A stretch of 64,000 bases of DNA, taken from contig JAQWSK010000004.1 in NCBI GenBank assembly GCA_029243245.1, forward strand, positions 186,001 to 250,000, in the 5' to 3' direction. The stretch is from Flavobacteriaceae bacterium. GTDB taxonomy: Bacteria > Bacteroidota > Bacteroidia > Flavobacteriales > Flavobacteriaceae. Shown here piece by piece: positions 1 through 64,000 of this stretch (within the stretch, counting starts at the first letter, position 1; the number at the start of each line of letters is the position of its first letter). Below the pieces are notes generated by a model. The model had not been told where the DNA came from. It saw only the letters and a list, made by a program, of their open reading frames with translations, and did no database searches. Made by a program: the position numbers and the translations under genes.

Positions 1-591
1 ATTTCCTGTTTTTGACAATTTATCAATAATAGGTCCAGAAGGATAATCAAGTCCCATTTTTTTACCACATTTATCAAATGCTTCCCCAATTGCATCATCA
101 ATTGTGGTTCCAATTATTTCCATATCAAAATAATTTCTAACAATCAAAATTTGAGTATGACCTCCAGAGACATTAACACCTATAAATGGAAATCCTGGAA
201 TTAATGATTTTTTTTCATTTATAAAATGAACCAATATGTGTGCCTGCATATGATTAACCCCAATCAATGGAATATTTAAACCCATAGCCATTGATTTTGC
301 AAAACTATTTCCAACAAGTAATGATCCCAAAAGACCGGGACCTTGTGTATAAGCAATTGCACTCAATTGATTTTGAGTAATATTAGCTTTTTTTAAAGCT
401 TGATCAACAACAGGGATTATATTTAACTGGTGTGCCCTTGAAGCTAATTCAGGAACTACTCCGCCATATTGCATATGAATTTTTTGGTTGCTTATACAAT
501 TTGACAGAACTTTGTTGTGATTCAATATCGCTGCTGCAGTATCATCACAAGAAGATTCAATTCCTAATATGTAGCATGGTTTTTGTTTCAT
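1..591 (-). CDS. tsaD: tRNA N6-threonylcarbamoyladenosine synthase subunit TsaD (5' part, runs off the window)
   Basis: I translated the minus strand by hand: 197 codons are open from an ATG at 589-591 to the window edge, with no stop, so the 3' end is missing. The start MKQKPCYILGIESSCDDTAA and later segments (GGVVPELASRAHQ, QGPGLLGSLLVG, VSGGHTQ) are hallmarks of the Kae1/Gcp/TsaD family. VNHMQAHI carries the paired metal-binding histidines. TsaD works with TsaB and TsaE to transfer the threonylcarbamoyl group to A37 of tRNAs that read ANN codons, in the cytosol. It is divergent from tamB, with only about 90 bases between the annotated starts. The identification is secure; only about the first 60% of the usual ~340 residues are present. 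Confidence 0.95.
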   Translation of the reverse strand, partial: MKQKPCYILGIESSCDDTAAAILNHNKVLSNCISNQKIHMQYGGVVPELASRAHQLNIIPVVDQALKKANITQNQLSAIAYTQGPGLLGSLLVGNSFAKSMAMGLNIPLIGVNHMQAHILVHFINEKKSLIPGFPFIGVNVSGGHTQILIVRNYFDMEIIGTTIDDAIGEAFDKCGKKMGLDYPSGPIIDKLSKTGN

Positions 592-610
592 AAATGAAAT
601 AGTAACTTGA

Positions 611-618
611 CAAAAATA
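611..618 (-). promoter_or_regulatory. possible -7 box (TAnnTTTG type) for tsaD
   Basis: The minus strand reads TATTTTTG here, matching the Bacteroidota -7 consensus TAnnTTTG, 20 bases before the tsaD ATG. No clear TTG -33 element is visible. This 8-mer pattern is common by chance in AT-rich DNA, so the support comes from position only. Confidence 0.3.
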
Positions 619-682
619 AACGATTAACATTAAACGGAGATATAAAATACTGACGGGACTTTTTATAGCACTAATTTTATTA

Positions 683-3600
683 TTGCTTATGATCATGCAC
701 CTACTAAATACAGGTAGTATTCAAGAAAAAGTGATTCAAAGTTTAACAAATAAAATTAGTGAAAAGTATAGCGTCAATATAAGTGTTAATTCATCAGAAC
801 TGTCTATTGAGGGTGGTATTATCTTAAATGATGTTTTACTTAATGATCATTACAACGATACTTTAATTTATATTAATAACTTAAAAACTAATCTTAAATC
901 ATTAGATAAAATTCTTGATGGGAATGTAAGATTCACTAATCTTCAATTAAAGGGTTTAATTCTTAATATAAAGAAGTATTCGAATGATCAAATTAACAGT
1001 CTACAATTCTTTTTGAATTTAGTAAAGTCAAAAAGAGATACCACAAAATTTTTACCAATTATATCTACTTCTTTTTTAAAAATTCAAAATAGCGAGATAA
1101 GGTTGCCAAATATTAGTGAATCTTATAAAATATTTAACCTTAAATCAAATAATTTTATTGCTGGACCTGATTTTGTTGAAACAAGCTTAATTGATGGAAA
1201 TTTTGAAGCATTTAGAATCAAGAACTTTTCTTTTAAGTCTGATTCATTTAAATACTCAGGATGTTCGGTTTTGATAGATGATTATATACTAACCTCTGAT
1301 CAAGGTAAAATATCTGGTAATTTAAAATATGAAAGTTTAGCTGGCAACGTATTTGATTATTTTGAAAAACCGAAAATTTATTCTAATCTAACAATTTCAA
1401 ATTTCAAGCCAGCTAAAATCGGAATGTCTAAAAAAATAGATCCATTATTAACAGTATCTGCCAATTTAGATGTAGTCGGCACATTAGATTCTATCAATAT
1501 TAAAAATGGAAAATTTGATTTTGGTTTTTTAAAATTTGAAGCAGAACTTAAACTATTAAACATATTTTCTGAAAAAGAAAATATGTTTTCTGGATATGTT
1601 AAAACTACAAATGTTGTGTTAAGTGAGTTGAAAAATAATATTAAAATTCCAGTTTCACCAATAGTTGACTTTAAAAAACATAGAATAAAAAAGTTTTATG
1701 TAACTGGAAATTATTCATCAAATAAATGGAATATAAATGCTGATATAGAAACAGATTTTGGAGATTTTAAAACTAAATTATTAAATAGTAAAATTGATAA
1801 ATTGATTTCAAATTCTATTTTAGTTGATGTTAAAAATTTAAATTTATCAAAGCTTTATAATTCATTTCCTGAAGGTTTTATTTCATCAAATATAAATATA
1901 AAGTTAAAAAACGATTTATTTGATTGGAAAATTAGAGAAGGATATTTCACTACTTCTAATTTTGCTCCAATTCAATTTAGTTTAAACGGTTTAGGTAATT
2001 TTAAGAAGGGAAATCTTTCATTGAGCTCAAGCAATGGATTGGAAGTTCCTTTTAGTCAATTTGAATATGACTTTTCTTCAAAAGTTAAAAAGCTCAGTTC
2101 AGTTATAAATTTAGAATCCTATAATTTATCTTCAATAAATAATAAAATTGGTGGCGGTAAAGCAATTTTAAGTGGTGTTTTTAAAAGCAAAATTGAAGGT
2201 GAGTCAATTGATAAATCTTCAATAATTTTGACCGTTCAGAACTTGCAATTACAACATAAAAATGGGTTATTGAATTCTTCGGATTTGTATTTAAATAGTT
2301 TTAATAAAAACGGAGTCCGTAACTTTTCAATAATTAATTCATCATGGCTTTCCGGAGAAGCAATTGGAAGGTTTGACCTGAGTAAAACCAAAATATTAAT
2401 TAATAATGCTTTGTCTGAAACTTTTCCAATCATACCGAAATTAAACCTGTCTAAACCTCAGGAAATGAAATTTGATTTTACTTTATCTAAAGAATTAGTC
2501 AATATTTTAAATACAGATATTGAAAGTACAGAAAATTTTAATTTAGTAGGATATCTTAATAGTGATGAATACAAATCTTATTTGGACATCGAAGTTCCTT
2601 TCTTTCAATATCAAGATTTTTTTGGTCAAGGTTTAAAAGCTAATATAAACAACAAATCATCAAACAGAGGTAGTGAATTTGTGATTAATAAGTTTATTTA
2701 CAAGAATTCTAATTTTGGTGAGTTTTTACTTGGAAGTAAAAGAAAAAAGAATAAATTATCAATAAATGTTCAGTTAAAACCCTTGCTTGAGAAAGGCAAT
2801 GGATTCAATTTAAGTTTTGATGTTAGCAGACTTGGGAATAATATGAATGTATTAAATTTAACTGATTCTTCAATTATTTATAATAATGGAAATTGGAATT
2901 TAAAAGAATTAGAAAATGAACCAATAATATATGATTATAAGAACAACTCGATAGAATTTAATAATTTTAAATTAACTTCTGAAAATTCGGAAATAAAAGT
3001 CAAAGGATTTTACAAAGGTTTAAGAAACTTTGATATTGATTTGTCGTTTCATAAGGTTAATCTAAACCATTTAGTAAAGCACAATGAAAATTTCACAACA
3101 GAGGGTTTATTTAATTCTAGCTGGAGAATAAAAAGAACCTCAATGGATAATTCAATGAAGGGGTTTCTGAGCTCTTCTGAAGTGTATATAAATAATGTCT
3201 TTATTGGTGAAATTGATTTAAATATTAACGGAAATACAGAGTTAAATTCCTATGCAATAGATTGGAATTTAGTAAATAATAATATAAATACTTTTTCAGG
3301 TACAGGAAATTTCATTCTAGACAACAACTCATCTAAACTTGATTTAGACATTTTGTTTTCAAAATTTGACATTTCTTTTTCATCCCCTTTAGCGAAGTCT
3401 ATGTCAAATATTCGAGGGTATTTGGATGGAGGTCTAAATATTTGGGGAGATTTTTCTAATCTTCAAAATAGTGGTTTAATTAGTTTAACTGATTCAGGTT
3501 TTTCTATTCCGTATCTCAATATTGATTATTCTTTAACTAGTACTACTGAGCTTAATTTTTATAATAATATTTTAGAGATTTTGCCTACGGAATTATCTGA

Positions 3601-4936
3601 TAATATTTTCGATACTAAAGCCAATTTTAAAGCCAAATTTTCTCATTTAAACTTTAAAGATTGGAATATGGATTTGTTACTTGATTCCAATGGTCTTTTA
3701 TTACTAAATAAAAAAGAAACTCCTGATGTTTTATTTTATGGAGAGGGATTTTTGTCAGGTGATATTTCAATGAAAGGTCCAACCAAAAACCCACAACTTG
3801 AATTAGTCGGTTTAACGGCACCTGGAACTTCAATTAAAATTCCATGGAAAGACACCCAAGAAATTTCTGATATTTCGTTTATAACATTTGTAGATAAAAA
3901 ATCAAAATCAAAAAGTACTAAATTAAAAAAATTAGAACCACTAAATAATGAAGTTAGAGGTTTAGAAATGTTTTTTGAATTAGATATAAACCCTGACGCA
4001 GCTGTTAAAATAGTAATTGATCAATCTTCTGGAAGTTATTTAAGCGGGAGAGGGGTTGGTAAATTATTGATGGAAACCAATACGAAAGGAAAATTTAATA
4101 TGTGGGGAGATTTTTCAACTTCTGATGGCATTTATAATTTTAAAAATCTTGGCTTATTAGATAAAAAATTTAATTTAGAGCCTGGAGGTACAATTGTTTG
4201 GGATGGTAATCCTTTAGGGGCTCAAATGAATTTAAACGCCTTATATCAGGTTCCTGGAGGGGCAAATCCAGCTATATTATTAGATAATCCTAATTTCAAT
4301 AAAAAAATTCCAACTGAAGTAGGCATTCATTTACAAGGAAATTTATTAAAGCCGGATAATCCAATTTTTGAAATATTTTTTCCAAACACTAGTGGAACAG
4401 TAGTTTCTGAAATTAATTATCGTTTAGCTGATCCTCAAAGAAGTCAACTTCAAGCAATTTCACTTCTTTCTCAAGGTGTATTTATTAATGATGTTAGTGT
4501 TTCTGTTCAAGGTATTACAAACAATTTGTATGAAAAAGCTTCAGATATATTTACATCTATTATAGGTGATAATGATGAGAAGTTGAAGGTGGGGATTAAT
4601 TATCTTCAAGGTGATAGAAACCCTGATTTAGATATTTTCTCAGAAGACAGGTTAGGATTGACTCTTTCAACTCAGGTAAGTGATAAAATTCTTATAAATG
4701 GAAAAATTGGTGTTCCTGTTGGTGGAGTTAATGAGACTTTAATAGTTGGTGATGTTCAAATTGATTTCATTTTAAATGAAGACGGATCACTTAAAGCCAA
4801 AGTCTTTAATAGAGAAAACGAATTTCGCTATATAGGCGATAAGCTTGGATATACTCAAGGTATGGGTATTTCATATAATGTTGATTTTAATAATTTCAAA
4901 GAGTTAATTAATAAAATAATCAAAGAAGCACAATAG
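683..4936 (+). CDS. tamB: TamB-like (DUF490) translocation/assembly module protein
   Basis: A very long protein (1417 residues from the TTG at 683). Its body is repetitive beta-strand sequence of the AsmA/TamB type, and its last ~450 residues match the DUF490/TamB domain (for example GKFNMWGDFSTSDGIYNF, GTIVWDGNPLGAQMNLNA, then a C-terminal VGINYLQGD...LSTQVSDKILINGKIGVPVGG). TamB-type proteins are anchored in the inner membrane and span the periplasm, supporting outer-membrane protein or lipid delivery. The open frame continues upstream to a stop at 617; codons 629-682 encode IKRRYKILTGLFIALILLLL, a basic patch plus hydrophobic anchor. The TTG at 683 would delete most of this anchor. No ATG, GTG or TTG precedes it, so the true start may be ATT at 629 or 623. 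It is divergent from tsaD. Confidence 0.85.
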   Translation: MLMIMHLLNTGSIQEKVIQSLTNKISEKYSVNISVNSSELSIEGGIILNDVLLNDHYNDTLIYINNLKTNLKSLDKILDGNVRFTNLQLKGLILNIKKYSNDQINSLQFFLNLVKSKRDTTKFLPIISTSFLKIQNSEIRLPNISESYKIFNLKSNNFIAGPDFVETSLIDGNFEAFRIKNFSFKSDSFKYSGCSVLIDDYILTSDQGKISGNLKYESLAGNVFDYFEKPKIYSNLTISNFKPAKIGMSKKIDPLLTVSANLDVVGTLDSINIKNGKFDFGFLKFEAELKLLNIFSEKENMFSGYVKTTNVVLSELKNNIKIPVSPIVDFKKHRIKKFYVTGNYSSNKWNINADIETDFGDFKTKLLNSKIDKLISNSILVDVKNLNLSKLYNSFPEGFISSNINIKLKNDLFDWKIREGYFTTSNFAPIQFSLNGLGNFKKGNLSLSSSNGLEVPFSQFEYDFSSKVKKLSSVINLESYNLSSINNKIGGGKAILSGVFKSKIEGESIDKSSIILTVQNLQLQHKNGLLNSSDLYLNSFNKNGVRNFSIINSSWLSGEAIGRFDLSKTKILINNALSETFPIIPKLNLSKPQEMKFDFTLSKELVNILNTDIESTENFNLVGYLNSDEYKSYLDIEVPFFQYQDFFGQGLKANINNKSSNRGSEFVINKFIYKNSNFGEFLLGSKRKKNKLSINVQLKPLLEKGNGFNLSFDVSRLGNNMNVLNLTDSSIIYNNGNWNLKELENEPIIYDYKNNSIEFNNFKLTSENSEIKVKGFYKGLRNFDIDLSFHKVNLNHLVKHNENFTTEGLFNSSWRIKRTSMDNSMKGFLSSSEVYINNVFIGEIDLNINGNTELNSYAIDWNLVNNNINTFSGTGNFILDNNSSKLDLDILFSKFDISFSSPLAKSMSNIRGYLDGGLNIWGDFSNLQNSGLISLTDSGFSIPYLNIDYSLTSTTELNFYNNILEILPTELSDNIFDTKANFKAKFSHLNFKDWNMDLLLDSNGLLLLNKKETPDVLFYGEGFLSGDISMKGPTKNPQLELVGLTAPGTSIKIPWKDTQEISDISFITFVDKKSKSKSTKLKKLEPLNNEVRGLEMFFELDINPDAAVKIVIDQSSGSYLSGRGVGKLLMETNTKGKFNMWGDFSTSDGIYNFKNLGLLDKKFNLEPGGTIVWDGNPLGAQMNLNALYQVPGGANPAILLDNPNFNKKIPTEVGIHLQGNLLKPDNPIFEIFFPNTSGTVVSEINYRLADPQRSQLQAISLLSQGVFINDVSVSVQGITNNLYEKASDIFTSIIGDNDEKLKVGINYLQGDRNPDLDIFSEDRLGLTLSTQVSDKILINGKIGVPVGGVNETLIVGDVQIDFILNEDGSLKAKVFNRENEFRYIGDKLGYTQGMGISYNVDFNNFKELINKIIKEAQ

Positions 4937-5008
4937 TTTGTTCTCTAACATCTAACCAAGGTTTTGATTAATTTAAAACTAAGTTTTTTTTATGCCATTT
5001 AGAATGAT

Positions 5009-5016
5009 TAAATTTG
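5009..5016 (+). promoter_or_regulatory. possible -7 box for pfkA
   Basis: TAAATTTG matches the Bacteroidota -7 consensus TAnnTTTG and lies 17 bases before the pfkA ATG, leaving a very short leader. No convincing -33 TTG is seen about 19 bases upstream. Confidence 0.4.
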
Positions 5017-5033
5017 CAATCTTGTTTATTTAA

Positions 5034-6017
5034 ATGACAAAAATCAAAAAAATAGGTGTTTTAACTTCTGGAGGTGATGCTCCTGGTATGAATGCTGCAG
5101 TTAGAGCAGTAGTTAGAACCAGTGTTTACAAAAATATTGAGTGTTTTGGCATCTATAAAGGTTACCAGGGAATGATAGAGGGTTTAATTAAAAAATTAAA
5201 CGCTAGAAGTGTTAATAATATTATTAATAAAGGTGGTACAGTGCTTAAAACAGCTAGATGTGTTGAATTTTATAAGAAAGAAGGCAGAGAAAAAGCATAC
5301 AATAAAATTAAAGAATTTGAAATTGATGCACTAGTTATTATAGGTGGCGATGGTTCATTTACTGGAGCAATTCATTTTAATAAAGAATATAATATTCCAG
5401 TAATAGGTATACCAGGAACTATTGATAATGATATATCAGGTACAAGTTTTACTATAGGTTATGATACTGCATTAAATACAGTGGTTGAATCAATAGATAA
5501 AATTAGAGACACTGCAATATCACATAATCGTTTGTTTATAGTTGAAGTTATGGGAAGAGATGCTGGTCATATTGCATTAAATGCTGGAATTGGAGGTGGA
5601 GCAGAAGAAATTTTAATACCCGAGGAAGATATGGGATTAGAAAGATTATTAGACTCTCTTAAAAAGAGTCAAAAATCAGGAAAATCTTCCAGTATTATTA
5701 TGGTTGCTGAAGGAGATAAGACTGGAAAAAATGTTTTTGAAATTGCTTCTTACGTTGAGAATAACATGCCAGAATATGAAGTTAGAGTTTCTGTTCTTGG
5801 CCATATCCAAAGAGGTGGTTCTCCATCCTGTTTTGATAGAGTCCTAGCGTCAAGAATGGGCGTTCATGCAATTGATACACTTTTAAATGGCACTTATAAT
5901 GTAATGGTAGGAATAAAAGATGATATGATGGTATTAAGCCCTTTAGAAGAAGCGATTAAAGGTCAAACAGAAATAAATAAGGATTTAATACGTGTTTCTG
6001 AAATTTTATCTATATAA
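5034..6017 (+). CDS. pfkA: ATP-dependent 6-phosphofructokinase
   Basis: At 327 residues this is the normal length for bacterial PfkA. The N-terminal GVLTSGGDAPGMNAAVR is the ATP-binding signature. GGDGS at residues 104-108 has Gly in the position that separates ATP-PFKs from PPi-dependent enzymes (GGDD). GTIDNDI holds the catalytic Asp at about 131. MGRDAGH and GHIQRGGSPSCFDR bind fructose-6-phosphate and the effector. It phosphorylates fructose 6-phosphate to fructose 1,6-bisphosphate in the cytosol, the committed step of glycolysis. gap follows 27 bases downstream on the same strand, so the two are probably cotranscribed, pairing upper and lower glycolysis. Confidence 0.97.
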   Translation: MTKIKKIGVLTSGGDAPGMNAAVRAVVRTSVYKNIECFGIYKGYQGMIEGLIKKLNARSVNNIINKGGTVLKTARCVEFYKKEGREKAYNKIKEFEIDALVIIGGDGSFTGAIHFNKEYNIPVIGIPGTIDNDISGTSFTIGYDTALNTVVESIDKIRDTAISHNRLFIVEVMGRDAGHIALNAGIGGGAEEILIPEEDMGLERLLDSLKKSQKSGKSSSIIMVAEGDKTGKNVFEIASYVENNMPEYEVRVSVLGHIQRGGSPSCFDRVLASRMGVHAIDTLLNGTYNVMVGIKDDMMVLSPLEEAIKGQTEINKDLIRVSEILSI

Positions 6018-6029
6018 CACTCATTTTAA

Positions 6030-7043
<1,014 letters not shown>

Positions 7044-7047
7044 AATC

Positions 7048-7911
7048 ATGATTTTAATTGTCGATAGTGGCTCTACTAAGACTGATTGGATAGCAGTCAA
7101 TTCTAAAGGATCGGTTTTATTCTCAACTCAAACTTTAGGTTTAAATCCTCAAGTTTTATCAAGCGCTATAATAAATGAAAGAATTATTAATAATTATGAT
7201 CTTTATCAAAATAGAAATAAAGTAACTACACTTTATTTTTATGGTGCAGGTTGTGGAGTGGAATCATCAAGAAGAAGAATTGAAAAGATTTTTAGAGAAG
7301 TTTTTTGTAAAGCTGAACTAGACATTAAAGAAGACACCTATGCGGCTGTTTATTCAATTTGTAAAACAGGAGAACCTTCTATAGTTTGTATTTTAGGCAC
7401 AGGATCAAATTGTACATATTATGATGGTATACATATTGATCAAAGGGTTGTTTCATTGGGGTATGTTTTAATGGATGAAGCAAGTGGTAATTTTTTTGGA
7501 AAACAATTGATTAGAAGTTATTATTTTAATGAAATGCCTGAAGAATATTCTAAAGCATTTGAAAAGGAGTTTAAACTTGATCCAGATACTATTAAAGAAA
7601 ATATCTATAGAAGAGAAAATCCAAACACCTACTTGGCAACTTTCGCAAAGTTTATGATTGATCGAAAAGATCATCCGCTTATGAAAGAAATTATTCGTAA
7701 AGGACTTAAAAGGTTTATAGAACATCAAGTTTTACAATTTGACGACTGTAAAGTAGTGCCAATTCATTTTGTAGGCTCAATAGCATTTTACCTTCAAAAT
7801 GAGATAAAAGAGATGCTAATTGATTATAAATTGAACATTGGAGACGTAATTAAAAGACCAATAGATGGGCTTTTGAAATTTCATAAAACACAAATCGAAA
7901 ATCCAATTTAA
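7048..7911 (+). CDS. BadF/BadG/BcrA/BcrD-type ATPase, N-acetylglucosamine/muramic-acid kinase-like
   Basis: 287 residues with an ASKHA (actin/hexokinase) fold. The phosphate-1 loop is LIVDSGSTKTDW at residues 3-14, and a second loop is ILGTGSNC near residue 116. This subfamily includes human GlcNAc kinase (NAGK) and bacterial MurK, which phosphorylate amino sugars released from the cell wall. Substrate cannot be read from the sequence. Only 4 bases separate it from gap, and it is convergent with ridA 8 bases away. With the GH3-serine hydrolase fusion and the amidase elsewhere in the window, a role in peptidoglycan amino-sugar recycling is a reasonable inference. The family is certain; the substrate is not. 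Confidence 0.8.
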   Translation: MILIVDSGSTKTDWIAVNSKGSVLFSTQTLGLNPQVLSSAIINERIINNYDLYQNRNKVTTLYFYGAGCGVESSRRRIEKIFREVFCKAELDIKEDTYAAVYSICKTGEPSIVCILGTGSNCTYYDGIHIDQRVVSLGYVLMDEASGNFFGKQLIRSYYFNEMPEEYSKAFEKEFKLDPDTIKENIYRRENPNTYLATFAKFMIDRKDHPLMKEIIRKGLKRFIEHQVLQFDDCKVVPIHFVGSIAFYLQNEIKEMLIDYKLNIGDVIKRPIDGLLKFHKTQIENPI

Positions 7912-7919
7912 TACTGATC

Positions 7920-8300
7920 TCACTCATTTGCAATCATACTAATTTCAACTCTCACATTTTTTGGTAGAGTTTTTACCGCAACAGTTTCCCTAGCTGGTGC
8001 TGTTTCACTATCAAAATATTCTCCATAAATTTTATTAACAGTTTGAAAATTGTCCATATTATTAAGAAAAATAGTGCTTTTAACCACGTTTTTAAAATCC
8101 ATTTTAGCAGCTTCTAGAACAGCTTTGAGGTTTTTCATTACCTGATTTACCTCTTGCTTTAAATTATTTTGTACTAACCCTAATTCTGGTGTTAAAGGAA
8201 TTTGACCAGATAGATATAAAACCCCATTGATTTTAATAGCTTGGCTATATGGCCCTATAGGGGATGGTGCATTTTTAGTTAAAATTATTTCTTTATTCAT
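7920..8300 (-). CDS. ridA: RidA family enamine/imine deaminase
   Basis: 126 residues, normal for RidA. Family signatures are present: APSPIGPYSQA near the start, LSGQIPLTPE, and PARETVAVKTLPKNVRVEISMIA near the end, with the Arg that anchors the substrate carboxylate. RidA hydrolyses reactive 2-aminoacrylate and related enamines made by PLP enzymes, releasing ammonia and a keto acid. It lies 6 bases downstream of the lptD-like gene on the same strand and is probably cotranscribed. This neighbour pairing is common in Flavobacteria and does not itself imply shared function. Confidence 0.93.
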   Translation of the reverse strand: MNKEIILTKNAPSPIGPYSQAIKINGVLYLSGQIPLTPELGLVQNNLKQEVNQVMKNLKAVLEAAKMDFKNVVKSTIFLNNMDNFQTVNKIYGEYFDSETAPARETVAVKTLPKNVRVEISMIANE

Positions 8301-8306
8301 AATTGT

Positions 8307-10958
8307 TTAATTTAATTTTCTATCAGGTTCTCTGTTTTTTTCATATTTAATATCACTTAATAATCCAGATTTTATTCCAATAAAGAAGTTCCACGAAGCT
8401 CTGTCTGAAAATGGAACCCAATCAAAACTCATTCTCCAACTATTTAAATCTCTATCAAAACCTAGAGTCGTGTATGTAAATCCTTTACCTTTAAAATCAT
8501 AACCAGATGATGCATTTATTTTCCATTTAGGAGTTAGTTCTATGTTGGAGCTAAACATTAATGAGTTGTTTGTGATTTCTTTTTGTCTGATACGATTACT
8601 ATATGTAAATGACCAGGCAATCTTTAAATCCCATGGGATTTTACTTTTGTAAAACGGGTATTTGTTTTCAGATTCAATTTGTTTGTTTTGATTCGATCTT
8701 CCACCATTTAGATTAACAACTCTTCCAAACAATCCATCATCTCTTCCTCCGCTAGCAGTTATTTCTTTATTATTAGAGGATTCTTTATCTTCTGTATCTG
8801 ATGAAGAATTACTTTTGTTATTTTCGCCAAAGTCATTATTTGATATTGAATAATTCATATTTAAATTAGCACTTGTCATTCTTAAAAATGGGCCACCATT
8901 TTTATAGTTGAATGTTCCATATCTTTTATTATTTTCATCTAATGCATATGGGTCAAAAGTAGCACCAATATTCATATTTAGTTTATTTTTAAATGCGGCA
9001 AAACCTGTAGACATCCTAATTGGAGACCAATTTAATGAATCTGCAGTTATATTATAACTGGTAGTAAAATTTAAATTGTTTAAAAGTTTAATTTTTTTTG
9101 GTTCAGTTTTAGTTGAGTCACTGTCAGTTACTTTTGCTTCAAAAGTATTGTTTACATTTATACCTATACTACTAGAAAATGAATTTCCTGGCGCCCCAAA
9201 CAAACCTCCTTCAAACCTGGTGTAAGATGCTGTGTTTCCATCTGCATCGATAATATAAGTATCATAATATTGCTCTTCAAAACTCGGATTGTAACTATAA
9301 GAAATTGATGGCCTTATAGTATGTCGTATTGATTGAATTTTTTTATCCTCACCAAAGTTAAATGTTCCATAAATGGTAGTACCAATATTTGAGTTGAGGT
9401 TATATGTCCTAAAGGCATCAAATCCTCTAAGGGTATCCTTAACTACTAGTTCTGATTCCTCATCGTAATTATTGTATCTGATTGTTTGGGGAGTCCATAC
9501 TTCTTGGTATGCACTTCCTAGAGAAACACTTAAGTGTTTTAATAGTTTGAAATTTGTACTTAAAGGAATATTATGGATCATACCAGATTTAGCTTCTTTG
9601 AACATTTCAGGTTTAAATAAGTTTTCCTCATTAGTGTTTACTCTATTCTCAGCTCTTGCAGTATATTGAAAATTTATGTTTTGAAAAACTCCTTTTTTTC
9701 CACCATCTTTTGGTGCAAAAGGGAAGATTCTTTCCATATTTGCTTGAAGAGTAGGTAGAGTCAAGTTTACATTTTTAGTTTGAGAGTTCTGTGACATAGC
9801 TGAAGTCAAAGAGAGATTTACTCTTGGCGATCCAGGAAATGTTTTTGAATAGGAAACTGAGGAGCTAAGGGTGTTATTTAAAAAATTAGGATTATTTAAT
9901 TGATTCACAGACTGCTGGTAATAATCACTACTTCCAAAATTTACTGAAGCCGAAAATGTTGAATAGGGACTTGCTTTACTATCTTTACTGTGTGACCATC
10001 TAAAATTAAATACGGTTGATTTAGAATATCCAGAAAGGCCCCTTTCACCACTCACTAAATTTTCATATCTAAAACTTAAATTTCCATTATAATTGTACAT
10101 TTTTTTATATTGAGTGTCTGCTCTAAAACCATAGCTACCATTAGTATAATAGTCTCCAATAAGCGCAAGGTTAAAATAGTCGGACAAATTAAAGTAATAC
10201 CCTCCATTTTGAATTGCATAACCTCGATTATTATTTTCTCCAATAGACGGGAAAATAAATCCTGAAGATTGATTTTGAGTGGTAGGGAAGTATGCAAATG
10301 GGAGCATCAAAGGTGTTGGGACTTCAGCTATGTACATATTTGTAAATCCAGTAACTATTTTTCCGCCAGGGACTAGTTTTCCTTTTCTTACCCTAAAATA
10401 ATAATCTGCATCATCTAAATCACCCCCAGTAGTTACTTTTGCATTTTTAATGTAGTAAACTGAATCATTTTGTTTTTTTGTATAACTGGAATAAACGTTC
10501 ATTCCTCCTTGATCAGTTTTTGAATTCCAGATAAGAGCTTTTTGTGTATCAAAATTATATCTTATTGAATCAGGATTGATTTCATTGACACCTTGCTTGA
10601 AAAAGGGGTATTGAGTTAGTCTTCCACTTGTGTCTTTTATTCTTCCTGCGTAAACCTCTTTTTCTTTGTAATCGAGAACTATTATACCCGAACGTAGGGT
10701 TATGTCTCCATAGTATAATTCAGCTTCATTGTATAGAGATATTTTATTTATTTTCTTGTTAATTCTAACAGAGTCTTTAGCTTTATATGTAATCATGTCC
10801 AGTAAAAGTGGCTCTTTATTTGAAACAGTTGTGCTGTCAATCATTTTTTCAGTTTTAACATTTTTATTTACAATCGATAAAGAGTCTGATTGTCCAAGGA
10901 GATTGATGCTCCAAAAAAATATAAACAATAATGATGTATAACTAAACTTTGTGCGCAA
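8307..10958 (-). CDS. lptD: LptD/OstA-like outer-membrane LPS assembly barrel
   Basis: 883 residues with an N-terminal signal peptide (basic MRTK, hydrophobic stretch, cleavage near LLGQ-SDS). Roughly residues 50-180 form a beta-rich OstA/LptA-like domain (ITYKAKDSVRINKKINKISLYNEAELYYGDITLRSG-type pattern). Residues ~210-883 are alternating amphipathic strands of a large beta barrel, with aromatic residues at strand ends. LptD inserts lipopolysaccharide into the outer leaflet of the outer membrane with the lipoprotein LptE. A Ser/Asn/Glu-rich, low-complexity loop lies near residues 705-730. It is the upstream gene of a ridA operon and divergent from the amidase gene. Confidence 0.85.
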   Translation of the reverse strand: MRTKFSYTSLLFIFFWSINLLGQSDSLSIVNKNVKTEKMIDSTTVSNKEPLLLDMITYKAKDSVRINKKINKISLYNEAELYYGDITLRSGIIVLDYKEKEVYAGRIKDTSGRLTQYPFFKQGVNEINPDSIRYNFDTQKALIWNSKTDQGGMNVYSSYTKKQNDSVYYIKNAKVTTGGDLDDADYYFRVRKGKLVPGGKIVTGFTNMYIAEVPTPLMLPFAYFPTTQNQSSGFIFPSIGENNNRGYAIQNGGYYFNLSDYFNLALIGDYYTNGSYGFRADTQYKKMYNYNGNLSFRYENLVSGERGLSGYSKSTVFNFRWSHSKDSKASPYSTFSASVNFGSSDYYQQSVNQLNNPNFLNNTLSSSVSYSKTFPGSPRVNLSLTSAMSQNSQTKNVNLTLPTLQANMERIFPFAPKDGGKKGVFQNINFQYTARAENRVNTNEENLFKPEMFKEAKSGMIHNIPLSTNFKLLKHLSVSLGSAYQEVWTPQTIRYNNYDEESELVVKDTLRGFDAFRTYNLNSNIGTTIYGTFNFGEDKKIQSIRHTIRPSISYSYNPSFEEQYYDTYIIDADGNTASYTRFEGGLFGAPGNSFSSSIGINVNNTFEAKVTDSDSTKTEPKKIKLLNNLNFTTSYNITADSLNWSPIRMSTGFAAFKNKLNMNIGATFDPYALDENNKRYGTFNYKNGGPFLRMTSANLNMNYSISNNDFGENNKSNSSSDTEDKESSNNKEITASGGRDDGLFGRVVNLNGGRSNQNKQIESENKYPFYKSKIPWDLKIAWSFTYSNRIRQKEITNNSLMFSSNIELTPKWKINASSGYDFKGKGFTYTTLGFDRDLNSWRMSFDWVPFSDRASWNFFIGIKSGLLSDIKYEKNREPDRKLN

Positions 10959-10970
10959 GATGAAACCTCT

Positions 10971-10978
10971 TAAATTTG
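10971..10978 (+). promoter_or_regulatory. possible -7 box for the amidase operon
   Basis: TAAATTTG on the plus strand lies 70 bases before the amidase ATG in the divergent lptD/amidase gap. It matches TAnnTTTG. Position is plausible but there is no clear -33 element. Confidence 0.3.
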
Positions 10979-10998
10979 TATAGGAGCTAATATAAATC

Positions 10999-11006
10999 CA
11001 AAATTA
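10999..11006 (-). promoter_or_regulatory. possible -7 box for lptD-ridA
   Basis: The minus strand reads TAATTTTG, matching TAnnTTTG, 40 bases before the lptD ATG. No TTG -33 box is visible at the usual spacing. Confidence 0.3.
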
Positions 11007-11048
11007 AGGATATTTTTAGAGTTCTTTTTATAATGTAACGTTAATGAA

Positions 11049-12149
11049 ATGAAAATTGTAAAACTTAATTTAATAATACTACTATTAATTCCTTGGTTAT
11101 TACAATCCAACCCTTTTAAACATTTAAACAAACAATTTGTTGTTGTTCTTGATGCGGGCCATGGAGGATATGATTCTGGGAATATTGGGAATGGTTATTT
11201 AGAAAAAAAAATAGCATTGACAATAACTTTAGAGATCGGTCGATTACTTTCAAAACATAAAGAAATTGAGGTTATTTATACTCGAAAAGATGATAAATAT
11301 GTAGACCTTTTTAAAAGAGCTCAAATTGCTAATGATGCTGATGCCGATTTATTTATATCTATACATTGTGATGCATTCCCTTCACCAAATGTATATGGTG
11401 CTGGAACATTTGTTTTAGGACTTCATGCAAACGAAAGAAATTTTGAAGTTGCTAAAAAGGAAAACTCTGTGATTTTTCTTGAAGACGATTATGAGAAAAA
11501 TTATGATGGATTTAACCCAAACAGCCCAGAGTCAGTGATTAGCTTATTATTAATGCAGGAAGAGTACCTAGAACAAAGTATTGTTGCGGCAACTGCAATT
11601 CAAAAAAGTTTTATTAGTGTTTTAGGAAGAAAAGATCGAACTGTAAAACAAGCAGGCTTTATAGTTTTAAAATATACATATATGCCAAGTGTACTAGTTG
11701 AAACAGGATTTTTAACTAATAAAAATGAAGGAGCATATTTAAATTCATCAGAAGGTAAAAACTCTATGGCAAAAACAATTTCTAAAGCAATAGTTGATTA
11801 TAAAAATCAGTTAAATAGTTTAGTGTTAACTGATGAACCTAATAATATTATTCCTAAATCAAATGACGAAGATCCTATTTTATCCAAAAAAACAGTTTCT
11901 TATAAAGTGCAAATTTCTGCTAGTGAAAATGAAATTGAAGCTGCGCCCTACAATTTTAAAGGCTTGAAACCAATTTACAGAGTACAGAGTGGTTCGTTAT
12001 TTCGTTATTATTATGGTAATTCATCAAAATTTAAGAATGCTAAAAAAGATTTAAGAAAAGCAAAAAATAAAGGATTTAAATCTGCTTTTTTAATTGCTTT
12101 TTTAAATGATAAAAGTATTTCAATTGAAGAAGCCAAAAAACATGAATAA
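11049..12149 (+). CDS. N-acetylmuramoyl-L-alanine amidase (Amidase_3) with C-terminal SPOR-like domain
   Basis: 366 residues. A short signal peptide or anchor (residues 1-20) precedes an Amidase_3 domain (about 30-255): VVLDAGHGGYDSG supplies the first zinc His, DLFISIHCDAF the later His, and PSVLVETGFLTN the catalytic Glu. The last ~80 residues (SYKVQISAS...YRVQSGSLFRYYYG...) resemble a SPOR-type peptidoglycan-binding domain, which recognises denuded glycan at the septum. It cleaves the bond between MurNAc and the stem peptide during cell separation. It starts a long plus-strand run: an MCE gene follows after 38 bases. It is divergent from lptD. Confidence 0.9.
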   Translation: MKIVKLNLIILLLIPWLLQSNPFKHLNKQFVVVLDAGHGGYDSGNIGNGYLEKKIALTITLEIGRLLSKHKEIEVIYTRKDDKYVDLFKRAQIANDADADLFISIHCDAFPSPNVYGAGTFVLGLHANERNFEVAKKENSVIFLEDDYEKNYDGFNPNSPESVISLLLMQEEYLEQSIVAATAIQKSFISVLGRKDRTVKQAGFIVLKYTYMPSVLVETGFLTNKNEGAYLNSSEGKNSMAKTISKAIVDYKNQLNSLVLTDEPNNIIPKSNDEDPILSKKTVSYKVQISASENEIEAAPYNFKGLKPIYRVQSGSLFRYYYGNSSKFKNAKKDLRKAKNKGFKSAFLIAFLNDKSISIEEAKKHE

Positions 12150-12187
12150 AATAATAAATCACAATTGAATTTACCTAGCTTTGTATT

Positions 12188-13123
12188 ATGTTTAAAATAT
12201 CTAAAGAAATAAAGTCTTTTTTACTTGTATCAGTTGGTATTTTGTTGTTTGTTTTTGGTTATAATTTTTTGAAAGGACAATCATTATTAAAAAGTCAAAA
12301 AATTATTTACACTATTTACCCAGAAATTGAGGGTTTAATTCCAGGCGCGAAAATCACATTAAATGGTTTAACAATAGGTTCAGTAACAAAAGCAGATTTT
12401 CTTCCAGGTTCTACTGAAATATTGATAACTATGAACATTCGTGGAGATGTTAATTTTTCTAAAAATAGTCAAGCTATTTTATATGAAACAGGTCTTATTG
12501 GTGGAAAAGCAATTTCAATTTTACCTAATTTTAATTCTGGAAAATTAGTGATAACTGGTGATACATTAAACTCTTCAATAAAACCCGGATTTACAGAGCT
12601 TGTTAATCGTCAAATTGCACCATTACAGCAAAAAATTGTAAGTACATTAACCAGTGTTGATTCTTTATTTTCGGGTGTTAGTAATGTTTTAAATAAAGAC
12701 ACTCAAAATAATTTAAAAATCACCTTAGAAAATCTGAGTGTTTCTCTTGAAAATATAAATAAAGCATCAGTTGTTTTATCTGATCTATTAGTTTCTAACC
12801 AAGATACTTTTTCAAATACAATGGAGAATTTATCTACTACTTCAAAAAACCTATCTACTATAACTGATTCTCTTACAGCAATTAAATTTGCATACACTGT
12901 CAAACAATATGAGATTGTAGCTAATAATATTAATCAATTGTTGATTTCCTTAGAAGCGGGTGAAGGATCAGCTGGTAAATTTTTGAAAAATGATTCTGTA
13001 TATGATAGATTAGATAATGCTGCAAATGCACTGGAAACTTTATTAAATGATTTAAAACAGAACCCTAAACGATATGTTCATTTTTCAATTTTCGGAAATA
13101 AAGAAAAGTCTGAAGATAAATAA
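12188..13123 (+). CDS. MCE/MlaD family lipid-transport substrate-binding protein
   Basis: 311 residues: one N-terminal membrane anchor (about 9-27) and an MCE domain at about 35-120 (TIYPEIEGLIPGAKITLNGLTIGSV, ETGLIGGKAISILP). The rest is a long, probably helical or coiled-coil tail rich in Ser, Asn and Leu. MCE proteins are periplasmic parts of ABC systems that move phospholipids between membranes (Mla type). The MlaE permease and MlaF ATPase are not in this window. It lies between the amidase and an Fe-S gene, an arrangement I recognise from other Flavobacteriaceae. Confidence 0.88.
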   Translation: MFKISKEIKSFLLVSVGILLFVFGYNFLKGQSLLKSQKIIYTIYPEIEGLIPGAKITLNGLTIGSVTKADFLPGSTEILITMNIRGDVNFSKNSQAILYETGLIGGKAISILPNFNSGKLVITGDTLNSSIKPGFTELVNRQIAPLQQKIVSTLTSVDSLFSGVSNVLNKDTQNNLKITLENLSVSLENINKASVVLSDLLVSNQDTFSNTMENLSTTSKNLSTITDSLTAIKFAYTVKQYEIVANNINQLLISLEAGEGSAGKFLKNDSVYDRLDNAANALETLLNDLKQNPKRYVHFSIFGNKEKSEDK

Positions 13124-13138
13124 TTGACTTATTTAAAT

Positions 13139-14464
13139 ATGGCATTAATACCTAACGTTTTATTTTTTATTGTTCTTTCAGCAGGTTTGAGTCTTTTTGC
13201 TTTCAATATTAAAAAAGTAATCAATAATATTAAGTTAGGAAAAGACATTGACAGATACGATAAAAAGCCTGAAAGGTGGAGGAATATGATTCTTTTGGCT
13301 TTAGGCCAATCTAAGATGGTTCATAAACCTGTTTCTGGGATATTACATGTTATAGTTTATGTAGGTTTTATTTTAATTAATATAGAATTACTTGAAATAA
13401 TAGTTGATGGATTGCTTGGAACCCATAGAGTTTTTGCCCCTTATTTGGGAAAGTTTTATAATATTCTTATTGGAACATTTGAAATATTAGCTTTTTTAGT
13501 GATTTTAGCAGTTGTTGTTTTTTGGATTAGAAGAAATATTATAAAGTTAAAAAGGTTTATCCATCCTGAAATGAAAGGTTGGCCAAAAAATGACGCGGAC
13601 TTTATACTTTATTTTGAAATTGTTTTAATGTTTCTATTTCTTTCAATGAATGCTACAGATGGTTTATTACAGAGTTTAAACACGCCAGATTATCTAAAAG
13701 TAGGTGCCTATCCAATTTCAATATATTTTCAACCATTATATGATGGTTTTTCTCAATCAAGTTTAATTATTTTAGAACGTGCTTTTTGGTGGCTACACAT
13801 TATTGGAATTTTAATATTTGCAAATTATTTATATTACTCAAAACATTTACATATTTTACTTGCATTCCCAAACACATTTTATGCCAATCTAGATTCAAAG
13901 GGAAAATTTATAAATAATTCTAATGTTACAAAAGAAGTTAAATTGATGATGGATTCGAATGCAAATCTTTTTGCAGCACCTCCATCTGATTCACCTCCAG
14001 AAAAGTTTGGTGTTTCTGATGTAGTTGATATGAATTGGGTTCAGTTATTAAATGCTTATACATGTACTGAATGTGGAAGGTGTACAAGTGAGTGTCCAGC
14101 TAATCAGACTGGAAAAAAATTATCACCTAGAAAAATTATGATGGATACGCGTGATAGATTAGTTGAGGTTGGTGATAATTTTAGAGAAAATAAAGGAGAG
14201 TTTATACCTGATGGAAAAGAGCTTCTTAATGATTATATTTCATCAGAAGAAATTTGGGCATGCACATCATGTAATGCTTGTGTTGAAGCTTGTCCTATCG
14301 GGATTGACCCTTTATCAATTATAATGGATATGCGTCAATATTTAGTTATGGAACAATCTTCAGCACCTGGAGATTTAAATAAAATGATGGGTAATATTGA
14401 AAATAATGGAGCTCCATGGCCATTTAATAATCAAGACAGGTTGTTATGGGCAAACGAAAATTAA
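13139..14464 (+). CDS. membrane-bound [4Fe-4S] electron-transfer subunit (HdrC/cytochrome b-like fusion)
   Basis: 441 residues from the ATG at 13139; a TTG at 13124 would add five residues and is less likely. The N-terminal ~250 residues hold several membrane helices with His residues, like NarI/HdrE-type cytochrome b domains. The C-terminal part has two ferredoxin-type clusters: CTECGRCTSECPANQTGKKL and CTSCNACVEACPIG, each CxxCxxCxxxCP. It probably passes electrons between the membrane and the CCG-domain protein encoded at 14934. The two, with a HAD gene between, are tightly spaced (15 and 10 bases). The electron donor and acceptor are not known from the sequence. Confidence 0.82.
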   Translation: MALIPNVLFFIVLSAGLSLFAFNIKKVINNIKLGKDIDRYDKKPERWRNMILLALGQSKMVHKPVSGILHVIVYVGFILINIELLEIIVDGLLGTHRVFAPYLGKFYNILIGTFEILAFLVILAVVVFWIRRNIIKLKRFIHPEMKGWPKNDADFILYFEIVLMFLFLSMNATDGLLQSLNTPDYLKVGAYPISIYFQPLYDGFSQSSLIILERAFWWLHIIGILIFANYLYYSKHLHILLAFPNTFYANLDSKGKFINNSNVTKEVKLMMDSNANLFAAPPSDSPPEKFGVSDVVDMNWVQLLNAYTCTECGRCTSECPANQTGKKLSPRKIMMDTRDRLVEVGDNFRENKGEFIPDGKELLNDYISSEEIWACTSCNACVEACPIGIDPLSIIMDMRQYLVMEQSSAPGDLNKMMGNIENNGAPWPFNNQDRLLWANEN

Positions 14465-14479
14465 TTAATTAAAATTATT

Positions 14480-14923
14480 ATGCAAAAAGAAGAAGCGGAG
14501 AATTATTTACATAAAAAGGTAGAAGATGGTGAAGTTGTTAGCCCTGTGTTACCGGATGGTGTTAAAAATTATTTAATTGATATAGATGGAACTATATCTG
14601 ATGATATTCCAAATGAAGAGCCTGAGAGAATGGCAACTGCTGAGGCTTATCCAGATGCTCTGCATACATTAAATAAATGGTATGATGAAGGACATCTAAT
14701 TTGTTTTTTTACCTCTAGAGTAGAATCTCATAGAGATGTAACCTCTAAATGGTTAAAGAAAAATGGATTTAAATATCATAGTCTTTTGATGGGTAAGCCT
14801 CGAGGAGGTAATTACCATTGGGTAGATAATCATTTGGTTAAGGCCACACGTTACAATGGTAAATTTACTGATTTAGTTGAAAAAGAAGTAACAATTGAAG
14901 TTTTTGACGACGGAAAATCTTAA
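14480..14923 (+). CDS. small HAD-superfamily phosphatase-like protein
   Basis: 147 residues. YLIDIDGTISDD at residues 31-42 is HAD motif I (Asp34, Asp36), FFTSRVESH is motif II, and GGNYHWVDNH has the acidic part expected near the C-terminus. It lacks a large cap domain, so it is a compact phosphatase or phosphotransferase. Homologues in Flavobacteria are often labelled phosphoheptose isomerase; nothing here shows the SIS fold of that enzyme, so I do not use that name. It sits between the two halves of an Fe-S electron-transfer module with very short gaps, which suggests a linked role, but the substrate is unknown. Confidence 0.75.
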   Translation: MQKEEAENYLHKKVEDGEVVSPVLPDGVKNYLIDIDGTISDDIPNEEPERMATAEAYPDALHTLNKWYDEGHLICFFTSRVESHRDVTSKWLKKNGFKYHSLLMGKPRGGNYHWVDNHLVKATRYNGKFTDLVEKEVTIEVFDDGKS

Positions 14924-14933
14924 AAACTAAGTT

Positions 14934-15713
14934 ATGGAAATACCTACGTTAGCTTCAATGATTGCAGAGGGAAAAAAACCTGATGTTCTTTTTTGGGTAG
15001 GGTGCGCTGGAAGTTTTGATGAACGAGCTAAAAAGATAACAAAAGCATTTGTTAAAATTTTAAATAATTCAGGCATTTCTTATGCAGTACTTGGTACAGA
15101 AGAAAGCTGTACAGGGGACCCCGCTAAACGATCTGGAAATGAATTTTTATTTCAAATGCAGGCTATTGCAAATATTCAGGTTATGAATGCTTATGAGGTT
15201 ACTAAAATAGTAACAACATGTCCTCATTGTTTCAATACCCTTAAAAATGAATATCCTGAATTAGGCGGATATTATCAAGTAGAACATCACACTCAATTTC
15301 TTAAAAGATTACTTGAAGAAGGTAAGATTACCCTTCAGGGGGGAAGCTTTAAAGGTAAGCGAATAACATTTCATGATCCATGTTATTTAGGTAGAGCAAA
15401 TAAAGTTTATGAAGCTCCAAGAGATTTAATTAAAAAATTGGATGCTGAGTTAGTTGAAATGAAAAACTGTAAATCAAAAGGTTTATGTTGTGGTGCAGGA
15501 GGAGCTCAAATGTTTAAAGAGCCAGAAAAGGGGAATAAAGAAATTAACATCGAAAGAACTGAACAAGCTATTGAAGTAAAACCTGATGTTATTGCAGTTG
15601 GATGCCCCTTTTGTAATACAATGATAACTGATGGTGTAAAAAGCAAAGAAAAAGAAAACTCTATACCGGTTAGAGATATATCTGAACTAATTGCTGAAGC
15701 TGAAAACCTATAA
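14934..15713 (+). CDS. CCG-domain (HdrB/GlpC/LutA-like) Fe-S oxidoreductase subunit
   Basis: 259 residues with cysteine-rich CCG-type domains: WVGCAGSFD near residue 22, TTCPHCFNTL near residue 97, HDPCYLGR at about residue 145, then CKSKGLCCGAGGAQM and VGCPFCNTM. Such domains bind a non-cubane or [4Fe-4S] cluster in heterodisulfide reductase HdrB, glycolate oxidase GlcF and lactate dehydrogenase LutA. The first half has SCTGDPA instead of a full CCG motif. With the membrane Fe-S gene upstream it forms a two-part HdrBC-like module, probably a dehydrogenase or disulfide-linked redox complex on the cytoplasmic face. The physiological substrate is unknown. Confidence 0.82.
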   Translation: MEIPTLASMIAEGKKPDVLFWVGCAGSFDERAKKITKAFVKILNNSGISYAVLGTEESCTGDPAKRSGNEFLFQMQAIANIQVMNAYEVTKIVTTCPHCFNTLKNEYPELGGYYQVEHHTQFLKRLLEEGKITLQGGSFKGKRITFHDPCYLGRANKVYEAPRDLIKKLDAELVEMKNCKSKGLCCGAGGAQMFKEPEKGNKEINIERTEQAIEVKPDVIAVGCPFCNTMITDGVKSKEKENSIPVRDISELIAEAENL

Positions 15714-15714
15714 A

Positions 15715-16200
15715 ATGAAAATATCTTTTAATAAACTTTCAGATAATGCTCGAATATGGATTTACCCAGCAAGTAGAAAAATAAGTAATTTAGAGACTCT
15801 GGAGATTAAAAAATTATGTGATGATTTCACTGATCAATGGACTGCTCATAATAGTTCACTCAAAGCATCAGTCGATATTCCGTATAATAGGTTCATTGTT
15901 TTAGGATTAGAAACAGATTTTAATGCTGCTTCTGGCTGTTCAATAGATTCATCCGTTCATTTTATCCAATCTTTGGAAAAAAAATATGATATTATTTTAC
16001 TTGATAAAATGAACGTAACCTTTAAACAGGGAGAATATTTAACTTATAAAAGTTTAAATGATTTCAAGAGTATGGTTAAAAAAGGTTCAGTTAATAGTAA
16101 TACAATAGTCTTTAATAATTTAGTTAATGATATAGCTAGTTATCGTTCTGAGTGGGAAATCCCTATGAAAGACAGTTGGCATTCTCGATTTATTAAGTAA
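15715..16200 (+). CDS. conserved flavobacterial protein of unknown function
   Basis: 161 residues from the ATG at 15715; an in-frame TTG at 15691 would overlap the upstream gene by 23 bases and is less likely. I recognise it as a protein conserved in Flavobacteriaceae that is often misnamed ABC transporter ATPase; there is no Walker A, signature or Walker B motif, so that name is wrong. It has no signal peptide or membrane segment. Visible features are an Asp/Ser-rich centre (ASGCSIDSSVHFIQSLEKKY) and a Trp-rich end (YRSEWEIPMKDSWHSRF). It starts one base after the stop of the Fe-S gene and ends one base before the GH3 gene, so it is in the same operon. Confidence 0.7.
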   Translation: MKISFNKLSDNARIWIYPASRKISNLETLEIKKLCDDFTDQWTAHNSSLKASVDIPYNRFIVLGLETDFNAASGCSIDSSVHFIQSLEKKYDIILLDKMNVTFKQGEYLTYKSLNDFKSMVKKGSVNSNTIVFNNLVNDIASYRSEWEIPMKDSWHSRFIK

Positions 16201-16201
16201 A

Positions 16202-19132
16202 ATGAAATATTTTTATAGTTTAATACTAATATTTTTTTGTCTTTTAAAAGCAAATTCGCAACAACCTGATCCGCTTTTATCATTTGATCATTTATTACAA
16301 AAAAAATGGGTAGACAGTATATACAAATCTATTTCATTAAAAGAAAAAATAGGTCAACTATTTATGCCTATTGTTTTCTCTAATGCAGATTCTGTTCATT
16401 TAAAAGAAACACTAGATTTAGTAAAAAAATATAAAATAGGGGGGCTTATATTTTCTAAGGGAAATAGTGAATCTCAAATTAAATGGAGTAATATTTTTCA
16501 ATCAGAAGCAAAGATTCCTTTATTGATATCAATGGACGCTGAGTGGGGAGTTGCTATGAGATTAGATGATGTTTTGCCTTTTCCATGGAATATGACTCTT
16601 GGAGCAACTAATGACAGTCAGTTAATATATGATATTGGTAAAAGAATTGGTGAACAATCTTTAAGGTTAGGAATAAACATGAATTTCTCTCCTGTTTTAG
16701 ATGTAAATACAAATCCTAAAAATCCAATTATTGGAAATAGATCATTTGGTGAATCAGTAGAAATTGTTTCCAAAAAAAGTATTGCAATTATGAAAGGGAT
16801 GCATAGTGCAAATATTTTGACTTCTGGCAAGCATTTTCCTGGACATGGAGAAACATCAAAAGATTCTCATAAAACACTTCCAACTATAAAGTCTAATAAA
16901 AAACATATTTATGAAATAGAATTAGCGCCTTTTAAAAAACTTATAGAAGAAGGAATTTCATCAATAATGATAGGCCATCTAAACATCCCTAGTCTTCAAG
17001 ACTCTAATCTACCTTCATCATTATCTAAACGTATAGTAACTGAGTTATTAAAAAATGAATTAGGGTTTAATGGTTTGATTTTTACTGATGCACTTAACAT
17101 GAAGGGAATTTTAGGTTCAAAAACAATTGGTAATATTGATTTAGCAGCTTTTATTGCAGGAAATGATATTATTTTAATTTCTAAAAATACTCCAGAGGGA
17201 ATAAGTGCAATTGAAAAGGCATATTTATCGGGTTTAATATCTGAATCAAGATTAGAGCATTCGGTTAAAAAGATATTAAAGTCTAAATACAAATCTAATT
17301 TAAATAAATATACTCCTATCAATTTATTAGATAGTCCTTTAAGTTCTGCTAAAGACACACTTTTAGTTTCTAAAGTTTTTCAAAGAGCTATTACTGTTCT
17401 TGAAAATAAAAATCAAATACTACCTCTTAAAATCAATAAAAAATATGGTTATTTATCTTTAGGTAAGGGCTCTGGTTTACATTTTAATAATAAGCTAAAA
17501 GTATATGCTAATATTGATGATGTAGTTGGTTATGACTACAGAAATATTATTAATCAAGCTAAAATAAATAATTGGGATGCCATTATAATTGGATGGCATC
17601 CCAATAAAATCAATAATAACCCATTTTTAAAGACGAAACTCTCCTCAAAAGAATTACAACTAATAAGAAAAGTTAGTTCAAAAATACCAGTCATTGTTAA
17701 TGCTTTTGCTAATCCATATTCTGTTTATGAAATTGAAAAACTGAAGAATATTAAAAGTATAATAATCAGTTATCAAAATAATGAAATTGCTCAAAAAGTT
17801 AGTGCTGACTCAATGTTTGGTGTTAATGAAATTGACGGAAAAATACCTGTTAGAGCCGGTAAAAAATATCCATTAGGATCAGGTATAAAAATATTATCAA
17901 AACAGTTTTTAGGTTATTCAGAACCTTCGCTTGAAGGATTTGACACAAGTAAATTGAATGCTATAGATCAATTAGCAAAAACTGCTATAGATTCATTTAT
18001 GACCCCTGGTATACAAATGTTAATTGCTAGACATGGCAAGATTGTTTATCAAAAGAATTTTGGATATCACACATATGATAAATTAACGAAAGTAACGGAC
18101 TCATCAATTTATGATGTTGCTTCACTCACTAAAATATTAGCTACATTACCTTTAGTTATGAGAGATGTTTCTGTTGGTAAAATTAATTTAGACACTAAGG
18201 TTGGGGAATTGCTGCCTGAATGGAAAAATTCAAATAAGCAAAATATTTCATTAAAAGAAATTCTTTCTCATAATGGAAGATTACAACCATGGATTCCTTT
18301 TTATAAAGAAACTTTAACCAATGATGGTATGCCAAAGAAAAGATTTTACAATACTGAGTATTCTAGATCTCATAAATTGAAAGTAACAGAGAACTTGTAT
18401 TTAAAAAATAGATATGAAAAAAAAATACTCAATAAAATCAAGCAAAGTGAACTTATTGACACTTTAAAACTTAAATCGTATAAAAGAAAGAATAATTATT
18501 CTGACTTAACGTATTATATTTTAAAACAATATTTAGAAGCAGTCTACAATACAAGATTAGATTTTCTTGTTGAAGACAAAATATACTCCCAATTAGGCTT
18601 GCATTTTACTACTTATAACCCTAAAAATAAATACTCAAAAGAAATCATTGTTCCATCAGAAGTAGATAGTTATTATAGGTATACAACTCTTCAAGGAGAT
18701 GTTCATGATATGGGAGCTGCTATGTTAGGTGGGGTTGGTGGGCATGCTGGAATTTTTTCAAATGCATATGAGGTTGCTATTATAATGCAAATGTATTTAC
18801 AGAAGGGGTATTATAATAACAAAAAATTATTTTCAAGCTCTACCTTTGATTTATTTAACAGTTGTTATTATTGTGAGTATGGAAACCGACACGGAGTTGG
18901 TTTTGACAAACCTCAAATAGAAGGAGTTGGTTCAACTTGTGGATGCATATCTAAAGAAAGCTTTGGGCATTCTGGCTTTACAGGAACTTATGCTTGGGCA
19001 GATCCAGAAAAAGAAATAGTATTTGTATTTTTATCAAATAGAACGTTTCCAACTATGGAAAATAAATTATTAGTTAGCCATAATATTCGAACTCGAATTC
19101 AGGGTTTATTGTATGATGCCTTAGAAAATTAA
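16202..19132 (+). CDS. GH3 beta-N-acetylhexosaminidase fused to a beta-lactamase-type serine hydrolase
   Basis: 976 residues with a signal peptide (ends near LKANS-QQ). Residues ~40-370 are a GH3 (NagZ-type) domain: GKHFPGHGETSKDSHKTLP at about 209-227 is the mobile loop carrying the Asp-His acid/base pair, and FTDALNMKGI at about 293-302 holds the nucleophile Asp. A C-terminal alpha/beta domain follows (~385-570). Residues ~590-976 are a class C beta-lactamase/PBP4-like domain with SLTK (Ser641, Lys644) and HSGFTGTYAW near the end. The fusion is known in Bacteroidota. It probably acts in the periplasm on cell-wall muropeptides, the GH3 part cutting GlcNAc and the hydrolase part acting on peptide or ester bonds. 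It is tightly linked to genes on both sides. Confidence 0.88.
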   Translation: MKYFYSLILIFFCLLKANSQQPDPLLSFDHLLQKKWVDSIYKSISLKEKIGQLFMPIVFSNADSVHLKETLDLVKKYKIGGLIFSKGNSESQIKWSNIFQSEAKIPLLISMDAEWGVAMRLDDVLPFPWNMTLGATNDSQLIYDIGKRIGEQSLRLGINMNFSPVLDVNTNPKNPIIGNRSFGESVEIVSKKSIAIMKGMHSANILTSGKHFPGHGETSKDSHKTLPTIKSNKKHIYEIELAPFKKLIEEGISSIMIGHLNIPSLQDSNLPSSLSKRIVTELLKNELGFNGLIFTDALNMKGILGSKTIGNIDLAAFIAGNDIILISKNTPEGISAIEKAYLSGLISESRLEHSVKKILKSKYKSNLNKYTPINLLDSPLSSAKDTLLVSKVFQRAITVLENKNQILPLKINKKYGYLSLGKGSGLHFNNKLKVYANIDDVVGYDYRNIINQAKINNWDAIIIGWHPNKINNNPFLKTKLSSKELQLIRKVSSKIPVIVNAFANPYSVYEIEKLKNIKSIIISYQNNEIAQKVSADSMFGVNEIDGKIPVRAGKKYPLGSGIKILSKQFLGYSEPSLEGFDTSKLNAIDQLAKTAIDSFMTPGIQMLIARHGKIVYQKNFGYHTYDKLTKVTDSSIYDVASLTKILATLPLVMRDVSVGKINLDTKVGELLPEWKNSNKQNISLKEILSHNGRLQPWIPFYKETLTNDGMPKKRFYNTEYSRSHKLKVTENLYLKNRYEKKILNKIKQSELIDTLKLKSYKRKNNYSDLTYYILKQYLEAVYNTRLDFLVEDKIYSQLGLHFTTYNPKNKYSKEIIVPSEVDSYYRYTTLQGDVHDMGAAMLGGVGGHAGIFSNAYEVAIIMQMYLQKGYYNNKKLFSSSTFDLFNSCYYCEYGNRHGVGFDKPQIEGVGSTCGCISKESFGHSGFTGTYAWADPEKEIVFVFLSNRTFPTMENKLLVSHNIRTRIQGLLYDALEN
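17571..17605 (+). repeat. perfect 13-bp inverted repeat inside the GH3 gene
   Basis: ATTGGGATGCCAT (17571-17583) and ATGGCATCCCAAT (17593-17605) are exact reverse complements around a 9-base loop. The stem lies in coding sequence for NWDAIIIGWHPN, in the linker after the GH3 catalytic domain, and has six G-C pairs in otherwise AT-rich surroundings. No T-run follows, so it is not a standard terminator. Confidence 0.7.
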
Positions 19133-19142
19133 ATAATTAAAT

Positions 19143-20273
19143 GTGAAAATTGCAATTATTTGTTACCCAACTTATGGAGGGAGTGGAGTAGTAGCTACTG
19201 AGTTAGGTCATGCTCTTTCTATTTTAGGTCATGAGATACATTTTATTACCTATAAACAACCTGTAAGGTTAGATACATTAAATAAAAATATTTTTTTTCA
19301 TGAAGTCTTTGTTCCAGAGTATGATCTTTTTCATTACCAACCTTATGAATTAGCTTTATCAAGTAGAATAGTAGATGTTGTTAAAACTCATAAAATAGAG
19401 GTGTTACATGTCCATTACGCAATCCCTCATGCTTATGCTGCATACATGGCTAAAATGATGCTTAAAGATGATGGTATTTCTCTTCCTATTGTTACCACTC
19501 TCCACGGAACAGATATAACCCTAGTTGGAAGTCATCCTTTTTATAAAACAGCAGTTACTTTTAGTATTAATAACTCTGATTTTGTGACATCAGTTTCTAA
19601 GAGTTTAAAAAATGATACAGAATCACTATTTGACATTAATAAATCGATTCAAGTTATTCCAAATTTCATTGATGTAAATAAACATGCTCATCTCGAGAGG
19701 CCATGTCATAGAGAGTCTGTAGCTGATAATAAAGAAAAAATCATAACACATATTTCTAATTTTAGACCCTTAAAAAGGGTAAAAGATGTTGTTAAAATTT
19801 TTGAGATTGTTCAAAAAGAAATTCCTTCTAAATTACTAATGGTAGGAGAAGGGCCTGAAAGAATTAAAGTTCAGAGATATGTTAAAAAAAACAATTTAAG
19901 TGAGAAGGTTTTATTTTTAGGTAAAAGCAATGAGGTTAATGAGTTACTATGTTATAGTGACATTTTTTTGTTGCCATCCGAAAAAGAGAGTTTTGGATTA
20001 GTTGCATTAGAGTCTATGCTTCATAAAGTTCCAGTTATATCAACTAATGCTGGAGGTCTTTCTGAAGTAAATATAGATGGAATCTCAGGATACTTATCTC
20101 CAATTGGAGATGTTAAGCAGATGGCTAATAACACAATTAAAGTTTTGTCTAACGACAAGTTATATAAAAAGCTTCAAGAGGGAGCTTTTGAACAAGCTAT
20201 AAGTTTTGATATTTCTAATATCATTCCTGAATATGAAGAAGTTTACAAGAAAGCTTTAGAAAACTCTATTTAG
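19143..20273 (+). CDS. bshA: N-acetyl-alpha-D-glucosaminyl L-malate synthase
   Basis: 376 residues from a GTG at 19143. The family start MKIAIICYPTYGGSGVVATELG fixes this codon: the nearby ATG at 19141 is out of frame and runs straight into TGA. It is a GT4 glycosyltransferase with two Rossmann domains; HVHYAIPHA, TTLHGTDITLVG and the C-terminal LLPSEKESFGLVALESM (EX7E motif) are typical of BshA. It joins UDP-GlcNAc and L-malate in the first step of bacillithiol synthesis. bshB and bshC are not in the window. Its 3' end overlaps the convergent penicillin-acylase gene by 8 bases. Confidence 0.95.
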   Translation: MKIAIICYPTYGGSGVVATELGHALSILGHEIHFITYKQPVRLDTLNKNIFFHEVFVPEYDLFHYQPYELALSSRIVDVVKTHKIEVLHVHYAIPHAYAAYMAKMMLKDDGISLPIVTTLHGTDITLVGSHPFYKTAVTFSINNSDFVTSVSKSLKNDTESLFDINKSIQVIPNFIDVNKHAHLERPCHRESVADNKEKIITHISNFRPLKRVKDVVKIFEIVQKEIPSKLLMVGEGPERIKVQRYVKKNNLSEKVLFLGKSNEVNELLCYSDIFLLPSEKESFGLVALESMLHKVPVISTNAGGLSEVNIDGISGYLSPIGDVKQMANNTIKVLSNDKLYKKLQEGAFEQAISFDISNIIPEYEEVYKKALENSI

Positions 20274-22359
20274 GGTTATAAATTTTAATTGCTTTTGAAA
20301 GAATTAGTTGTTTATCTAATGTCATTTTTTTTGTTTTGAAAGAAGCATACTCATCCATCTGATCATTATAATGTAAGCTTTTGGGGTCATCTGAGCTTCC
20401 ATAGGATATTATTGATTCAATTTCAGGTCCATTAGGGGTGAATTTAACTAATTCAATATAAGATTCTCCAGCCACAACCCGACTCATCCCTTTTTTGTAT
20501 GGGATTGATTTCATAGCTGTTAAAACATCTCTTAATCCAAATATTGGGATTTCTTTATTTCCCCTAACTAATTTTTGAAATTCTCCTAACTGAACTTTTT
20601 CTTTTCCAAAATATTTTAACATATGTTCCTTTGTTTCTTTCAAAGCCTTAATTAAAAAAGTTTTAGGAAAAATTTTAGGTTCAGATAACATCCTATAGTA
20701 TTTGCCGAGTTTAAAGTATAAAATTGCATATGCTCCTGCTCCAATTGAGTTAATATCTGTTTTTCTGTCCCATTGTTGAATATCAATTAAAATATCTCGA
20801 ATTTCAGGATATTCATCAGCTTTTATCTCAAATAGAGCATTTATATCCATCCAAGTATATGCTAATGGTGTTGGTAGTTTGTTGTCATATTTGATTTTTT
20901 TAAAATCTTCATAATCTAATTCTGAATGTTGGTCAATAAGAGATTTTAACCTTGTGGATCTATTATTGTTAAAAGTTTCAAATCCCATATCTTTTGAAAA
21001 ATCTTCTTTAATTGGATTTTCTTCTATTGAAGTCGATAGAAAAGGAGAGTGATTAGTATTATAAAAATAACCTGAACTTGGTTGCAGAACCTGAGGCAAC
21101 TCTTCAATATCATATGTAGTTGTCCATAATGTCTTTTTAGTATTTCCAGGCACAACATTTTTCCAATCGTATCCCGTTGCTCTTTTAGGAATTAAGCCAT
21201 TAGAAATATAAAAAATAGTATCATTTTTATCAGCATATCCAATATTATAACCAGGAACTGCTTTCATTTTAAGTGTTGAATAAAACTCTGAAAAATTTTT
21301 AGACTTCCCCATTTTCCACCATTGTTCAAGTGCTCTTATTTCATTTAAAGATGGGGTTCTTAATGAATAATATCCAGATATATTTTTTAAAGTTGGACCA
21401 TAAATACTTTTAAAATATCGCTTATTAACTTTAAATGGAATTCCTAAAATTTTTACGCTTACTTCAGCCTTATGTTTTTCCAAATCATAATATTTTCCAT
21501 CAACTAGATATTTGTATCTTTTTTTAGGATGCATTTCTAGAGCATAAACATCAGTTTTATCAGGTCTATTAACTGTATGGCACCAACCTAAATTTTCATT
21601 TACTCCAATTAAAACGTTTGGGCTTCCAGCAAATAGACCTCCTAATATGTTGGTGCCCTCATCACTTTGTAAGTGGACTTCATACCATGAGACTGGTCCG
21701 TCAAGTGGTTGATGAGTATTGATTGCTAAATAGGTGTTTTTATCTTTAGTTTTAATACTATTAAACCCAAATGTGTTTGACCCTTTTTCTTGTTTAGAAT
21801 ATAGGTCAATGGATTGATCAATAATTTTATAGTTTAAATCATTTTTAATTATTTTTTTAGTCCAATAGTCACCTTCAGATGATATAAAGAGTTGTAAATG
21901 GGCATATTTGAGCATTTTTTTTGGGGTCACAGGAAATAAGTCTGGATGTAGAACTTCTTTAGGATGTTTTTTTGCAAAACTATTTATTCCTTGTGAATAG
22001 GCTTCTAGGATTTTTTTATATTCAGGACTAATTTTATTTTCATAATCTTTTTCAACTATTTCATCAGAACCAATGAATTGAGTTAAAAAATCTGCTCCTG
22101 AACCTTTTAATCCAATATGTTTTGAAAGTATTGCATTTCCAGCTAAATAGGATTGTTGAATAGTTTTAAAATCATCTTCGGAGTGGGCCCAAGCCAAACC
22201 ATATGCAAGTTCAGCATCTGTTTTTGCGAAAATATGCGGCACACCATATTCATCTCTAGCAATAGTAATATTTTCAGGGTTGATTTGAGATAAAACATAA
22301 GACGTCACAAAGAAAAACAATGAAACAAATATTAAGAAATGGATTTTTTTAAAATTCAT
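20266..22359 (-). CDS. penicillin acylase family (Ntn hydrolase) protein
   Basis: 697 residues from the ATG at 22357-22359, chosen because MNFKKIHFLIFVSLFFF then begins a proper signal peptide; an upstream ATG at 22407 would put 16 unlikely residues in front. The alpha chain carries ARDEYGVPHIFAKTDAELAYGLAWAHSEDD. GSNTFGFNS (near residue 190) marks the autoproteolytic Gly-Ser junction, with Ser as N-terminal nucleophile of the beta chain. NTHQPLDGPVSWYEVHL is the conserved substrate-pocket segment. Family members hydrolyse amides of penicillins, acyl-homoserine lactones or other acylated amines; the substrate here is unknown. It is probably periplasmic. It is convergent with bshA and divergent from a DUF2892 gene. 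Confidence 0.9.
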   Translation of the reverse strand: MNFKKIHFLIFVSLFFFVTSYVLSQINPENITIARDEYGVPHIFAKTDAELAYGLAWAHSEDDFKTIQQSYLAGNAILSKHIGLKGSGADFLTQFIGSDEIVEKDYENKISPEYKKILEAYSQGINSFAKKHPKEVLHPDLFPVTPKKMLKYAHLQLFISSEGDYWTKKIIKNDLNYKIIDQSIDLYSKQEKGSNTFGFNSIKTKDKNTYLAINTHQPLDGPVSWYEVHLQSDEGTNILGGLFAGSPNVLIGVNENLGWCHTVNRPDKTDVYALEMHPKKRYKYLVDGKYYDLEKHKAEVSVKILGIPFKVNKRYFKSIYGPTLKNISGYYSLRTPSLNEIRALEQWWKMGKSKNFSEFYSTLKMKAVPGYNIGYADKNDTIFYISNGLIPKRATGYDWKNVVPGNTKKTLWTTTYDIEELPQVLQPSSGYFYNTNHSPFLSTSIEENPIKEDFSKDMGFETFNNNRSTRLKSLIDQHSELDYEDFKKIKYDNKLPTPLAYTWMDINALFEIKADEYPEIRDILIDIQQWDRKTDINSIGAGAYAILYFKLGKYYRMLSEPKIFPKTFLIKALKETKEHMLKYFGKEKVQLGEFQKLVRGNKEIPIFGLRDVLTAMKSIPYKKGMSRVVAGESYIELVKFTPNGPEIESIISYGSSDDPKSLHYNDQMDEYASFKTKKMTLDKQLILSKAIKIYNPK

Positions 22360-22460
22360 AAAATAAAGGATATTTAGAGGCAAATATACTTTCATTTTTG
22401 TTAACATTTAATATGTGTATTCTAATGTCAATTTTTTAAATTGCTTAAAATTTATATGAA

Positions 22461-22688
22461 ATGAAAAACAATAGAGACGTAATTAAAGTCAGAAGACATG
22501 ATGCCATATGTGGAATTTTATATTTGACAAGTGCATTTTTAGCAATTAATTTTTCAATAGAATGGATATATATTGCTGTTGGAGTTGGAGTACTTCAATT
22601 AGTTAGTCCAGTTACTAAGTTTTGTCCAGTATATTTTGTGCTAAATAAATTGATGCCTGACACTGAACCTATTCAAAATGGAAAATAG
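22461..22688 (+). CDS. DUF2892 (YgaP-like membrane domain) protein
   Basis: 75 residues with two hydrophobic segments (about 15-31 and 34-50), matching the short DUF2892 domain found alone or fused to rhodanese in YgaP. SPVTKFCPVYFVLNKLM contains the usual CP pair after the second helix. Function of stand-alone DUF2892 proteins is not established. A short open frame (22678) overlaps its last codons and appears broken. Confidence 0.8.
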   Translation: MKNNRDVIKVRRHDAICGILYLTSAFLAINFSIEWIYIAVGVGVLQLVSPVTKFCPVYFVLNKLMPDTEPIQNGK

Positions 22689-22889
22689 TTTTCTAAAACT
22701 TCTTCTCACTATATTTCCATTTTTAGTGTACCCACAATACGAAACACAAGAGTTTGAATAATTATTGATTCTGGCGGAAGAGGTGTAGCAGATATAATTA
22801 TCGTAGGTGTTTCTGAGGTAAATTTCTCATTTATATTTCCACTATTGTGTTTTTTGTATATTGCTTGGTATGGTTTAAGAGTCCGATAA
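22678..22889 (+). pseudogene. probable decayed gene for a small exported/membrane protein
   Basis: I translated this stretch by hand. From the ATG at 22678, overlapping the end of the DUF2892 gene, 27 codons read MENSFLKLLLTIFPFLVYPQ and on, like a signal peptide, and end in TAA at 22759-22761. In another frame, 22758-22889 is open and gives IIDSGGRGVADIIIVGV and then a hydrophobic LLCFLYIAWYGLRVR tail before TAA. The two halves together look like one small secreted or membrane protein broken by a frameshift. I do not recognise a family. It could also be two unrelated chance frames. The rest of the gap up to 23009 is very AT-rich with nothing else supported. Confidence 0.4.
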
Positions 22890-23009
22890 TTACTTAGTAA
22901 GAATTATCTCTTTTTTTAATCTTTTTTTAAATTTGATTTATAGATATTAAGTTTATATAAATAATTTATAACTTATATAAAATTCAATAACCTTTATAAA
23001 TAATGAAAG

Positions 23010-23294
23010 ATGAATAAATATTTGATAAAAAGAGAAATGCCTGGTATATCAGGAGCTCCTGCTAATGATTTAGATGCAGCGGGAAAGAATTCAGAATCTG
23101 TTTTGGCTGCAATGAGATCGGAAGGAAAAAATATAAATCAAGTTGAAAGTTACGTCGCTGGAGATTGTATTTTTTGTGTTTATCAGTCAAGTTCTAAGGA
23201 TTTAATAATGGAGCATAGTGAAAGATCAGGAGTTCCTGCTACAGAAATAACTGAAATTTCAAGTGTAATTAACCATGATACTTCTGAAAAGTAA
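23010..23294 (+). CDS. DUF4242 (SCO4226-like nickel-binding fold) protein
   Basis: 94 residues matching the DUF4242 pattern: YLIKREMPGI at the start, YVAGDCIFCVYQSSSKDLIMEHSERSG in the middle, and PATEITEISSVI at the end. The family is a small ferredoxin-like alpha/beta fold; a Streptomyces member (SCO4226) binds nickel. The conserved Cys in IFCVYQ and the His in MEHSER are present. It stands alone between a broken small gene and an antisense microprotein. Physiological role is unknown. Confidence 0.8.
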   Translation: MNKYLIKREMPGISGAPANDLDAAGKNSESVLAAMRSEGKNINQVESYVAGDCIFCVYQSSSKDLIMEHSERSGVPATEITEISSVINHDTSEK

Positions 23295-23348
23295 TTTTTT
23301 TAATCATGTTTAGTTTTTACTTTATTTAAATTCATTAGCATCAGTTAG

Positions 23349-23492
23349 TTATCTTTTTTTTTTGATAAATAAGTATACAATTAGTGGTGGTATAAATATG
23401 AATAAAAATATTCCAAAATAAACATACGATATATAACAAATCATAATAGCAAATATTAGTGAAATTACATATGTATTTTTTTTATTCATCAT
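23349..23492 (-). CDS. 47-residue predicted membrane protein
   Basis: Minus-strand frame, ATG at 23490-23492 (a second ATG follows immediately) to TAA at 23349-23351. The translation starts MMNKKNTYVISLIFAIMICY and ends IPPLIVYLFIKKKR: a basic N-terminus, two hydrophobic stretches broken by PP, and a basic C-terminus, a pattern typical of real small membrane proteins. No family recognised. It occupies most of the gap between DUF4242 and the M24 gene, and reads divergently from the latter. Confidence 0.5.
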   Translation of the reverse strand: MMNKKNTYVISLIFAIMICYISYVYFGIFLFIFIPPLIVYLFIKKKR

Positions 23493-23529
23493 CTAAAAAA
23501 ATAATTATTAATTTAAAGAAATTAAATTA

Positions 23530-24207
23530 ATGAACGAGGCTAAATTGCGATTAATAGAGGCTGAAAAAAAAGCTTCCCTTTTATTTGATCAGATTAGTAA
23601 TAGAGGTCTAATATGTCCAGGTAAGTCAGAAAACGAGCTTAATGATGACATTTTCAACCTTGCTTATGATATGTATGGAATAAAAAAATACTGGCATAAA
23701 AGAATTGTCAGAGCTGGAAAAAACACTTTAAAGCCATACAAGGAGAATCCTGAGAATTTAATAATACAAGAAGATGATATTTTATTTATTGATTTTGGCC
23801 CCATATTTGACGAATGGGAAGCCGACTATGGTAGAACCTATGTTTTAGGAGAGGATAAATTAAAAATTAAGCTAATGAATGACATTTCAAGAGCATGGAG
23901 GGATTGTAAGAATTTTTTTATCTCACAAAAGTGTATTACTGGTGCTGAACTTTATGATTTTGCGGTTAAAACTGCCAAAAGTTATGATTGGGAGTTTGGA
24001 GGAGAAATTGCTGGCCATTTAATTGGACACTTTCCTCATGAAAAACTAGAAAAAGAAGATAAAACCAATTATGTTCACCCAAAAAATAATATTGATATGT
24101 ATGCCCCAGATAAAAATGGAAATAAAAGAGATTGGATATTAGAAATACATTTCATTAACAAAGAAAAAGAAATTGGAGGTTTTTTTGAACAACTTCTAAC
24201 TTGTTAA
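23530..24207 (+). CDS. M24 (aminopeptidase P / creatinase-like) family protein
   Basis: 225 residues, only the pita-bread catalytic domain without the N-terminal domain of full prolidases. Expected metal ligands can be picked out: Asp in DILFIDFGPI, Asp in EADYGRTYVLG, His in AGHLIGHFPHE, Glu in WILEIHF and a Glu in GGFFEQLL. M24 proteins cleave X-Pro bonds or act on creatine-like substrates. The pattern is shifted relative to classical aminopeptidase P, so the substrate is uncertain. The oxidoreductase gene starts 12 bases downstream, suggesting cotranscription. Confidence 0.78.
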   Translation: MNEAKLRLIEAEKKASLLFDQISNRGLICPGKSENELNDDIFNLAYDMYGIKKYWHKRIVRAGKNTLKPYKENPENLIIQEDDILFIDFGPIFDEWEADYGRTYVLGEDKLKIKLMNDISRAWRDCKNFFISQKCITGAELYDFAVKTAKSYDWEFGGEIAGHLIGHFPHEKLEKEDKTNYVHPKNNIDMYAPDKNGNKRDWILEIHFINKEKEIGGFFEQLLTC

Positions 24208-24219
24208 AACTATTTTTAA

Positions 24220-25818
24220 ATGATTCAATCTTATAAAAAAAAATATAATATAGAAGACCATTATGATGTGATAATGATTGGTTCGGGAATTGGGTGTTTA
24301 TCTGCTGCAGCAATTTTATCAAAAGAAGGTAAGAAGGTTCTAGTCTTAGAAAGACATTATACTGCTGGGGGATTTACTCATGTTTTTAAAAGAAGAGGTT
24401 ATGAATGGGATGTAGGTATTCATTATATAGGCGAAGTTCAAAGGAAGAATAGCGCGATTAGATTGCTTTTTGACTATATCACTAATTCAAACCTTAAATG
24501 GGCAGATATGGGTCCTGTTTATGACAGGATAATTATTGGTAAAAAAAAGTATGATTTTGTAAAAGGAGTCAAGAACTTTAAAAATAAATTAGTTGAATAT
24601 TTTCCAGATGAAGAATCTTCAATTAAAAATTATATAAATCTTATTTTTTCTTCAAACAAAGCTACAAGTAAGTTTTATATGAGCAAGGTTCTTCCGAATT
24701 TCATTGATATGATTGTAGGTCGTTTTATGAGAAAAGATTATTTAAAATATTCTAATCAAACAACTTATGAGGTTTTATCAAAAATTACTAAAAATGATGA
24801 GCTTTTAAAAGTTCTTACTGCTCAATATGGAGATTATGGTCTTCCGCCTAAGCAAAGTAGTTTTGCAATGCATGCTTCAGTTGTTAAGCACTATTTTGAT
24901 GGAGGTAGTTTTCCAGTTGGGGGGTCTTCAAGAATTTTAGACACAATAGATCCAGTCATAGAAAACTCTTCTGGAACAATTTTAGTTAACGCAGAAGTTG
25001 AAGAGGTTATTGTTAAAAATAATACTGCTACTGGCGTGATAATGAATGACGGTAAAGAGTTTTATGCCAAAACAATAATTAGTGGTACCGGGGTTTTTAA
25101 TACATATGAAAAATTGATTCCTGAAAAGGTTAATCAACAACACAAACTTGATTCAAAGTTAAATAAAATTAAGCCTTCTGTTTCTCATGGGTGTTTATAT
25201 ATTGGTCTAAATGGATCTCCAGAAGATTTAAATCTACCCAAAAACAACCTTTGGGTATATCCAGATAAAGGAAGTCATGATCAATGTGTGGACGACTATT
25301 TAAATGATATTGATGCACCATTTCCATTGGTTTATATTTCTTTTCCATCATCTAAGGATCCTTCATGGAATAAAAGATACCCAGGAAAAAGTACTATTGA
25401 TGTGATTACTCTTTTACCTTACAAGGTTTTTTCTCAATGGGAGGGTACAAGATGGATGAATAGGGGGGGTGAATACAATAATTTAAAAGAAAAAATAGCT
25501 CAAAGACTTTTAGATTGTTTATTTCTTCAGCTTCCAAATCTTAAAGATAAAGTAGATCATTATGAGCTTTCAAGTCCTCTAACTACTCAAAACTTCGTTA
25601 ATTATAAAAAGGGTGAGCTTTATGGAATTGATCATGATCCCGGTCGTTTTAATCAAACTTTTTTAAAGCCTAAAACACAAATAAAGAATTTTTTTCTTAC
25701 TGGTCAAGATATTGTTACTGCTGGAGTAGGAGGCGCTTTATTTTCAGGTTTATTAACTGCTAGTGCTGTGACTGGAAAAAACATAATAAATAGAATTAAA
25801 AGAAGCTCTAAGTCATAA
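24220..25818 (+). CDS. CrtI/RetSat-like FAD-dependent oxidoreductase
   Basis: 532 residues. The FAD-binding beta-alpha-beta unit is DVIMIGSGIGCLSAAAILSKEG (about 19-40), followed by VLVLERHYTAGGFTHVFKRRGYEWDVGIHYIG, typical of phytoene desaturase, carotenoid isomerase (CrtISO) and retinol saturase. NFFLTGQDIVTAGVGGALFSGLLTA near the C-terminus is the second FAD-contacting motif. It likely works on an isoprenoid or other unsaturated lipid, possibly membrane-associated. There are no other carotenoid genes nearby (no crtB or crtY), so the substrate stays open. It follows the M24 gene closely and ends before a hairpin terminator. Confidence 0.85.
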   Translation: MIQSYKKKYNIEDHYDVIMIGSGIGCLSAAAILSKEGKKVLVLERHYTAGGFTHVFKRRGYEWDVGIHYIGEVQRKNSAIRLLFDYITNSNLKWADMGPVYDRIIIGKKKYDFVKGVKNFKNKLVEYFPDEESSIKNYINLIFSSNKATSKFYMSKVLPNFIDMIVGRFMRKDYLKYSNQTTYEVLSKITKNDELLKVLTAQYGDYGLPPKQSSFAMHASVVKHYFDGGSFPVGGSSRILDTIDPVIENSSGTILVNAEVEEVIVKNNTATGVIMNDGKEFYAKTIISGTGVFNTYEKLIPEKVNQQHKLDSKLNKIKPSVSHGCLYIGLNGSPEDLNLPKNNLWVYPDKGSHDQCVDDYLNDIDAPFPLVYISFPSSKDPSWNKRYPGKSTIDVITLLPYKVFSQWEGTRWMNRGGEYNNLKEKIAQRLLDCLFLQLPNLKDKVDHYELSSPLTTQNFVNYKKGELYGIDHDPGRFNQTFLKPKTQIKNFFLTGQDIVTAGVGGALFSGLLTASAVTGKNIINRIKRSSKS

Positions 25819-25884
25819 TCTATGTGATGAGTTTATAAACTACTTGTGTTAATCTGTGTAGTCATTTATACAATTAGAAAGTAA

Positions 25885-25906
25885 AAACCCTCCAAATGGA
25901 GGGTTT
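25885..25906. terminator. bidirectional hairpin terminator between the oxidoreductase and hsp20
   Basis: AAACCCTCC, loop AAAT, GGAGGGTTT forms a perfect 9-bp stem. Reading from hsp20 on the minus strand, the stem runs into TTTTT, so it is strongest in that direction; on the plus strand the tail is TTT then A-rich. It lies between two convergent genes. Confidence 0.85.
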
Positions 25907-25945
25907 AAAAAATTAATTTTTAAAAGAACCAAATACTATAAATCG

Positions 25946-26365
25946 TTATTTGATTTTTATTAATTTCTTTTGTTGAGGTTGAGCTTCCTTAGTTTTAGGT
26001 AATTTAATCTCTAGCACACCATTAATATAAGAAGCGCTAATTTTTGATAATTCTACACTTTCAGGAATTTTAAAATTTCTTTTAAATGAGCTGTAATTAA
26101 ATTCCTGCCTTGTAAAGTCATTGTTTTCATTACCATCATCTTGAATAACCTGTATTAACAAAACTTTATTTTCGAAGCTTATTTCAAAATCAGCTTTATT
26201 TAGTCCAGGTGCTGCAATTTGTAGAGAAAAGTATTTGTTATTTTCTTTTACATTGACAGCCGGTGATGAATTAGAGTAATCAGGAACAGTTACGTTCCAA
26301 TTTGTGTTCAAAAATTCATCCATCAAGGATGGAAACCATGTATTTTGTTTTCTAATTAAATTCAT
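25946..26365 (-). CDS. Hsp20/alpha-crystallin small heat-shock protein
   Basis: 139 residues, typical length. The alpha-crystallin domain spans about 30-135: PAVNVKENNKYFSLQIAAPGLNKADFEISFENKVLLI, and SYINGVLEIKLPKTKEAQPQQKKLIKIK with the conserved GVL motif and an I-x-I tail for oligomer contacts. The N-terminal WFPSLMDEFLN is the usual Bacteroidota start. It holds unfolding proteins in a refoldable state in the cytosol under heat stress. It is a single gene with its own terminator downstream, and two similar operator-like boxes upstream. Confidence 0.95.
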   Translation of the reverse strand: MNLIRKQNTWFPSLMDEFLNTNWNVTVPDYSNSSPAVNVKENNKYFSLQIAAPGLNKADFEISFENKVLLIQVIQDDGNENNDFTRQEFNYSSFKRNFKIPESVELSKISASYINGVLEIKLPKTKEAQPQQKKLIKIK

Positions 26366-26433
26366 AATATTTATATTTTAGTTAAACATTTGTTCAATTA
26401 CCATTATTCAAAATCAATGCCTTAACAATTTAA

Positions 26434-26446
26434 TGACAAAATGGCA
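26434..26446. promoter_or_regulatory. operator-like box 1 before hsp20 (TGACNAAATGNCA)
   Basis: TGACAAAATGGCA, an imperfect inverted repeat (TGACA / TGGCA), 69 bases upstream of the hsp20 ATG. A second copy, identical at 11 of 13 positions, starts 32 bases away (about three helix turns). Confidence 0.5.
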
Positions 26447-26464
26447 GTAAAAATACACAAACAC

Positions 26465-26479
26465 ATGACTAAATGTCAT
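26465..26479. promoter_or_regulatory. operator-like box 2 before hsp20 (perfect inverted repeat)
   Basis: ATGACTAAATGTCAT: arms ATGAC and GTCAT are exact reverse complements around TAAAT. It shares TGACNAAATGNCA with box 1 and lies in the gap between the ZIP transporter gene and hsp20, so it may regulate hsp20. Confidence 0.5.
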
Positions 26480-26501
26480 TAATTGGTAAAATAAGTCAGT
26501 T

Positions 26502-27167
26502 TTATATAATTAGAGATATTATAATGGCTAATATTATACTTAGGATTTTTTTGATATTAAATCTGTGACCTTCACTACTTTCAAAAAGGATTGTTGTTCC
26601 AATGTGCAATAACATTCCTACCACAAGAGCAGTCAGCTGGAATAATATATTTTCTATAATGGGAAAACTATTAGAAATAATTGCTCCTATTGGAGTCGCT
26701 AAAGAGAAAACTCCTAAGTAAAATAAAATATAAGTATATGAATCTCCTTTCTTATAAAAGATGAAATAAACTACCATTGCTACTGGAATCTTATGAATAA
26801 ATAATCCCCAACTTAATATTTCAAATTTATTTATTGGTATTCCTTCTAATAATGCGTGAAAGCATAAACTTGCTAAAATTATAAATGATTTTGCATGATT
26901 TGCTTTACTATGTGAATGCCCATGTTCTGTGCCCTTTGAAAAGAATTCTAAAATAATTTGTAATAAAATACCAATCATTATCCAAGGACCTGGAGAAAAG
27001 GACTCTTTAATATATAGTACAGGTAAAATATCGGAAACAATCAAACTTATTAGAAATGCTCCACTAAATGCTAATAATAGTTTTAGATCTTTTTGTTTAA
27101 AATTATAGGCTATTATAAAGCCAATCAAGCAACCAATAAATGGTAATAAAATATTAATAATTTTCAT
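26502..27167 (-). CDS. ZIP family metal transporter
   Basis: 221 residues with about eight hydrophobic helices, normal for bacterial ZIP proteins. A His-rich loop (HGHSHSKANHAK, around residue 83) precedes CFHALLEGIPI, the ZIP helix-4 signature with metal-binding His and Glu. VGMLLHIGTTILFESSEGHRF near the end matches the last ZIP helices. ZIP carriers bring Zn2+, Fe2+ or Mn2+ into the cytosol; the metal is not predictable here. It is divergent from the THUMP methyltransferase gene. Confidence 0.85.
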   Translation of the reverse strand: MKIINILLPFIGCLIGFIIAYNFKQKDLKLLLAFSGAFLISLIVSDILPVLYIKESFSPGPWIMIGILLQIILEFFSKGTEHGHSHSKANHAKSFIILASLCFHALLEGIPINKFEILSWGLFIHKIPVAMVVYFIFYKKGDSYTYILFYLGVFSLATPIGAIISNSFPIIENILFQLTALVVGMLLHIGTTILFESSEGHRFNIKKILSIILAIIISLII

Positions 27168-27224
27168 TTAGAATAAAAATTCATGTTCAGCAAAATTAAA
27201 GTATTTTTGATCTGTACATGTTTT

Positions 27225-28376
27225 ATGGATAATAATTTTCAAATAGTTGCTAAGACCTTTTATGGGATGGAAGAAGTTTTAGCTAAAGAGCTTCTGGAAC
27301 TTGGCGCTCAAAAGATTGATATAGGCAATAGAATAGTAACCTTTAAGGGAGATAAAGGCTTTATTTATAAAGCAAATTTATGTTTACATTCGGCGCTTAA
27401 AATATTAAAACCTATTCATAATTTTAAAGCTAATTCTAATGAAGATCTATACAATGAGTTGTATAAGTTTGATTGGAGTATTTACATGAATGAATCTAAT
27501 ACTTTTGTTTTTGACTCAGTTCTTTCAGGAAATATTTTCACACATTCATTATTTGTATCTCAAAAAGCTAAAGATGCTTTAGTTGATAAATTTAGAGATG
27601 AAAATAAAAACCGTCCAAATGTAGATTTAAAACACCCAGATTTTCGATTTCATCTACATATCAACAATAATGTTTGCAATCTATTGCTTGATTCATCAGG
27701 TGAATCTTTACATAAAAGAGGATATAGAATATCAACAAATATTGCTCCAATAAATGAAGTTTTAGCTGCTGGAATAATTAAATTGTCAGGTTGGGATAAG
27801 ACTAATGATTTTTTAGACCCAATGTGCGGTAGTGGTACTATTTTAATAGAAGCTGCGATGATGGCTTGTAATATACCTGCTAATATTAATAGAGATGAAT
27901 TTGCGTTCGAGAAATGGCCAGATTGGGATCTTAATTTATTTGAGTTAATTCAAGATTCTCAATTAAAGAAAGTTAAGGAGACCAATATTCAAATATTGGG
28001 TTATGATAAATCCCCATCGGCTGTTATAAAAGCTAATCAGAATATAAATCAGGCTAGTTTAAGTAATTTAATTTCTGTTAAACAAAATAATTTTTTTGAA
28101 TCAACTAAATCTTCAAATGAAAAATTGCAAATAGTAACAAATCCACCATATGGAAAGCGATTAAATGGAGATATAGAAAAATTATATAAAAATATTGGAG
28201 ACACATTGAAGACTAATTATCCCAATACTGATGCATGGTTTATAACATCAAATTTGAATGCAATGAAATTTGTGGGTTTAAGACCTAGTAGGAAAATAAA
28301 ATTATTTAATGGAAAATTAGAATCACGATTATTATACTATCCTATTTATCCAGGAACCAAAAAAATCACAAATTAA
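27225..28376 (+). CDS. THUMP-domain class I RNA methyltransferase (RlmL/Trm14-like)
   Basis: 383 residues from the ATG at 27225; this start gives MDNNFQIVAKTFYGMEEVLAKEL, the family N-terminus, while the upstream ATG at 27183 adds 14 hydrophobic residues that do not fit. Residues ~45-155 are a THUMP RNA-binding domain. The methyltransferase domain has DPMCGSGTILIEAAMMA (SAM-binding motif I) and TNPPYGKRL (NPPY catalytic motif for N-methylation of a base). It resembles the RlmL half that makes m2G in 23S rRNA but lacks the RlmK half. The exact target is an inference. Confidence 0.88.
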   Translation: MDNNFQIVAKTFYGMEEVLAKELLELGAQKIDIGNRIVTFKGDKGFIYKANLCLHSALKILKPIHNFKANSNEDLYNELYKFDWSIYMNESNTFVFDSVLSGNIFTHSLFVSQKAKDALVDKFRDENKNRPNVDLKHPDFRFHLHINNNVCNLLLDSSGESLHKRGYRISTNIAPINEVLAAGIIKLSGWDKTNDFLDPMCGSGTILIEAAMMACNIPANINRDEFAFEKWPDWDLNLFELIQDSQLKKVKETNIQILGYDKSPSAVIKANQNINQASLSNLISVKQNNFFESTKSSNEKLQIVTNPPYGKRLNGDIEKLYKNIGDTLKTNYPNTDAWFITSNLNAMKFVGLRPSRKIKLFNGKLESRLLYYPIYPGTKKITN

Positions 28377-28394
28377 ATAATAATTTAAAATAAT

Positions 28395-29120
28395 CTATTT
28401 AGATTTTCTGAACCTAAAAGGTATAGAGTATGTTATTGTATAATTGAAAGATGAGCCAAAAATATTCTCATCTGTAACTCGATTAAATCCTGGAATGAAT
28501 AAAACACCAAAATTTTCAGAAGAAGAACTACCCAATAATCTGTTTAACCTGAGACTAAACCCCATATAAGTATTTTTTAAAACTTGAACTTTCATTCCTA
28601 CTAAGAACTCTATCCATTGTGCATTTAACTCACTTAATTTTCCTGTAGAGTATCCATCTTGAACTAGGTCTTCACCAAAAAGTTGTTCAGATCTATATAA
28701 CACATAATTATTAATATTATGATTATATAGGCTATTGGCAAACCTAATACCCAAGAAGACCTGATTATTCATTCCGGTCCAGTTTTTATACATATTGAAA
28801 TCAACACCAAATTTTAAATAACTTCCAGATGTTGTAAAATTTATAAGTTCAGATTGTTGAGTTCTTTCAAGAGTTCCAATTTCAGAACTTAGATAAAGAT
28901 TTTCATTTATTCTAAGGTCTCCAACAATTTCAAACCCTTTAAAAGTGTTATCAAATTGAGACATAGTAGGTTGAAAAAGATCAATTCCAAAACGAAGTGT
29001 TAGTGGAGCTTTAATTTTATCTTTAACTAAACTATCGTTTCTAGATTGGGCAGATAGTGATTGTAAATTAGCAATAAAAATAAAACTAATGATATAATGC
29101 CAGATGCATGCTGTCTTCAT
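28395..29120 (-). CDS. DUF6048 family exported protein
   Basis: 241 residues with a signal peptide ending near SLSAQ-SRND. The body (LRFGIDLFQPTMSQFDNTFKGFEIVGDLRINENLYLSSEIG, then GSYLKFGVDFNMYKNWTGMNNQVFLGIRF) has alternating strands of a small outer-membrane barrel and matches DUF6048. Its start overlaps the end of the DUF6452 gene by 35 bases. The trio rlmD-DUF6452-DUF6048 recurs in Flavobacteriaceae. No function is assigned; an outer-membrane location is likely. Confidence 0.8.
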   Translation of the reverse strand: MKTACIWHYIISFIFIANLQSLSAQSRNDSLVKDKIKAPLTLRFGIDLFQPTMSQFDNTFKGFEIVGDLRINENLYLSSEIGTLERTQQSELINFTTSGSYLKFGVDFNMYKNWTGMNNQVFLGIRFANSLYNHNINNYVLYRSEQLFGEDLVQDGYSTGKLSELNAQWIEFLVGMKVQVLKNTYMGFSLRLNRLLGSSSSENFGVLFIPGFNRVTDENIFGSSFNYTITYSIPFRFRKSK

Positions 29121-29595
29121 TTAATATTGAATCTTTTATAATCTTATATGATTTAATCCATGAATTTTCAGTACTTATTCCTTCAATTGGATTTTCGTTA
29201 AAAATAAACTGGCCTTTAAAACCACAAGCTCTATTTAAATAAACATCAAACCGATCATGGTTTATTTTTAATGTGTCTATATTTTCATCTTCACCACCCC
29301 AATTATAAAAAAACTTTAGTTGAGTGAAGTTTTGAGAACCTCTAAGTGGTATTGAAACTGAATCAGTTCCTATTAAATATCTTCTTATGTAATCTTGGTA
29401 ATCGTCATCTAACTGATTTATCACAAAAAAAGGAACTGTTTTCGGTTCATTAACATTATTAGCATCAAAAAAGCGAATTATTAAGTTCGGCGTAGCTGAT
29501 GTGCCTTCTTTACAAATATCATCTCTTTCGCATTTACTTAGGGAAGTAAAACAGAAAAATATAAATATTGAAATTAGTGTTGTCTGTCTTTTCAT
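29086..29595 (-). CDS. DUF6452 family protein (exported)
   Basis: 169 residues. A signal-like N-terminus (residues 1-20, ending FTSLSKCERDD) contains a Cys in a weak lipobox, so it may be a lipoprotein. CERDDICKEGTSATPNLIIRFFDANN is the family signature. The stop codon of rlmD directly abuts its start, and its 3' end overlaps the DUF6048 gene, so the three are one transcript. Function unknown; the pairing with a barrel-like protein suggests that the two work together at the cell envelope. Confidence 0.8.
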   Translation of the reverse strand: MKRQTTLISIFIFFCFTSLSKCERDDICKEGTSATPNLIIRFFDANNVNEPKTVPFFVINQLDDDYQDYIRRYLIGTDSVSIPLRGSQNFTQLKFFYNWGGEDENIDTLKINHDRFDVYLNRACGFKGQFIFNENPIEGISTENSWIKSYKIIKDSILNEDSMHLALYH

Positions 29596-30998
29596 TATTT
29601 TTCTAAAAGTACAACATTTTCTACATGATGAGTTTGAGGAAACATGTCAACTGCTCGTGATCTTGTTATTTTATATTTACTTTTAAGTATTGCTAAATCT
29701 CTTGCTTGAGTTGCACTGTTACAGCTTATATAAACAATTTTGTTTGGGAATAATTTTAAAATTTGATCAATTACTTTTTTATGCATACCATCTCTGGGAG
29801 GATCAGTAATGATCACATCAGCTTTGCCGTTATTTTTAATAAAATCATTATTAAAAACCTTTTTTATATCTCCAACCACAAATTTTGCATTATTTATATT
29901 ATTAACTTGAGCATTATGCCTTGCAGCTTCAATTGCTTCCGGAACAGACTCTATTCCGATTACTTTATAACATTTTTTTGAAATAAATTGCGCAATTGTT
30001 CCTGTTCCTGTATACAAATCATAAATAATTTCTGACCCTTCTAATTTTGCAAAGTCAAGGGCTATTTTATATAATTCATTTGCTTGCTGGCTATTTGTTT
30101 GATAAAATGATTTTGGAGTAATTTTAAAACTTAAATCTTCCATAACCTCAGTTATATGACTTTTTCCAGAGTAGCAAACTATTTCTTGATCATAAATTGT
30201 GTCATTATCCTTTTTATTAATACAATAGTTTAGAGAAGTTATGTTTGGAAATTCAGATTTTAAATAATCAAGTAAACTATTTATACTTTTAAAATCACTT
30301 TCAAAAAATTGAATTAACACCATTAAATCACCAATTGAACTTATTCTTATCATTAGAGTTCTAAGTAGACCACTCTTAGAGTGATGATCATAAAAAGAAA
30401 GATTATTTTTTATAGAGTAGTCTCTTATTGAATTTCTAATTTTATTAGAAGGCTCTTCTTGTAAATGACATTTCTTAATATCAATAATTTTATCCCACAT
30501 TCCAGGTTTATGAAACCCAAGACCATTTTTTTCCAGATCTTTTCCCTTAGTATGTATTTCTTCATTTGTCAGCCATCTTCTATTAGAAAAAGAAAACTCC
30601 ATCTTATTTCTATAGAAGTACTGTTTCGATGAGCCAAGTATAGTTTCAGGATTAATTAATTCAATTTTACCTATTCTTTTAATATTTTCAAAAACTTCTC
30701 TTTGTTTATAAATTAATTGAGTTGAATATTTCATATTCTGCCATTTACAACCGCCGCAAATTCCAAAATGATTACATTTTGGGTCTACCCTATGATCAGA
30801 TGAAGATATTATTTTGTCTATTCTTCCTTCATAGTAACCCTTTCTCTTTTTATACACATGCACATTTACAATATCTCCAGGAACACCATTATCAATAAAG
30901 ATTACTTCACCTTCTTTTGTTTTACCAACAGATTTACCTTTACTCGATGTATCTATAATTTTTATATTTTCAACAGTCAACTTACTTATTCTTCTCAT
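29595..30998 (-). CDS. rlmD: 23S rRNA (uracil-C5)-methyltransferase, RlmD/RumA family
   Basis: 467 residues. An N-terminal TRAM domain (~1-60) is followed by a [4Fe-4S] site, CNHFGICGGCKW plus a later Cys in KKCHLQ, as in RumA. The catalytic domain has YDLYTGTGTIAQFI (SAM site), TDPPRDG and VYISCNSAT, where the Cys attacks uracil C6. It makes 5-methyluridine in 23S rRNA (position 1939 in E. coli numbering); TrmA-like tRNA activity cannot be fully excluded. It leads the DUF6452-DUF6048 operon. Confidence 0.92.
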   Translation of the reverse strand: MRRISKLTVENIKIIDTSSKGKSVGKTKEGEVIFIDNGVPGDIVNVHVYKKRKGYYEGRIDKIISSSDHRVDPKCNHFGICGGCKWQNMKYSTQLIYKQREVFENIKRIGKIELINPETILGSSKQYFYRNKMEFSFSNRRWLTNEEIHTKGKDLEKNGLGFHKPGMWDKIIDIKKCHLQEEPSNKIRNSIRDYSIKNNLSFYDHHSKSGLLRTLMIRISSIGDLMVLIQFFESDFKSINSLLDYLKSEFPNITSLNYCINKKDNDTIYDQEIVCYSGKSHITEVMEDLSFKITPKSFYQTNSQQANELYKIALDFAKLEGSEIIYDLYTGTGTIAQFISKKCYKVIGIESVPEAIEAARHNAQVNNINNAKFVVGDIKKVFNNDFIKNNGKADVIITDPPRDGMHKKVIDQILKLFPNKIVYISCNSATQARDLAILKSKYKITRSRAVDMFPQTHHVENVVLLEK

Positions 30999-31186
30999 TC
31001 TACAAAATTAAAATTGTTTGTGTTAATCTTTATTATCCATTACATTATTTTAATAAGGTGTAAGCATGAATAGTTTTAGTGTTAAAATTTTTATATATAT
31101 TTACAACAATAATAGATCCTAATGTTATAAAACCAACAATTATGCGATTTATTTCTGAGATAAATTAAATATTTTTGTAAAAAAAA

Positions 31187-32464
31187 ATGAAACTATCAAT
31201 AGCAGCCAATTATCACCTTGAATTAGAGAAAGGATTTGGAGCACACGATTATAATCCACTTCCTGCTGTATTATCTAAAGGTCGTGGTGTTTTTCTTTGG
31301 GATGTTGATGGTAAAAGATATTATGATTTTTTGTCTGCTTATTCTGCTGTAAATCAAGGTCATTGTCATCCACAAATTATAAAAGCATTAATTACTCAAG
31401 CTCAAGATTTAACTTTGACTTCAAGAGCATTTCACAATGATAAACTTGGAGAATACATGGAGTTTGCAACGGAGTATTTTGGTTTTGAAAGATTGTTGCC
31501 TATGAATACCGGTGCTGAGGGAGTTGAAACGGCAATTAAAATTACTCGCAAGTGGGGACATACAATTAAAGGAATCCCTGAAAATATGGCTCAAATAATT
31601 GTTTGTGAAAATAATTTTCATGGAAGAACCACTACCATAATTTCTTTTTCTTCTGATCCTGCGTCAAAGGACTATTTTGGTCCTCACACTCCAGGTTTTA
31701 TTAACATTCCATACAATGATTTAAATGCTTTAGAAAATGCAATTAAATTATGTAATAATGTCGTGGGCTTTTTAGTCGAACCAATTCAAGGTGAAGCAGG
31801 AGTTTCTGTTCCGGATGAGAATTATTTATCTGAAGCTAAAAAAATATGTCAAAAAAATAATATTTTATTTATCGCAGATGAAATTCAAACGGGTATTGGA
31901 AGGACTGGTTCTTTGCTAGCTGTATGTGGAAATTGTTCATGTGAGAATAAATGTGATAGACAAAAAGAAACATATACTAGACCAGACTTATTAATTTTAG
32001 GAAAAGCATTGAGTGGAGGCACTTACCCAGTCTCTGCTGTATTATGTGATAGTCATATAATGGATGTAATTCAACCAGGTCAACATGGTAGTACATTTGG
32101 TGGAAATCCACTTGGCTCTTCAATAGCAAAAAAAGCCTTAGAAGTAGTTAGAGATGAAAAATTGATACAAAATGCTCGAGAACTTGGATACTTTTTTCGT
32201 GAAGAGATGAATAAGTACGTTAAGAAAAGTACAATTGTGAAACTAGTAAGAGGGAAAGGATTACTTAATGCTATTGTAATTAACGATAGTACAGAAAGCA
32301 GAACTGCATGGAATATATGTTTGAAGCTCAGAGATAATGGATTACTTGCAAAACCTACTCACGGTAATATAATAAGATTCGCTCCTCCTTTAGTAATGAC
32401 AAAACCTCAATTAACTGAATGTATTTCTATCATTATAAAAACATTGCAAGATTTTGAATCTTAA
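31187..32464 (+). CDS. rocD: ornithine--oxo-acid (delta) aminotransferase
   Basis: 425 residues, a fold-type I class III aminotransferase. [44 protein letters not shown] is the ornithine aminotransferase N-terminus. [13 protein letters not shown] holds the PLP-contacting Asp, and [10 protein letters not shown] has the Schiff-base Lys (273). It converts ornithine and 2-oxoglutarate to glutamate 5-semialdehyde and glutamate. An unusual Cys cluster [10 protein letters not shown] (Cys 247, 250, 252, 256) sits just before the PLP Lys. It probably joins the guanidino-hydrolase and ctlX gene products at 61-63 kb in arginine breakdown, although they are far apart here. Confidence 0.95.
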
Positions 32465-32488
32465 CTATCTTAGCAAAAATTAGTTTTT

Positions 32489-33625
32489 ATGAAAGTCTAT
32501 TTTGATAATGCTGCAACTACTCCTATTAGACATGAAGTTGTTGATGAAATCAAAAATTGTTTATTAGAAACTTATGGAAATCCATCTTCAACCCATTCTT
32601 TTGGCAGATCTGCTAAAGCTAAGTTAGAAAATTCAAGAAAAACAATGGCATTGTATTTAAATGCTTCCTCTCAAGAAATAATTTTTACTTCAGGGGGAAC
32701 AGAGTCTGATAATATGTTAATTAGATGTGCAGTTAAAGACCTAGATGTTACTACAATTATTTCCTCAAAATTAGAACATCATGCAGTCTTACATACTCTT
32801 GATGATCTCGAAACTCATGGAGTTACAATCAAATACGTCAAAACAAATAATAAAGGTCAAATTGATTTTGAAGATCTTGAAACAATTTTGAAAAATGACA
32901 ACTCAATAAAGTTGGTGACTCTAATGTTTATTAATAATGAAATAGGAACTATTTTAGACATTGAACGAGTTGGTTTACTTTGTAAACAATTTAAAGCTTT
33001 TTTTCATACTGATGCTGTTCAAGGAGTTGGACATTTTAATATTGATGTTAAAAAATATAATATTGATTTTTTATCAGCCGCAGCTCATAAATTTCATGGT
33101 CCAAAAGGTGTAGGATTTTCATATGTAAATAAGGAATGTGGAATAAATCCATTTATATGCGGAGGAGGACAAGAAAGAGGCTTAAGAGGTGGCACAGAAG
33201 CTCTCCCAAATATATTAGGAATGGAAACAGCAATTTCAATGAGCTACAGTAATTTAAAAAAAGAAAAAGAGTACATACAATCTATAAAAGATTACTTTAT
33301 AAAATCAATTAAAAAAGTTCTTCCAAATATTCACTTTAATGGATGCTGTGCTGATCCAATTGAAAGTACTTATACTATCGTTAACGTTTCTTTACCCATA
33401 ATAAAAGAAAAAGCATCTTTATTAGATTTTCATTTAGACTTAAAAGGAATTGCTTGTTCTAAAGGAAGCGCATGTCAATCAGGGAGTAGCCAAGGGTCTC
33501 ATGTTTTGAAAGAAGTTCAAGAAAAACAAATTAATAATTGGCCTTCATTAAGATTTTCTTTTTCAACTTTTAACACAAAGGAAGAAGTTGATTATTTAAT
33601 GAATGTCTTGAAGGAAATTAATTAA
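32489..33625 (+). CDS. cysteine desulfurase (NifS/IscS family)
   Basis: 378 residues of the class V aminotransferase fold. VYFDNAATTPI is the family start, HTDAVQGVGH the PLP-contact region, SAAHKFHGPKGVG the PLP Lys, and GIACSKGSACQSGSSQGSHVL the loop with the sulfur-accepting Cys. It releases sulfur from cysteine as a protein persulfide for Fe-S clusters or thio-modification of tRNA. Length and loop fit the NifS/IscS group rather than SufS. No IscU or other cluster genes are adjacent. It lies 24 bases after rocD on the same strand. Confidence 0.92.
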   Translation: MKVYFDNAATTPIRHEVVDEIKNCLLETYGNPSSTHSFGRSAKAKLENSRKTMALYLNASSQEIIFTSGGTESDNMLIRCAVKDLDVTTIISSKLEHHAVLHTLDDLETHGVTIKYVKTNNKGQIDFEDLETILKNDNSIKLVTLMFINNEIGTILDIERVGLLCKQFKAFFHTDAVQGVGHFNIDVKKYNIDFLSAAAHKFHGPKGVGFSYVNKECGINPFICGGGQERGLRGGTEALPNILGMETAISMSYSNLKKEKEYIQSIKDYFIKSIKKVLPNIHFNGCCADPIESTYTIVNVSLPIIKEKASLLDFHLDLKGIACSKGSACQSGSSQGSHVLKEVQEKQINNWPSLRFSFSTFNTKEEVDYLMNVLKEIN

Positions 33626-33631
33626 TCCCAT

Positions 33632-35296
33632 TTAGTATTTTTTAAAAAATATAGTTTCGAACAAATACTCATTTCCAATTAAATCCACTACCTCTATTTT
33701 TAATAAATGTTTGCCATTTGGAAAAGAATTATCTGAAAAATTGTAACTAATTATATTGTTTTTTGGTTCGTGTTCAAATAAAACCCAACGACCATTAATT
33801 GATCCCTTAATAGACCTGATTCCTGAAAGATCATCTTTAACTTTTAATTTTAAAAAATTTAAATTACTAATCCATTGATTTTTTTTAAAATTTATTGGTT
33901 TAACACTTGGAGAAATAGTGTCTACAGATAAAGTATATTTACCTAACTCAGATGCTTTCACTGTCCATACGTTATCTTCTTTCTTTGTTTTTAAATAAAG
34001 AGGATTTCCATATTTATTTATTTTTGAAATAAAGCCTTTACTGTTTAAAACAGTATCATTACTATTAATTTTATAATTGATCTCAAAACTTTTATTTATT
34101 GGATGAATATTTTTTCCAAGATCTAAGGTGTCATTTTTACTTTTGATTTCAAGATTAATTGGATTATAAAAAGAATTTTTAGGAAAGTTAACGCTAATTC
34201 CATTTTTATTGAAACTATATTCATACTCTGGGTTAATTAATTTATTCTTGGAAATTTTCATAAGAGAATCTTTTATAGCACCTTCAAATTTTAATTTAAT
34301 TTCAGTTCTATTACCATTAAAATCCTCAATTTTAATACTCCCAATATAGCTATCACTATTTAAAACAGTAAAAACTCCCTCTGAACTTGATTTTTTAATA
34401 AAGCTGTATCTTGATTTTGGGTGAGTAAATAATTTTTGAATTTTATTTTTGTTAATATACCAGTTTTCGTAATCTACCAATAATTTTAAATCCCTTTTAT
34501 CATCAAAACTTATTTTGTCCATTTTATAATTGAATACGGATTGTTTGTTGATATTAAAATCAATAGAATATGCTCCATTTTTACTATAGGTTTTGTCTTG
34601 TTGATCATAATAATTAATTCCAATTCCAAGATTACCAATATATTCTATTGTTGAGGCTTCATAATTCCCATCACTTATTTTTCGTATTGAAATTCTTTTT
34701 AAAAAATCATAACTACCATCTTCATAAACTTTATAAACATAAAGCCCCTTAATTTTCGGTTTAATGGAGTCAAATATTTTTAATCCAATTTTAATAGGAT
34801 TTATGGGATTATTTGTTTTAGAGTTTCGTACTTCAAAGTGTAAGTGAGGGCCAGAGCTGCTTCCAGTATTCCCAGTGAAACCAATTAAGTCTCCTGCATT
34901 AAAATTTAATTTAGAAACCTCAGGAAAGTTTTGAATTTCATAAGATTTTTTTTGGTATTGTATTTTTTTTACATACTCCTCTATTTCATTAGAAAACATT
35001 TTTAAATGAGCATAGATTGATGTAGTTCCATCAGAATGTTTAATATAAATACTTTTACCATAACCTCCTTTATTGACTCTAATCCAGACAACATATCCAT
35101 CTTTTATAGATTTAACTTTTAGCCCTTGCTTACCTTTAGTTTTTATATCAATTCCAGTGTGAAAATGAGTATTTCTTAATTCACCAAAAGTTCCAGAAAT
35201 GTTTAGTGGGATATCAAGGGGAGAAATAACATTTTGACTATAAATTATGCTAGAAAAAAAAATAAATAAAATTTCAAGAAATTGCTTTCGATACAT
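33632..35296 (-). CDS. M23 family (lysostaphin-type) peptidase with C-terminal beta domains
   Basis: 554 residues from the ATG at 35294-35296, which gives the signal peptide MYRKQFLEILFIFFSSIIYSQ; four extra residues from an upstream ATG are possible. The M23 domain is N-terminal: GTFGELRNTHFHTGIDIK (HxxxD zinc ligands) and GPHLHFEVRN (HxH). Residues ~200-554 are beta-rich, Ig-like segments of unknown role. Such enzymes cut peptide cross-links in peptidoglycan in the periplasm. All zinc ligands are present, so it is likely active rather than an EnvC-like activator. It is convergent with the cysteine desulfurase gene. Confidence 0.9.
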   Translation of the reverse strand: MYRKQFLEILFIFFSSIIYSQNVISPLDIPLNISGTFGELRNTHFHTGIDIKTKGKQGLKVKSIKDGYVVWIRVNKGGYGKSIYIKHSDGTTSIYAHLKMFSNEIEEYVKKIQYQKKSYEIQNFPEVSKLNFNAGDLIGFTGNTGSSSGPHLHFEVRNSKTNNPINPIKIGLKIFDSIKPKIKGLYVYKVYEDGSYDFLKRISIRKISDGNYEASTIEYIGNLGIGINYYDQQDKTYSKNGAYSIDFNINKQSVFNYKMDKISFDDKRDLKLLVDYENWYINKNKIQKLFTHPKSRYSFIKKSSSEGVFTVLNSDSYIGSIKIEDFNGNRTEIKLKFEGAIKDSLMKISKNKLINPEYEYSFNKNGISVNFPKNSFYNPINLEIKSKNDTLDLGKNIHPINKSFEINYKINSNDTVLNSKGFISKINKYGNPLYLKTKKEDNVWTVKASELGKYTLSVDTISPSVKPINFKKNQWISNLNFLKLKVKDDLSGIRSIKGSINGRWVLFEHEPKNNIISYNFSDNSFPNGKHLLKIEVVDLIGNEYLFETIFFKKY

Positions 35297-35345
35297 TATA
35301 ATATTCAATTTTTGCAGAAAATTAAATAAATTATTAGGAAATATT

Positions 35346-35353
35346 TAGATTTG
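35346..35353 (+). promoter_or_regulatory. possible -7 box for the coiled-coil/zapA/6S RNA unit
   Basis: TAGATTTG matches TAnnTTTG, 49 bases before the chosen start of the coiled-coil gene. The nearest upstream TTG (35312-35314) is further away than the usual -33 spacing. Confidence 0.35.
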
Positions 35354-35402
35354 TGAATAAGTAAACGATTTTATGAATAATTATATTAAAACTATTTTAG
35401 TT

Positions 35403-35675
35403 ATGGAAGAGAAAGTAATCTTGTTGCTTAATAGACTTAAGGAAAATCATTTAAACCTTGATAGACTAATTAAAAATACAGAAGAACTTAAATCTAATAA
35501 TGAATTATTGAAAAATAAACTAATTACTTTGGAAGAGCAAAACAAGTCACTAATGATTACTAATAATTTATTGGGAAGTAAAGAAAATAAAACTATTGCA
35601 AAGCGCAAGATTAATAAATTGATAAAAGAAGTTGAAGGATGTATTTTTCAACTCTCAGAAATTAAAAATGAGTAA
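35403..35675 (+). CDS. small coiled-coil protein upstream of zapA
   Basis: 90 residues from the ATG at 35403 (MEEKVILLLNRLKENH); an in-frame ATG at 35373 would give 100. Heptad-like Leu/Glu/Lys sequence runs through most of the protein (KSNNELLKNKLITLEEQNKSL), so it is a coiled coil. A LLGSKENKTIAKRKINKLIKEVEGCIFQLS end is shared by the uncharacterised proteins encoded before zapA in Flavobacteriaceae. The place next to zapA suggests a cell-division role like that of ZapB, but sequence similarity to ZapB is not clear. zapA follows 6 bases later. Confidence 0.75.
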   Translation: MEEKVILLLNRLKENHLNLDRLIKNTEELKSNNELLKNKLITLEEQNKSLMITNNLLGSKENKTIAKRKINKLIKEVEGCIFQLSEIKNE

Positions 35676-35681
35676 AATTTT

Positions 35682-35981
35682 ATGAGTGATTTGATTAAAA
35701 TTAAAATTGTAATAGCTGATAGAGTTTATCCTTTATCTATAGTTCCTGAGCAGGAAGAGGTTATTCGTGATTCTGCAAAAAAAATTGATAAAATGATTAA
35801 GCAATTGGAGCAAAGCTATGCCGTTAGGGATAAACAAGACGTATTAGCTATGTGTGCTTTACAGTATGCGGCTCAGGCTGAAAATACTCTAAGCAAAAAC
35901 AATAAAGATATTTCGTCTAAAGAGTATGAAAAAGTGTTAGAGTTAATTGATATAATTGATGTACATTTGAAAACATATTAA
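35682..35981 (+). CDS. zapA: cell division protein ZapA
   Basis: 99 residues, normal for ZapA. The N-terminal globular part has IKIVIADRVYPLSIVPEQEEVIRDSAKKID, the family signature, followed by a helix (QDVLAMCALQYAAQAENT) forming the dimer/tetramer coiled coil. ZapA binds FtsZ and bundles protofilaments at the division ring. It is followed by the 6S RNA candidate, the same neighbour order as zapA-ssrS in proteobacteria. Confidence 0.93.
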   Translation: MSDLIKIKIVIADRVYPLSIVPEQEEVIRDSAKKIDKMIKQLEQSYAVRDKQDVLAMCALQYAAQAENTLSKNNKDISSKEYEKVLELIDIIDVHLKTY

Positions 35982-36000
35982 GTTCTTTAAAACAATATAT

Positions 36001-36170
36001 TACCTGTATTAGCATTTATTTTGTCGAACTCAACGTTTAATTTTTTATAAGAGGTGAGTCGTGATTGTAAAAGCAAGCTGTTAATTTAAACAGATCCTTG
36101 ATCAATTCGTTAGCTTCAAACTTGTTATTTTGGAGTTTGTACCAAAAAACTGGCTAATACAGGTTTTTTA
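36001..36170 (+). ncRNA. ssrS: 6S RNA candidate downstream of zapA
   Basis: About 165 bases between zapA and the glycerol operon. ACCTGTATTAGC (36002-36013) and GCTAATACAGGT (36153-36164) are exact complements, closing a long rod; inside them AACTC (from about 36031) can pair with GAGTT (about 36134). The 3' arm runs directly into TTTTTT, a terminator-like end. A single long, interrupted hairpin of this size, located right after zapA, is the form and location of 6S RNA, which binds the sigma-A holoenzyme and mimics an open promoter. The 3' arm could also form a local hairpin with AAAAAACTG at about 36144. No coding frame is supported here. Confidence 0.72.
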
Positions 36171-36188
36171 GTTTTAAATTAATTACGA

Positions 36189-36932
36189 TTAAGAAATTAT
36201 AAAGTATAATAGACCGGCAACACCTCCACCAATGAATGGTCCTAAAACAGGAATCCAACTATAAGTCCAATCAGGTTTTTTATTTTTACGCGGCAAAAAT
36301 GAGTATATTAATCTTGGACCAAGGTCTCTTGCAGGATTAATAGCAAACCCAGTATTTCCACCCAACCCCATACCTATAACCATGACTACTATCCCAATGG
36401 GTAGTGCGTCAATCGAACCTAATCCAAAGTTTTGAACATTTACGCCTTCAATATTTATATTGGGTCCAACAATACAAAGTGCACAAAATACTAAAACAAA
36501 AGTTCCAAGAACTTCTGCAAATAAATTGTTTTTAAAATTTCTAATAGCTGGTCCAGTACAAAAAGTTCCTCTAACCATATTTTCATCTTTAGATTCTCTA
36601 TAGTGATCAATATAAGCTATATAACTTAGCCAAGAACCTAACATTGCACCAATTAATTGTGCTAACATGTATGAAGGAACTAAATTCCAAGAGAATTTTC
36701 CAGCAATGGATAAACCTAATGTAACCGCTGGATTTAAATGTGCACCACTAATATTACCAGCGATAAATACTCCAATAAACACTGCAAAACCCCAAGCAAT
36801 GGTAATTAGCAACCATGGGTTTTGACCTTCTCCAATTGTTTTCTTTAAATTAACATTGGCTACTACTCCTTGACCTAAAAGAATAAGGAAGGTTGTACCA
36901 ATAATTTCTGCAATAAAAGGGGTAATGTTCAT
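36189..36932 (-). CDS. glpF: glycerol facilitator / aquaglyceroporin (MIP family)
   Basis: 247 residues with six membrane helices and both pore motifs: AHLNPAVTLG and GFAINPARDLGPR. The Asp after NPAR (NPARD) is the mark of glycerol-conducting GlpF rather than water-only AqpZ. It passively admits glycerol across the inner membrane, where GlpK traps it. It is the third gene of glpK-glpD-glpF; its ATG overlaps the last codon of glpD by 4 bases. Confidence 0.94.
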   Translation of the reverse strand: MNITPFIAEIIGTTFLILLGQGVVANVNLKKTIGEGQNPWLLITIAWGFAVFIGVFIAGNISGAHLNPAVTLGLSIAGKFSWNLVPSYMLAQLIGAMLGSWLSYIAYIDHYRESKDENMVRGTFCTGPAIRNFKNNLFAEVLGTFVLVFCALCIVGPNINIEGVNVQNFGLGSIDALPIGIVVMVIGMGLGGNTGFAINPARDLGPRLIYSFLPRKNKKPDWTYSWIPVLGPFIGGGVAGLLYFIIS

Positions 36933-38485
36933 ATTTTGTAATTTTTTGTTAAATGTAAAAAAGATAATTTTTGTTCGTTTTTCCAGTTTTGATCTTTATT
37001 CAAGGCTTCTCCCATTATTTTTAAAACTTTATCAATCAAGTTTTCAGTTTCAAAAACATCTAAAAACAAACAACGTGTTCTTCTAGCTAATATATCTTCA
37101 AGCGTTAAAGCCATTTCTTTATGAATTGCCCATAAAACTTGATGTTTGGTTATATGAAGCTTTTTTGATAGAGATTTATTCCCATTAGGATCGTTAGTTA
37201 ATGATTTAACTTTATTTGAATCTGAACCATAAACATGAAGTGGATCATCAAAATCAGGGTTTTTATTATAGCCATGAATAGCTAAATTTTTAGTTAAAGT
37301 TTTTGATGCTTTTAGTCCTCCGAGTATAATAGCAGATTTAATGGCATCTTCTCCAATCTTTCTATAGGTGGTCCATTTACCCCCAAGAACACTAATTAAA
37401 CCAGTAGTACTAATTTTAATTTTATGATGTCGAGAGATTTCCTTGGTTGATTCGTTTTTATTTTTACTTATCGCTAAAGGTCTTAACCCAACGTAGACAC
37501 TCTTGATGTCTTTTTTATGAGGTTTTGAAGTCATATATTTACCAGCGTTTGAAATTATAAAATCAATTTCATTATTTAAAGCTCTTGGTTCTATTTCTAC
37601 TTTATTTACTTGTGTATCAGTAGTTCCTAAAATTACATGATCTTGCCATGGTACAGCAAAAAGTACTCGACCATCAGTTGTATGTGGAACCATTATAGCA
37701 TGTTTACTATCTAAAAATTTTTTTTCTAAAACAATGTGAACACCTTGACTAGGCTGAATCATTTTAGATGATTTGGGATCGTCCATTAGCATTATTGAAT
37801 CAGAAAAAACACCAGTTGCATTTATAACTACTTTAGATTTGATTTGATATGTGTTTTTACTAAAAGAATCCTTAACTACAATTCCTGAAATTGTATTATT
37901 TCCACTTTTAATTAGATTAATTACTTCAATATAGTTCACCACAGTTGCATTTAGATTTTCAGCTGTTTGAGCAAGACTTATAGCCATTCTTGCATCATCA
38001 AATTGTCCATCATAATATATAACACCACCTGTTAATCCCCTTTTCTTAACATTTGGTATTAGACTTTCTGTTTCACTTTTATCAAGAATAGTTGAAGGGC
38101 CAATACCTAGATCTCCAGCCATCATATCGTAAATTTTTAATCCAATACCATAAAAAGGGCTACTCCACCAATCATAGGATGGTATCACAAAACTTAAATC
38201 TTTAACTAAATGCGGAGCATTCTTCCTTAACAGTCCTCTTTCTTTAAGAGCCTCAACAACTAATGATATATCTCCATTTTGAAGGTATCTAACTCCACCG
38301 TGAACTAATTTTGTACTTCTAGATGAGGTTCCTTTTGCAAAATCAAATCTCTCTACTAACAGCGTTTTATAGCCTCTAGATGCAGATTCTATAGCAGATC
38401 CAAGTCCTGAAGCGCCTCCTCCAATTATTATAATATCCCATAATTTTTCTGATTTAATTCTTGAAATGTTTTTAGATCTATTCAT
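36929..38485 (-). CDS. glpD: aerobic glycerol-3-phosphate dehydrogenase
   Basis: 518 residues. DIIIIGGGASGLGSAIESASRGYKTLLVERFDFAKGTSSRSTKLVHGGVRYL holds the FAD Rossmann motif and the GlpD/GlpA family signature. VGLRPLA and GGKWTTYRKIGEDAI further on match the substrate domain. It oxidises glycerol 3-phosphate to dihydroxyacetone phosphate and gives electrons to quinone at the membrane. It lies one base after glpK and overlaps glpF by 4 bases, so the three genes are translationally coupled. Confidence 0.95.
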   Translation of the reverse strand: MNRSKNISRIKSEKLWDIIIIGGGASGLGSAIESASRGYKTLLVERFDFAKGTSSRSTKLVHGGVRYLQNGDISLVVEALKERGLLRKNAPHLVKDLSFVIPSYDWWSSPFYGIGLKIYDMMAGDLGIGPSTILDKSETESLIPNVKKRGLTGGVIYYDGQFDDARMAISLAQTAENLNATVVNYIEVINLIKSGNNTISGIVVKDSFSKNTYQIKSKVVINATGVFSDSIMLMDDPKSSKMIQPSQGVHIVLEKKFLDSKHAIMVPHTTDGRVLFAVPWQDHVILGTTDTQVNKVEIEPRALNNEIDFIISNAGKYMTSKPHKKDIKSVYVGLRPLAISKNKNESTKEISRHHKIKISTTGLISVLGGKWTTYRKIGEDAIKSAIILGGLKASKTLTKNLAIHGYNKNPDFDDPLHVYGSDSNKVKSLTNDPNGNKSLSKKLHITKHQVLWAIHKEMALTLEDILARRTRCLFLDVFETENLIDKVLKIMGEALNKDQNWKNEQKLSFLHLTKNYKI

Positions 38486-39976
38486 TTAATTGACAATCTG
38501 GCTTATTCTTTTATTCCATAATTTGTTTACTGTCTCTATAGATGATTTTTTTTCAGGTTTAAACAATTTATCTTTTTCCCAAATATTTTTAATAGCATTT
38601 AAATCTTTATAGAAACCTGTAGCTAATCCAGCTAAAAATGCTACTCCTAATGCTGTAGTTTCTGTTGTTTTAGGTCTAATAACATTACTCTCAAGAAGAT
38701 TAGATTGAATTTGCATTAGTAAATTGTTATTGCTAGCCCCTCCATCAACTTTTAAATTATTGAATTTTGTTTTTGAATCTTTTTCCATTGCTATAATAAT
38801 TTCTTTGCATCTAAGAGCAATAGCTTCCAAGGCAGCTCTAGCAATATGACCTTTAGTTGTATCTCTTGTTATGCCCATAATGTTTCCAGTAGCATGAGGG
38901 TCCCAATAAGGAGCAGCAAGTCCAGAAAGAGAAGGAATAAATGTAACTCCTCCGCTATCATCTTCTGTTTTTGCTAATTCTTCAATTTCTGATGCTGTTT
39001 TAATTATTCCAAGTTTATCACGAAGCCACTGAATTAGAGCACCAGCCACAAAGACACTTCCTTCTATGGCATATATGGTTTTTCCATCTATTTGGTAACC
39101 AATTGTAGTTAGCATTTTATTTTTTGATTTCACAGGCTTTTCTCCAGTATTCATAATGCAGAAGCATCCTGTTCCGTAGGTGTTTTTTACATCACCTGGA
39201 TTGAAACAAAGTTGACCAAAAAGAGCTGCTTGTTGATCACCAGCTATTCCAGCTATTTTGATTTTCTCCCCAAGAATTTCAGCCTCTCCAATTATTTCAG
39301 AAGACTGACATAGGTTTGGTAAAATACTTATTGGAATATCTAACAATTTTAGTAATTCATTATCCCATTTTAATTGATGTATGTTATACAATAAAGTCCT
39401 GCTGGCATTCGATGGATCAGTTAAATGAAGTTTTTCGTTTGTCAACTTCCATATTAACCAAGTATCAATAGTTCCAAAAGCTAATTCATTATTACTTGCT
39501 AATTTTCGAGCATTAGGAATATTATCTAAAATCCATTTAATTTTAGTGCCTGAAAAATATGAATCTAATATTAATCCTGTTTTTTCTTGAAAGAATGTAT
39601 TCACACAAAATGATGAATTATGTTCTTTAATAATGGTTTCGCAAATAGAGGCTGTTCGTTTATCTTGCCAAACAATAGCATTGTATATTGGTTTTCCAGT
39701 TTTTTTATTCCATATAACAGTTGTCTCTCTTTGATTTGTAATTCCAATTGAATCTATATTTTTTGGATTTATTTTTGCAAGAGCTATAACTTCTTTAATT
39801 GATTTTAATTGGGTTCTCCATATTTCTTCTGGATCGTGTTCCACCCAACCTTTTTTAGGAAATATTTGATCAAATTCATATTGAGATATTGCAATTTGAT
39901 TACCTTTTATATCAAAAAGGATTGATCTAGAGCTAGTTGTTCCAGCATCTATTGCTAAAATATATTTTTCAATCAT
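38486..39976 (-). CDS. glpK: glycerol kinase
   Basis: 496 residues, usual length. YILAIDAGTTSSRSILFD is the FGGY phosphate loop; GIAGDQQAALFGQLCF, NTYGTGCF and VDGGASNNNLLMQIQSN are further FGGY signatures. It phosphorylates glycerol to sn-glycerol 3-phosphate. It is the first gene of the glpKDF operon. A palindrome about 80 bases upstream (40056-40071) may be its operator. Confidence 0.96.
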   Translation of the reverse strand: MIEKYILAIDAGTTSSRSILFDIKGNQIAISQYEFDQIFPKKGWVEHDPEEIWRTQLKSIKEVIALAKINPKNIDSIGITNQRETTVIWNKKTGKPIYNAIVWQDKRTASICETIIKEHNSSFCVNTFFQEKTGLILDSYFSGTKIKWILDNIPNARKLASNNELAFGTIDTWLIWKLTNEKLHLTDPSNASRTLLYNIHQLKWDNELLKLLDIPISILPNLCQSSEIIGEAEILGEKIKIAGIAGDQQAALFGQLCFNPGDVKNTYGTGCFCIMNTGEKPVKSKNKMLTTIGYQIDGKTIYAIEGSVFVAGALIQWLRDKLGIIKTASEIEELAKTEDDSGGVTFIPSLSGLAAPYWDPHATGNIMGITRDTTKGHIARAALEAIALRCKEIIIAMEKDSKTKFNNLKVDGGASNNNLLMQIQSNLLESNVIRPKTTETTALGVAFLAGLATGFYKDLNAIKNIWEKDKLFKPEKKSSIETVNKLWNKRISQIVN

Positions 39977-40055
39977 ATTGTCTAATTTATTTATCCAAAT
40001 TACATTTTTAAATAATTAAGTTTTAAAAACAGAAAAAAAGTTTTCAAATAATAAA

Positions 40056-40071
40056 TGACAGTTATTTGTCA
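40056..40071. promoter_or_regulatory. palindrome upstream of the glp operon
   Basis: TGACAGTTATTTGTCA has perfect TGACA/TGTCA arms six bases apart. On the minus strand it overlaps a TTGACA hexamer followed about 19 bases later by TATTTG, a promoter-like layout. It is the clearest regulatory signal in the 220-base gap between glpK and the lipoprotein gene. Confidence 0.45.
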
Positions 40072-40196
40072 ATTATTATAATTGAAAGAACTTTTCTGCT
40101 AGAGATATACCAAAGCAGTGCATTCGTTTTTCAATTATACTGGTGATGATTAGAGATCTAGTCTTTAGATTATTAAAATATAATTATAAAAAATAA

Positions 40197-40784
40197 TTAA
40201 TCTCCTGGACATTCAATATAAGTTATTCCAGGAAAATCTCTTCTAAAAAATCTATCCTTAGCTTCAATAAAAGCATTAATATTGGTATCACCTCTAGGAA
40301 CAGAGGGCCACATTATATCAGATCTGTCTGAACTGTGCTCATATTTATATACATCGTGTCCAAACTCATGATACATTAACCATAATTGTTGAATTTCTGT
40401 ATAATCTTCCCAATAATTTAGTATAACTCCAATTACAACAGTGTCACTGTTACAATAGCCAGTAAATGTAGAATAACCTGCATGATCAGGGGATACTCCA
40501 GACGCAAACTCTTCGGGTGTTTGAATGTCAAATTTTAAATTAACACTTGTATTTATTTCCCCATAATCAGGCCCACCTCTTGAACATTTTACATCCTCTA
40601 CAAAAATATTCCAATAACTCATAAGATTAGAATTATCAACTTTTGTATAATCAACACAACTATAGAGTTGAACTTCCTCTTCCTCTTCTTCAACTATTAT
40701 TTCGGAATTTTCTTCAGTACTACAATTGATTAGGGTTAAAAAAGCTACTGCTAAAAATAAAATTTTAAATTTCAAATTGATCAT
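40197..40784 (-). CDS. lipoprotein with a zinc-metallopeptidase-like motif
   Basis: 195 residues with a lipoprotein signal peptide (LTLINC, Cys21), then an acidic linker with six or more Glu in a row. HEFGH at residues 139-143 fits the HExxH zinc motif; a further Glu149/His150 could be the third ligand, and DIMWP (Met158) resembles a metzincin Met-turn. The spacing to His150 is one residue longer than in classical metzincins, so Glu149 would sit at the usual position. I do not recognise a named family. It is probably anchored in a periplasm-facing or surface membrane leaflet. It is divergent from the gene at 40886. Confidence 0.65.
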   Translation of the reverse strand: MINLKFKILFLAVAFLTLINCSTEENSEIIVEEEEEEVQLYSCVDYTKVDNSNLMSYWNIFVEDVKCSRGGPDYGEINTSVNLKFDIQTPEEFASGVSPDHAGYSTFTGYCNSDTVVIGVILNYWEDYTEIQQLWLMYHEFGHDVYKYEHSSDRSDIMWPSVPRGDTNINAFIEAKDRFFRRDFPGITYIECPGD

Positions 40785-40885
40785 GTATTATCATTATTGC
40801 AAATTTATACAAATAAGATATATGATTTAATAATCTTAATGTTTAATTAAAAAACACTAAATTTACTTGCAAAATACTACTTAGT

Positions 40886-41746
40886 ATGACGTTTTTTAGA
40901 TTGGTTATTTTGTCTTTTATCGCATCTTATACTTTTAGTTATTCTCAGACTGATTTTGAAAATGAAATCAAAAAAAAATTTCAGTTAAAGTATGATTTAA
41001 ATATTCTTGAAGATCCAATTAGTGTTCGTAATCTTTTTATTAAAAATCAAGATTTGGTTTCTAACTATATTACGTTTGTTTTAAATGCTGACAGATCATG
41101 GTATTATAATTATTTCAATTTAAACTCCATGAGAAGGTATGGTTGGAATTCTTATTCTCAAATGTATTATAACAGGTTTTTGTCATGGAATAAATGGAGA
41201 GATGATTTATTAATTCTTCCATTTGGAGATTATGAATGGTTTAAACCTAAATTTAAATATTTTTTTGGATCAGATTATTTTACAGAGCTTCACTATTATT
41301 CAATCAGATTAGCCAATGAGAATTTATACGTTAATAGACAGCTTTTATTATTAGGTAAAAACGCTGAAGAACTTAGTGATATAGGAAACCTATATGGGAA
41401 TATAAATTCAAAAACTCCTATTGAAAGAGATGATATTTTAACTGTTCTTGTTAAAAATGGTAAAAAATTTAAAATTGTTGATCACCCAGGTATAAAATAT
41501 TTTAGCAAATCATCTAGTTCAAATTACCATATAAAAGGAAAATCTAATAATGTAGATCTGGATACACATATCTACAAAGGATCTGCAAATAGTGGTTATT
41601 CAAGCTACGGAAAAGGTTCAACAAATTCTGTTCCAGCTCTAACTAGAACTGTGGTGACTTCAACTGGAAGCTTCAGTTCTAATGCCACTAGCTCCTCTAG
41701 TTCAGGAGGAAACACTTCTGCTGTCAAAGCCGGGAGAAAACAATAA
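40886..41746 (+). CDS. exported protein of unknown function with Ser/Thr/Gly-rich tail
   Basis: 286 residues. A signal peptide (MTFFRLVILSFIASYTFSYSQ) leads into a Tyr/Trp/Phe/Asn-rich middle region (about 50-130, for example NADRSWYYNYFNLNSMRRYGWNSYSQ) with no family I recognise. From about residue 205 to the end the sequence turns low-complexity: SSSSNYH, SANSGYSSYGKGSTN and SSNATSSSSSGGNTS. Such tails occur on surface or glycosylated proteins of Flavobacteria. There is no clear type IX secretion C-terminal domain. It stands alone between the lipoprotein gene and the tRNA. Confidence 0.6.
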   Translation: MTFFRLVILSFIASYTFSYSQTDFENEIKKKFQLKYDLNILEDPISVRNLFIKNQDLVSNYITFVLNADRSWYYNYFNLNSMRRYGWNSYSQMYYNRFLSWNKWRDDLLILPFGDYEWFKPKFKYFFGSDYFTELHYYSIRLANENLYVNRQLLLLGKNAEELSDIGNLYGNINSKTPIERDDILTVLVKNGKKFKIVDHPGIKYFSKSSSSNYHIKGKSNNVDLDTHIYKGSANSGYSSYGKGSTNSVPALTRTVVTSTGSFSSNATSSSSSGGNTSAVKAGRKQ

Positions 41747-41869
41747 TATTTTTTAAAGTATATTGATAAACCTTTGTCGTTGTTTATATGTTTTGATATA
41801 GCCTTTCAAATTAGTTATCACTAAAACATTTGAATTTAAAATTGTTACATTTATTATAAGCATAAATAG

Positions 41870-41943
41870 TAGCGAGAGGGGGGCATGATCCCCCGACCTC
41901 CGGGTTATGAATCCGACGCTCTAACCAACTGAGCTACCTCGCC
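41870..41943 (-). tRNA. tRNA-Met (CAT anticodon)
   Basis: The minus strand folds as a full cloverleaf: acceptor GGCGAGG with TCTCGCT (G-U at both ends), D arm GCTC/GAGC, anticodon loop TTCATAA (anticodon CAT), T stem GGGGG/CCCCC. No CCA is encoded. The anticodon stem lacks the three G-C pairs of initiator tRNA, so it is an elongator Met type; an Ile-CAU (lysidine) identity is less likely from the body sequence. The T-loop reads ATCATGC instead of TTCRANY. The anticodon stem ends in an A31-C39 mismatch. Confidence 0.9.
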
Positions 41944-42057
41944 AATGGGGGGCAAATATAGTCAAAGCTTCATTTAAACACAATCATTAGTAAATTTTAA
42001 GTTATTGGGAGTATTAAGTATTACTTTTTTTATATATTAACCCAAATTAATTAAAAT

Positions 42058-42450
42058 ATGAGCCAGCGCATTTTATTTACGCTCGAAATCGATTTTCATG
42101 CTTCTCCACAACTTCTTTTTCAGTATTTATCTACTCCTTCTGGTCTGTCAGAGTGGTTTGCTGATGATGTTAATTCAAGAGGAGAGGATTTCACTTTTTT
42201 TTGGGATGATGGTGAAGAAACAGCCAAACTAATTCAAAAGAAAAATAATGAAAGAGTAAGATTTCAATGGTTAAATGATGAAGAAGATGCAGACAAGGTA
42301 TATTTTGAATTCAGAATTCAAGTTGATGAAATAACTAAGGATGTCTCTTTAATTATTTCAGATTTTTCAACAGAAGATGAACTAGAAGAATCTAAAATGT
42401 TATGGGAAAATTCTGTCTCTTCATTGAAACAAGTTTTAGGGTCTAGATAG
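42058..42450 (+). CDS. START-like (AHSA1/SRPBCC) domain protein
   Basis: 130 residues. EIDFHASPQLLFQYLSTPSGLSEWFADDVNSRGEDFTFFWDDGEETAKL is the pattern of the SRPBCC/AHSA1 helix-grip fold, which binds hydrophobic ligands. It belongs to a START-like family conserved in Bacteroidota with no known ligand. It is followed 7 bases later by the aminotransferase homologue, so the two are likely cotranscribed. Confidence 0.82.
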   Translation: MSQRILFTLEIDFHASPQLLFQYLSTPSGLSEWFADDVNSRGEDFTFFWDDGEETAKLIQKKNNERVRFQWLNDEEDADKVYFEFRIQVDEITKDVSLIISDFSTEDELEESKMLWENSVSSLKQVLGSR

Positions 42451-42457
42451 AGGTTAG

Positions 42458-43294
42458 ATGATTAACGTTAATGGAAAGCTTTACTCAAGCTATAACAATA
42501 TTCCTTCAAATATTATTGAACCTTTCTTTGTAAGGCCTGTTTTTGAGTTTAAATTAAGGTGGGAAAACAATAACATACTCTTTTGGGAAAGGCATTATTT
42601 TATGATGATGGCCCAATTAAGAAGACTAAAATTAAATATTCCAATGTCATTTACATTGGAATATTTTATTCAAGAAATTGAAAAAGTTATTAATAAATAT
42701 GACGATAAATTCTTCATAATTGATCTTAAATTTGCTTATGAATCTAGGATAACGTTTCAAAATCTTCAACCTAACTTATTAATAGCAATTATAGCAAAAC
42801 CCACTGAATCTATAATAAAAGATGATGTTACCTTAATAAGTGAAATGTCATTATTCAAAGACTACAATTTAAGTGAGCAAAAATTTACATCTATATCGTA
42901 TTTACAAAAAGATATAAAGAGAATTGCTGCTGTTGAAGCTTTTGAAAATAAGTGTAATGATAATATTATTTTAAATGATAAAAAAAATGTAATTGGTTCA
43001 GTATTGGGTAATGTCTTTTTACTTAAAAATGATAAAATCATTAGTTCACCAGAAAATATTGGGACTCAATCAAGTGTATTGTCCAATCTTTTTATTGAAT
43101 ATATTAAAAATAATAATTTTGAATTTTCCTCTGAATCATTTGGTTCTTTTGAACTTCAAATAGCTGATGAATTAGCTGTATTATCAATTCAAGCTGGATT
43201 AAATCCAGTCTGTAAATACAGAAATAAAACCTATAAAACTAAACTCTTACATAAGCTTTTCCAGTCATTTATCAATCAGGCCTTAAGTCGATAA
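42458..43294 (+). CDS. class IV aminotransferase-fold protein, possibly atypical
   Basis: 278 residues similar to branched-chain aminotransferase/aminodeoxychorismate lyase (PabC) enzymes. QKFTSISYLQKDIKRIAAVEAFENKCNDNIILNDKKNVIGSVLGNVFLLKNDKI aligns with the family core; Lys142 fits the PLP Lys. The TEgstSN segment, whose Glu is conserved, reads IGSVLGN (179-185), so that Glu is missing. It may be a PabC-like enzyme with changed chemistry or a degenerate member. Substrate unknown. It follows the START-like gene. Confidence 0.72.
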   Translation: MINVNGKLYSSYNNIPSNIIEPFFVRPVFEFKLRWENNNILFWERHYFMMMAQLRRLKLNIPMSFTLEYFIQEIEKVINKYDDKFFIIDLKFAYESRITFQNLQPNLLIAIIAKPTESIIKDDVTLISEMSLFKDYNLSEQKFTSISYLQKDIKRIAAVEAFENKCNDNIILNDKKNVIGSVLGNVFLLKNDKIISSPENIGTQSSVLSNLFIEYIKNNNFEFSSESFGSFELQIADELAVLSIQAGLNPVCKYRNKTYKTKLLHKLFQSFINQALSR

Positions 43295-43295
43295 A

Positions 43296-43841
43296 TCAAT
43301 TGTTATTTGGGTTTTCCGGGGTGTTTAACCATAAAAGATATTCTCCTCCTATTGAGTTTAAATTGGTTTTCCAAATATTTTCAGTATCATTTGAAAAAAT
43401 CAACCTATGATCAATATTTTTTATTACTTCCCAGTTTTTATTATTCATTTCTTTATTCAATTGATTATTACTCCAACCTGAGTATCCTAGAAAGAATTTA
43501 ATATTATTCTCAGACATTTCATTATCATTGATTAATTTGATAATTTCATCAAAATTTCCTCCCCAACTCAAACTTTCAGAAATTGATAAACTTCTTGATA
43601 TGTTTATTTTTGATTTATATATGAAAAATAAATTATCAGTTTCTACAGGACCTCCATAATATAAAGGAAACGGACGTTTTATTTGATTAGTAACTTTGTT
43701 AAGTGAAATTTCTAATTTTTTATTAATAATAAACCCCATAGAGTTATTTTTTGTGTAATCGACCATCAGGATTACAGATCTATGAAAATATAAATCTCCG
43801 ATTATACTAGGCGTAGCAACTATAGCATTTCCCTTATTCAT
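43296..43841 (-). CDS. YqgE/AlgH family (UPF0301) protein
   Basis: 181 residues. The start GNAIVATPSIIGDLYFHRSVILMVDYTKNNSMGFIINK is the UPF0301 signature, followed by YYGGPVETDNLFFIY and FFLGYSGWSNNQLNKEM. Structures in this family are alpha/beta folds; AlgH has been tied to alginate regulation in Pseudomonas, but a general function is not known. It is convergent with the aminotransferase-like gene (1-base gap). Confidence 0.9.
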   Translation of the reverse strand: MNKGNAIVATPSIIGDLYFHRSVILMVDYTKNNSMGFIINKKLEISLNKVTNQIKRPFPLYYGGPVETDNLFFIYKSKINISRSLSISESLSWGGNFDEIIKLINDNEMSENNIKFFLGYSGWSNNQLNKEMNNKNWEVIKNIDHRLIFSNDTENIWKTNLNSIGGEYLLWLNTPENPNNN

Positions 43842-43872
43842 TACTAATATTTTTTACAAAACTTAAATAAAA

Positions 43873-43897
43873 AAAGGCTCCATTATATGGAGCCTTT
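43873..43897 (-). terminator. hairpin terminator of the HU gene
   Basis: AAAGGCTCCAT and ATGGAGCCTTT form a perfect 11-bp stem with a 3-base loop. On the minus strand the stem is followed directly by TTTT and further T-rich sequence, a classic intrinsic terminator 22 bases after the HU stop codon. Confidence 0.9.
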
Positions 43898-43918
43898 AAT
43901 TAGGATTAATTCACTTAT

Positions 43919-44191
43919 CTAATTTACAGATCCAGCCAATTCTGCACCTGCTTTAAATTTTACTACATTTTTTGCAGCAATTCTAATTGTGGCCCCTGTT
44001 TGAGGGTTACGACCATCTCGAGCAGCACGTCTTGTTACTGACCATGATCCAAATCCAACTAATGAAACTCGACCTCCACCCTGAAGGGCTCCGCTTACAT
44101 TTCCTAGGAAAGATTCTAATGCTTTTTTAGCAGCAGCTTTGGATACTCCTGAATCAGAAGCCATTGCGTCTATTAATTCTGTTTTGTTCAT
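43919..44191 (-). CDS. HU family DNA-binding protein
   Basis: 90 residues. MNKTELIDAMASDSGVSKAAAKKALESFLGNVSGAL and GFGSWSVTRRAARDGRNPQTGATIRIAAKNVVKFKAG cover the whole HU/IHF fold, including the DNA-clasping beta arms (RRAARDGRNPQTG) with the Pro that kinks DNA. It bends and compacts chromosomal DNA. It is a single gene with its own strong terminator, as expected for an abundant nucleoid protein. Confidence 0.95.
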   Translation of the reverse strand: MNKTELIDAMASDSGVSKAAAKKALESFLGNVSGALQGGGRVSLVGFGSWSVTRRAARDGRNPQTGATIRIAAKNVVKFKAGAELAGSVN

Positions 44192-44315
44192 AATAATTAA
44201 GATTAAATGTTTTATACTCTACAAATTATAACCTTTAGCTAGAATGCAAAAGAAAAGTATAGAAAAAAGTCATTTTTTGTTAATAAGTGCACGTTATTGT
44301 TGATAATCCTAGCAT

Positions 44316-45260
44316 TTATGAGATGAAAACACCAGTGTTGAAGCTATATCCATTCAATAGCTGGTTACTTGACAGGCGTTTTTTATTAGGAAGTTGCAAG
44401 TTGTTAATAATTAGAAAACCTTCTTTGTGAGAAATTTTTATTTGTTTTCCTATCACTATGAGTTCATTATTATCATAATTATGAGATGTGTATTCAAAAT
44501 CACTTTCGAATATTTTAAAAGTATTGACAGTACCATGATCTAATATTTCAGCCCAAGCACCTGGATAACTATTTAAACCTTTAATGAATGAAACAATTTG
44601 ACTTAAAGAATTATTCCAGTTAATTTTTGTATTTTCTTTTGTGAGTTTTGGAGCAATTTTTTGATTTTTACAATTTATTTGCTCTTGTGGAGATACATTA
44701 CCATTAAATAAGACTTCAATAGTTTCAATAACTAATGGTTTTCCTATTTTCAATAAATTGTAATGAAGAGAATCAAACGTTTCATCTTTTTTAATCAGAT
44801 ATTTACTATTTAGTAAAATTTTACCAGTATCAATTTTTTCATCAATCAGAAATGTAGTTACTCCAGTCACCTTTTCTTGATTTATTATAGCCCAATTTAT
44901 TGGAGCAGCGCCTCTATAATTTGGTAATAATGATGCATGAAGATTAAAAGTTCCCATACTTGGAATAGACCAAACTATTTTTGGGATCATTCTAAAAGCT
45001 ACAACAATAAATAAATCAGAATTATGTCTTTTAAGTTTTGATAAAAATGATTTTTCTTTTAGGCTTATTGGTTGATATAATTTGATTTTTTTACTAATAC
45101 AATAATCTTTAACCGACGATCCCTTTATTTTTCTACCTCTTCCGGATTTTTGATCAGCAGATGTAACAACTGCATCAATAGAATACTGTCTTTGATAAAT
45201 TTCATTTAAAATTCCAACTGCAAAATCGGGGGTTCCAAAAAAAATAATTTTGGGTTTCAT
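44316..45260 (-). CDS. fmt: methionyl-tRNA formyltransferase
   Basis: 314 residues. KIIFFGTPDFAVGILNEI starts the formyltransferase domain; GTFNLHASLLPNYRGAAPINWAIINQE contains the catalytic HxSLLPxYRG motif, and GVTTFLIDEKIDTG the conserved Asp. The C-terminal OB-like domain (~205-314) is present. It formylates Met on initiator tRNA using 10-formyl-THF. It follows recQ on the minus strand with a 46-base gap. Confidence 0.95.
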   Translation of the reverse strand: MKPKIIFFGTPDFAVGILNEIYQRQYSIDAVVTSADQKSGRGRKIKGSSVKDYCISKKIKLYQPISLKEKSFLSKLKRHNSDLFIVVAFRMIPKIVWSIPSMGTFNLHASLLPNYRGAAPINWAIINQEKVTGVTTFLIDEKIDTGKILLNSKYLIKKDETFDSLHYNLLKIGKPLVIETIEVLFNGNVSPQEQINCKNQKIAPKLTKENTKINWNNSLSQIVSFIKGLNSYPGAWAEILDHGTVNTFKIFESDFEYTSHNYDNNELIVIGKQIKISHKEGFLIINNLQLPNKKRLSSNQLLNGYSFNTGVFIS

Positions 45261-45306
45261 TTTCTCAAAGTTTAGAGTGTAAATTTACACCTATTTTTAA
45301 TTAGAA

Positions 45307-47004
45307 TCATTTGCAACAAAAGGAGCTGCAATTCATACAATTGTATTTTTTATCTTCACCAAAATATTTTAGTAATTGCTTTGTTTTACATTTTTCATCA
45401 TTATAGACAAAATTAATAATGTTTTCAAGTTTTATTCTTCTGATACTATTAAGTTTATTAAGTCTATTAATCAAGGGATTTACACTGTAGTTGTCTTCTC
45501 TTGGTTTAGACCAGTATATTTGAAGATCAGAGCTTGTCATGTTTAAATTTAATAAATTCATCTTATTATAAAACTCAAAAGATTTGACAACCTCTTTAGG
45601 GCTAAGCTTTGTATGCTGTTCTAATTTCTCAACAGATATTTCTGTTTTTTTATTAAAAATGTTAGGATAAAATCTTAATAGACCCTCTATAACTCTGGAT
45701 TGTTTCGTTGAAAGCTTAATAGTCTCTTTAATGCTGTTAATATCAGCTTTTATATCGATTTTTATTTTATTTTTCTTAATATAAGTCAAAACTAGCAATC
45801 CATTGTTCTCTAAAAAATGTAAAATATTTAAAGTTATATTTTTTGCAAGCTTATATTTTTTACAAAAATAAATTAAATCAAAATCATAGTAATTTCCTTG
45901 ACCTTCTCCAATAGGTATTTGTAAATAATTACATATGTTTTTGTATGTTTTAGTTAAATCATCTTTGCTTGGAAGACTATTTAATGTGTTTTTGATAAAT
46001 GATTTTTTCTCTTCAGGATTAATTAATGTAATAGCTTTTGATTTTTTTCCATCTCTACCCGCTCTTCCTGTTTCCTGATAATATCTTTCTAGGCTTTCTG
46101 GTAAATTATAATGTATAATTTTTCTAACATTTGGTTTGTCTATTCCCATGCCAAATGCTGTTGTTGCTACAATTATTTTAATTTTTTCAGAATGCCACTT
46201 CAATAACTTTTCTTCTTTTTCTTCTCTTGACATTCCCCCATGAAAATAATCTGATAGAAAACCTTTATCAGATAACCTTTTTGAAACAAATTCACTTGAT
46301 TTTCTAGTATTACAGTATATTATTGAACTTTTATTCTCCACTATGCTTAATAACCCTTTAACTTTATTCTTTACATGATAGATTTCATAAAATATATTTT
46401 TTCTTTGATATGAGACCTCAATTGTTTTAGAATTTTTTAATTCTAGATTTTCAATAATATCTTGTTTAACTTCCAGAGTTGCAGAACCAGTATATGCTGT
46501 TACTACAATTTCGTGAAACATATTTATTAATTCCTTTATTTTTCTGTATGAAGGTCTAAACTCATGACCCCATTCAGAAATACAATGCGCTTCATCAATT
46601 GCTATGTGTTTAATATTGGCCTTACTAATTTTGTATAAAAAATCAGAACTTCTTAGTCTTTCTGGAGAGCAATAAACCAGACTATAATTTCCATGAATGC
46701 AATTATCTAATTGTTGATCAATTGTTAAGCGTGTTGAGTCAGATTTAAAATAAAAAGCAGAGATCCCTTTTTGATTTAATGCTCTTACTTGATCTTCCAT
46801 TAAAGCAATTAATGGGGAAATAACTAATGTAGTGCCTCCAATCACTAGAGAGGGGAGTTGATAGCATAATGATTTTCCTCCTCCAGTAGGAAGAACAACC
46901 AATGTGTTAATATTATTAATTATTGAATTAATTATTTTTTCCTGTTGAGGCTTAAACACTTCAAAACCCCAATATTTCAATAAAAGATCTTCAATTCTCT
47001 TCAT
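45307..47004 (-). CDS. recQ: RecQ family ATP-dependent DNA helicase
   Basis: 565 residues. The helicase core has LPTGGGKSLCYQLPSL (Walker A), IDEAHCISEWGHEFRPSY (DEAH-type box typical of RecQ), TAFGMGIDKPNVR and GRAGRDGKKS. After it come winged-helix-like segments (~350-520). The zinc-type Cys set (EKCKTKQLLKYFGED then CMNCSSFCC) is at the very C-terminus instead of right after the helicase core, and there is no HRDC domain. This resembles the shorter second RecQ of Bacteroidota. It unwinds DNA 3' to 5' in repair. It overlaps the upstream ATPase gene by 4 bases. Confidence 0.9.
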   Translation of the reverse strand: MKRIEDLLLKYWGFEVFKPQQEKIINSIINNINTLVVLPTGGGKSLCYQLPSLVIGGTTLVISPLIALMEDQVRALNQKGISAFYFKSDSTRLTIDQQLDNCIHGNYSLVYCSPERLRSSDFLYKISKANIKHIAIDEAHCISEWGHEFRPSYRKIKELINMFHEIVVTAYTGSATLEVKQDIIENLELKNSKTIEVSYQRKNIFYEIYHVKNKVKGLLSIVENKSSIIYCNTRKSSEFVSKRLSDKGFLSDYFHGGMSREEKEEKLLKWHSEKIKIIVATTAFGMGIDKPNVRKIIHYNLPESLERYYQETGRAGRDGKKSKAITLINPEEKKSFIKNTLNSLPSKDDLTKTYKNICNYLQIPIGEGQGNYYDFDLIYFCKKYKLAKNITLNILHFLENNGLLVLTYIKKNKIKIDIKADINSIKETIKLSTKQSRVIEGLLRFYPNIFNKKTEISVEKLEQHTKLSPKEVVKSFEFYNKMNLLNLNMTSSDLQIYWSKPREDNYSVNPLINRLNKLNSIRRIKLENIINFVYNDEKCKTKQLLKYFGEDKKYNCMNCSSFCCK

Positions 47005-47540
47005 AAAGATTTATTCAGTATATATTCCATTCTTTTCTCATCACTAATTTTTGGAACACTATGTAGTTTATATCCATAATAATTATATGTAAAATTAATG
47101 GATTTGTCAATCATTTTTGAAGTTTCAAAACTTTCTAATCTTTCGTTATCATTTGAAAAAATTTGACTCCAAGGAGGTAAAATAAAAATTTTTTGATAAT
47201 GATATTTACTAAATTCAAGTGGAAAAATAAATGATTTATCTATGAAGTTTTGATATGCAAAACCATCATGAATTCCTCTGTCAAAAAAAATTAAATTACC
47301 CTTAGACTTTTCTATCTTTCTAGAATCATTATATTGCTTTTTTCTACCATCAATAATTTTGGAGGTAAATAAATTAGGCTTTTCTAAAAAAAATTTTTTT
47401 ATTCCATTTTCATACCCCCATCGAATTAGAATTCTTGAATATTCATCAAAACAAGTATATCCTTTAGATTTTAATTTATTTATAATGGCTGTTTTACCAG
47501 TTCCAGGACCACCTGTAATAACAATTCTTTTTAAATTCAA
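47001..47540 (-). CDS. P-loop ATPase/kinase of the AAA_28 (NadR/TTD14-like) type
   Basis: 179 residues. RIVITGGPGTGKTAIINKLKSKGY is a Walker A motif at the start; NLIFFDRGIHDGFAY is the Walker B/DRG-like segment found in AAA_28 proteins, which resemble nucleoside or nicotinamide riboside kinases. Substrate unknown. Its stop overlaps the recQ start (ATGA), so the two are translationally coupled, but this does not show a shared function. Confidence 0.82.
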   Translation of the reverse strand: MNLKRIVITGGPGTGKTAIINKLKSKGYTCFDEYSRILIRWGYENGIKKFFLEKPNLFTSKIIDGRKKQYNDSRKIEKSKGNLIFFDRGIHDGFAYQNFIDKSFIFPLEFSKYHYQKIFILPPWSQIFSNDNERLESFETSKMIDKSINFTYNYYGYKLHSVPKISDEKRMEYILNKSL

Positions 47541-47595
47541 TGGGTAATTTTTAAACTATATTTATACAAAGTTAAAATACTCAATATATCAAATC

Positions 47596-47874
47596 ATGAG
47601 TGATGAAGAATTTTATTCACGATTTTTAGAAAATTTAAAATTTTCTCAGAAATGGCCTGGGCCTTATATATTTAAGTTTATAATTAAAGAGAAAACAACT
47701 AACAAGTTAGAAATTCAAAAAATTTTTAAAGGAATGAACCCTGTTTTGTCAATAAAAAAATCATCAAAAAACAATTTTTTAAGCCTTAGCATAAGCTTAA
47801 AGATGCAAAACCCAGAATCTGTAATTAAAATATATAAAACAGTGTCAAAACTTAAAGGTGTCATTGTACTCTAG
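47596..47874 (+). CDS. DUF493 family protein
   Basis: 92 residues. FYSRFLENLKFSQKWPGPYIFKFIIK and SKKNNFLSLSISLKMQNPESVIKIYKTVSKLKGVIVL-like sequence (here SSKNNFLSL...) fit the DUF493 (YbeD-like) ACT-type alpha/beta fold. E. coli YbeD has no settled function. It is divergent from the ATPase gene and precedes DUF4290 by 58 bases. Confidence 0.85.
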   Translation: MSDEEFYSRFLENLKFSQKWPGPYIFKFIIKEKTTNKLEIQKIFKGMNPVLSIKKSSKNNFLSLSISLKMQNPESVIKIYKTVSKLKGVIVL

Positions 47875-47893
47875 TAATTCAAGGATTTTTTAT

Positions 47894-47901
47894 TAAATTT
47901 G
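47894..47901 (+). promoter_or_regulatory. possible -7 box for DUF4290-murA
   Basis: TAAATTTG matches TAnnTTTG and lies 31 bases before the DUF4290 ATG. The nearest TTG upstream (47864-47866) is further than the usual spacing. Confidence 0.4.
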
Positions 47902-47932
47902 CAGTCACAAATCACCTAATTAATTTTCAAAC

Positions 47933-48583
47933 ATGGAAGCGTTACAGTATAATACAAAACGCAAGCCTCTTATTATTCCAGAATATGGTCGTCATATTCA
48001 CTTAATGATTGATCAAATTCATGAAATAGTAAGTCGCGAAGAGCGTAACAAAATGGCTAAAGCAGTAATAGGAGTGATGGGAAATTTAAATCCACATCTT
48101 CGTGACGTCCCAGATTTTCAACATAAGCTTTGGGATCAATTATTCATTATGTCTAATTTTAAATTAGATGTTGATTCTCCTTTTGAAAAACCTCAAGAAG
48201 AGGAAATTAAAGCCAGACCAGATAGAATAGCTTATCCGGTTAGTAGTCAGAAATATAGGTTCTATGGAAACAATATAGGTCAGATGATTAAAGTTGCAAA
48301 AAGCTGGGAAGAAGGAGAAATGAAAGACGCATTGGTTTTTACAATAGCAAATCATATGAAAAAATGTTTTCTTAATTGGAATAAAGACACGGTTGAGGAT
48401 GTTTTAATTTTTGAACATTTAAAGGAGCTTTCCGATGGTGAATTAAAAGTGAAGGAAGAATTGTTGCCTCTTACTGAATCTTCAGAATTTTTAAGAGCAA
48501 GATCTAAGCATGGTAATGGTCCTAAATCAAATAATTCATCAAATAGCAAGAATAGAAATAGAAATAAAAGAAGTCGTTATTAA
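47933..48583 (+). CDS. DUF4290 family protein
   Basis: 216 residues. YNTKRKPLIIPEYGRHIHLMIDQI and NPHLRDVPDFQHKLWDQLFIMSNFKLDVDSPFEKP are the DUF4290 signature. The C-terminal ~30 residues are low-complexity Asn/Ser/Arg/Lys, possibly nucleic-acid contacting. The family is conserved in Bacteroidota next to murA, as here (11-base gap). Function unknown. Confidence 0.9.
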   Translation: MEALQYNTKRKPLIIPEYGRHIHLMIDQIHEIVSREERNKMAKAVIGVMGNLNPHLRDVPDFQHKLWDQLFIMSNFKLDVDSPFEKPQEEEIKARPDRIAYPVSSQKYRFYGNNIGQMIKVAKSWEEGEMKDALVFTIANHMKKCFLNWNKDTVEDVLIFEHLKELSDGELKVKEELLPLTESSEFLRARSKHGNGPKSNNSSNSKNRNRNKRSRY

Positions 48584-48594
48584 GTTTATATTTA

Positions 48595-49902
48595 ATGGGA
48601 AGCTTTAAAATTGAAGGAGGAAATAAATTATCAGGTTCAATTGTACCTCAAGGAGCTAAAAATGAAGCTCTTCAAGTTTTATGCGCCCTATTATTGACGA
48701 AAGAGAAGGTAGTTATAAGTAATCTTCCTGATATTATTGATGTAAATAAATTAATATCTCTTCTAAAAAACCTTGGTGTTTCAATAATTAAGTTAGATGA
48801 AGGGAAATATGAGTTTCAGGCTTCTAATATTGATATTAGTTACTTGGAATCTGATCAATTCAAAATTGATGGAAAAGGACTTAGAGGATCGATAATGCTG
48901 GTTGGCCCATTACTAGGCAGGTTTGGAGTTGGAAGTATACCTCTACCAGGAGGAGATAAGATAGGAAGAAGACGTTTAGACACGCATTTTGAAGGTTTTA
49001 TTAAATTAGGTGCTAAATTTAACTATAATAAGGAAAATTATTTTTACACTGTCAAATCAAAGAGACTTAAAGGAGTAGAAATGCTTTTAGATGAGCCGTC
49101 AGTAACTGGAACAGCTAATATATTAATGGCGAGTGTATTAGCTAAAGGTAGATCGGTTATTTACAATGCAGCTTGTGAGCCATATTTGCAACAATTGTGT
49201 AAAATGTTAGTTAGGATGGGCGCCAATATATCAGGGATTGGTTCTAATCGACTTACTATTATTGGAGTTGATAAATTAAAAGGAACTTCTCATTTTTTAC
49301 TTCCTGATATGATAGAAATTGGAAGTTGGATTGGTCTTGCCGCAATGACAAAGAGTGAATTGACTATAAAAAATGTTAATTGGGATTATTTAGGTCAAAT
49401 TCCTGCAGTATTTAAAAAAATAGGGATTCAATTAGAGAAAGTTAATGATGATATTTATATTCCTGCACATACAAACGGATATGAAATTCAAAGTTATATT
49501 GATGGATCCGTATTAACTATTTCTGATGGTCCTTGGCCTGGTTTCACTCCTGATTTATTAAGTATAATTCTAGTTGTTGCTACCCAAGCCAGAGGTAGTT
49601 TATTAATTCATCAAAAAATGTTTGAAAGCAGATTATTTTTTGTAGACAAACTTATTGATATGGGAGCTAAAATTATCTTATGTGATCCCCATAGAGCTAA
49701 TGTAATTGGGCATGATTTTAAGTCTCAGTTAAAATCTACTGTAATGACTTCACCTGATATTAGAGCTGGAATTTCACTTTTAATTGCAGCACTTTCAGCA
49801 AAGGGGACAAGTATAATTCATAACATAGAGCAAATTGATCGTGGGTATGAAAAATTTGACACACGTTTACAGGCTATTGGAGCAAAAATAACTAGACTCT
49901 AA
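48595..49902 (+). CDS. murA: UDP-N-acetylglucosamine 1-carboxyvinyltransferase
   Basis: 435 residues of the EPSP-synthase fold. FKIEGGNKLSGSIVPQGAKNEAL starts the enzyme (Lys22/Asn23 bind UDP-GlcNAc), and GTANILMASVLAKG and TSPDIRAGISLLIAALSAKG are later signatures. It adds enolpyruvate from PEP to UDP-GlcNAc, the first committed step of peptidoglycan synthesis. The active-site loop reads PLPGGDKIGRRRLD with Asp121 where E. coli has Cys115, the fosfomycin target. The Asp form is active in other bacteria and resists fosfomycin. It is cotranscribed with DUF4290. Confidence 0.96.
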   Translation: MGSFKIEGGNKLSGSIVPQGAKNEALQVLCALLLTKEKVVISNLPDIIDVNKLISLLKNLGVSIIKLDEGKYEFQASNIDISYLESDQFKIDGKGLRGSIMLVGPLLGRFGVGSIPLPGGDKIGRRRLDTHFEGFIKLGAKFNYNKENYFYTVKSKRLKGVEMLLDEPSVTGTANILMASVLAKGRSVIYNAACEPYLQQLCKMLVRMGANISGIGSNRLTIIGVDKLKGTSHFLLPDMIEIGSWIGLAAMTKSELTIKNVNWDYLGQIPAVFKKIGIQLEKVNDDIYIPAHTNGYEIQSYIDGSVLTISDGPWPGFTPDLLSIILVVATQARGSLLIHQKMFESRLFFVDKLIDMGAKIILCDPHRANVIGHDFKSQLKSTVMTSPDIRAGISLLIAALSAKGTSIIHNIEQIDRGYEKFDTRLQAIGAKITRL

Positions 49903-50080
49903 ATCTTAAGCCTTCCAATTCCTTCTTTATTAACATCAATTTTTATAAAATCATGATTTAATCCAGTTAATGATTCATTTGTTATATTGGCAATGAATAA
50001 ATTATGTTTATTGTGTAAACTCTTTACGATTTAACACCCTATACCTGAACTATCATCAATTAGTAGTATATTTTTTTCAT
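49899..50080 (-). pseudogene. decayed short-chain dehydrogenase (SDR) N-terminal fragment
   Basis: By hand on the minus strand, an ATG at 50078-50080 is followed one frame off by NILLIDDSSGIGC, then TAA, then IVKSLHNKHNLFIANITNES and on to IKIDVNKEGIGRLKI before TAG. The first part is a clear SDR start (usual form ILIxGGSSGIG) with both Gly of GG turned into Asp, and the rest follows the SDR beta-alpha pattern. It has a frameshift in an A run near the start, an internal stop, changed key residues, and no catalytic Tyr/Lys part. It is a dead fragment pointing toward the murA 3' end. The remaining 50081-50215 shows nothing further. Confidence 0.6.
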
Positions 50081-50215
50081 ATAATATTTTTTAAAGATTA
50101 ATTCTTGGTATAAGATTTGGTTTCATTATAATCTTCAAAAATCTCAATTAATTCTTATTTAGAATAAACATAAAAATATAGTTACTAAATTTACCAAATT
50201 ATAAATTATAAAATC

Positions 50216-51052
50216 ATGAAAAAATTATTATTAGTTATATTATTTACACCATTTTTAAATTTTGCTCAGGTGCTTTCCCCGCAACCAAGTCCTTCCGCAG
50301 TAATTAATCAAATTATTGGCCTTACAGACGTCAAAATTGAATATTCAAGACCAGCTATGCGAGGTAGGGAAATAATGGGTAATTTAGTTCCTTATGGAGA
50401 ATTATGGAGAACAGGCGCTAATGCAAATACAAAAATTAGTTTTTCTGATCCAGTAGCTATTGCTGGGATTGTTGTTCCAAAGGGAGAATATGCGTTATAT
50501 ACTCGTCCAGGAAAACAAATGTGGGAGGTGTTTTTTTACAAAAAAAGTGATAATTGGGCTCTTCCAAAAGTTTGGGATGCAAATCAAATTGCTGTAGTTT
50601 CTGAGTCTAAAGTATCAAAGACTAGTGAGACGATAGAGTCTTTTACAATTCAAATTGAAAATATTACAAATGATAAGGCTGAGTTGACAATTTCATGGGA
50701 GAACTCTAAAGTAAAAACTTTAATAGAAGTTCCAACCCATCAAAAAACTATGACTTCAATTGATAAAACATTATCTGGAAATCCAAATGCTTCAGATTAT
50801 TATCGTTCTGCTGTTTATTATTTAAATAGAGAATTGGATCTTAAGCAAGCAAAAAACTGGATGGAGATCGCTATTGAAAAAGGGAATGATAAATATTTTC
50901 ATTTAAGACAATACTCATTAATTTTAGCCAGCTTAGGTGAAAAAGATGCAGCGATTAAAATTGCAAAAAAATCATATGAATTAGCTGAAATTGCTGGAAA
51001 TAAAGATTATTTAAAAATGAATAAAGAATCAATTGAAGAATGGTCTAAATAA
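50216..51052 (+). CDS. DUF2911 domain exported protein
   Basis: 278 residues with a signal peptide (MKKLLLVILFTPFLNFAQ). Residues ~25-165 are DUF2911: IEYSRPAMRGREIMGNLVPYGELWRTGANANTKISF and VPKGEYALYTRPGKQMWEVFFYKKSDNWALP. The C-terminal ~100 residues are helical with TPR-like repeats (NWMEIAIEKGNDKYFHLRQYSLILASLGEKDAAIKIAKKSYELA). DUF2911 is common in Bacteroidota with no known function. A single gene between a decayed SDR gene and the symporter. Confidence 0.9.
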   Translation: MKKLLLVILFTPFLNFAQVLSPQPSPSAVINQIIGLTDVKIEYSRPAMRGREIMGNLVPYGELWRTGANANTKISFSDPVAIAGIVVPKGEYALYTRPGKQMWEVFFYKKSDNWALPKVWDANQIAVVSESKVSKTSETIESFTIQIENITNDKAELTISWENSKVKTLIEVPTHQKTMTSIDKTLSGNPNASDYYRSAVYYLNRELDLKQAKNWMEIAIEKGNDKYFHLRQYSLILASLGEKDAAIKIAKKSYELAEIAGNKDYLKMNKESIEEWSK

Positions 51053-51101
51053 AATTCAATTCTATTTTTAATTAGAAACCTCATTTTTTAAGTGCATTTT
51101 T

Positions 51102-52784
51102 TTATATGATTTTTACGGATTTAATTTTCTGTAATAGATATGCAATAGAGATTGTTAAAAAAGATCCAATGACATTTAGCCATAGATATCCAAATAAGTC
51201 AAATAAATATAGATCAATTAAGTAGCAAGATATTACTATTAATTCTGAAATTAATGCTGCATAAAATATGGGATTGCTTCCAATATTTTTAAAGAATATT
51301 GCCACTAAAAAAATACCTAGAATTGTGCCATAAAAAATTGACCCTATTATATTAACGAGTTGAATAAGATTTTCGAACAGACTGCCAAAAGATGCAAAAA
51401 TAATAGCTATTACACCCCAAATTAGAGTAAATAATTTAGCCATATTTACATAGTGGCTTGAGGATAGGTTAGGGGTGTGTCTTTTATATATGTCAATCAA
51501 AGTTGTGGCTGAAAGAGCATTTAATTCAGAGGCTGTTGAGCTCATTGCAGCTGCAAATATAACAGCAAGTAACAATCCTATTATTCCATTTGGTAAATGA
51601 TTGATAATAAATGTTATAAAAACATAATCTTTATCATTAGTTGAAGCGTTTTTATTACTTAATAAAATTAAATTATTTACTTTATTTCTTTGTTCAATAT
51701 TTAATGATTCAAGTTTAGAGTAGTCATTTTTGAGTTGATTGTTTTCAAAAAAAGATGGATTTAATAGAATTTGATGTTTCTCGTTCTGGACAAGCTCATA
51801 CTCCTTTTCCAGCTCTTCAAATTGGTTAGCGAAATTTGATTTCTCGATTTCAGTAATATTCCTTGGATTAAAATGAATTGGAGGAGTTTCATATTGGTAA
51901 AAAACAAATACCATAACGCCAAGTAATAAAATAAAAAATTGAAATGGAACTTTAAGGAAGCCGTTCATTAATAAACCCATTTGACTTTCTTTTAATGATT
52001 TACCAGAAAGATATCTTTGAACTTGACTTTGATCTGTTCCAAAATATGAAAGAGCAAGGAATAGTCCACCAGTTATTCCACTCCAGAAAGTATACCTACT
52101 CTTAAAATCAAAGCTGAAATCTAATATATTTAATTTTTCATTATAATTAGCTAGCTTAAGCGCCTTGTTAAAATCAATATTTTCAGGCATTTTAAGAAGA
52201 GCTATGTAAAATGCAGATATTAAACCAATTATAATTATGATCATTTGTTGTTTTTGCGTCACATTTACAGCATTTGTCCCTCCAATTAAAGTATAAAAGA
52301 TGACTATGAATCCAATTATCACGACCAAAACTTTTAAATTCCAGCCAAGAGCAACACTTAAAATTATTGCAGGAGCATATATAGTAATCCCTGCAGCTAG
52401 GCCTCTTTGAATCAAAAATAAAACAGCAGTTAATGTTCTAGTTTTTAGGTCGAATCTATTTTCTAAAAATTCATAAGCTGTGTAAACATTTAGCTTTTGA
52501 TATAGAGGTAAAAAAAACAGGCATATAATTAGCATAGCAAAAGGAAGTCCAAAATAAAACTGAACAAAACCCATTCCTTCATTGTAAGCTTGTCCTGGTG
52601 TAGAAAGAAATGTTATTGCACTTGCTTGAGTAGCCATAACGGATAAACCTACAGTCCACCACCTAGCTTTATTATCACCCTTTAGATAAGATTTAATAGA
52701 GGAATGATCTTGATTTTTCCATATCCCATAGACAGCTATAAACACAAGAGTTCCAATTAAAAAACACCAATCTAAAGTATTCAT
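51102..52784 (-). CDS. sodium:solute symporter (SSS family)
   Basis: 560 residues with about 13 hydrophobic helices. WWTVGLSVMATQASAITFLSTPGQAY and later SYFGTDQSQVQRYLSGKSLKES are SSS signatures. A hydrophilic, partly coiled-coil insert (about 295-375) splits the transmembrane core. It imports a sugar, amino acid or similar solute with Na+; the PIG-L gene upstream in the same transcript suggests an amino sugar or acetylated sugar as substrate, an inference only. Its ATG shares its A with the stop codon of a 33-residue upstream microprotein gene (TAATG). Confidence 0.88.
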   Translation of the reverse strand: MNTLDWCFLIGTLVFIAVYGIWKNQDHSSIKSYLKGDNKARWWTVGLSVMATQASAITFLSTPGQAYNEGMGFVQFYFGLPFAMLIICLFFLPLYQKLNVYTAYEFLENRFDLKTRTLTAVLFLIQRGLAAGITIYAPAIILSVALGWNLKVLVVIIGFIVIFYTLIGGTNAVNVTQKQQMIIIIIGLISAFYIALLKMPENIDFNKALKLANYNEKLNILDFSFDFKSRYTFWSGITGGLFLALSYFGTDQSQVQRYLSGKSLKESQMGLLMNGFLKVPFQFFILLLGVMVFVFYQYETPPIHFNPRNITEIEKSNFANQFEELEKEYELVQNEKHQILLNPSFFENNQLKNDYSKLESLNIEQRNKVNNLILLSNKNASTNDKDYVFITFIINHLPNGIIGLLLAVIFAAAMSSTASELNALSATTLIDIYKRHTPNLSSSHYVNMAKLFTLIWGVIAIIFASFGSLFENLIQLVNIIGSIFYGTILGIFLVAIFFKNIGSNPIFYAALISELIVISCYLIDLYLFDLFGYLWLNVIGSFLTISIAYLLQKIKSVKII

Positions 52785-52885
52785 TAGTTATATTTTTCCA
52801 TAATTAAATAAAATATAAACCAGTAAAAGATATTTGCTCCAATTAGCAGAGCATATGTCATATTTTTAATTTTATTCATGTCCAT
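52784..52885 (-). CDS. 33-residue single-helix microprotein between PIG-L and symporter genes
   Basis: By hand on the minus strand: ATG at 52883-52885 to TAA at 52784-52786, sequence MDMNKIKNMTYALLIGANIF, then an aromatic hydrophobic stretch, ending MEKYN. It has one clear membrane helix. The start lies within the last codons of the PIG-L gene and its stop overlaps the symporter ATG as TAATG, so all three could be translationally coupled. No family recognised; DUF4212-type small SSS subunits are larger (~80-90 residues) and two-helix. Confidence 0.62.
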   Translation of the reverse strand: MDMNKIKNMTYALLIGANIFYWFIFYLIMEKYN

Positions 52886-55343
52886 GATTTAGTAAATTAA
52901 TAAATAGCCTATATGCACCAGAAACACCAGCGGGTAATTCTCTGAAAAAACTAAGCCCTGTATATATTATCTTCCCTTTACCGAATGATGCAACTAACAA
53001 ACTTCCTCTTTTTCTAGTTTCATTAATATCATTCATCGCTAGGAGAGGCTTAAAATTATCATCCCAAATATTTGGAAAATATAAACCGCGTTCCTGCACC
53101 CAATTGTTAAAATCATTAATTTCAATTTTGTTAGGATAATTAAATATTGAATGAGATTTGTTTAAAAAAGAAACTTTTGAGTTTTCATCTGTTACTCTGT
53201 CTCTTGAAAGTATTAATTTATAAGGAGTTATATCAGTTGTCTTTAGTCCTCTACTGGTATTATATTGAATAATTAAAGTTCCTCCGTTTTTAGCATATTC
53301 CCATAAAATTTTGTTTTTAAATCTTAACTCGTCAATTACATTGAATGCTCTAATACCAATTACTATTGTTTTAAAATTCTTGATATTGTCGAATGTAATT
53401 TTTAAAGGGTCAATATTGACAACATCTATTCCTATACTTTCCAATGACTCAGGAACTTTATCTCCAACCCCCATTATATAGCCAATTTCATCAATATTAT
53501 TTTTTAAGTTTATTCCAAAAGCTTTAGCTATACTTGGTTTTACAATGAATTGCTTTGGTATGTGCGGGTAATTAATCTTTATTAGCTGATTAGAGTATAT
53601 ATTATTATTTGAATTGACAATTGGTTTAATAACACCAGAGCTGTTTTTGTTATTTGAGAATACTTTGAATAGATAAATTTTTTCTTGTTCTTTCAATTGT
53701 TTATCTATTAAGTATTGATTAGGTTTTACTGTCCAGCCCTCAGGAACTGAAAGATTTAATGTTCCAGTTACATTATCTTCATGAGCAGTTACTGATACAG
53801 GAACTTGTCTAGGTGTTGAATCAGGAAAAATATAAACGGGTTGACTGAGATTGATTGTAAGTTTAGGAATAATTGTGTAAGGTGTAACAACCTCTCCTTT
53901 CACTGGATCAGTATCCCTATTGTTTGCACTAAAAATCATACTTAGCTTTGTACCATTAATCTCAACTTTTAATTTAGCTTCAACAGGTGATGGTGTTTCA
54001 GGCAAACCTTTTAGGTGATCCTTCTCAACATTATACATGCCAATTCCTATATCTTTGATTAACCAATAAGGGGATGAGATTTGGTCCTTTAAATAGATGT
54101 CTAATTTTTTTTCAAACAAAGTATTATTTGTTAGGATTGAATCAATTTGAAAAACAACATTGTTTATTGCTATATTTTCAAATAAAATTTTTGCATTAGA
54201 AGGGTTAACAATTTTTAAATTAAGAGTTTCTTTACTACCTGGAGTACCTAAAATACTTTCACTATTTAATTGAATATTTAATCCTAAACATAGAGAGATG
54301 ATTTTTTTTACTTCACGTAGTTTTAAATTTCTCCAATATCCATTATCTAAACTTTCAATATTTTCATAAATATTAAGTAGTGCAGAAAGGTTTTTTTCTG
54401 GAAATTCAAAATCAAAATCAGTTAAAAGTTTGTTTATCAAGTTTTCAATTTTTTCACCACCTTTTAATCTATTCCAGCTGACATCAATTCCTTCAAAAGG
54501 ATTATTTGATGAAATTAAATCTCCTTTGATTAATTCCAGATATCCCCATTGAGGTCCTCCAGGATTGGGTGATCTGCCAAACCCCTGAGATTTGTGTTGA
54601 CTTCTACTTTTAGCAGCAATTTGATCGTAAGTTAAACCTATTAGACTATTAAATTCACTGTGATCAAATTTTAGAAATTCATTCTTTTTAATTTTGTTAA
54701 AATTTTCTTGACTACCATAAAAATACCATGAAACATTAAGAAATAATCTTTTCGGCTTCCATACTGAAAGGAATTTTAATTGTTCTGGGAAATAGTTAAC
54801 ATCCGAAGACAATTTATATGCCTCAAGACCTAGAATAGCTGATGATGTATGATGACCATGTGATTTGCCAGGAGTTCTATGATCGAATCGATTTATAATT
54901 ATATCTGGTTGGATTGTTCTTATATGTTTAACAACCTGACTTAACAATTCATTTTTATTCCAAATATTTAATGTTTCATCTGGATGTTTTGAGAAACCAA
55001 AATCATTAGCAGTTGTAAATAGCTGATTAGCACCATCAATTTTTCTAGCAGCTAAAAGTTCTTGGGTTCTAATTAATCCTAAACCATCTCTTAGCTCGGT
55101 TCCTATTCTGTTTTGACCTCCATCTCCTCTAGTAATAGATAGATAAGTTGTTTCAATATGATATTTATTGGAGAAGTATGAGATTAGACTCGTATTTTCA
55201 TCATCAGGGTGTGCTCCAATATGAAGTAAGCTTCCCAGTACATTTAATTTTTGTACCCTCGAATAAATATCTGAGCTATGTTGGGATTTTAATTGAAATG
55301 AAAATAAAAGAAAAAATAATTGAAGTGAAAAAATATATTTCAT
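52872..55343 (-). CDS. large exported PIG-L (LmbE-like) deacetylase family protein
   Basis: 823 residues with signal peptide (LFSFQLKSQ). The PIG-L domain is N-terminal (~35-270): SLLHIGAHPDDENTSLISYFS has the zinc/catalytic AHPDDE, and NRFDHRTPGKSHGHHTSSAILGLEAY the second metal site. Residues ~345-600 are Ig-like beta domains, and the C-terminal ~200 residues resemble a glutamine-amidotransferase-like fold (VIGIRAFNVIDELRFKNKILWEYAKNGGTLIIQYNT). PIG-L enzymes remove acetyl groups from GlcNAc-type sugars; here probably in the periplasm. It is upstream of the microprotein and symporter genes. Confidence 0.88.
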   Translation of the reverse strand: MKYIFSLQLFFLLFSFQLKSQHSSDIYSRVQKLNVLGSLLHIGAHPDDENTSLISYFSNKYHIETTYLSITRGDGGQNRIGTELRDGLGLIRTQELLAARKIDGANQLFTTANDFGFSKHPDETLNIWNKNELLSQVVKHIRTIQPDIIINRFDHRTPGKSHGHHTSSAILGLEAYKLSSDVNYFPEQLKFLSVWKPKRLFLNVSWYFYGSQENFNKIKKNEFLKFDHSEFNSLIGLTYDQIAAKSRSQHKSQGFGRSPNPGGPQWGYLELIKGDLISSNNPFEGIDVSWNRLKGGEKIENLINKLLTDFDFEFPEKNLSALLNIYENIESLDNGYWRNLKLREVKKIISLCLGLNIQLNSESILGTPGSKETLNLKIVNPSNAKILFENIAINNVVFQIDSILTNNTLFEKKLDIYLKDQISSPYWLIKDIGIGMYNVEKDHLKGLPETPSPVEAKLKVEINGTKLSMIFSANNRDTDPVKGEVVTPYTIIPKLTINLSQPVYIFPDSTPRQVPVSVTAHEDNVTGTLNLSVPEGWTVKPNQYLIDKQLKEQEKIYLFKVFSNNKNSSGVIKPIVNSNNNIYSNQLIKINYPHIPKQFIVKPSIAKAFGINLKNNIDEIGYIMGVGDKVPESLESIGIDVVNIDPLKITFDNIKNFKTIVIGIRAFNVIDELRFKNKILWEYAKNGGTLIIQYNTSRGLKTTDITPYKLILSRDRVTDENSKVSFLNKSHSIFNYPNKIEINDFNNWVQERGLYFPNIWDDNFKPLLAMNDINETRKRGSLLVASFGKGKIIYTGLSFFRELPAGVSGAYRLFINLLNHGHE

Positions 55344-55374
55344 TTGTTCAAGTTAATATTTTAAAAAGATGAAA

Positions 55375-55950
55375 CTAAAGTAGTCCTTTTATTTGATTTA
55401 AAACTTCTGTAACAGGTAGGCCCACAACATTTGTATAGCTTCCATTTATTTTTGAAATACTTAACAAACCAATTGATTCTTGAATTGCATATGCCCCAGC
55501 CTTATCAAATGGGTTTTCATTTGATAAGTAATTTTCTATAATAGATTCATTTAATTCTTCGAATGTGACTTCAGTAGTTACGTCAATACATGAATAATTT
55601 GAATAAGTTAAGAAACCAACTGCAGTTATTACTTTATGAGTTTTATTTGATAATGAGTATAACATTTTTCTCGCATCTTCTAATGAACATGGTTTGCCTA
55701 GACATTTATTTTCATGCCACACAATAGTATCTGCTGTAATTACAATCTGATTTTTATTTATTGTTTTCTTAAAAGGGTTAGCTTTTAAGCCAGCAATATA
55801 TCTAGCTATAGATACATCTTTTAGGTGAATGGGGTAATTTTCTTTTACATTAATCGTTTTAATTGAAAACGGAAAATTAAATAGTTCAAAAAAAGCTTTT
55901 CTTCGAGGAGAATTTGAAGCTAGAATGATTTCTTTATTAAAATTTTTCAC
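55375..55950 (-). CDS. maf: Maf-like nucleoside triphosphate pyrophosphatase
   Basis: 191 residues from a GTG at 55948-55950, giving MKNFNKEIILASNSPRRKAFF, the standard Maf start. The frame is open further upstream to an ATG at 56055, but that would overlap the KdsC-like gene by 98 bases and add residues unlike Maf. IVITADTIVWHENKCLGKP and FDKAGAYAIQESIGLLSISKINGSYTNVVGLP are Maf signatures. Maf hydrolyses dTTP/UTP or modified nucleotides. It follows the KdsC-like gene by 7 bases. Confidence 0.9.
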   Translation of the reverse strand: MKNFNKEIILASNSPRRKAFFELFNFPFSIKTINVKENYPIHLKDVSIARYIAGLKANPFKKTINKNQIVITADTIVWHENKCLGKPCSLEDARKMLYSLSNKTHKVITAVGFLTYSNYSCIDVTTEVTFEELNESIIENYLSNENPFDKAGAYAIQESIGLLSISKINGSYTNVVGLPVTEVLNQIKGLL

Positions 55951-55957
55951 CACTTGA

Positions 55958-56473
55958 TCAATTACTAAATCTCCATTTATTTTGAACTCTAAGAACTTGT
56001 TCAATAATCTCTCTAACACAACCTTGGCCACCATTTTTGTGTGAGATATAATCAACTATGTTTTTAACATCAGAAGCGGCATCTTGGGGACATGTGCTCA
56101 CACCAATTTTTTTCATTACTGGAATATCAGGCATATCATCTCCCATATAAAGTATTTCATCTGGAGATAAATCGTACTTTTTTAATAAATCAGTATAAGA
56201 ATTAATTTTATTATGAGAACCTAGATAAATATCATTTATTCCTAATGACTTCAATCTATTTTTTACGGCATCATTTGTTCCTCCTGAAATTATAGAAATT
56301 TTAAAACCATTATCAATAGCATATTTTATTGCGAAACCATCTTTTGTGTCTACCAATCGTAACATTCCTCCATCTGATGTAATTAGAATTTTACCATCTG
56401 TTAAAACACCATCTACATCAAAGATAAATGTGGTTATGTTTTTTAATCTAATTTTATAATTTTCTTTATTCAT
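55958..56473 (-). CDS. KdsC-like HAD phosphatase
   Basis: 171 residues, capless HAD of the KdsC type. TTFIFDVDGVLTDGKI is motif I with the two Asp, SIISGG motif II, and YMGDDMPDIPVMKKIGVSTCPQDA the motif IV segment typical of 3-deoxy-D-manno-octulosonate 8-phosphate phosphatase. It would release free KDO for LPS inner core, matching lptD in the same genome. Its start overlaps the upstream DUF2520 gene by 8 bases. Confidence 0.85.
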   Translation of the reverse strand: MNKENYKIRLKNITTFIFDVDGVLTDGKILITSDGGMLRLVDTKDGFAIKYAIDNGFKISIISGGTNDAVKNRLKSLGINDIYLGSHNKINSYTDLLKKYDLSPDEILYMGDDMPDIPVMKKIGVSTCPQDAASDVKNIVDYISHKNGGQGCVREIIEQVLRVQNKWRFSN

Positions 56474-57206
56474 AGCTATTTTGGATCGATTTTGTTATAA
56501 TTTTATATAGTTTTTTATCATTTAAGTTATTTATAAGTTGAGAGTGAATCTCAAGAGTTTCATTGTCACCTCTTCTAGCTGGTCCAGTTTGAATTTTATT
56601 TGGATCATTAATCAAAGCCTGATTTATTGTCTTTTTTAACATCGGCTTTAAAAGTGAAAAGGGAATATTATTGTCAGCACATATTTTTTTTCCTTTTGAA
56701 ATCATGTGATTTACAAAATTATTAATCCAAACAGCTGATAAATGTATATTAGCTCTCTGTATTGAATCTAAAAGCTCATAACTACCTTCTAAAGCTAAAA
56801 CTAAATTTTTTAACACATCAAGATCATTTTCATATTTAGCTTCAATACAAAAAGGGGTGTATTTAAAAAGAGTATTATTAGTTTTTGAAATTGTTTGAAT
56901 TGGAAATAAGACACCTGATCTAGGATGGTTTTTAAAAACACCTATTGAGGTGGCTCCAGAACAATGAATCACAAAACAATTAGTATCAATATAATCTAAA
57001 ATTTTTTTAATTGAATTATCTGATACAGCTAAAATGTATAGATCAGCATTTTTAAGTTTTGATAATTTAGTTATAGCCTGTGGCGGCAAATTATTATCCC
57101 ATGTTCTGCCATACCATTCTAATAATTTGAAATCTTTAAGATTATCTATAGCATTTGCTAATGCACTACCTAAATTACCATTTCCAACAATAGTTATTTC
57201 TAACAT
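56466..57206 (-). CDS. Rossmann-fold and DUF2520 domain protein
   Basis: 246 residues from the ATG at 57204-57206, which gives MLEITIVGNGNLGSALANAI, a proper dinucleotide-binding start; an upstream ATG at 57224 adds six residues. Residues 1-120 are the Rossmann domain; the C-terminal half is DUF2520 (HLSAVWINNFVNHMISKGKKI, with PARRGDNETLEIHSQLI). It resembles 6-phosphogluconate or ProC-like reductases, but substrate is unknown. It is the first gene of the DUF2520-kdsC-maf transcript, divergent from ccsBA. Confidence 0.88.
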   Translation of the reverse strand: MLEITIVGNGNLGSALANAIDNLKDFKLLEWYGRTWDNNLPPQAITKLSKLKNADLYILAVSDNSIKKILDYIDTNCFVIHCSGATSIGVFKNHPRSGVLFPIQTISKTNNTLFKYTPFCIEAKYENDLDVLKNLVLALEGSYELLDSIQRANIHLSAVWINNFVNHMISKGKKICADNNIPFSLLKPMLKKTINQALINDPNKIQTGPARRGDNETLEIHSQLINNLNDKKLYKIITKSIQNSYE

Positions 57207-57318
57207 AATTTCAAATGTACACAATGTTGTTAATAAACGTATTAATTAAGAATTAGCTTAAACAAAAAAATAATCTTTTTATAATGCTGTGCCTTTTTTA
57301 AAATTCAGCATCAAAGGT

Positions 57319-57326
57319 TATATTTG
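57319..57326 (+). promoter_or_regulatory. possible -7 box for the cytochrome c biogenesis gene
   Basis: TATATTTG matches TAnnTTTG, 21 bases before the ATG at 57348. No TTG -33 box is clear. Confidence 0.4.
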
Positions 57327-57347
57327 CAGTAATAATCTAAGATGTAA

Positions 57348-60300
57348 ATGCAGGCAAAACTTTTAAAGTACTTGTTTTCAAATCGATTAACGGCTTTATT
57401 ATTTATTGCCTTTCCAACAGCAATGGGTATAGGCACTTTTTTGGAGAGTTTCTATTCCACAACCGCTGCTAAAATATGGATCTATAATGCCTGGTGGTTT
57501 GAATTAATTATGGCTTTGCTTACGTTAAACTTTTTAGGAAATATATTTAAATATAGATTGTTTAAAAAAGACAAATGGGCAGTCTTATTATTACATTTTT
57601 CTTTTATTTTAATTCTATTGGGTGCTTTTGTAACTCGATATTTTGGTTTTGAAGGAGTAATGACTATCAGGGAAGGTGATGAAAGCAGTAAAATCATATC
57701 AGAAAAAACTTTTTTAACAGTTCTAGTTGATGGAGAAGTAAATGGTATTACCCAAAGAAAGAAGTTTGTAGATGAAGTTTTATTTTCAGAACACACCTCG
57801 AATAATCTTGAATGGAATCAAGAATTTAATGGACAAAAATTTTCTGTTAACTATATAAAATATATTAAAAATGCTTCTGAAGGACTTATTTTAGATCCAG
57901 ATGGAGACAGGTATTTGAAGATTGTTGAGGCCAATGATGGTAAAAGACATGAACATTTTTTAAAAGAAGGAGAAATTGCAAGTATTCACAACGTTCTTTT
58001 TACATTAAATAATTCAGTAGATGGAGCTGTTAATATTCGATCAGAATCTGGGTTACATTATATAAAATCACCCTTTAGCGGAACATTTATGAGGATGGCT
58101 GATCAATTTAAGGGTGAAATAATAGAGAATAATGAACAAGAATTATTATTTAGATCCCTATATGCTATATCAAATTTTCAATTTGTTATTCCTGACCCTC
58201 CTTTAAGGGGTAATTTCGGAATTGTTAAATCAGATGATGAATTGTCTGATAAACAAGATGCATTATACTTATCAATAAGTTCAATGGGTGAGACTAAGCA
58301 GATTGGTATAATGGGAGGGAAAGGGGTCGTTAACGAAGCTAAAGATTTAAGAGTCGGGGAACTAGATTTTTACATATCGTATGGTTCACAATTAATAAAT
58401 CTTCCCTTTTCAATTACTTTAAATGATTTTATTGCAGAAAAATACCCAGGAACAGAAAAAAGTTATTCCTCTTTTATGAGTAAAGTTACAGTTAAGGACA
58501 ATTCTAAAGTATTTGATTATGACATATACATGAATAACATTTTGGACTATCAAGGATATAGATTTTTTCAAGCATCTTTTGATCCTGATGAAAAAGGCAC
58601 TGTGCTTTCAGTGAATCATGATTTTACAGGCACTTTTATAACTTATGTTGGGTATATTTCATTATACCTTTCAATGTGTGGTGTTTTTTTTATTGGGAGA
58701 ACTCGTTTTAAATATTTATCAAAAAGTCTTTCCAAACTAAAAAGCAAGCAATTTTCATTTATACTAATTTTTTTATTTTTAGGATTTTTAAATGCCCAAG
58801 AATCAGTTTTACAAAAACAAGAATTTCAAACTTTTGATTTTGATTCATTGATTAAGGTCACTGCTTTTCCCGACAAACAAGCAAATAATTTTGGTAGTTT
58901 AATAATTCAGGATCTTGGGGGTAGAATGAAGCCTGCAAATACTTTTTCCTCGGAATTGTTAAGAAAAGTAAGTAGGAGTAGCACATATAAAGGTCTTTCT
59001 TCAGATCAGGTTTTACTTTCAATAGTTAACAATCCAGCAGTATGGTATAATATTCCAATTATTTATTTGAAAAGAGGCAATGATAGCTTGAGGAAGATTG
59101 CTGGGATTGATAAAAAATTAAAATATGCACCATTAGTATCATTCTTTGATAAACAAGGAAACTATAAGATTGCTAATCAATTAGAAAATGCATATAGATC
59201 TCAAACCCCAAATCAATTTCAAAAAGATTTTATTGAGTTAGACAGAAGGGTTAGTCTATTGTATTCTGCTTTAGAAGGAAAGGTATTAAGAGTTTTTCCT
59301 GTTCCAAACGACTCAATAAATAAATGGGTATCATATCCTGAATTAGATGAAGTTGATATAAAAGGAACGGACTCATTATACATTAATAATGTTTTACCAC
59401 TTTATTTTCAAGCAATGCGGCTGGGAAAATCTAATGGGGATTTCACTCAAGCAGATGAACTTATTGAAAGCTTGAAGGGGTTTCAAATAAAATATGGATC
59501 AGATGTAATACCAAGTTCTTCGAAAGTAGATGCTGAAATTTTATATAACAAATATGATATTTTTATAAAATTATTTAGTTGGTATATCTATGCAGGACTT
59601 TTATTATTTATAGTTTTAATAATTAAAATTTTTAATGAAAGAAAATTTCTTAAGTACATTGAAATTGGCTTGATTATATCAATTATATTTCTTTTTTCCC
59701 TCCATTCTTTGGGATTGATTTTTAGAGCTTTTATATCAGGCCATGCTCCATGGAGCGATGCTTATGAGTCTATGATTTATGTATCTTGGGCTACTTTGTT
59801 TTTTGGTTTAATTTTTGGAAGAAAATCTTCATTTACAGTTGCGGCAACAACTTTTGTCTCATCTATGATTCTTATGATTGCTCATTGGAATTGGATGGAT
59901 CCTGCTATAGCCAATTTACAGCCCGTTTTAGACAGTTATTGGTTAATGATTCATGTTGCTGTAATTGTTGCAAGTTATGGCCCCTTTTCAATTAGCATGA
60001 TACTTGGAATTGTAGTTTTATTTCTGATTATACTAACAAATTCTAAAAATATATCTAAGCTCAAGCCTAAAATTAAAGAGCTTAGTATTATTAATGAGCT
60101 TTCTATGATAATAGGTTTGATTATGTTAACAATTGGAAATTTTTTAGGGGGAATGTGGGCTAATGAAAGTTGGGGTAGATATTGGGGATGGGATCCTAAG
60201 GAGACATGGGCACTAATCTCTATTATGGTTTATGCTTTTGTAATTCACATGAGGTTGGTGCCAGGTTTAAAGGGTAAATGGCTTTTTAATTTAATGAGTG

Positions 60301-60479
60301 TAATAGCTTATACAAGTATTTTAATGACTTATTTCGGTGTAAATTTTTATCTGGTAGGGCTTCATTCTTATGCTAGTGGTGATAAAATAATTACCCCAAA
60401 CTTTGCATATTATTCAGTTGTATTTGTATTTGTTTTAGGAATGGTATCATACTATTCTAATAGAAAACACTACAAATAA
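57348..60479 (+). CDS. cytochrome c biogenesis ResB-CcsA fusion
   Basis: 1043 residues. Residues ~1-450 are ResB-like: four membrane helices and a large periplasmic loop. Residues ~475-740 are a linker with a periplasmic part. Residues ~750-1043 are CcsA/ResC: GHAPWSDAYESM and the heme-binding WGRYWGWDPKETWALISI (about 941-958). Conserved His in IHVAVIVASY and VIHMRLVPG are probable heme ligands. It exports heme and attaches it to apocytochromes c (System II). The ResB-CcsA fusion is the usual form in Bacteroidota. It stands alone, divergent from the DUF2520 operon. Confidence 0.93.
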   Translation: MQAKLLKYLFSNRLTALLFIAFPTAMGIGTFLESFYSTTAAKIWIYNAWWFELIMALLTLNFLGNIFKYRLFKKDKWAVLLLHFSFILILLGAFVTRYFGFEGVMTIREGDESSKIISEKTFLTVLVDGEVNGITQRKKFVDEVLFSEHTSNNLEWNQEFNGQKFSVNYIKYIKNASEGLILDPDGDRYLKIVEANDGKRHEHFLKEGEIASIHNVLFTLNNSVDGAVNIRSESGLHYIKSPFSGTFMRMADQFKGEIIENNEQELLFRSLYAISNFQFVIPDPPLRGNFGIVKSDDELSDKQDALYLSISSMGETKQIGIMGGKGVVNEAKDLRVGELDFYISYGSQLINLPFSITLNDFIAEKYPGTEKSYSSFMSKVTVKDNSKVFDYDIYMNNILDYQGYRFFQASFDPDEKGTVLSVNHDFTGTFITYVGYISLYLSMCGVFFIGRTRFKYLSKSLSKLKSKQFSFILIFLFLGFLNAQESVLQKQEFQTFDFDSLIKVTAFPDKQANNFGSLIIQDLGGRMKPANTFSSELLRKVSRSSTYKGLSSDQVLLSIVNNPAVWYNIPIIYLKRGNDSLRKIAGIDKKLKYAPLVSFFDKQGNYKIANQLENAYRSQTPNQFQKDFIELDRRVSLLYSALEGKVLRVFPVPNDSINKWVSYPELDEVDIKGTDSLYINNVLPLYFQAMRLGKSNGDFTQADELIESLKGFQIKYGSDVIPSSSKVDAEILYNKYDIFIKLFSWYIYAGLLLFIVLIIKIFNERKFLKYIEIGLIISIIFLFSLHSLGLIFRAFISGHAPWSDAYESMIYVSWATLFFGLIFGRKSSFTVAATTFVSSMILMIAHWNWMDPAIANLQPVLDSYWLMIHVAVIVASYGPFSISMILGIVVLFLIILTNSKNISKLKPKIKELSIINELSMIIGLIMLTIGNFLGGMWANESWGRYWGWDPKETWALISIMVYAFVIHMRLVPGLKGKWLFNLMSVIAYTSILMTYFGVNFYLVGLHSYASGDKIITPNFAYYSVVFVFVLGMVSYYSNRKHYK

Positions 60480-60490
60480 TGTGTTATTCA

Positions 60491-60904
60491 TCATTTAAAA
60501 GCTGCTATAAAATCATCTTCATCAGCACCTGATTGAACAAGTTTTATAGCTTTTTTAACAGTAGAATCAATCTCTTCAATTGAAAAGCCTAAAGCAATTG
60601 CAAATTTATTAAGTAATATAATTTCAGCTTTATCTGCTATTTCATCAGCAACAACAATTCTAGATAAATCAAATAACCTTTCAAGACGTTTTTTTTCTGT
60701 TGAGGGGGGAGTGATTTGGTGTAAATTAGGGTTGGAAATAATTTCTTGAGCTTCGCAAGATTCAATTTCTAATAAAATGGCAAGTCGATTGATAAATTTT
60801 CTTTCTTCATCAGTAATTATATTGTCACTAAGAGCGATTTTAACTATAGATGAAAAATGATCACGATTTCGATTTTTAAAATTACTTGAAAAAATACTAG
60901 ACAT
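60491..60904 (-). CDS. TerB-like helical protein
   Basis: 137 residues with the TerB pattern: FSSIVKIALSDNIITDEERKFINRLAILLEI and VVADEIADKAEIILLNKFAIALGFSIEEID. TerB domains are acidic helical bundles found in tellurite-resistance loci but also in many house-keeping genes. There are no other ter genes here, so no tellurite role is claimed. It is convergent with ccsBA and divergent from the guanidino-hydrolase gene. Confidence 0.85.
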   Translation of the reverse strand: MSSIFSSNFKNRNRDHFSSIVKIALSDNIITDEERKFINRLAILLEIESCEAQEIISNPNLHQITPPSTEKKRLERLFDLSRIVVADEIADKAEIILLNKFAIALGFSIEEIDSTVKKAIKLVQSGADEDDFIAAFK

Positions 60905-61000
60905 AAATTATAATTTTATTTTTTTTCAAATATAAAGAACCGACATTTACTTCAAAAATGTATTTATATTTTTATGAATTATTTTTAATTTAGTTTTTAT

Positions 61001-61915
61001 ATGATATTAAATATTTTAGATGAGACCTCTCCCTTGGAATCTTTAGTAGTTGGAATTGCTAACAGTAACGGCGGCGTTCCAGATTTAAATAATATTTATG
61101 ATCCAAAATCAAGAAGTCATATTTTATCTGGGACCTATCCTAAAGAGATAGATATGATTAACGAATTGGATTGTTTTGTTTCAATCCTAAAGTCATATGG
61201 AATAAGAGTTTTTAGGCCTGGACTTATTAAAGATTATAATCAAATTTACTCAAGAGATATTGGTTTTGTAATCGAAAACAAGTTTATTAAGTCAAATGTT
61301 TTACCAATTAGGGCTAAAGAAATCAATGCTTTAAAATACTTGCTAGATTCATTTACATCGAATTCTATCATAACTTTTCCAGACGATGCACATATCGAAG
61401 GAGGAGATGTTGTTCTTCATAAAAATAAAATTTATATAGGTGCTTATATTAAAAGTGATTATCCAGATTATATAACCGCAAGAACTAACTTAAGAGGTCT
61501 AGAGGTTCTACAAGGACATTTCCCCAATAAAGAAGTGGTGTTATTGGAATTAAATAAGTCAAATATAGATCCAAAAAAAAATATTTTGCATCTTGACTGT
61601 TGTTTTCAGCCTATTGGAAAATCATTTGCTATAATTCATAAAGAGGGGTTTTCTAATAATAATCAATTAAGCGAGCTTATTCAAGATTTTGGCATAAAAA
61701 ACTGTTTTTTTATTGACAGTGATGAAATGTTCGAAATGATGAGTAATGTGTTTTCAATTAATAATAAAACAGTTATTTCTGATCCATCTTTTAAAAGACT
61801 TAACAGATGGCTTGTTTTAAAAGGTTTTACAGTTGAGAAAGTTTCTTTTAGAGAAGTAGCAAAACAAGAGGGCTTGTTTAGGTGTGTAACATTACCAATA
61901 AGTAGAAAGAAATGA
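61001..61915 (+). CDS. guanidino-modifying hydrolase (arginine deiminase / amidinotransferase superfamily)
   Basis: 304 residues of the pentein fold. Likely catalytic residues are visible: Glu/Asp in DAHIEGGDVV (about 131), His in ILHLDCCFQPIG (about 198), and the nucleophile Cys in GLFRCVTLPI near the C-terminus. The superfamily includes arginine deiminase, DDAH and agmatine deiminase; here arginine hydrolysis to citrulline is a sensible guess because the next gene is CtlX-like, which handles citrulline. The stop and the next ATG overlap by 4 bases (ATGA). Confidence 0.82.
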   Translation: MILNILDETSPLESLVVGIANSNGGVPDLNNIYDPKSRSHILSGTYPKEIDMINELDCFVSILKSYGIRVFRPGLIKDYNQIYSRDIGFVIENKFIKSNVLPIRAKEINALKYLLDSFTSNSIITFPDDAHIEGGDVVLHKNKIYIGAYIKSDYPDYITARTNLRGLEVLQGHFPNKEVVLLELNKSNIDPKKNILHLDCCFQPIGKSFAIIHKEGFSNNNQLSELIQDFGIKNCFFIDSDEMFEMMSNVFSINNKTVISDPSFKRLNRWLVLKGFTVEKVSFREVAKQEGLFRCVTLPISRKK

Positions 61916-62829
61916 TAGGACTAACTAGTCATGTTTTGATGGTTCGACCAATTTTGTTTGAAAAAAATAAACAAACAGCCGTTAATAATTATTATCAAAT
62001 GGATAGTAAATTGAATTCGAAAGCTATTAATAAATTAGCTATAAGAGAATTTGATCACTTAGTTGATAATTTAACTAATTTAGGTATCAAAGTAACAATA
62101 CATCAAGATACTAAAAATCCTAGAACACCAGATTCAATTTTTCCAAATAATTGGATATCATTTCATAAAAACAATACTGTAATTATATATCCAATGTTTG
62201 CCAAAAATAGAAGGTATGAAAGATCAAAAGATGTTTTTAAAACTCTCAAAAAGGCAGGAGTTAAATCTAATATAATTTTTGATCTTACTAACTTCGAAAA
62301 TGAAAATAAATTTCTTGAGGGTACTGGAAGTATGATATTAGACAGAGCTAGTAAAAAACTCTATGCTTCACTTTCTGAAAGAACGGAAAAGTCACTAGTT
62401 TTAAATTTTTCAAATAAGATGAATTATAAACCCATTATTTTTTCATCTTTTCAAACTGTTTCAAAACAGAGATTACGCATATATCATACTAACGTTATGA
62501 TGAGTATAGGCGATAAATTTGCTGCCGTTTGTTTAGAATCTATTGATGATAGATCTGAAAGAGAGAATGTTAAAAATGAATTAATTGATAGCGGAAAAGA
62601 GTTAATATTACTGTCTGAAAAGCAAGTAGAGAATTTTGCAGGTAACATGTTGCTATTAAAAAACTCAAATGGTCCTCTGCTGGTTATGAGCACATCTGCA
62701 TATAAATCACTTACTATTAAACAAAAAAATAAATTTAATAATCATGCAGAAATACTTCATTCTGATATTAGGACTATTGAAATGTTAGGCGGGGGAAGTG
62801 TTAGATGTATGCTTGCAGAAATTTTTTAA
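61912..62829 (+). CDS. ctlX: citrulline utilisation hydrolase CtlX-like
   Basis: 305 residues of the pentein fold. SHVLMVRPILFEKNKQTAVNNYYQ and PRTPDSIFPNNWISFH are the CtlX N-terminal signature. FLEGTGSMILDRA (Glu), YHTNVMMSIG (His) and GGGSVRCMLAEIF (Cys) are the catalytic set. CtlX turns citrulline into ornithine with release of CO2 and ammonia. With the upstream gene and RocD this can make a route arginine-citrulline-ornithine-glutamate semialdehyde. It is convergent with the asparaginase fragment. Confidence 0.88.
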   Translation: MIGLTSHVLMVRPILFEKNKQTAVNNYYQMDSKLNSKAINKLAIREFDHLVDNLTNLGIKVTIHQDTKNPRTPDSIFPNNWISFHKNNTVIIYPMFAKNRRYERSKDVFKTLKKAGVKSNIIFDLTNFENENKFLEGTGSMILDRASKKLYASLSERTEKSLVLNFSNKMNYKPIIFSSFQTVSKQRLRIYHTNVMMSIGDKFAAVCLESIDDRSERENVKNELIDSGKELILLSEKQVENFAGNMLLLKNSNGPLLVMSTSAYKSLTIKQKNKFNNHAEILHSDIRTIEMLGGGSVRCMLAEIF

Positions 62830-63319
62830 TCAATTAATTTAAAAACCCCATTTTCCGTGTCTTTCTTTACTTTATCTCCCTTAAAAGTTTGTCCGTGCAT
62901 ATTTATATAAACTCCTTTTTTTAAATTTTGTAAAGCTGACAGAGCACTTCCAAGGTTGAAAAATCCATCTGATGAGCTTCCAAAAGCATATGGAATCATA
63001 GCTCCAGTTATAACAATCACCTTATTTTGAATATTTGCTTTTATAAGATGTTTTGCAGTATCTGTCATTTTATCGGTTCCATGAGTTATAAGAATTAGTT
63101 TTGATTTAGACTCTAAACATGAATCTTGAATCATTTGTAGGTGGAAATTGTTCATTTCCAGACTATCAATTAGCATTATTTTATATCAATGTCAAGCTTA
63201 CACTGTGCTCTTTCAAGCATTTTAGGTATATGAGTTTTTTCAAAATACATTTTTCCACTTATATAATTATAAGTTTTATCAAAAGTTCCTCCAGTAACAA
63301 AAATTTGAATTTTATTCAT
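62826..63319 (-). pseudogene. asparaginase-domain protein split by a frameshift (or two coupled halves)
   Basis: By hand on the minus strand: an ATG at 63317-63319 gives 47 residues (MNKIQIFVTGGTFDKTYNYI and on to KLDIDIK) ending in TAA, whose last A is the first base of the ATG of a second frame, 63176 down to 62826, 116 residues (MLIDSLEMNNFHL..., ITHGTDKMTDTAK). Together they make one short asparaginase N-terminal domain of about 163 residues, the usual length in Flavobacteria, with TGGTFD and HGTDKM, the two catalytic Thr motifs, one in each half. A few residues around the junction are missing. The first ATG overlaps the metalloprotease stop by 8 bases. It is most likely a frameshifted gene, but TAATG coupling leaves two-part expression possible. 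Confidence 0.75.
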
Positions 63320-64000
63320 TTAATAAATTTAAACAGTATTTATAATGTATTTTATTAAGGTTTGAAACCTTACTTTTTTTTGATTTAAAATATTTTTTTA
63401 AATTATTTTCTTGATTTTCAACAATCCCTTTAATTTCAGGAATTAGTTTTTCATTCTCTTTAAGCAATTTAAATTGATGTATAATATTTTTCTGAAGTTC
63501 TCTTTGAAGAATGTCAGGATGTGTAATATCCATGGTAAGATTTTTAGTAATTATTTCAATTAGTTCAATTATAGAAAGAGAATTACCTTGAATTGTATTT
63601 TCAGTTGAAATCATGGTATTTAATCTGTTAACACTAAATATTCTATTAAAAACGGATTTTTGTAGATTGCTTACAAGTGATAAAGAACCTTTTTCTTTTA
63701 TTTTTGAAATTATTTTTTTGTCGTAAAGCCAAACCGGTGAAGTCCATAGATTAATATTAAGAAAATTGATAGCATTTAATTGTTTTTCTTTTGGAACATT
63801 AACGTAAGGAATACCGCTTTGTCCTTTGTTTAATAAAGTTTGATTTACGCCACCTATCATTGAAACAACATGATAAATATACCTTCTATACACTCCTATT
63901 AACTCACCATAAAGTTCATTTAAATCCTCATAATTTGAACCTTCTTTAATTGTCCACTTCTCAAGATTTTTTGCTACAATTTTTAAATTACTCAATCCAT
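63312..64000 (-). CDS. zinc-dependent metalloprotease (DUF5117/DUF4953 type), C-terminal part
   Basis: 229 codons are open to the window edge with no start needed inside, so the 5' part is outside; the TTG at 63995 is just an internal codon. NLKIVAKNLEKWTIKEGSNYEDLNELYGELIGVYRRYIYHVVSMIGGVNQ and YVNVPKEKQLNAINFLNINLWTSPVWLYD match the C-terminal domain of the large exported zinc metalloproteases of Bacteroidota that also have DUF5117 and DUF5118. The HExxH site lies outside the window. It overlaps the asparaginase start by 8 bases. Confidence 0.85.
   Translation of the reverse strand, partial: GLSNLKIVAKNLEKWTIKEGSNYEDLNELYGELIGVYRRYIYHVVSMIGGVNQTLLNKGQSGIPYVNVPKEKQLNAINFLNINLWTSPVWLYDKKIISKIKEKGSLSLVSNLQKSVFNRIFSVNRLNTMISTENTIQGNSLSIIELIEIITKNLTMDITHPDILQRELQKNIIHQFKLLKENEKLIPEIKGIVENQENNLKKYFKSKKSKVSNLNKIHYKYCLNLLNE

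Follow-up and report, generated by a model that had tools for sequence, protein, structure and literature searches.

Organization of the locus

The window, i.e., the whole stretch of 64,000 nucleotides of Flavobacteriaceae DNA that was analyzed, encodes a PIG-L family deacetylase and a sodium:solute symporter of the SSS family, and a frame of 33 codons lies between the two genes (Table 1). Pfam assigns the flanking genes to PIG-L (PF02585) and SSF (PF00474, E 2.1e-43). The small frame reads MDMNKIKNMTYALLIGANIFYWFIFYLIMEKYN*, with the stop codon TAA at 52784-52786 on the minus strand. A first-pass annotation of this DNA had described a 33-residue frame in this place, which begins inside the end of the PIG-L gene and shares the A of its stop codon with the symporter ATG, and this arrangement was confirmed. 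A second in-frame ATG at 52879 would give rise to a protein of 31 residues; the position of the first ATG (52885) recurs in the related loci L009, L013 and L014 and that of the second in L009, L010 and apparently also in L011.

Table 1. Features of the microprotein locus (positions in the window).
Feature	Position	Strand	Description
SSS sodium:solute symporter, 560 aa	51102..52784	-	PF00474; modeled with 13 membrane helices and a helical hairpin
TAATG overlap	52784..52784	-	final base of the microprotein stop codon doubles as the A of the symporter ATG
Microprotein gene, 33 aa	52784..52885	-	predicted single N-in transmembrane helix; 31 aa from the ATG at 52879
PIG-L/microprotein overlap, 14 nt	52872..52885	-	3' end of the PIG-L gene, 5' end of the microprotein gene
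PIG-L family deacetylase, 823 aa	52872..55343	-	PF02585; gene upstream of the microprotein

A conserved microprotein under purifying selection

AlphaFold2 predicts one helix for the microprotein, spanning residues 3-32 with a mean pLDDT of 89.3, which agrees with the single membrane helix proposed in the first pass. The flank N-terminal of the helix contains more lysine and arginine residues than the C-terminal flank in 302 of 327 sequences, an equal number in 24 and fewer in 1, and based on this charge bias the helix is predicted to be oriented with the N-terminus inside and the C-terminus outside.

Relatives were sampled via the symporter, taking the best 80 of 565 loci, mostly named Flavobacteriaceae, together with 7 loci of the genus, and inspection of the printed frames revealed a small frame of like kind in the same slot in 87/87. 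Within the genus, the symporter is present in 7/7 genomes, the window's own included, and the microprotein in 6/6 of the other genomes examined. For the core codons outside the overlaps, compared among relatives with symporters that are 75-96% identical, 110 independent pairs yielded a pS of 0.677, a pN of 0.176, a pN/pS of 0.261 (bootstrap 0.237-0.281) and a dN/dS of 0.115. Across 327 aligned sequences a tryptophan is conserved in 277, a tyrosine in 322 and a phenylalanine in 280; in the window copy the tyrosine is residue 11 and the phenylalanine residue 25, but a lysine replaces the conserved tryptophan. The same tyrosine and phenylalanine occur in 48/48 aligned class-wide sequences. The microprotein frame is a real gene under purifying selection. 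That it is a chance open frame might be suspected from its shortness and from the many other frames of 25-45 residues in the region, but its recurrence in all 87 loci and beside 328/354 distinct symporters (see below) and the low dN/dS leave this reading virtually no probability, and it was ruled out by conservation and selection.

The taxonomic reach was assessed with profile A1, built from 53 sequences, and with the wider profile A2. A1 matches 74/76 listed genomes of the window's family, 146/395 genomes at the order level at E<=0.1, many of the matches outside the family being weak and chance-like, and 34/395 genomes at the class level at E<=0.003. With A2, 163/395 genomes were matched at the class level at E<=0.02, weak matches counted, and 69/198 at the phylum level at E<=0.001, some of them outside the class. 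As judged from these sequence profiles, homologues of the microprotein extend to other classes of Bacteroidota.

Association with the symporter gene

At E<=1e-100, the symporter was found in 207/395 class genomes and in 177/199 family genomes. The loci fetched for the adjacency analysis are the better-scoring part of the symporter matches, plus the genus loci and the best 80 of 565. Among 290 distinct symporters found from the symporter alone, 266 have a microprotein homologue on their 5' side, called by HMM at a domain E-value below 0.05 calculated for 2000 sequences, and 274 when by-eye, split and relocated copies are added: five loci missed by the HMM have a divergent frame that is recognizable by eye (L222, L257, L286, L291, L372), one copy is split across contig ends (L224 with L302) and two genomes carry the microprotein elsewhere (L177, L187). 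A conserved short frame in front of SSS genes near PIG-L in Bacteroidota had been suggested as a check in the first-pass annotation and is borne out by the 266/290 symporters and by a PIG-L tail within 400 nt of the microprotein in 269/328 cases. The remaining 16 of the 290 symporters, 7 of them in one genus, apparently lack a microprotein, which therefore does not seem to be needed everywhere. In four of these loci (L151, L248, L288, L425) PIG-L is directly upstream of the symporter, and in the other 12 the fetched upstream stretch contains no PIG-L match. Loss of the frame between intact flanking genes, which the first pass had named as an argument against it, is thus seen in these four distant loci and in none of the six other genomes of the genus. 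L316 (2854-4134) and L317 (2624-3898), from a genus without the microprotein, show an extra gene between PIG-L and the symporter; L248 is from the same genus.

When profile-led loci are added, the microprotein lies beside 328/354 distinct symporters, with two further misses, L352, where the microprotein is present and the symporter appears broken, and L305, where the start is unclear. In L352 (3577-3828) the symporter frame seems to be broken just 3' of the intact microprotein, which could be an assembly error. Conversely, the loci found from the microprotein profile alone adjoin a symporter homologue in 30/30 and 23/23 cases. The microprotein stop overlaps or abuts the symporter start in 187/327 loci, lies 2-20 nt from it in 132 and further away in 8; the commonest spacing is a four-base overlap of the ATGA type (116/328). 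Small hydrophobic frames close to further SSS genes in four stretches of this genome (L002, L003, L006, L008) are by eye unlike the microprotein, and the plasmid records contain no symporter homologue at E<=1e-60. Natural fusions with the symporter were considered as well and rejected: five long frames matching the profile were read by eye as two membrane proteins of 635 residues, a ferredoxin-type membrane protein, a thioredoxin-like protein and a sensor-kinase-like protein, and no locus among them has a symporter or PIG-L match.

The two genes also go together in their presence. The two of 76 family genomes without a microprotein (G054, G202) are without a symporter at E<=1e-100, too. A search of 13 symporter-less Flavobacteriaceae genomes, i.e., 12 of the 22 symporter-less family genomes, mostly picked for completeness, and G054, yielded no plausible copy of the microprotein; the sole match (E 0.013) lies inside a frame of 227 residues and was taken as chance. 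The tie of the microprotein to the symporter, in place and in presence, is well supported.

The PIG-L neighbor is less constant in another class, in which the family f104 supplied 13 of the 20 loci fetched. In 12 of the f104 loci the microprotein lies 5' of a symporter that is 38-43% identical to the window's; 11 of these have no PIG-L match in the about 7-7.5 kb fetched, and one (L348) has a weak PIG-L match on the other strand. In L310, too, the microprotein is at the symporter, and the 7 kb fetched contain no match to PIG-L. The thirteenth f104 locus, L358 (microprotein at 3637-3753, minus strand), has no symporter match nearby; here, the microprotein is convergent with a gene that by eye resembles a DASS-type transporter. 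In two genomes of one genus, G505 and G594 (L300 6698-6832, L301 6812-6946), an intact microprotein stays with PIG-L and the symporter is on another contig, without the microprotein there.

Structure of the symporter and the position of TM13

The symporter model (pLDDT 92.6, 108 sequences) comprises 13 membrane helices, TM0-TM12, by our own count from the DSSP line with one long element split in two, and a well-modeled helical hairpin of residues about 299-384 (window 51633-51890) between TM7 and TM8, which we take to be on the periplasmic side in accordance with SSS topology. The fold matches SiaT, NIS, SMCT1 and SGLT, and the best structural match among those listed is SiaT (5nva/5nv9; VIA Z 46.3, rmsd 2.1 over 462 residues, 26% identity). 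Aligned with SGLT2, the model covers this 672-residue protein as far as about residue 550, and with the residue numbers that we assume for TM13 of SGLT2 the symporter therefore seems to end before this helix. As SiaT was aligned over nearly its whole chain, the absence of TM13 is not special to the window's symporter. The microprotein may bear some resemblance to the C-terminus of SGLT1.

In published work on SGLT2 (PMC10203128, PMC10803289), the loop between TM12 and TM13, named IL6, is intracellular, so TM13 runs from inside to outside, as predicted for the microprotein, and this shared orientation led to the reading of the microprotein as a detached TM13. At E<=10, the profiles A1 and A2 retrieved neither SGLT TM13 nor another PDB chain, the query being too short for a strong negative, and a term search on TM13 in PMC9616851 was likewise negative.

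Co-evolution analysis of microprotein and symporter resulted in top z values of 8.8, 7.2 and 6.3, compared to maxima of 5.0-6.7 in six permutations. Plausible-looking pairs connect microprotein residue 14 with symporter residues 276 and 90, residue 24 with 196 and residue 29 with 209, near TM2, TM7 and the end of TM5. The PIG-L tail, presumed to have no contact with the symporter, was used as control; in the control set the pairs of tail and symporter scored 7.4, 7.1 and 7.0 and those of microprotein and symporter only 6.2. With an alphabet of eight groups mostly other pairs came to the top. As the PIG-L control scores as high, co-evolution was not counted as evidence. In view of this co-evolution result, and because SiaT, like other related symporters, matches in the absence of TM13, we treat the placement of the microprotein at the TM13 position as hypothetical.

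Known families and comparable systems

No convincing Pfam or NCBIfam match was obtained for the microprotein or its homologues, the best family matches (E about 0.001-0.01) being spread over unrelated families. The window microprotein has no Pfam match, including DUF4212, at E<=1; DUF4212, DUF485, DUF997 and DUF3311 are not among the families listed at E<=0.1 for the 53 members of A1, nor at E<=1 among 25 of the 29 families listed for 48 members of A2, and HMMER filters can hide weak matches in such family-profile scans. DUF4212, DUF485, DUF997 and DUF3311 proteins are small two-helix membrane proteins of about 60-110 residues that are encoded beside bacterial SSS genes. The microprotein resembles them in its place beside an SSS gene and differs in having 33 residues and one predicted helix; the remark of the first-pass annotation that it is smaller than DUF4212 subunits holds for the sizes given here, and no DUF4212 match appears among the families listed. 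Open-access searches did not retrieve a description of the microprotein family, and term searches in PMC10903887 and PMC11364881 gave nothing on it.

MAP17 (PDZK1IP1), an auxiliary subunit of human SGLT2 and SGLT1, is longer than 33 residues, is encoded apart from its symporter and has an orientation opposite to that predicted for the microprotein. It shares with the microprotein a single membrane helix, which is predicted in the latter case, and an SSS/SLC5 partner, whereas no sequence relation was found by profile with this short query. MAP17 is reported to bind to TM13 of SGLT2 in a less-mobile region (PMC10203128) and to be needed for uptake by SGLT2 and for its surface level, not for SGLT1 (PMC10203128, PMC10803289). 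In contrast, the window's symporter seems to be without a TM13.

KdpF is a single-helix small protein of the Kdp pump. CydX and AcrZ are described as small single helices as well, which act as parts or modulators of the cytochrome bd and AcrB complexes. The proposed role of the microprotein is analogous, i.e., a small single helix in a larger membrane complex, yet the partners of these three proteins are not SSS symporters, and the families listed by the NCBIfam scans of the microprotein include none of KdpF, CydX and AcrZ. SiaT, a sodium/sialic acid symporter, is the closest structure to the window's symporter; in contrast to the arrangement proposed here, the title of its structure entry names no small subunit. 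Single-helix transporter subunits are thus already known, and their occurrence with a bacterial SSS symporter seems to be a new variation.

A putative single-helix subunit of the symporter

We propose that the microprotein serves the adjacent SSS sodium symporter as its dedicated small subunit with a single helix, acting as a stabilizing or folding helix in the membrane, and assign to this reading a probability of about 0.72; it is probably a missing piece of one kind of sodium symporter in many Bacteroidota. The first-pass annotation had suggested coupling and a small subunit or regulator, of which the tie to the symporter stands (266/290 symporters, 187/327 overlapping or abutting, 13 symporter-less genomes), and binding or regulation is what we infer from it. 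Ribosomes finishing PIG-L probably reinitiate on the microprotein and subsequently on the symporter via the overlapping stop and start codons, by which both proteins would be made together and could be assembled at a fixed ratio. The helix would insert with its N-terminus inside, as the charge bias suggests, and most likely pack against the symporter's lipid-facing surface, where it may stabilize the symporter or help it to fold, by analogy with MAP17 on SGLT2. The packing site could perhaps be the place at which SGLT has TM13, which is the weakest step of this mechanism. In its full form, i.e., a split transporter with the SGLT-type TM13 as a separate 33-residue protein, a two-chain branch of Bacteroidota SSS symporters and a counterpart of SGLT2-MAP17, this idea is rather doubtful.

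That the microprotein stop overlaps or abuts the start of the symporter in 187/327 loci would also be expected of a translated leader frame that delivers ribosomes to the symporter and encodes an inert peptide. This is improbable, given the selection on the amino acids (dN/dS 0.115), the same tyrosine and phenylalanine in 48/48 class-wide sequences and the intact copies without a following symporter in G505, G594 and L358; that the microprotein is kept apart from the symporter in the two genomes speaks against a mere leader. These same two genomes, in which it stays with PIG-L, and the PIG-L tail within 400 nt in 269/328 fit a PIG-L protein as the true partner, which the microprotein might for instance anchor or help to assemble, the symporter being a mere neighbor. 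We consider this just as improbable as the leader, because 11 f104 loci and L310 have the microprotein at the symporter and no PIG-L match in the fetched approximately 7 kb, and no plausible copy was found by searching for the microprotein alone in the 13 symporter-less genomes.

Other single-helix microproteins modulate their partners, as described for AcrZ with AcrB, and the microprotein might accordingly be a conditional regulator of the symporter, such as an inhibitor or a protease adaptor; its tight packing with the symporter gene and its regular presence fit a stoichiometric part better, which makes the regulator slightly less probable still than the leader or PIG-L readings. If the microprotein is indeed a subunit of the symporter, an unnamed, phylum-spanning protein family would be added that is easily missed because it is tiny, and this SSS branch would work with a single-helix partner. 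Transport studies on such symporters expressed alone could then mislead, and the pair would offer a simple bacterial system in which the contribution of MAP17 and other single-helix subunits to SLC5-type transporters could be studied.

Further genes at the locus

A DUF2911 gene (window 50216-51052) adjoins the symporter, and frames that by eye resemble DUF2911 are also present in L313, L316 and L317, so it may be a frequent neighbor at this locus. A Maf-like frame (55375-56055, TTG start) overlaps a HAD phosphatase frame (55958-56473) by 98 nt (window 55958-56055), and the true Maf start may be further downstream than the listed TTG.
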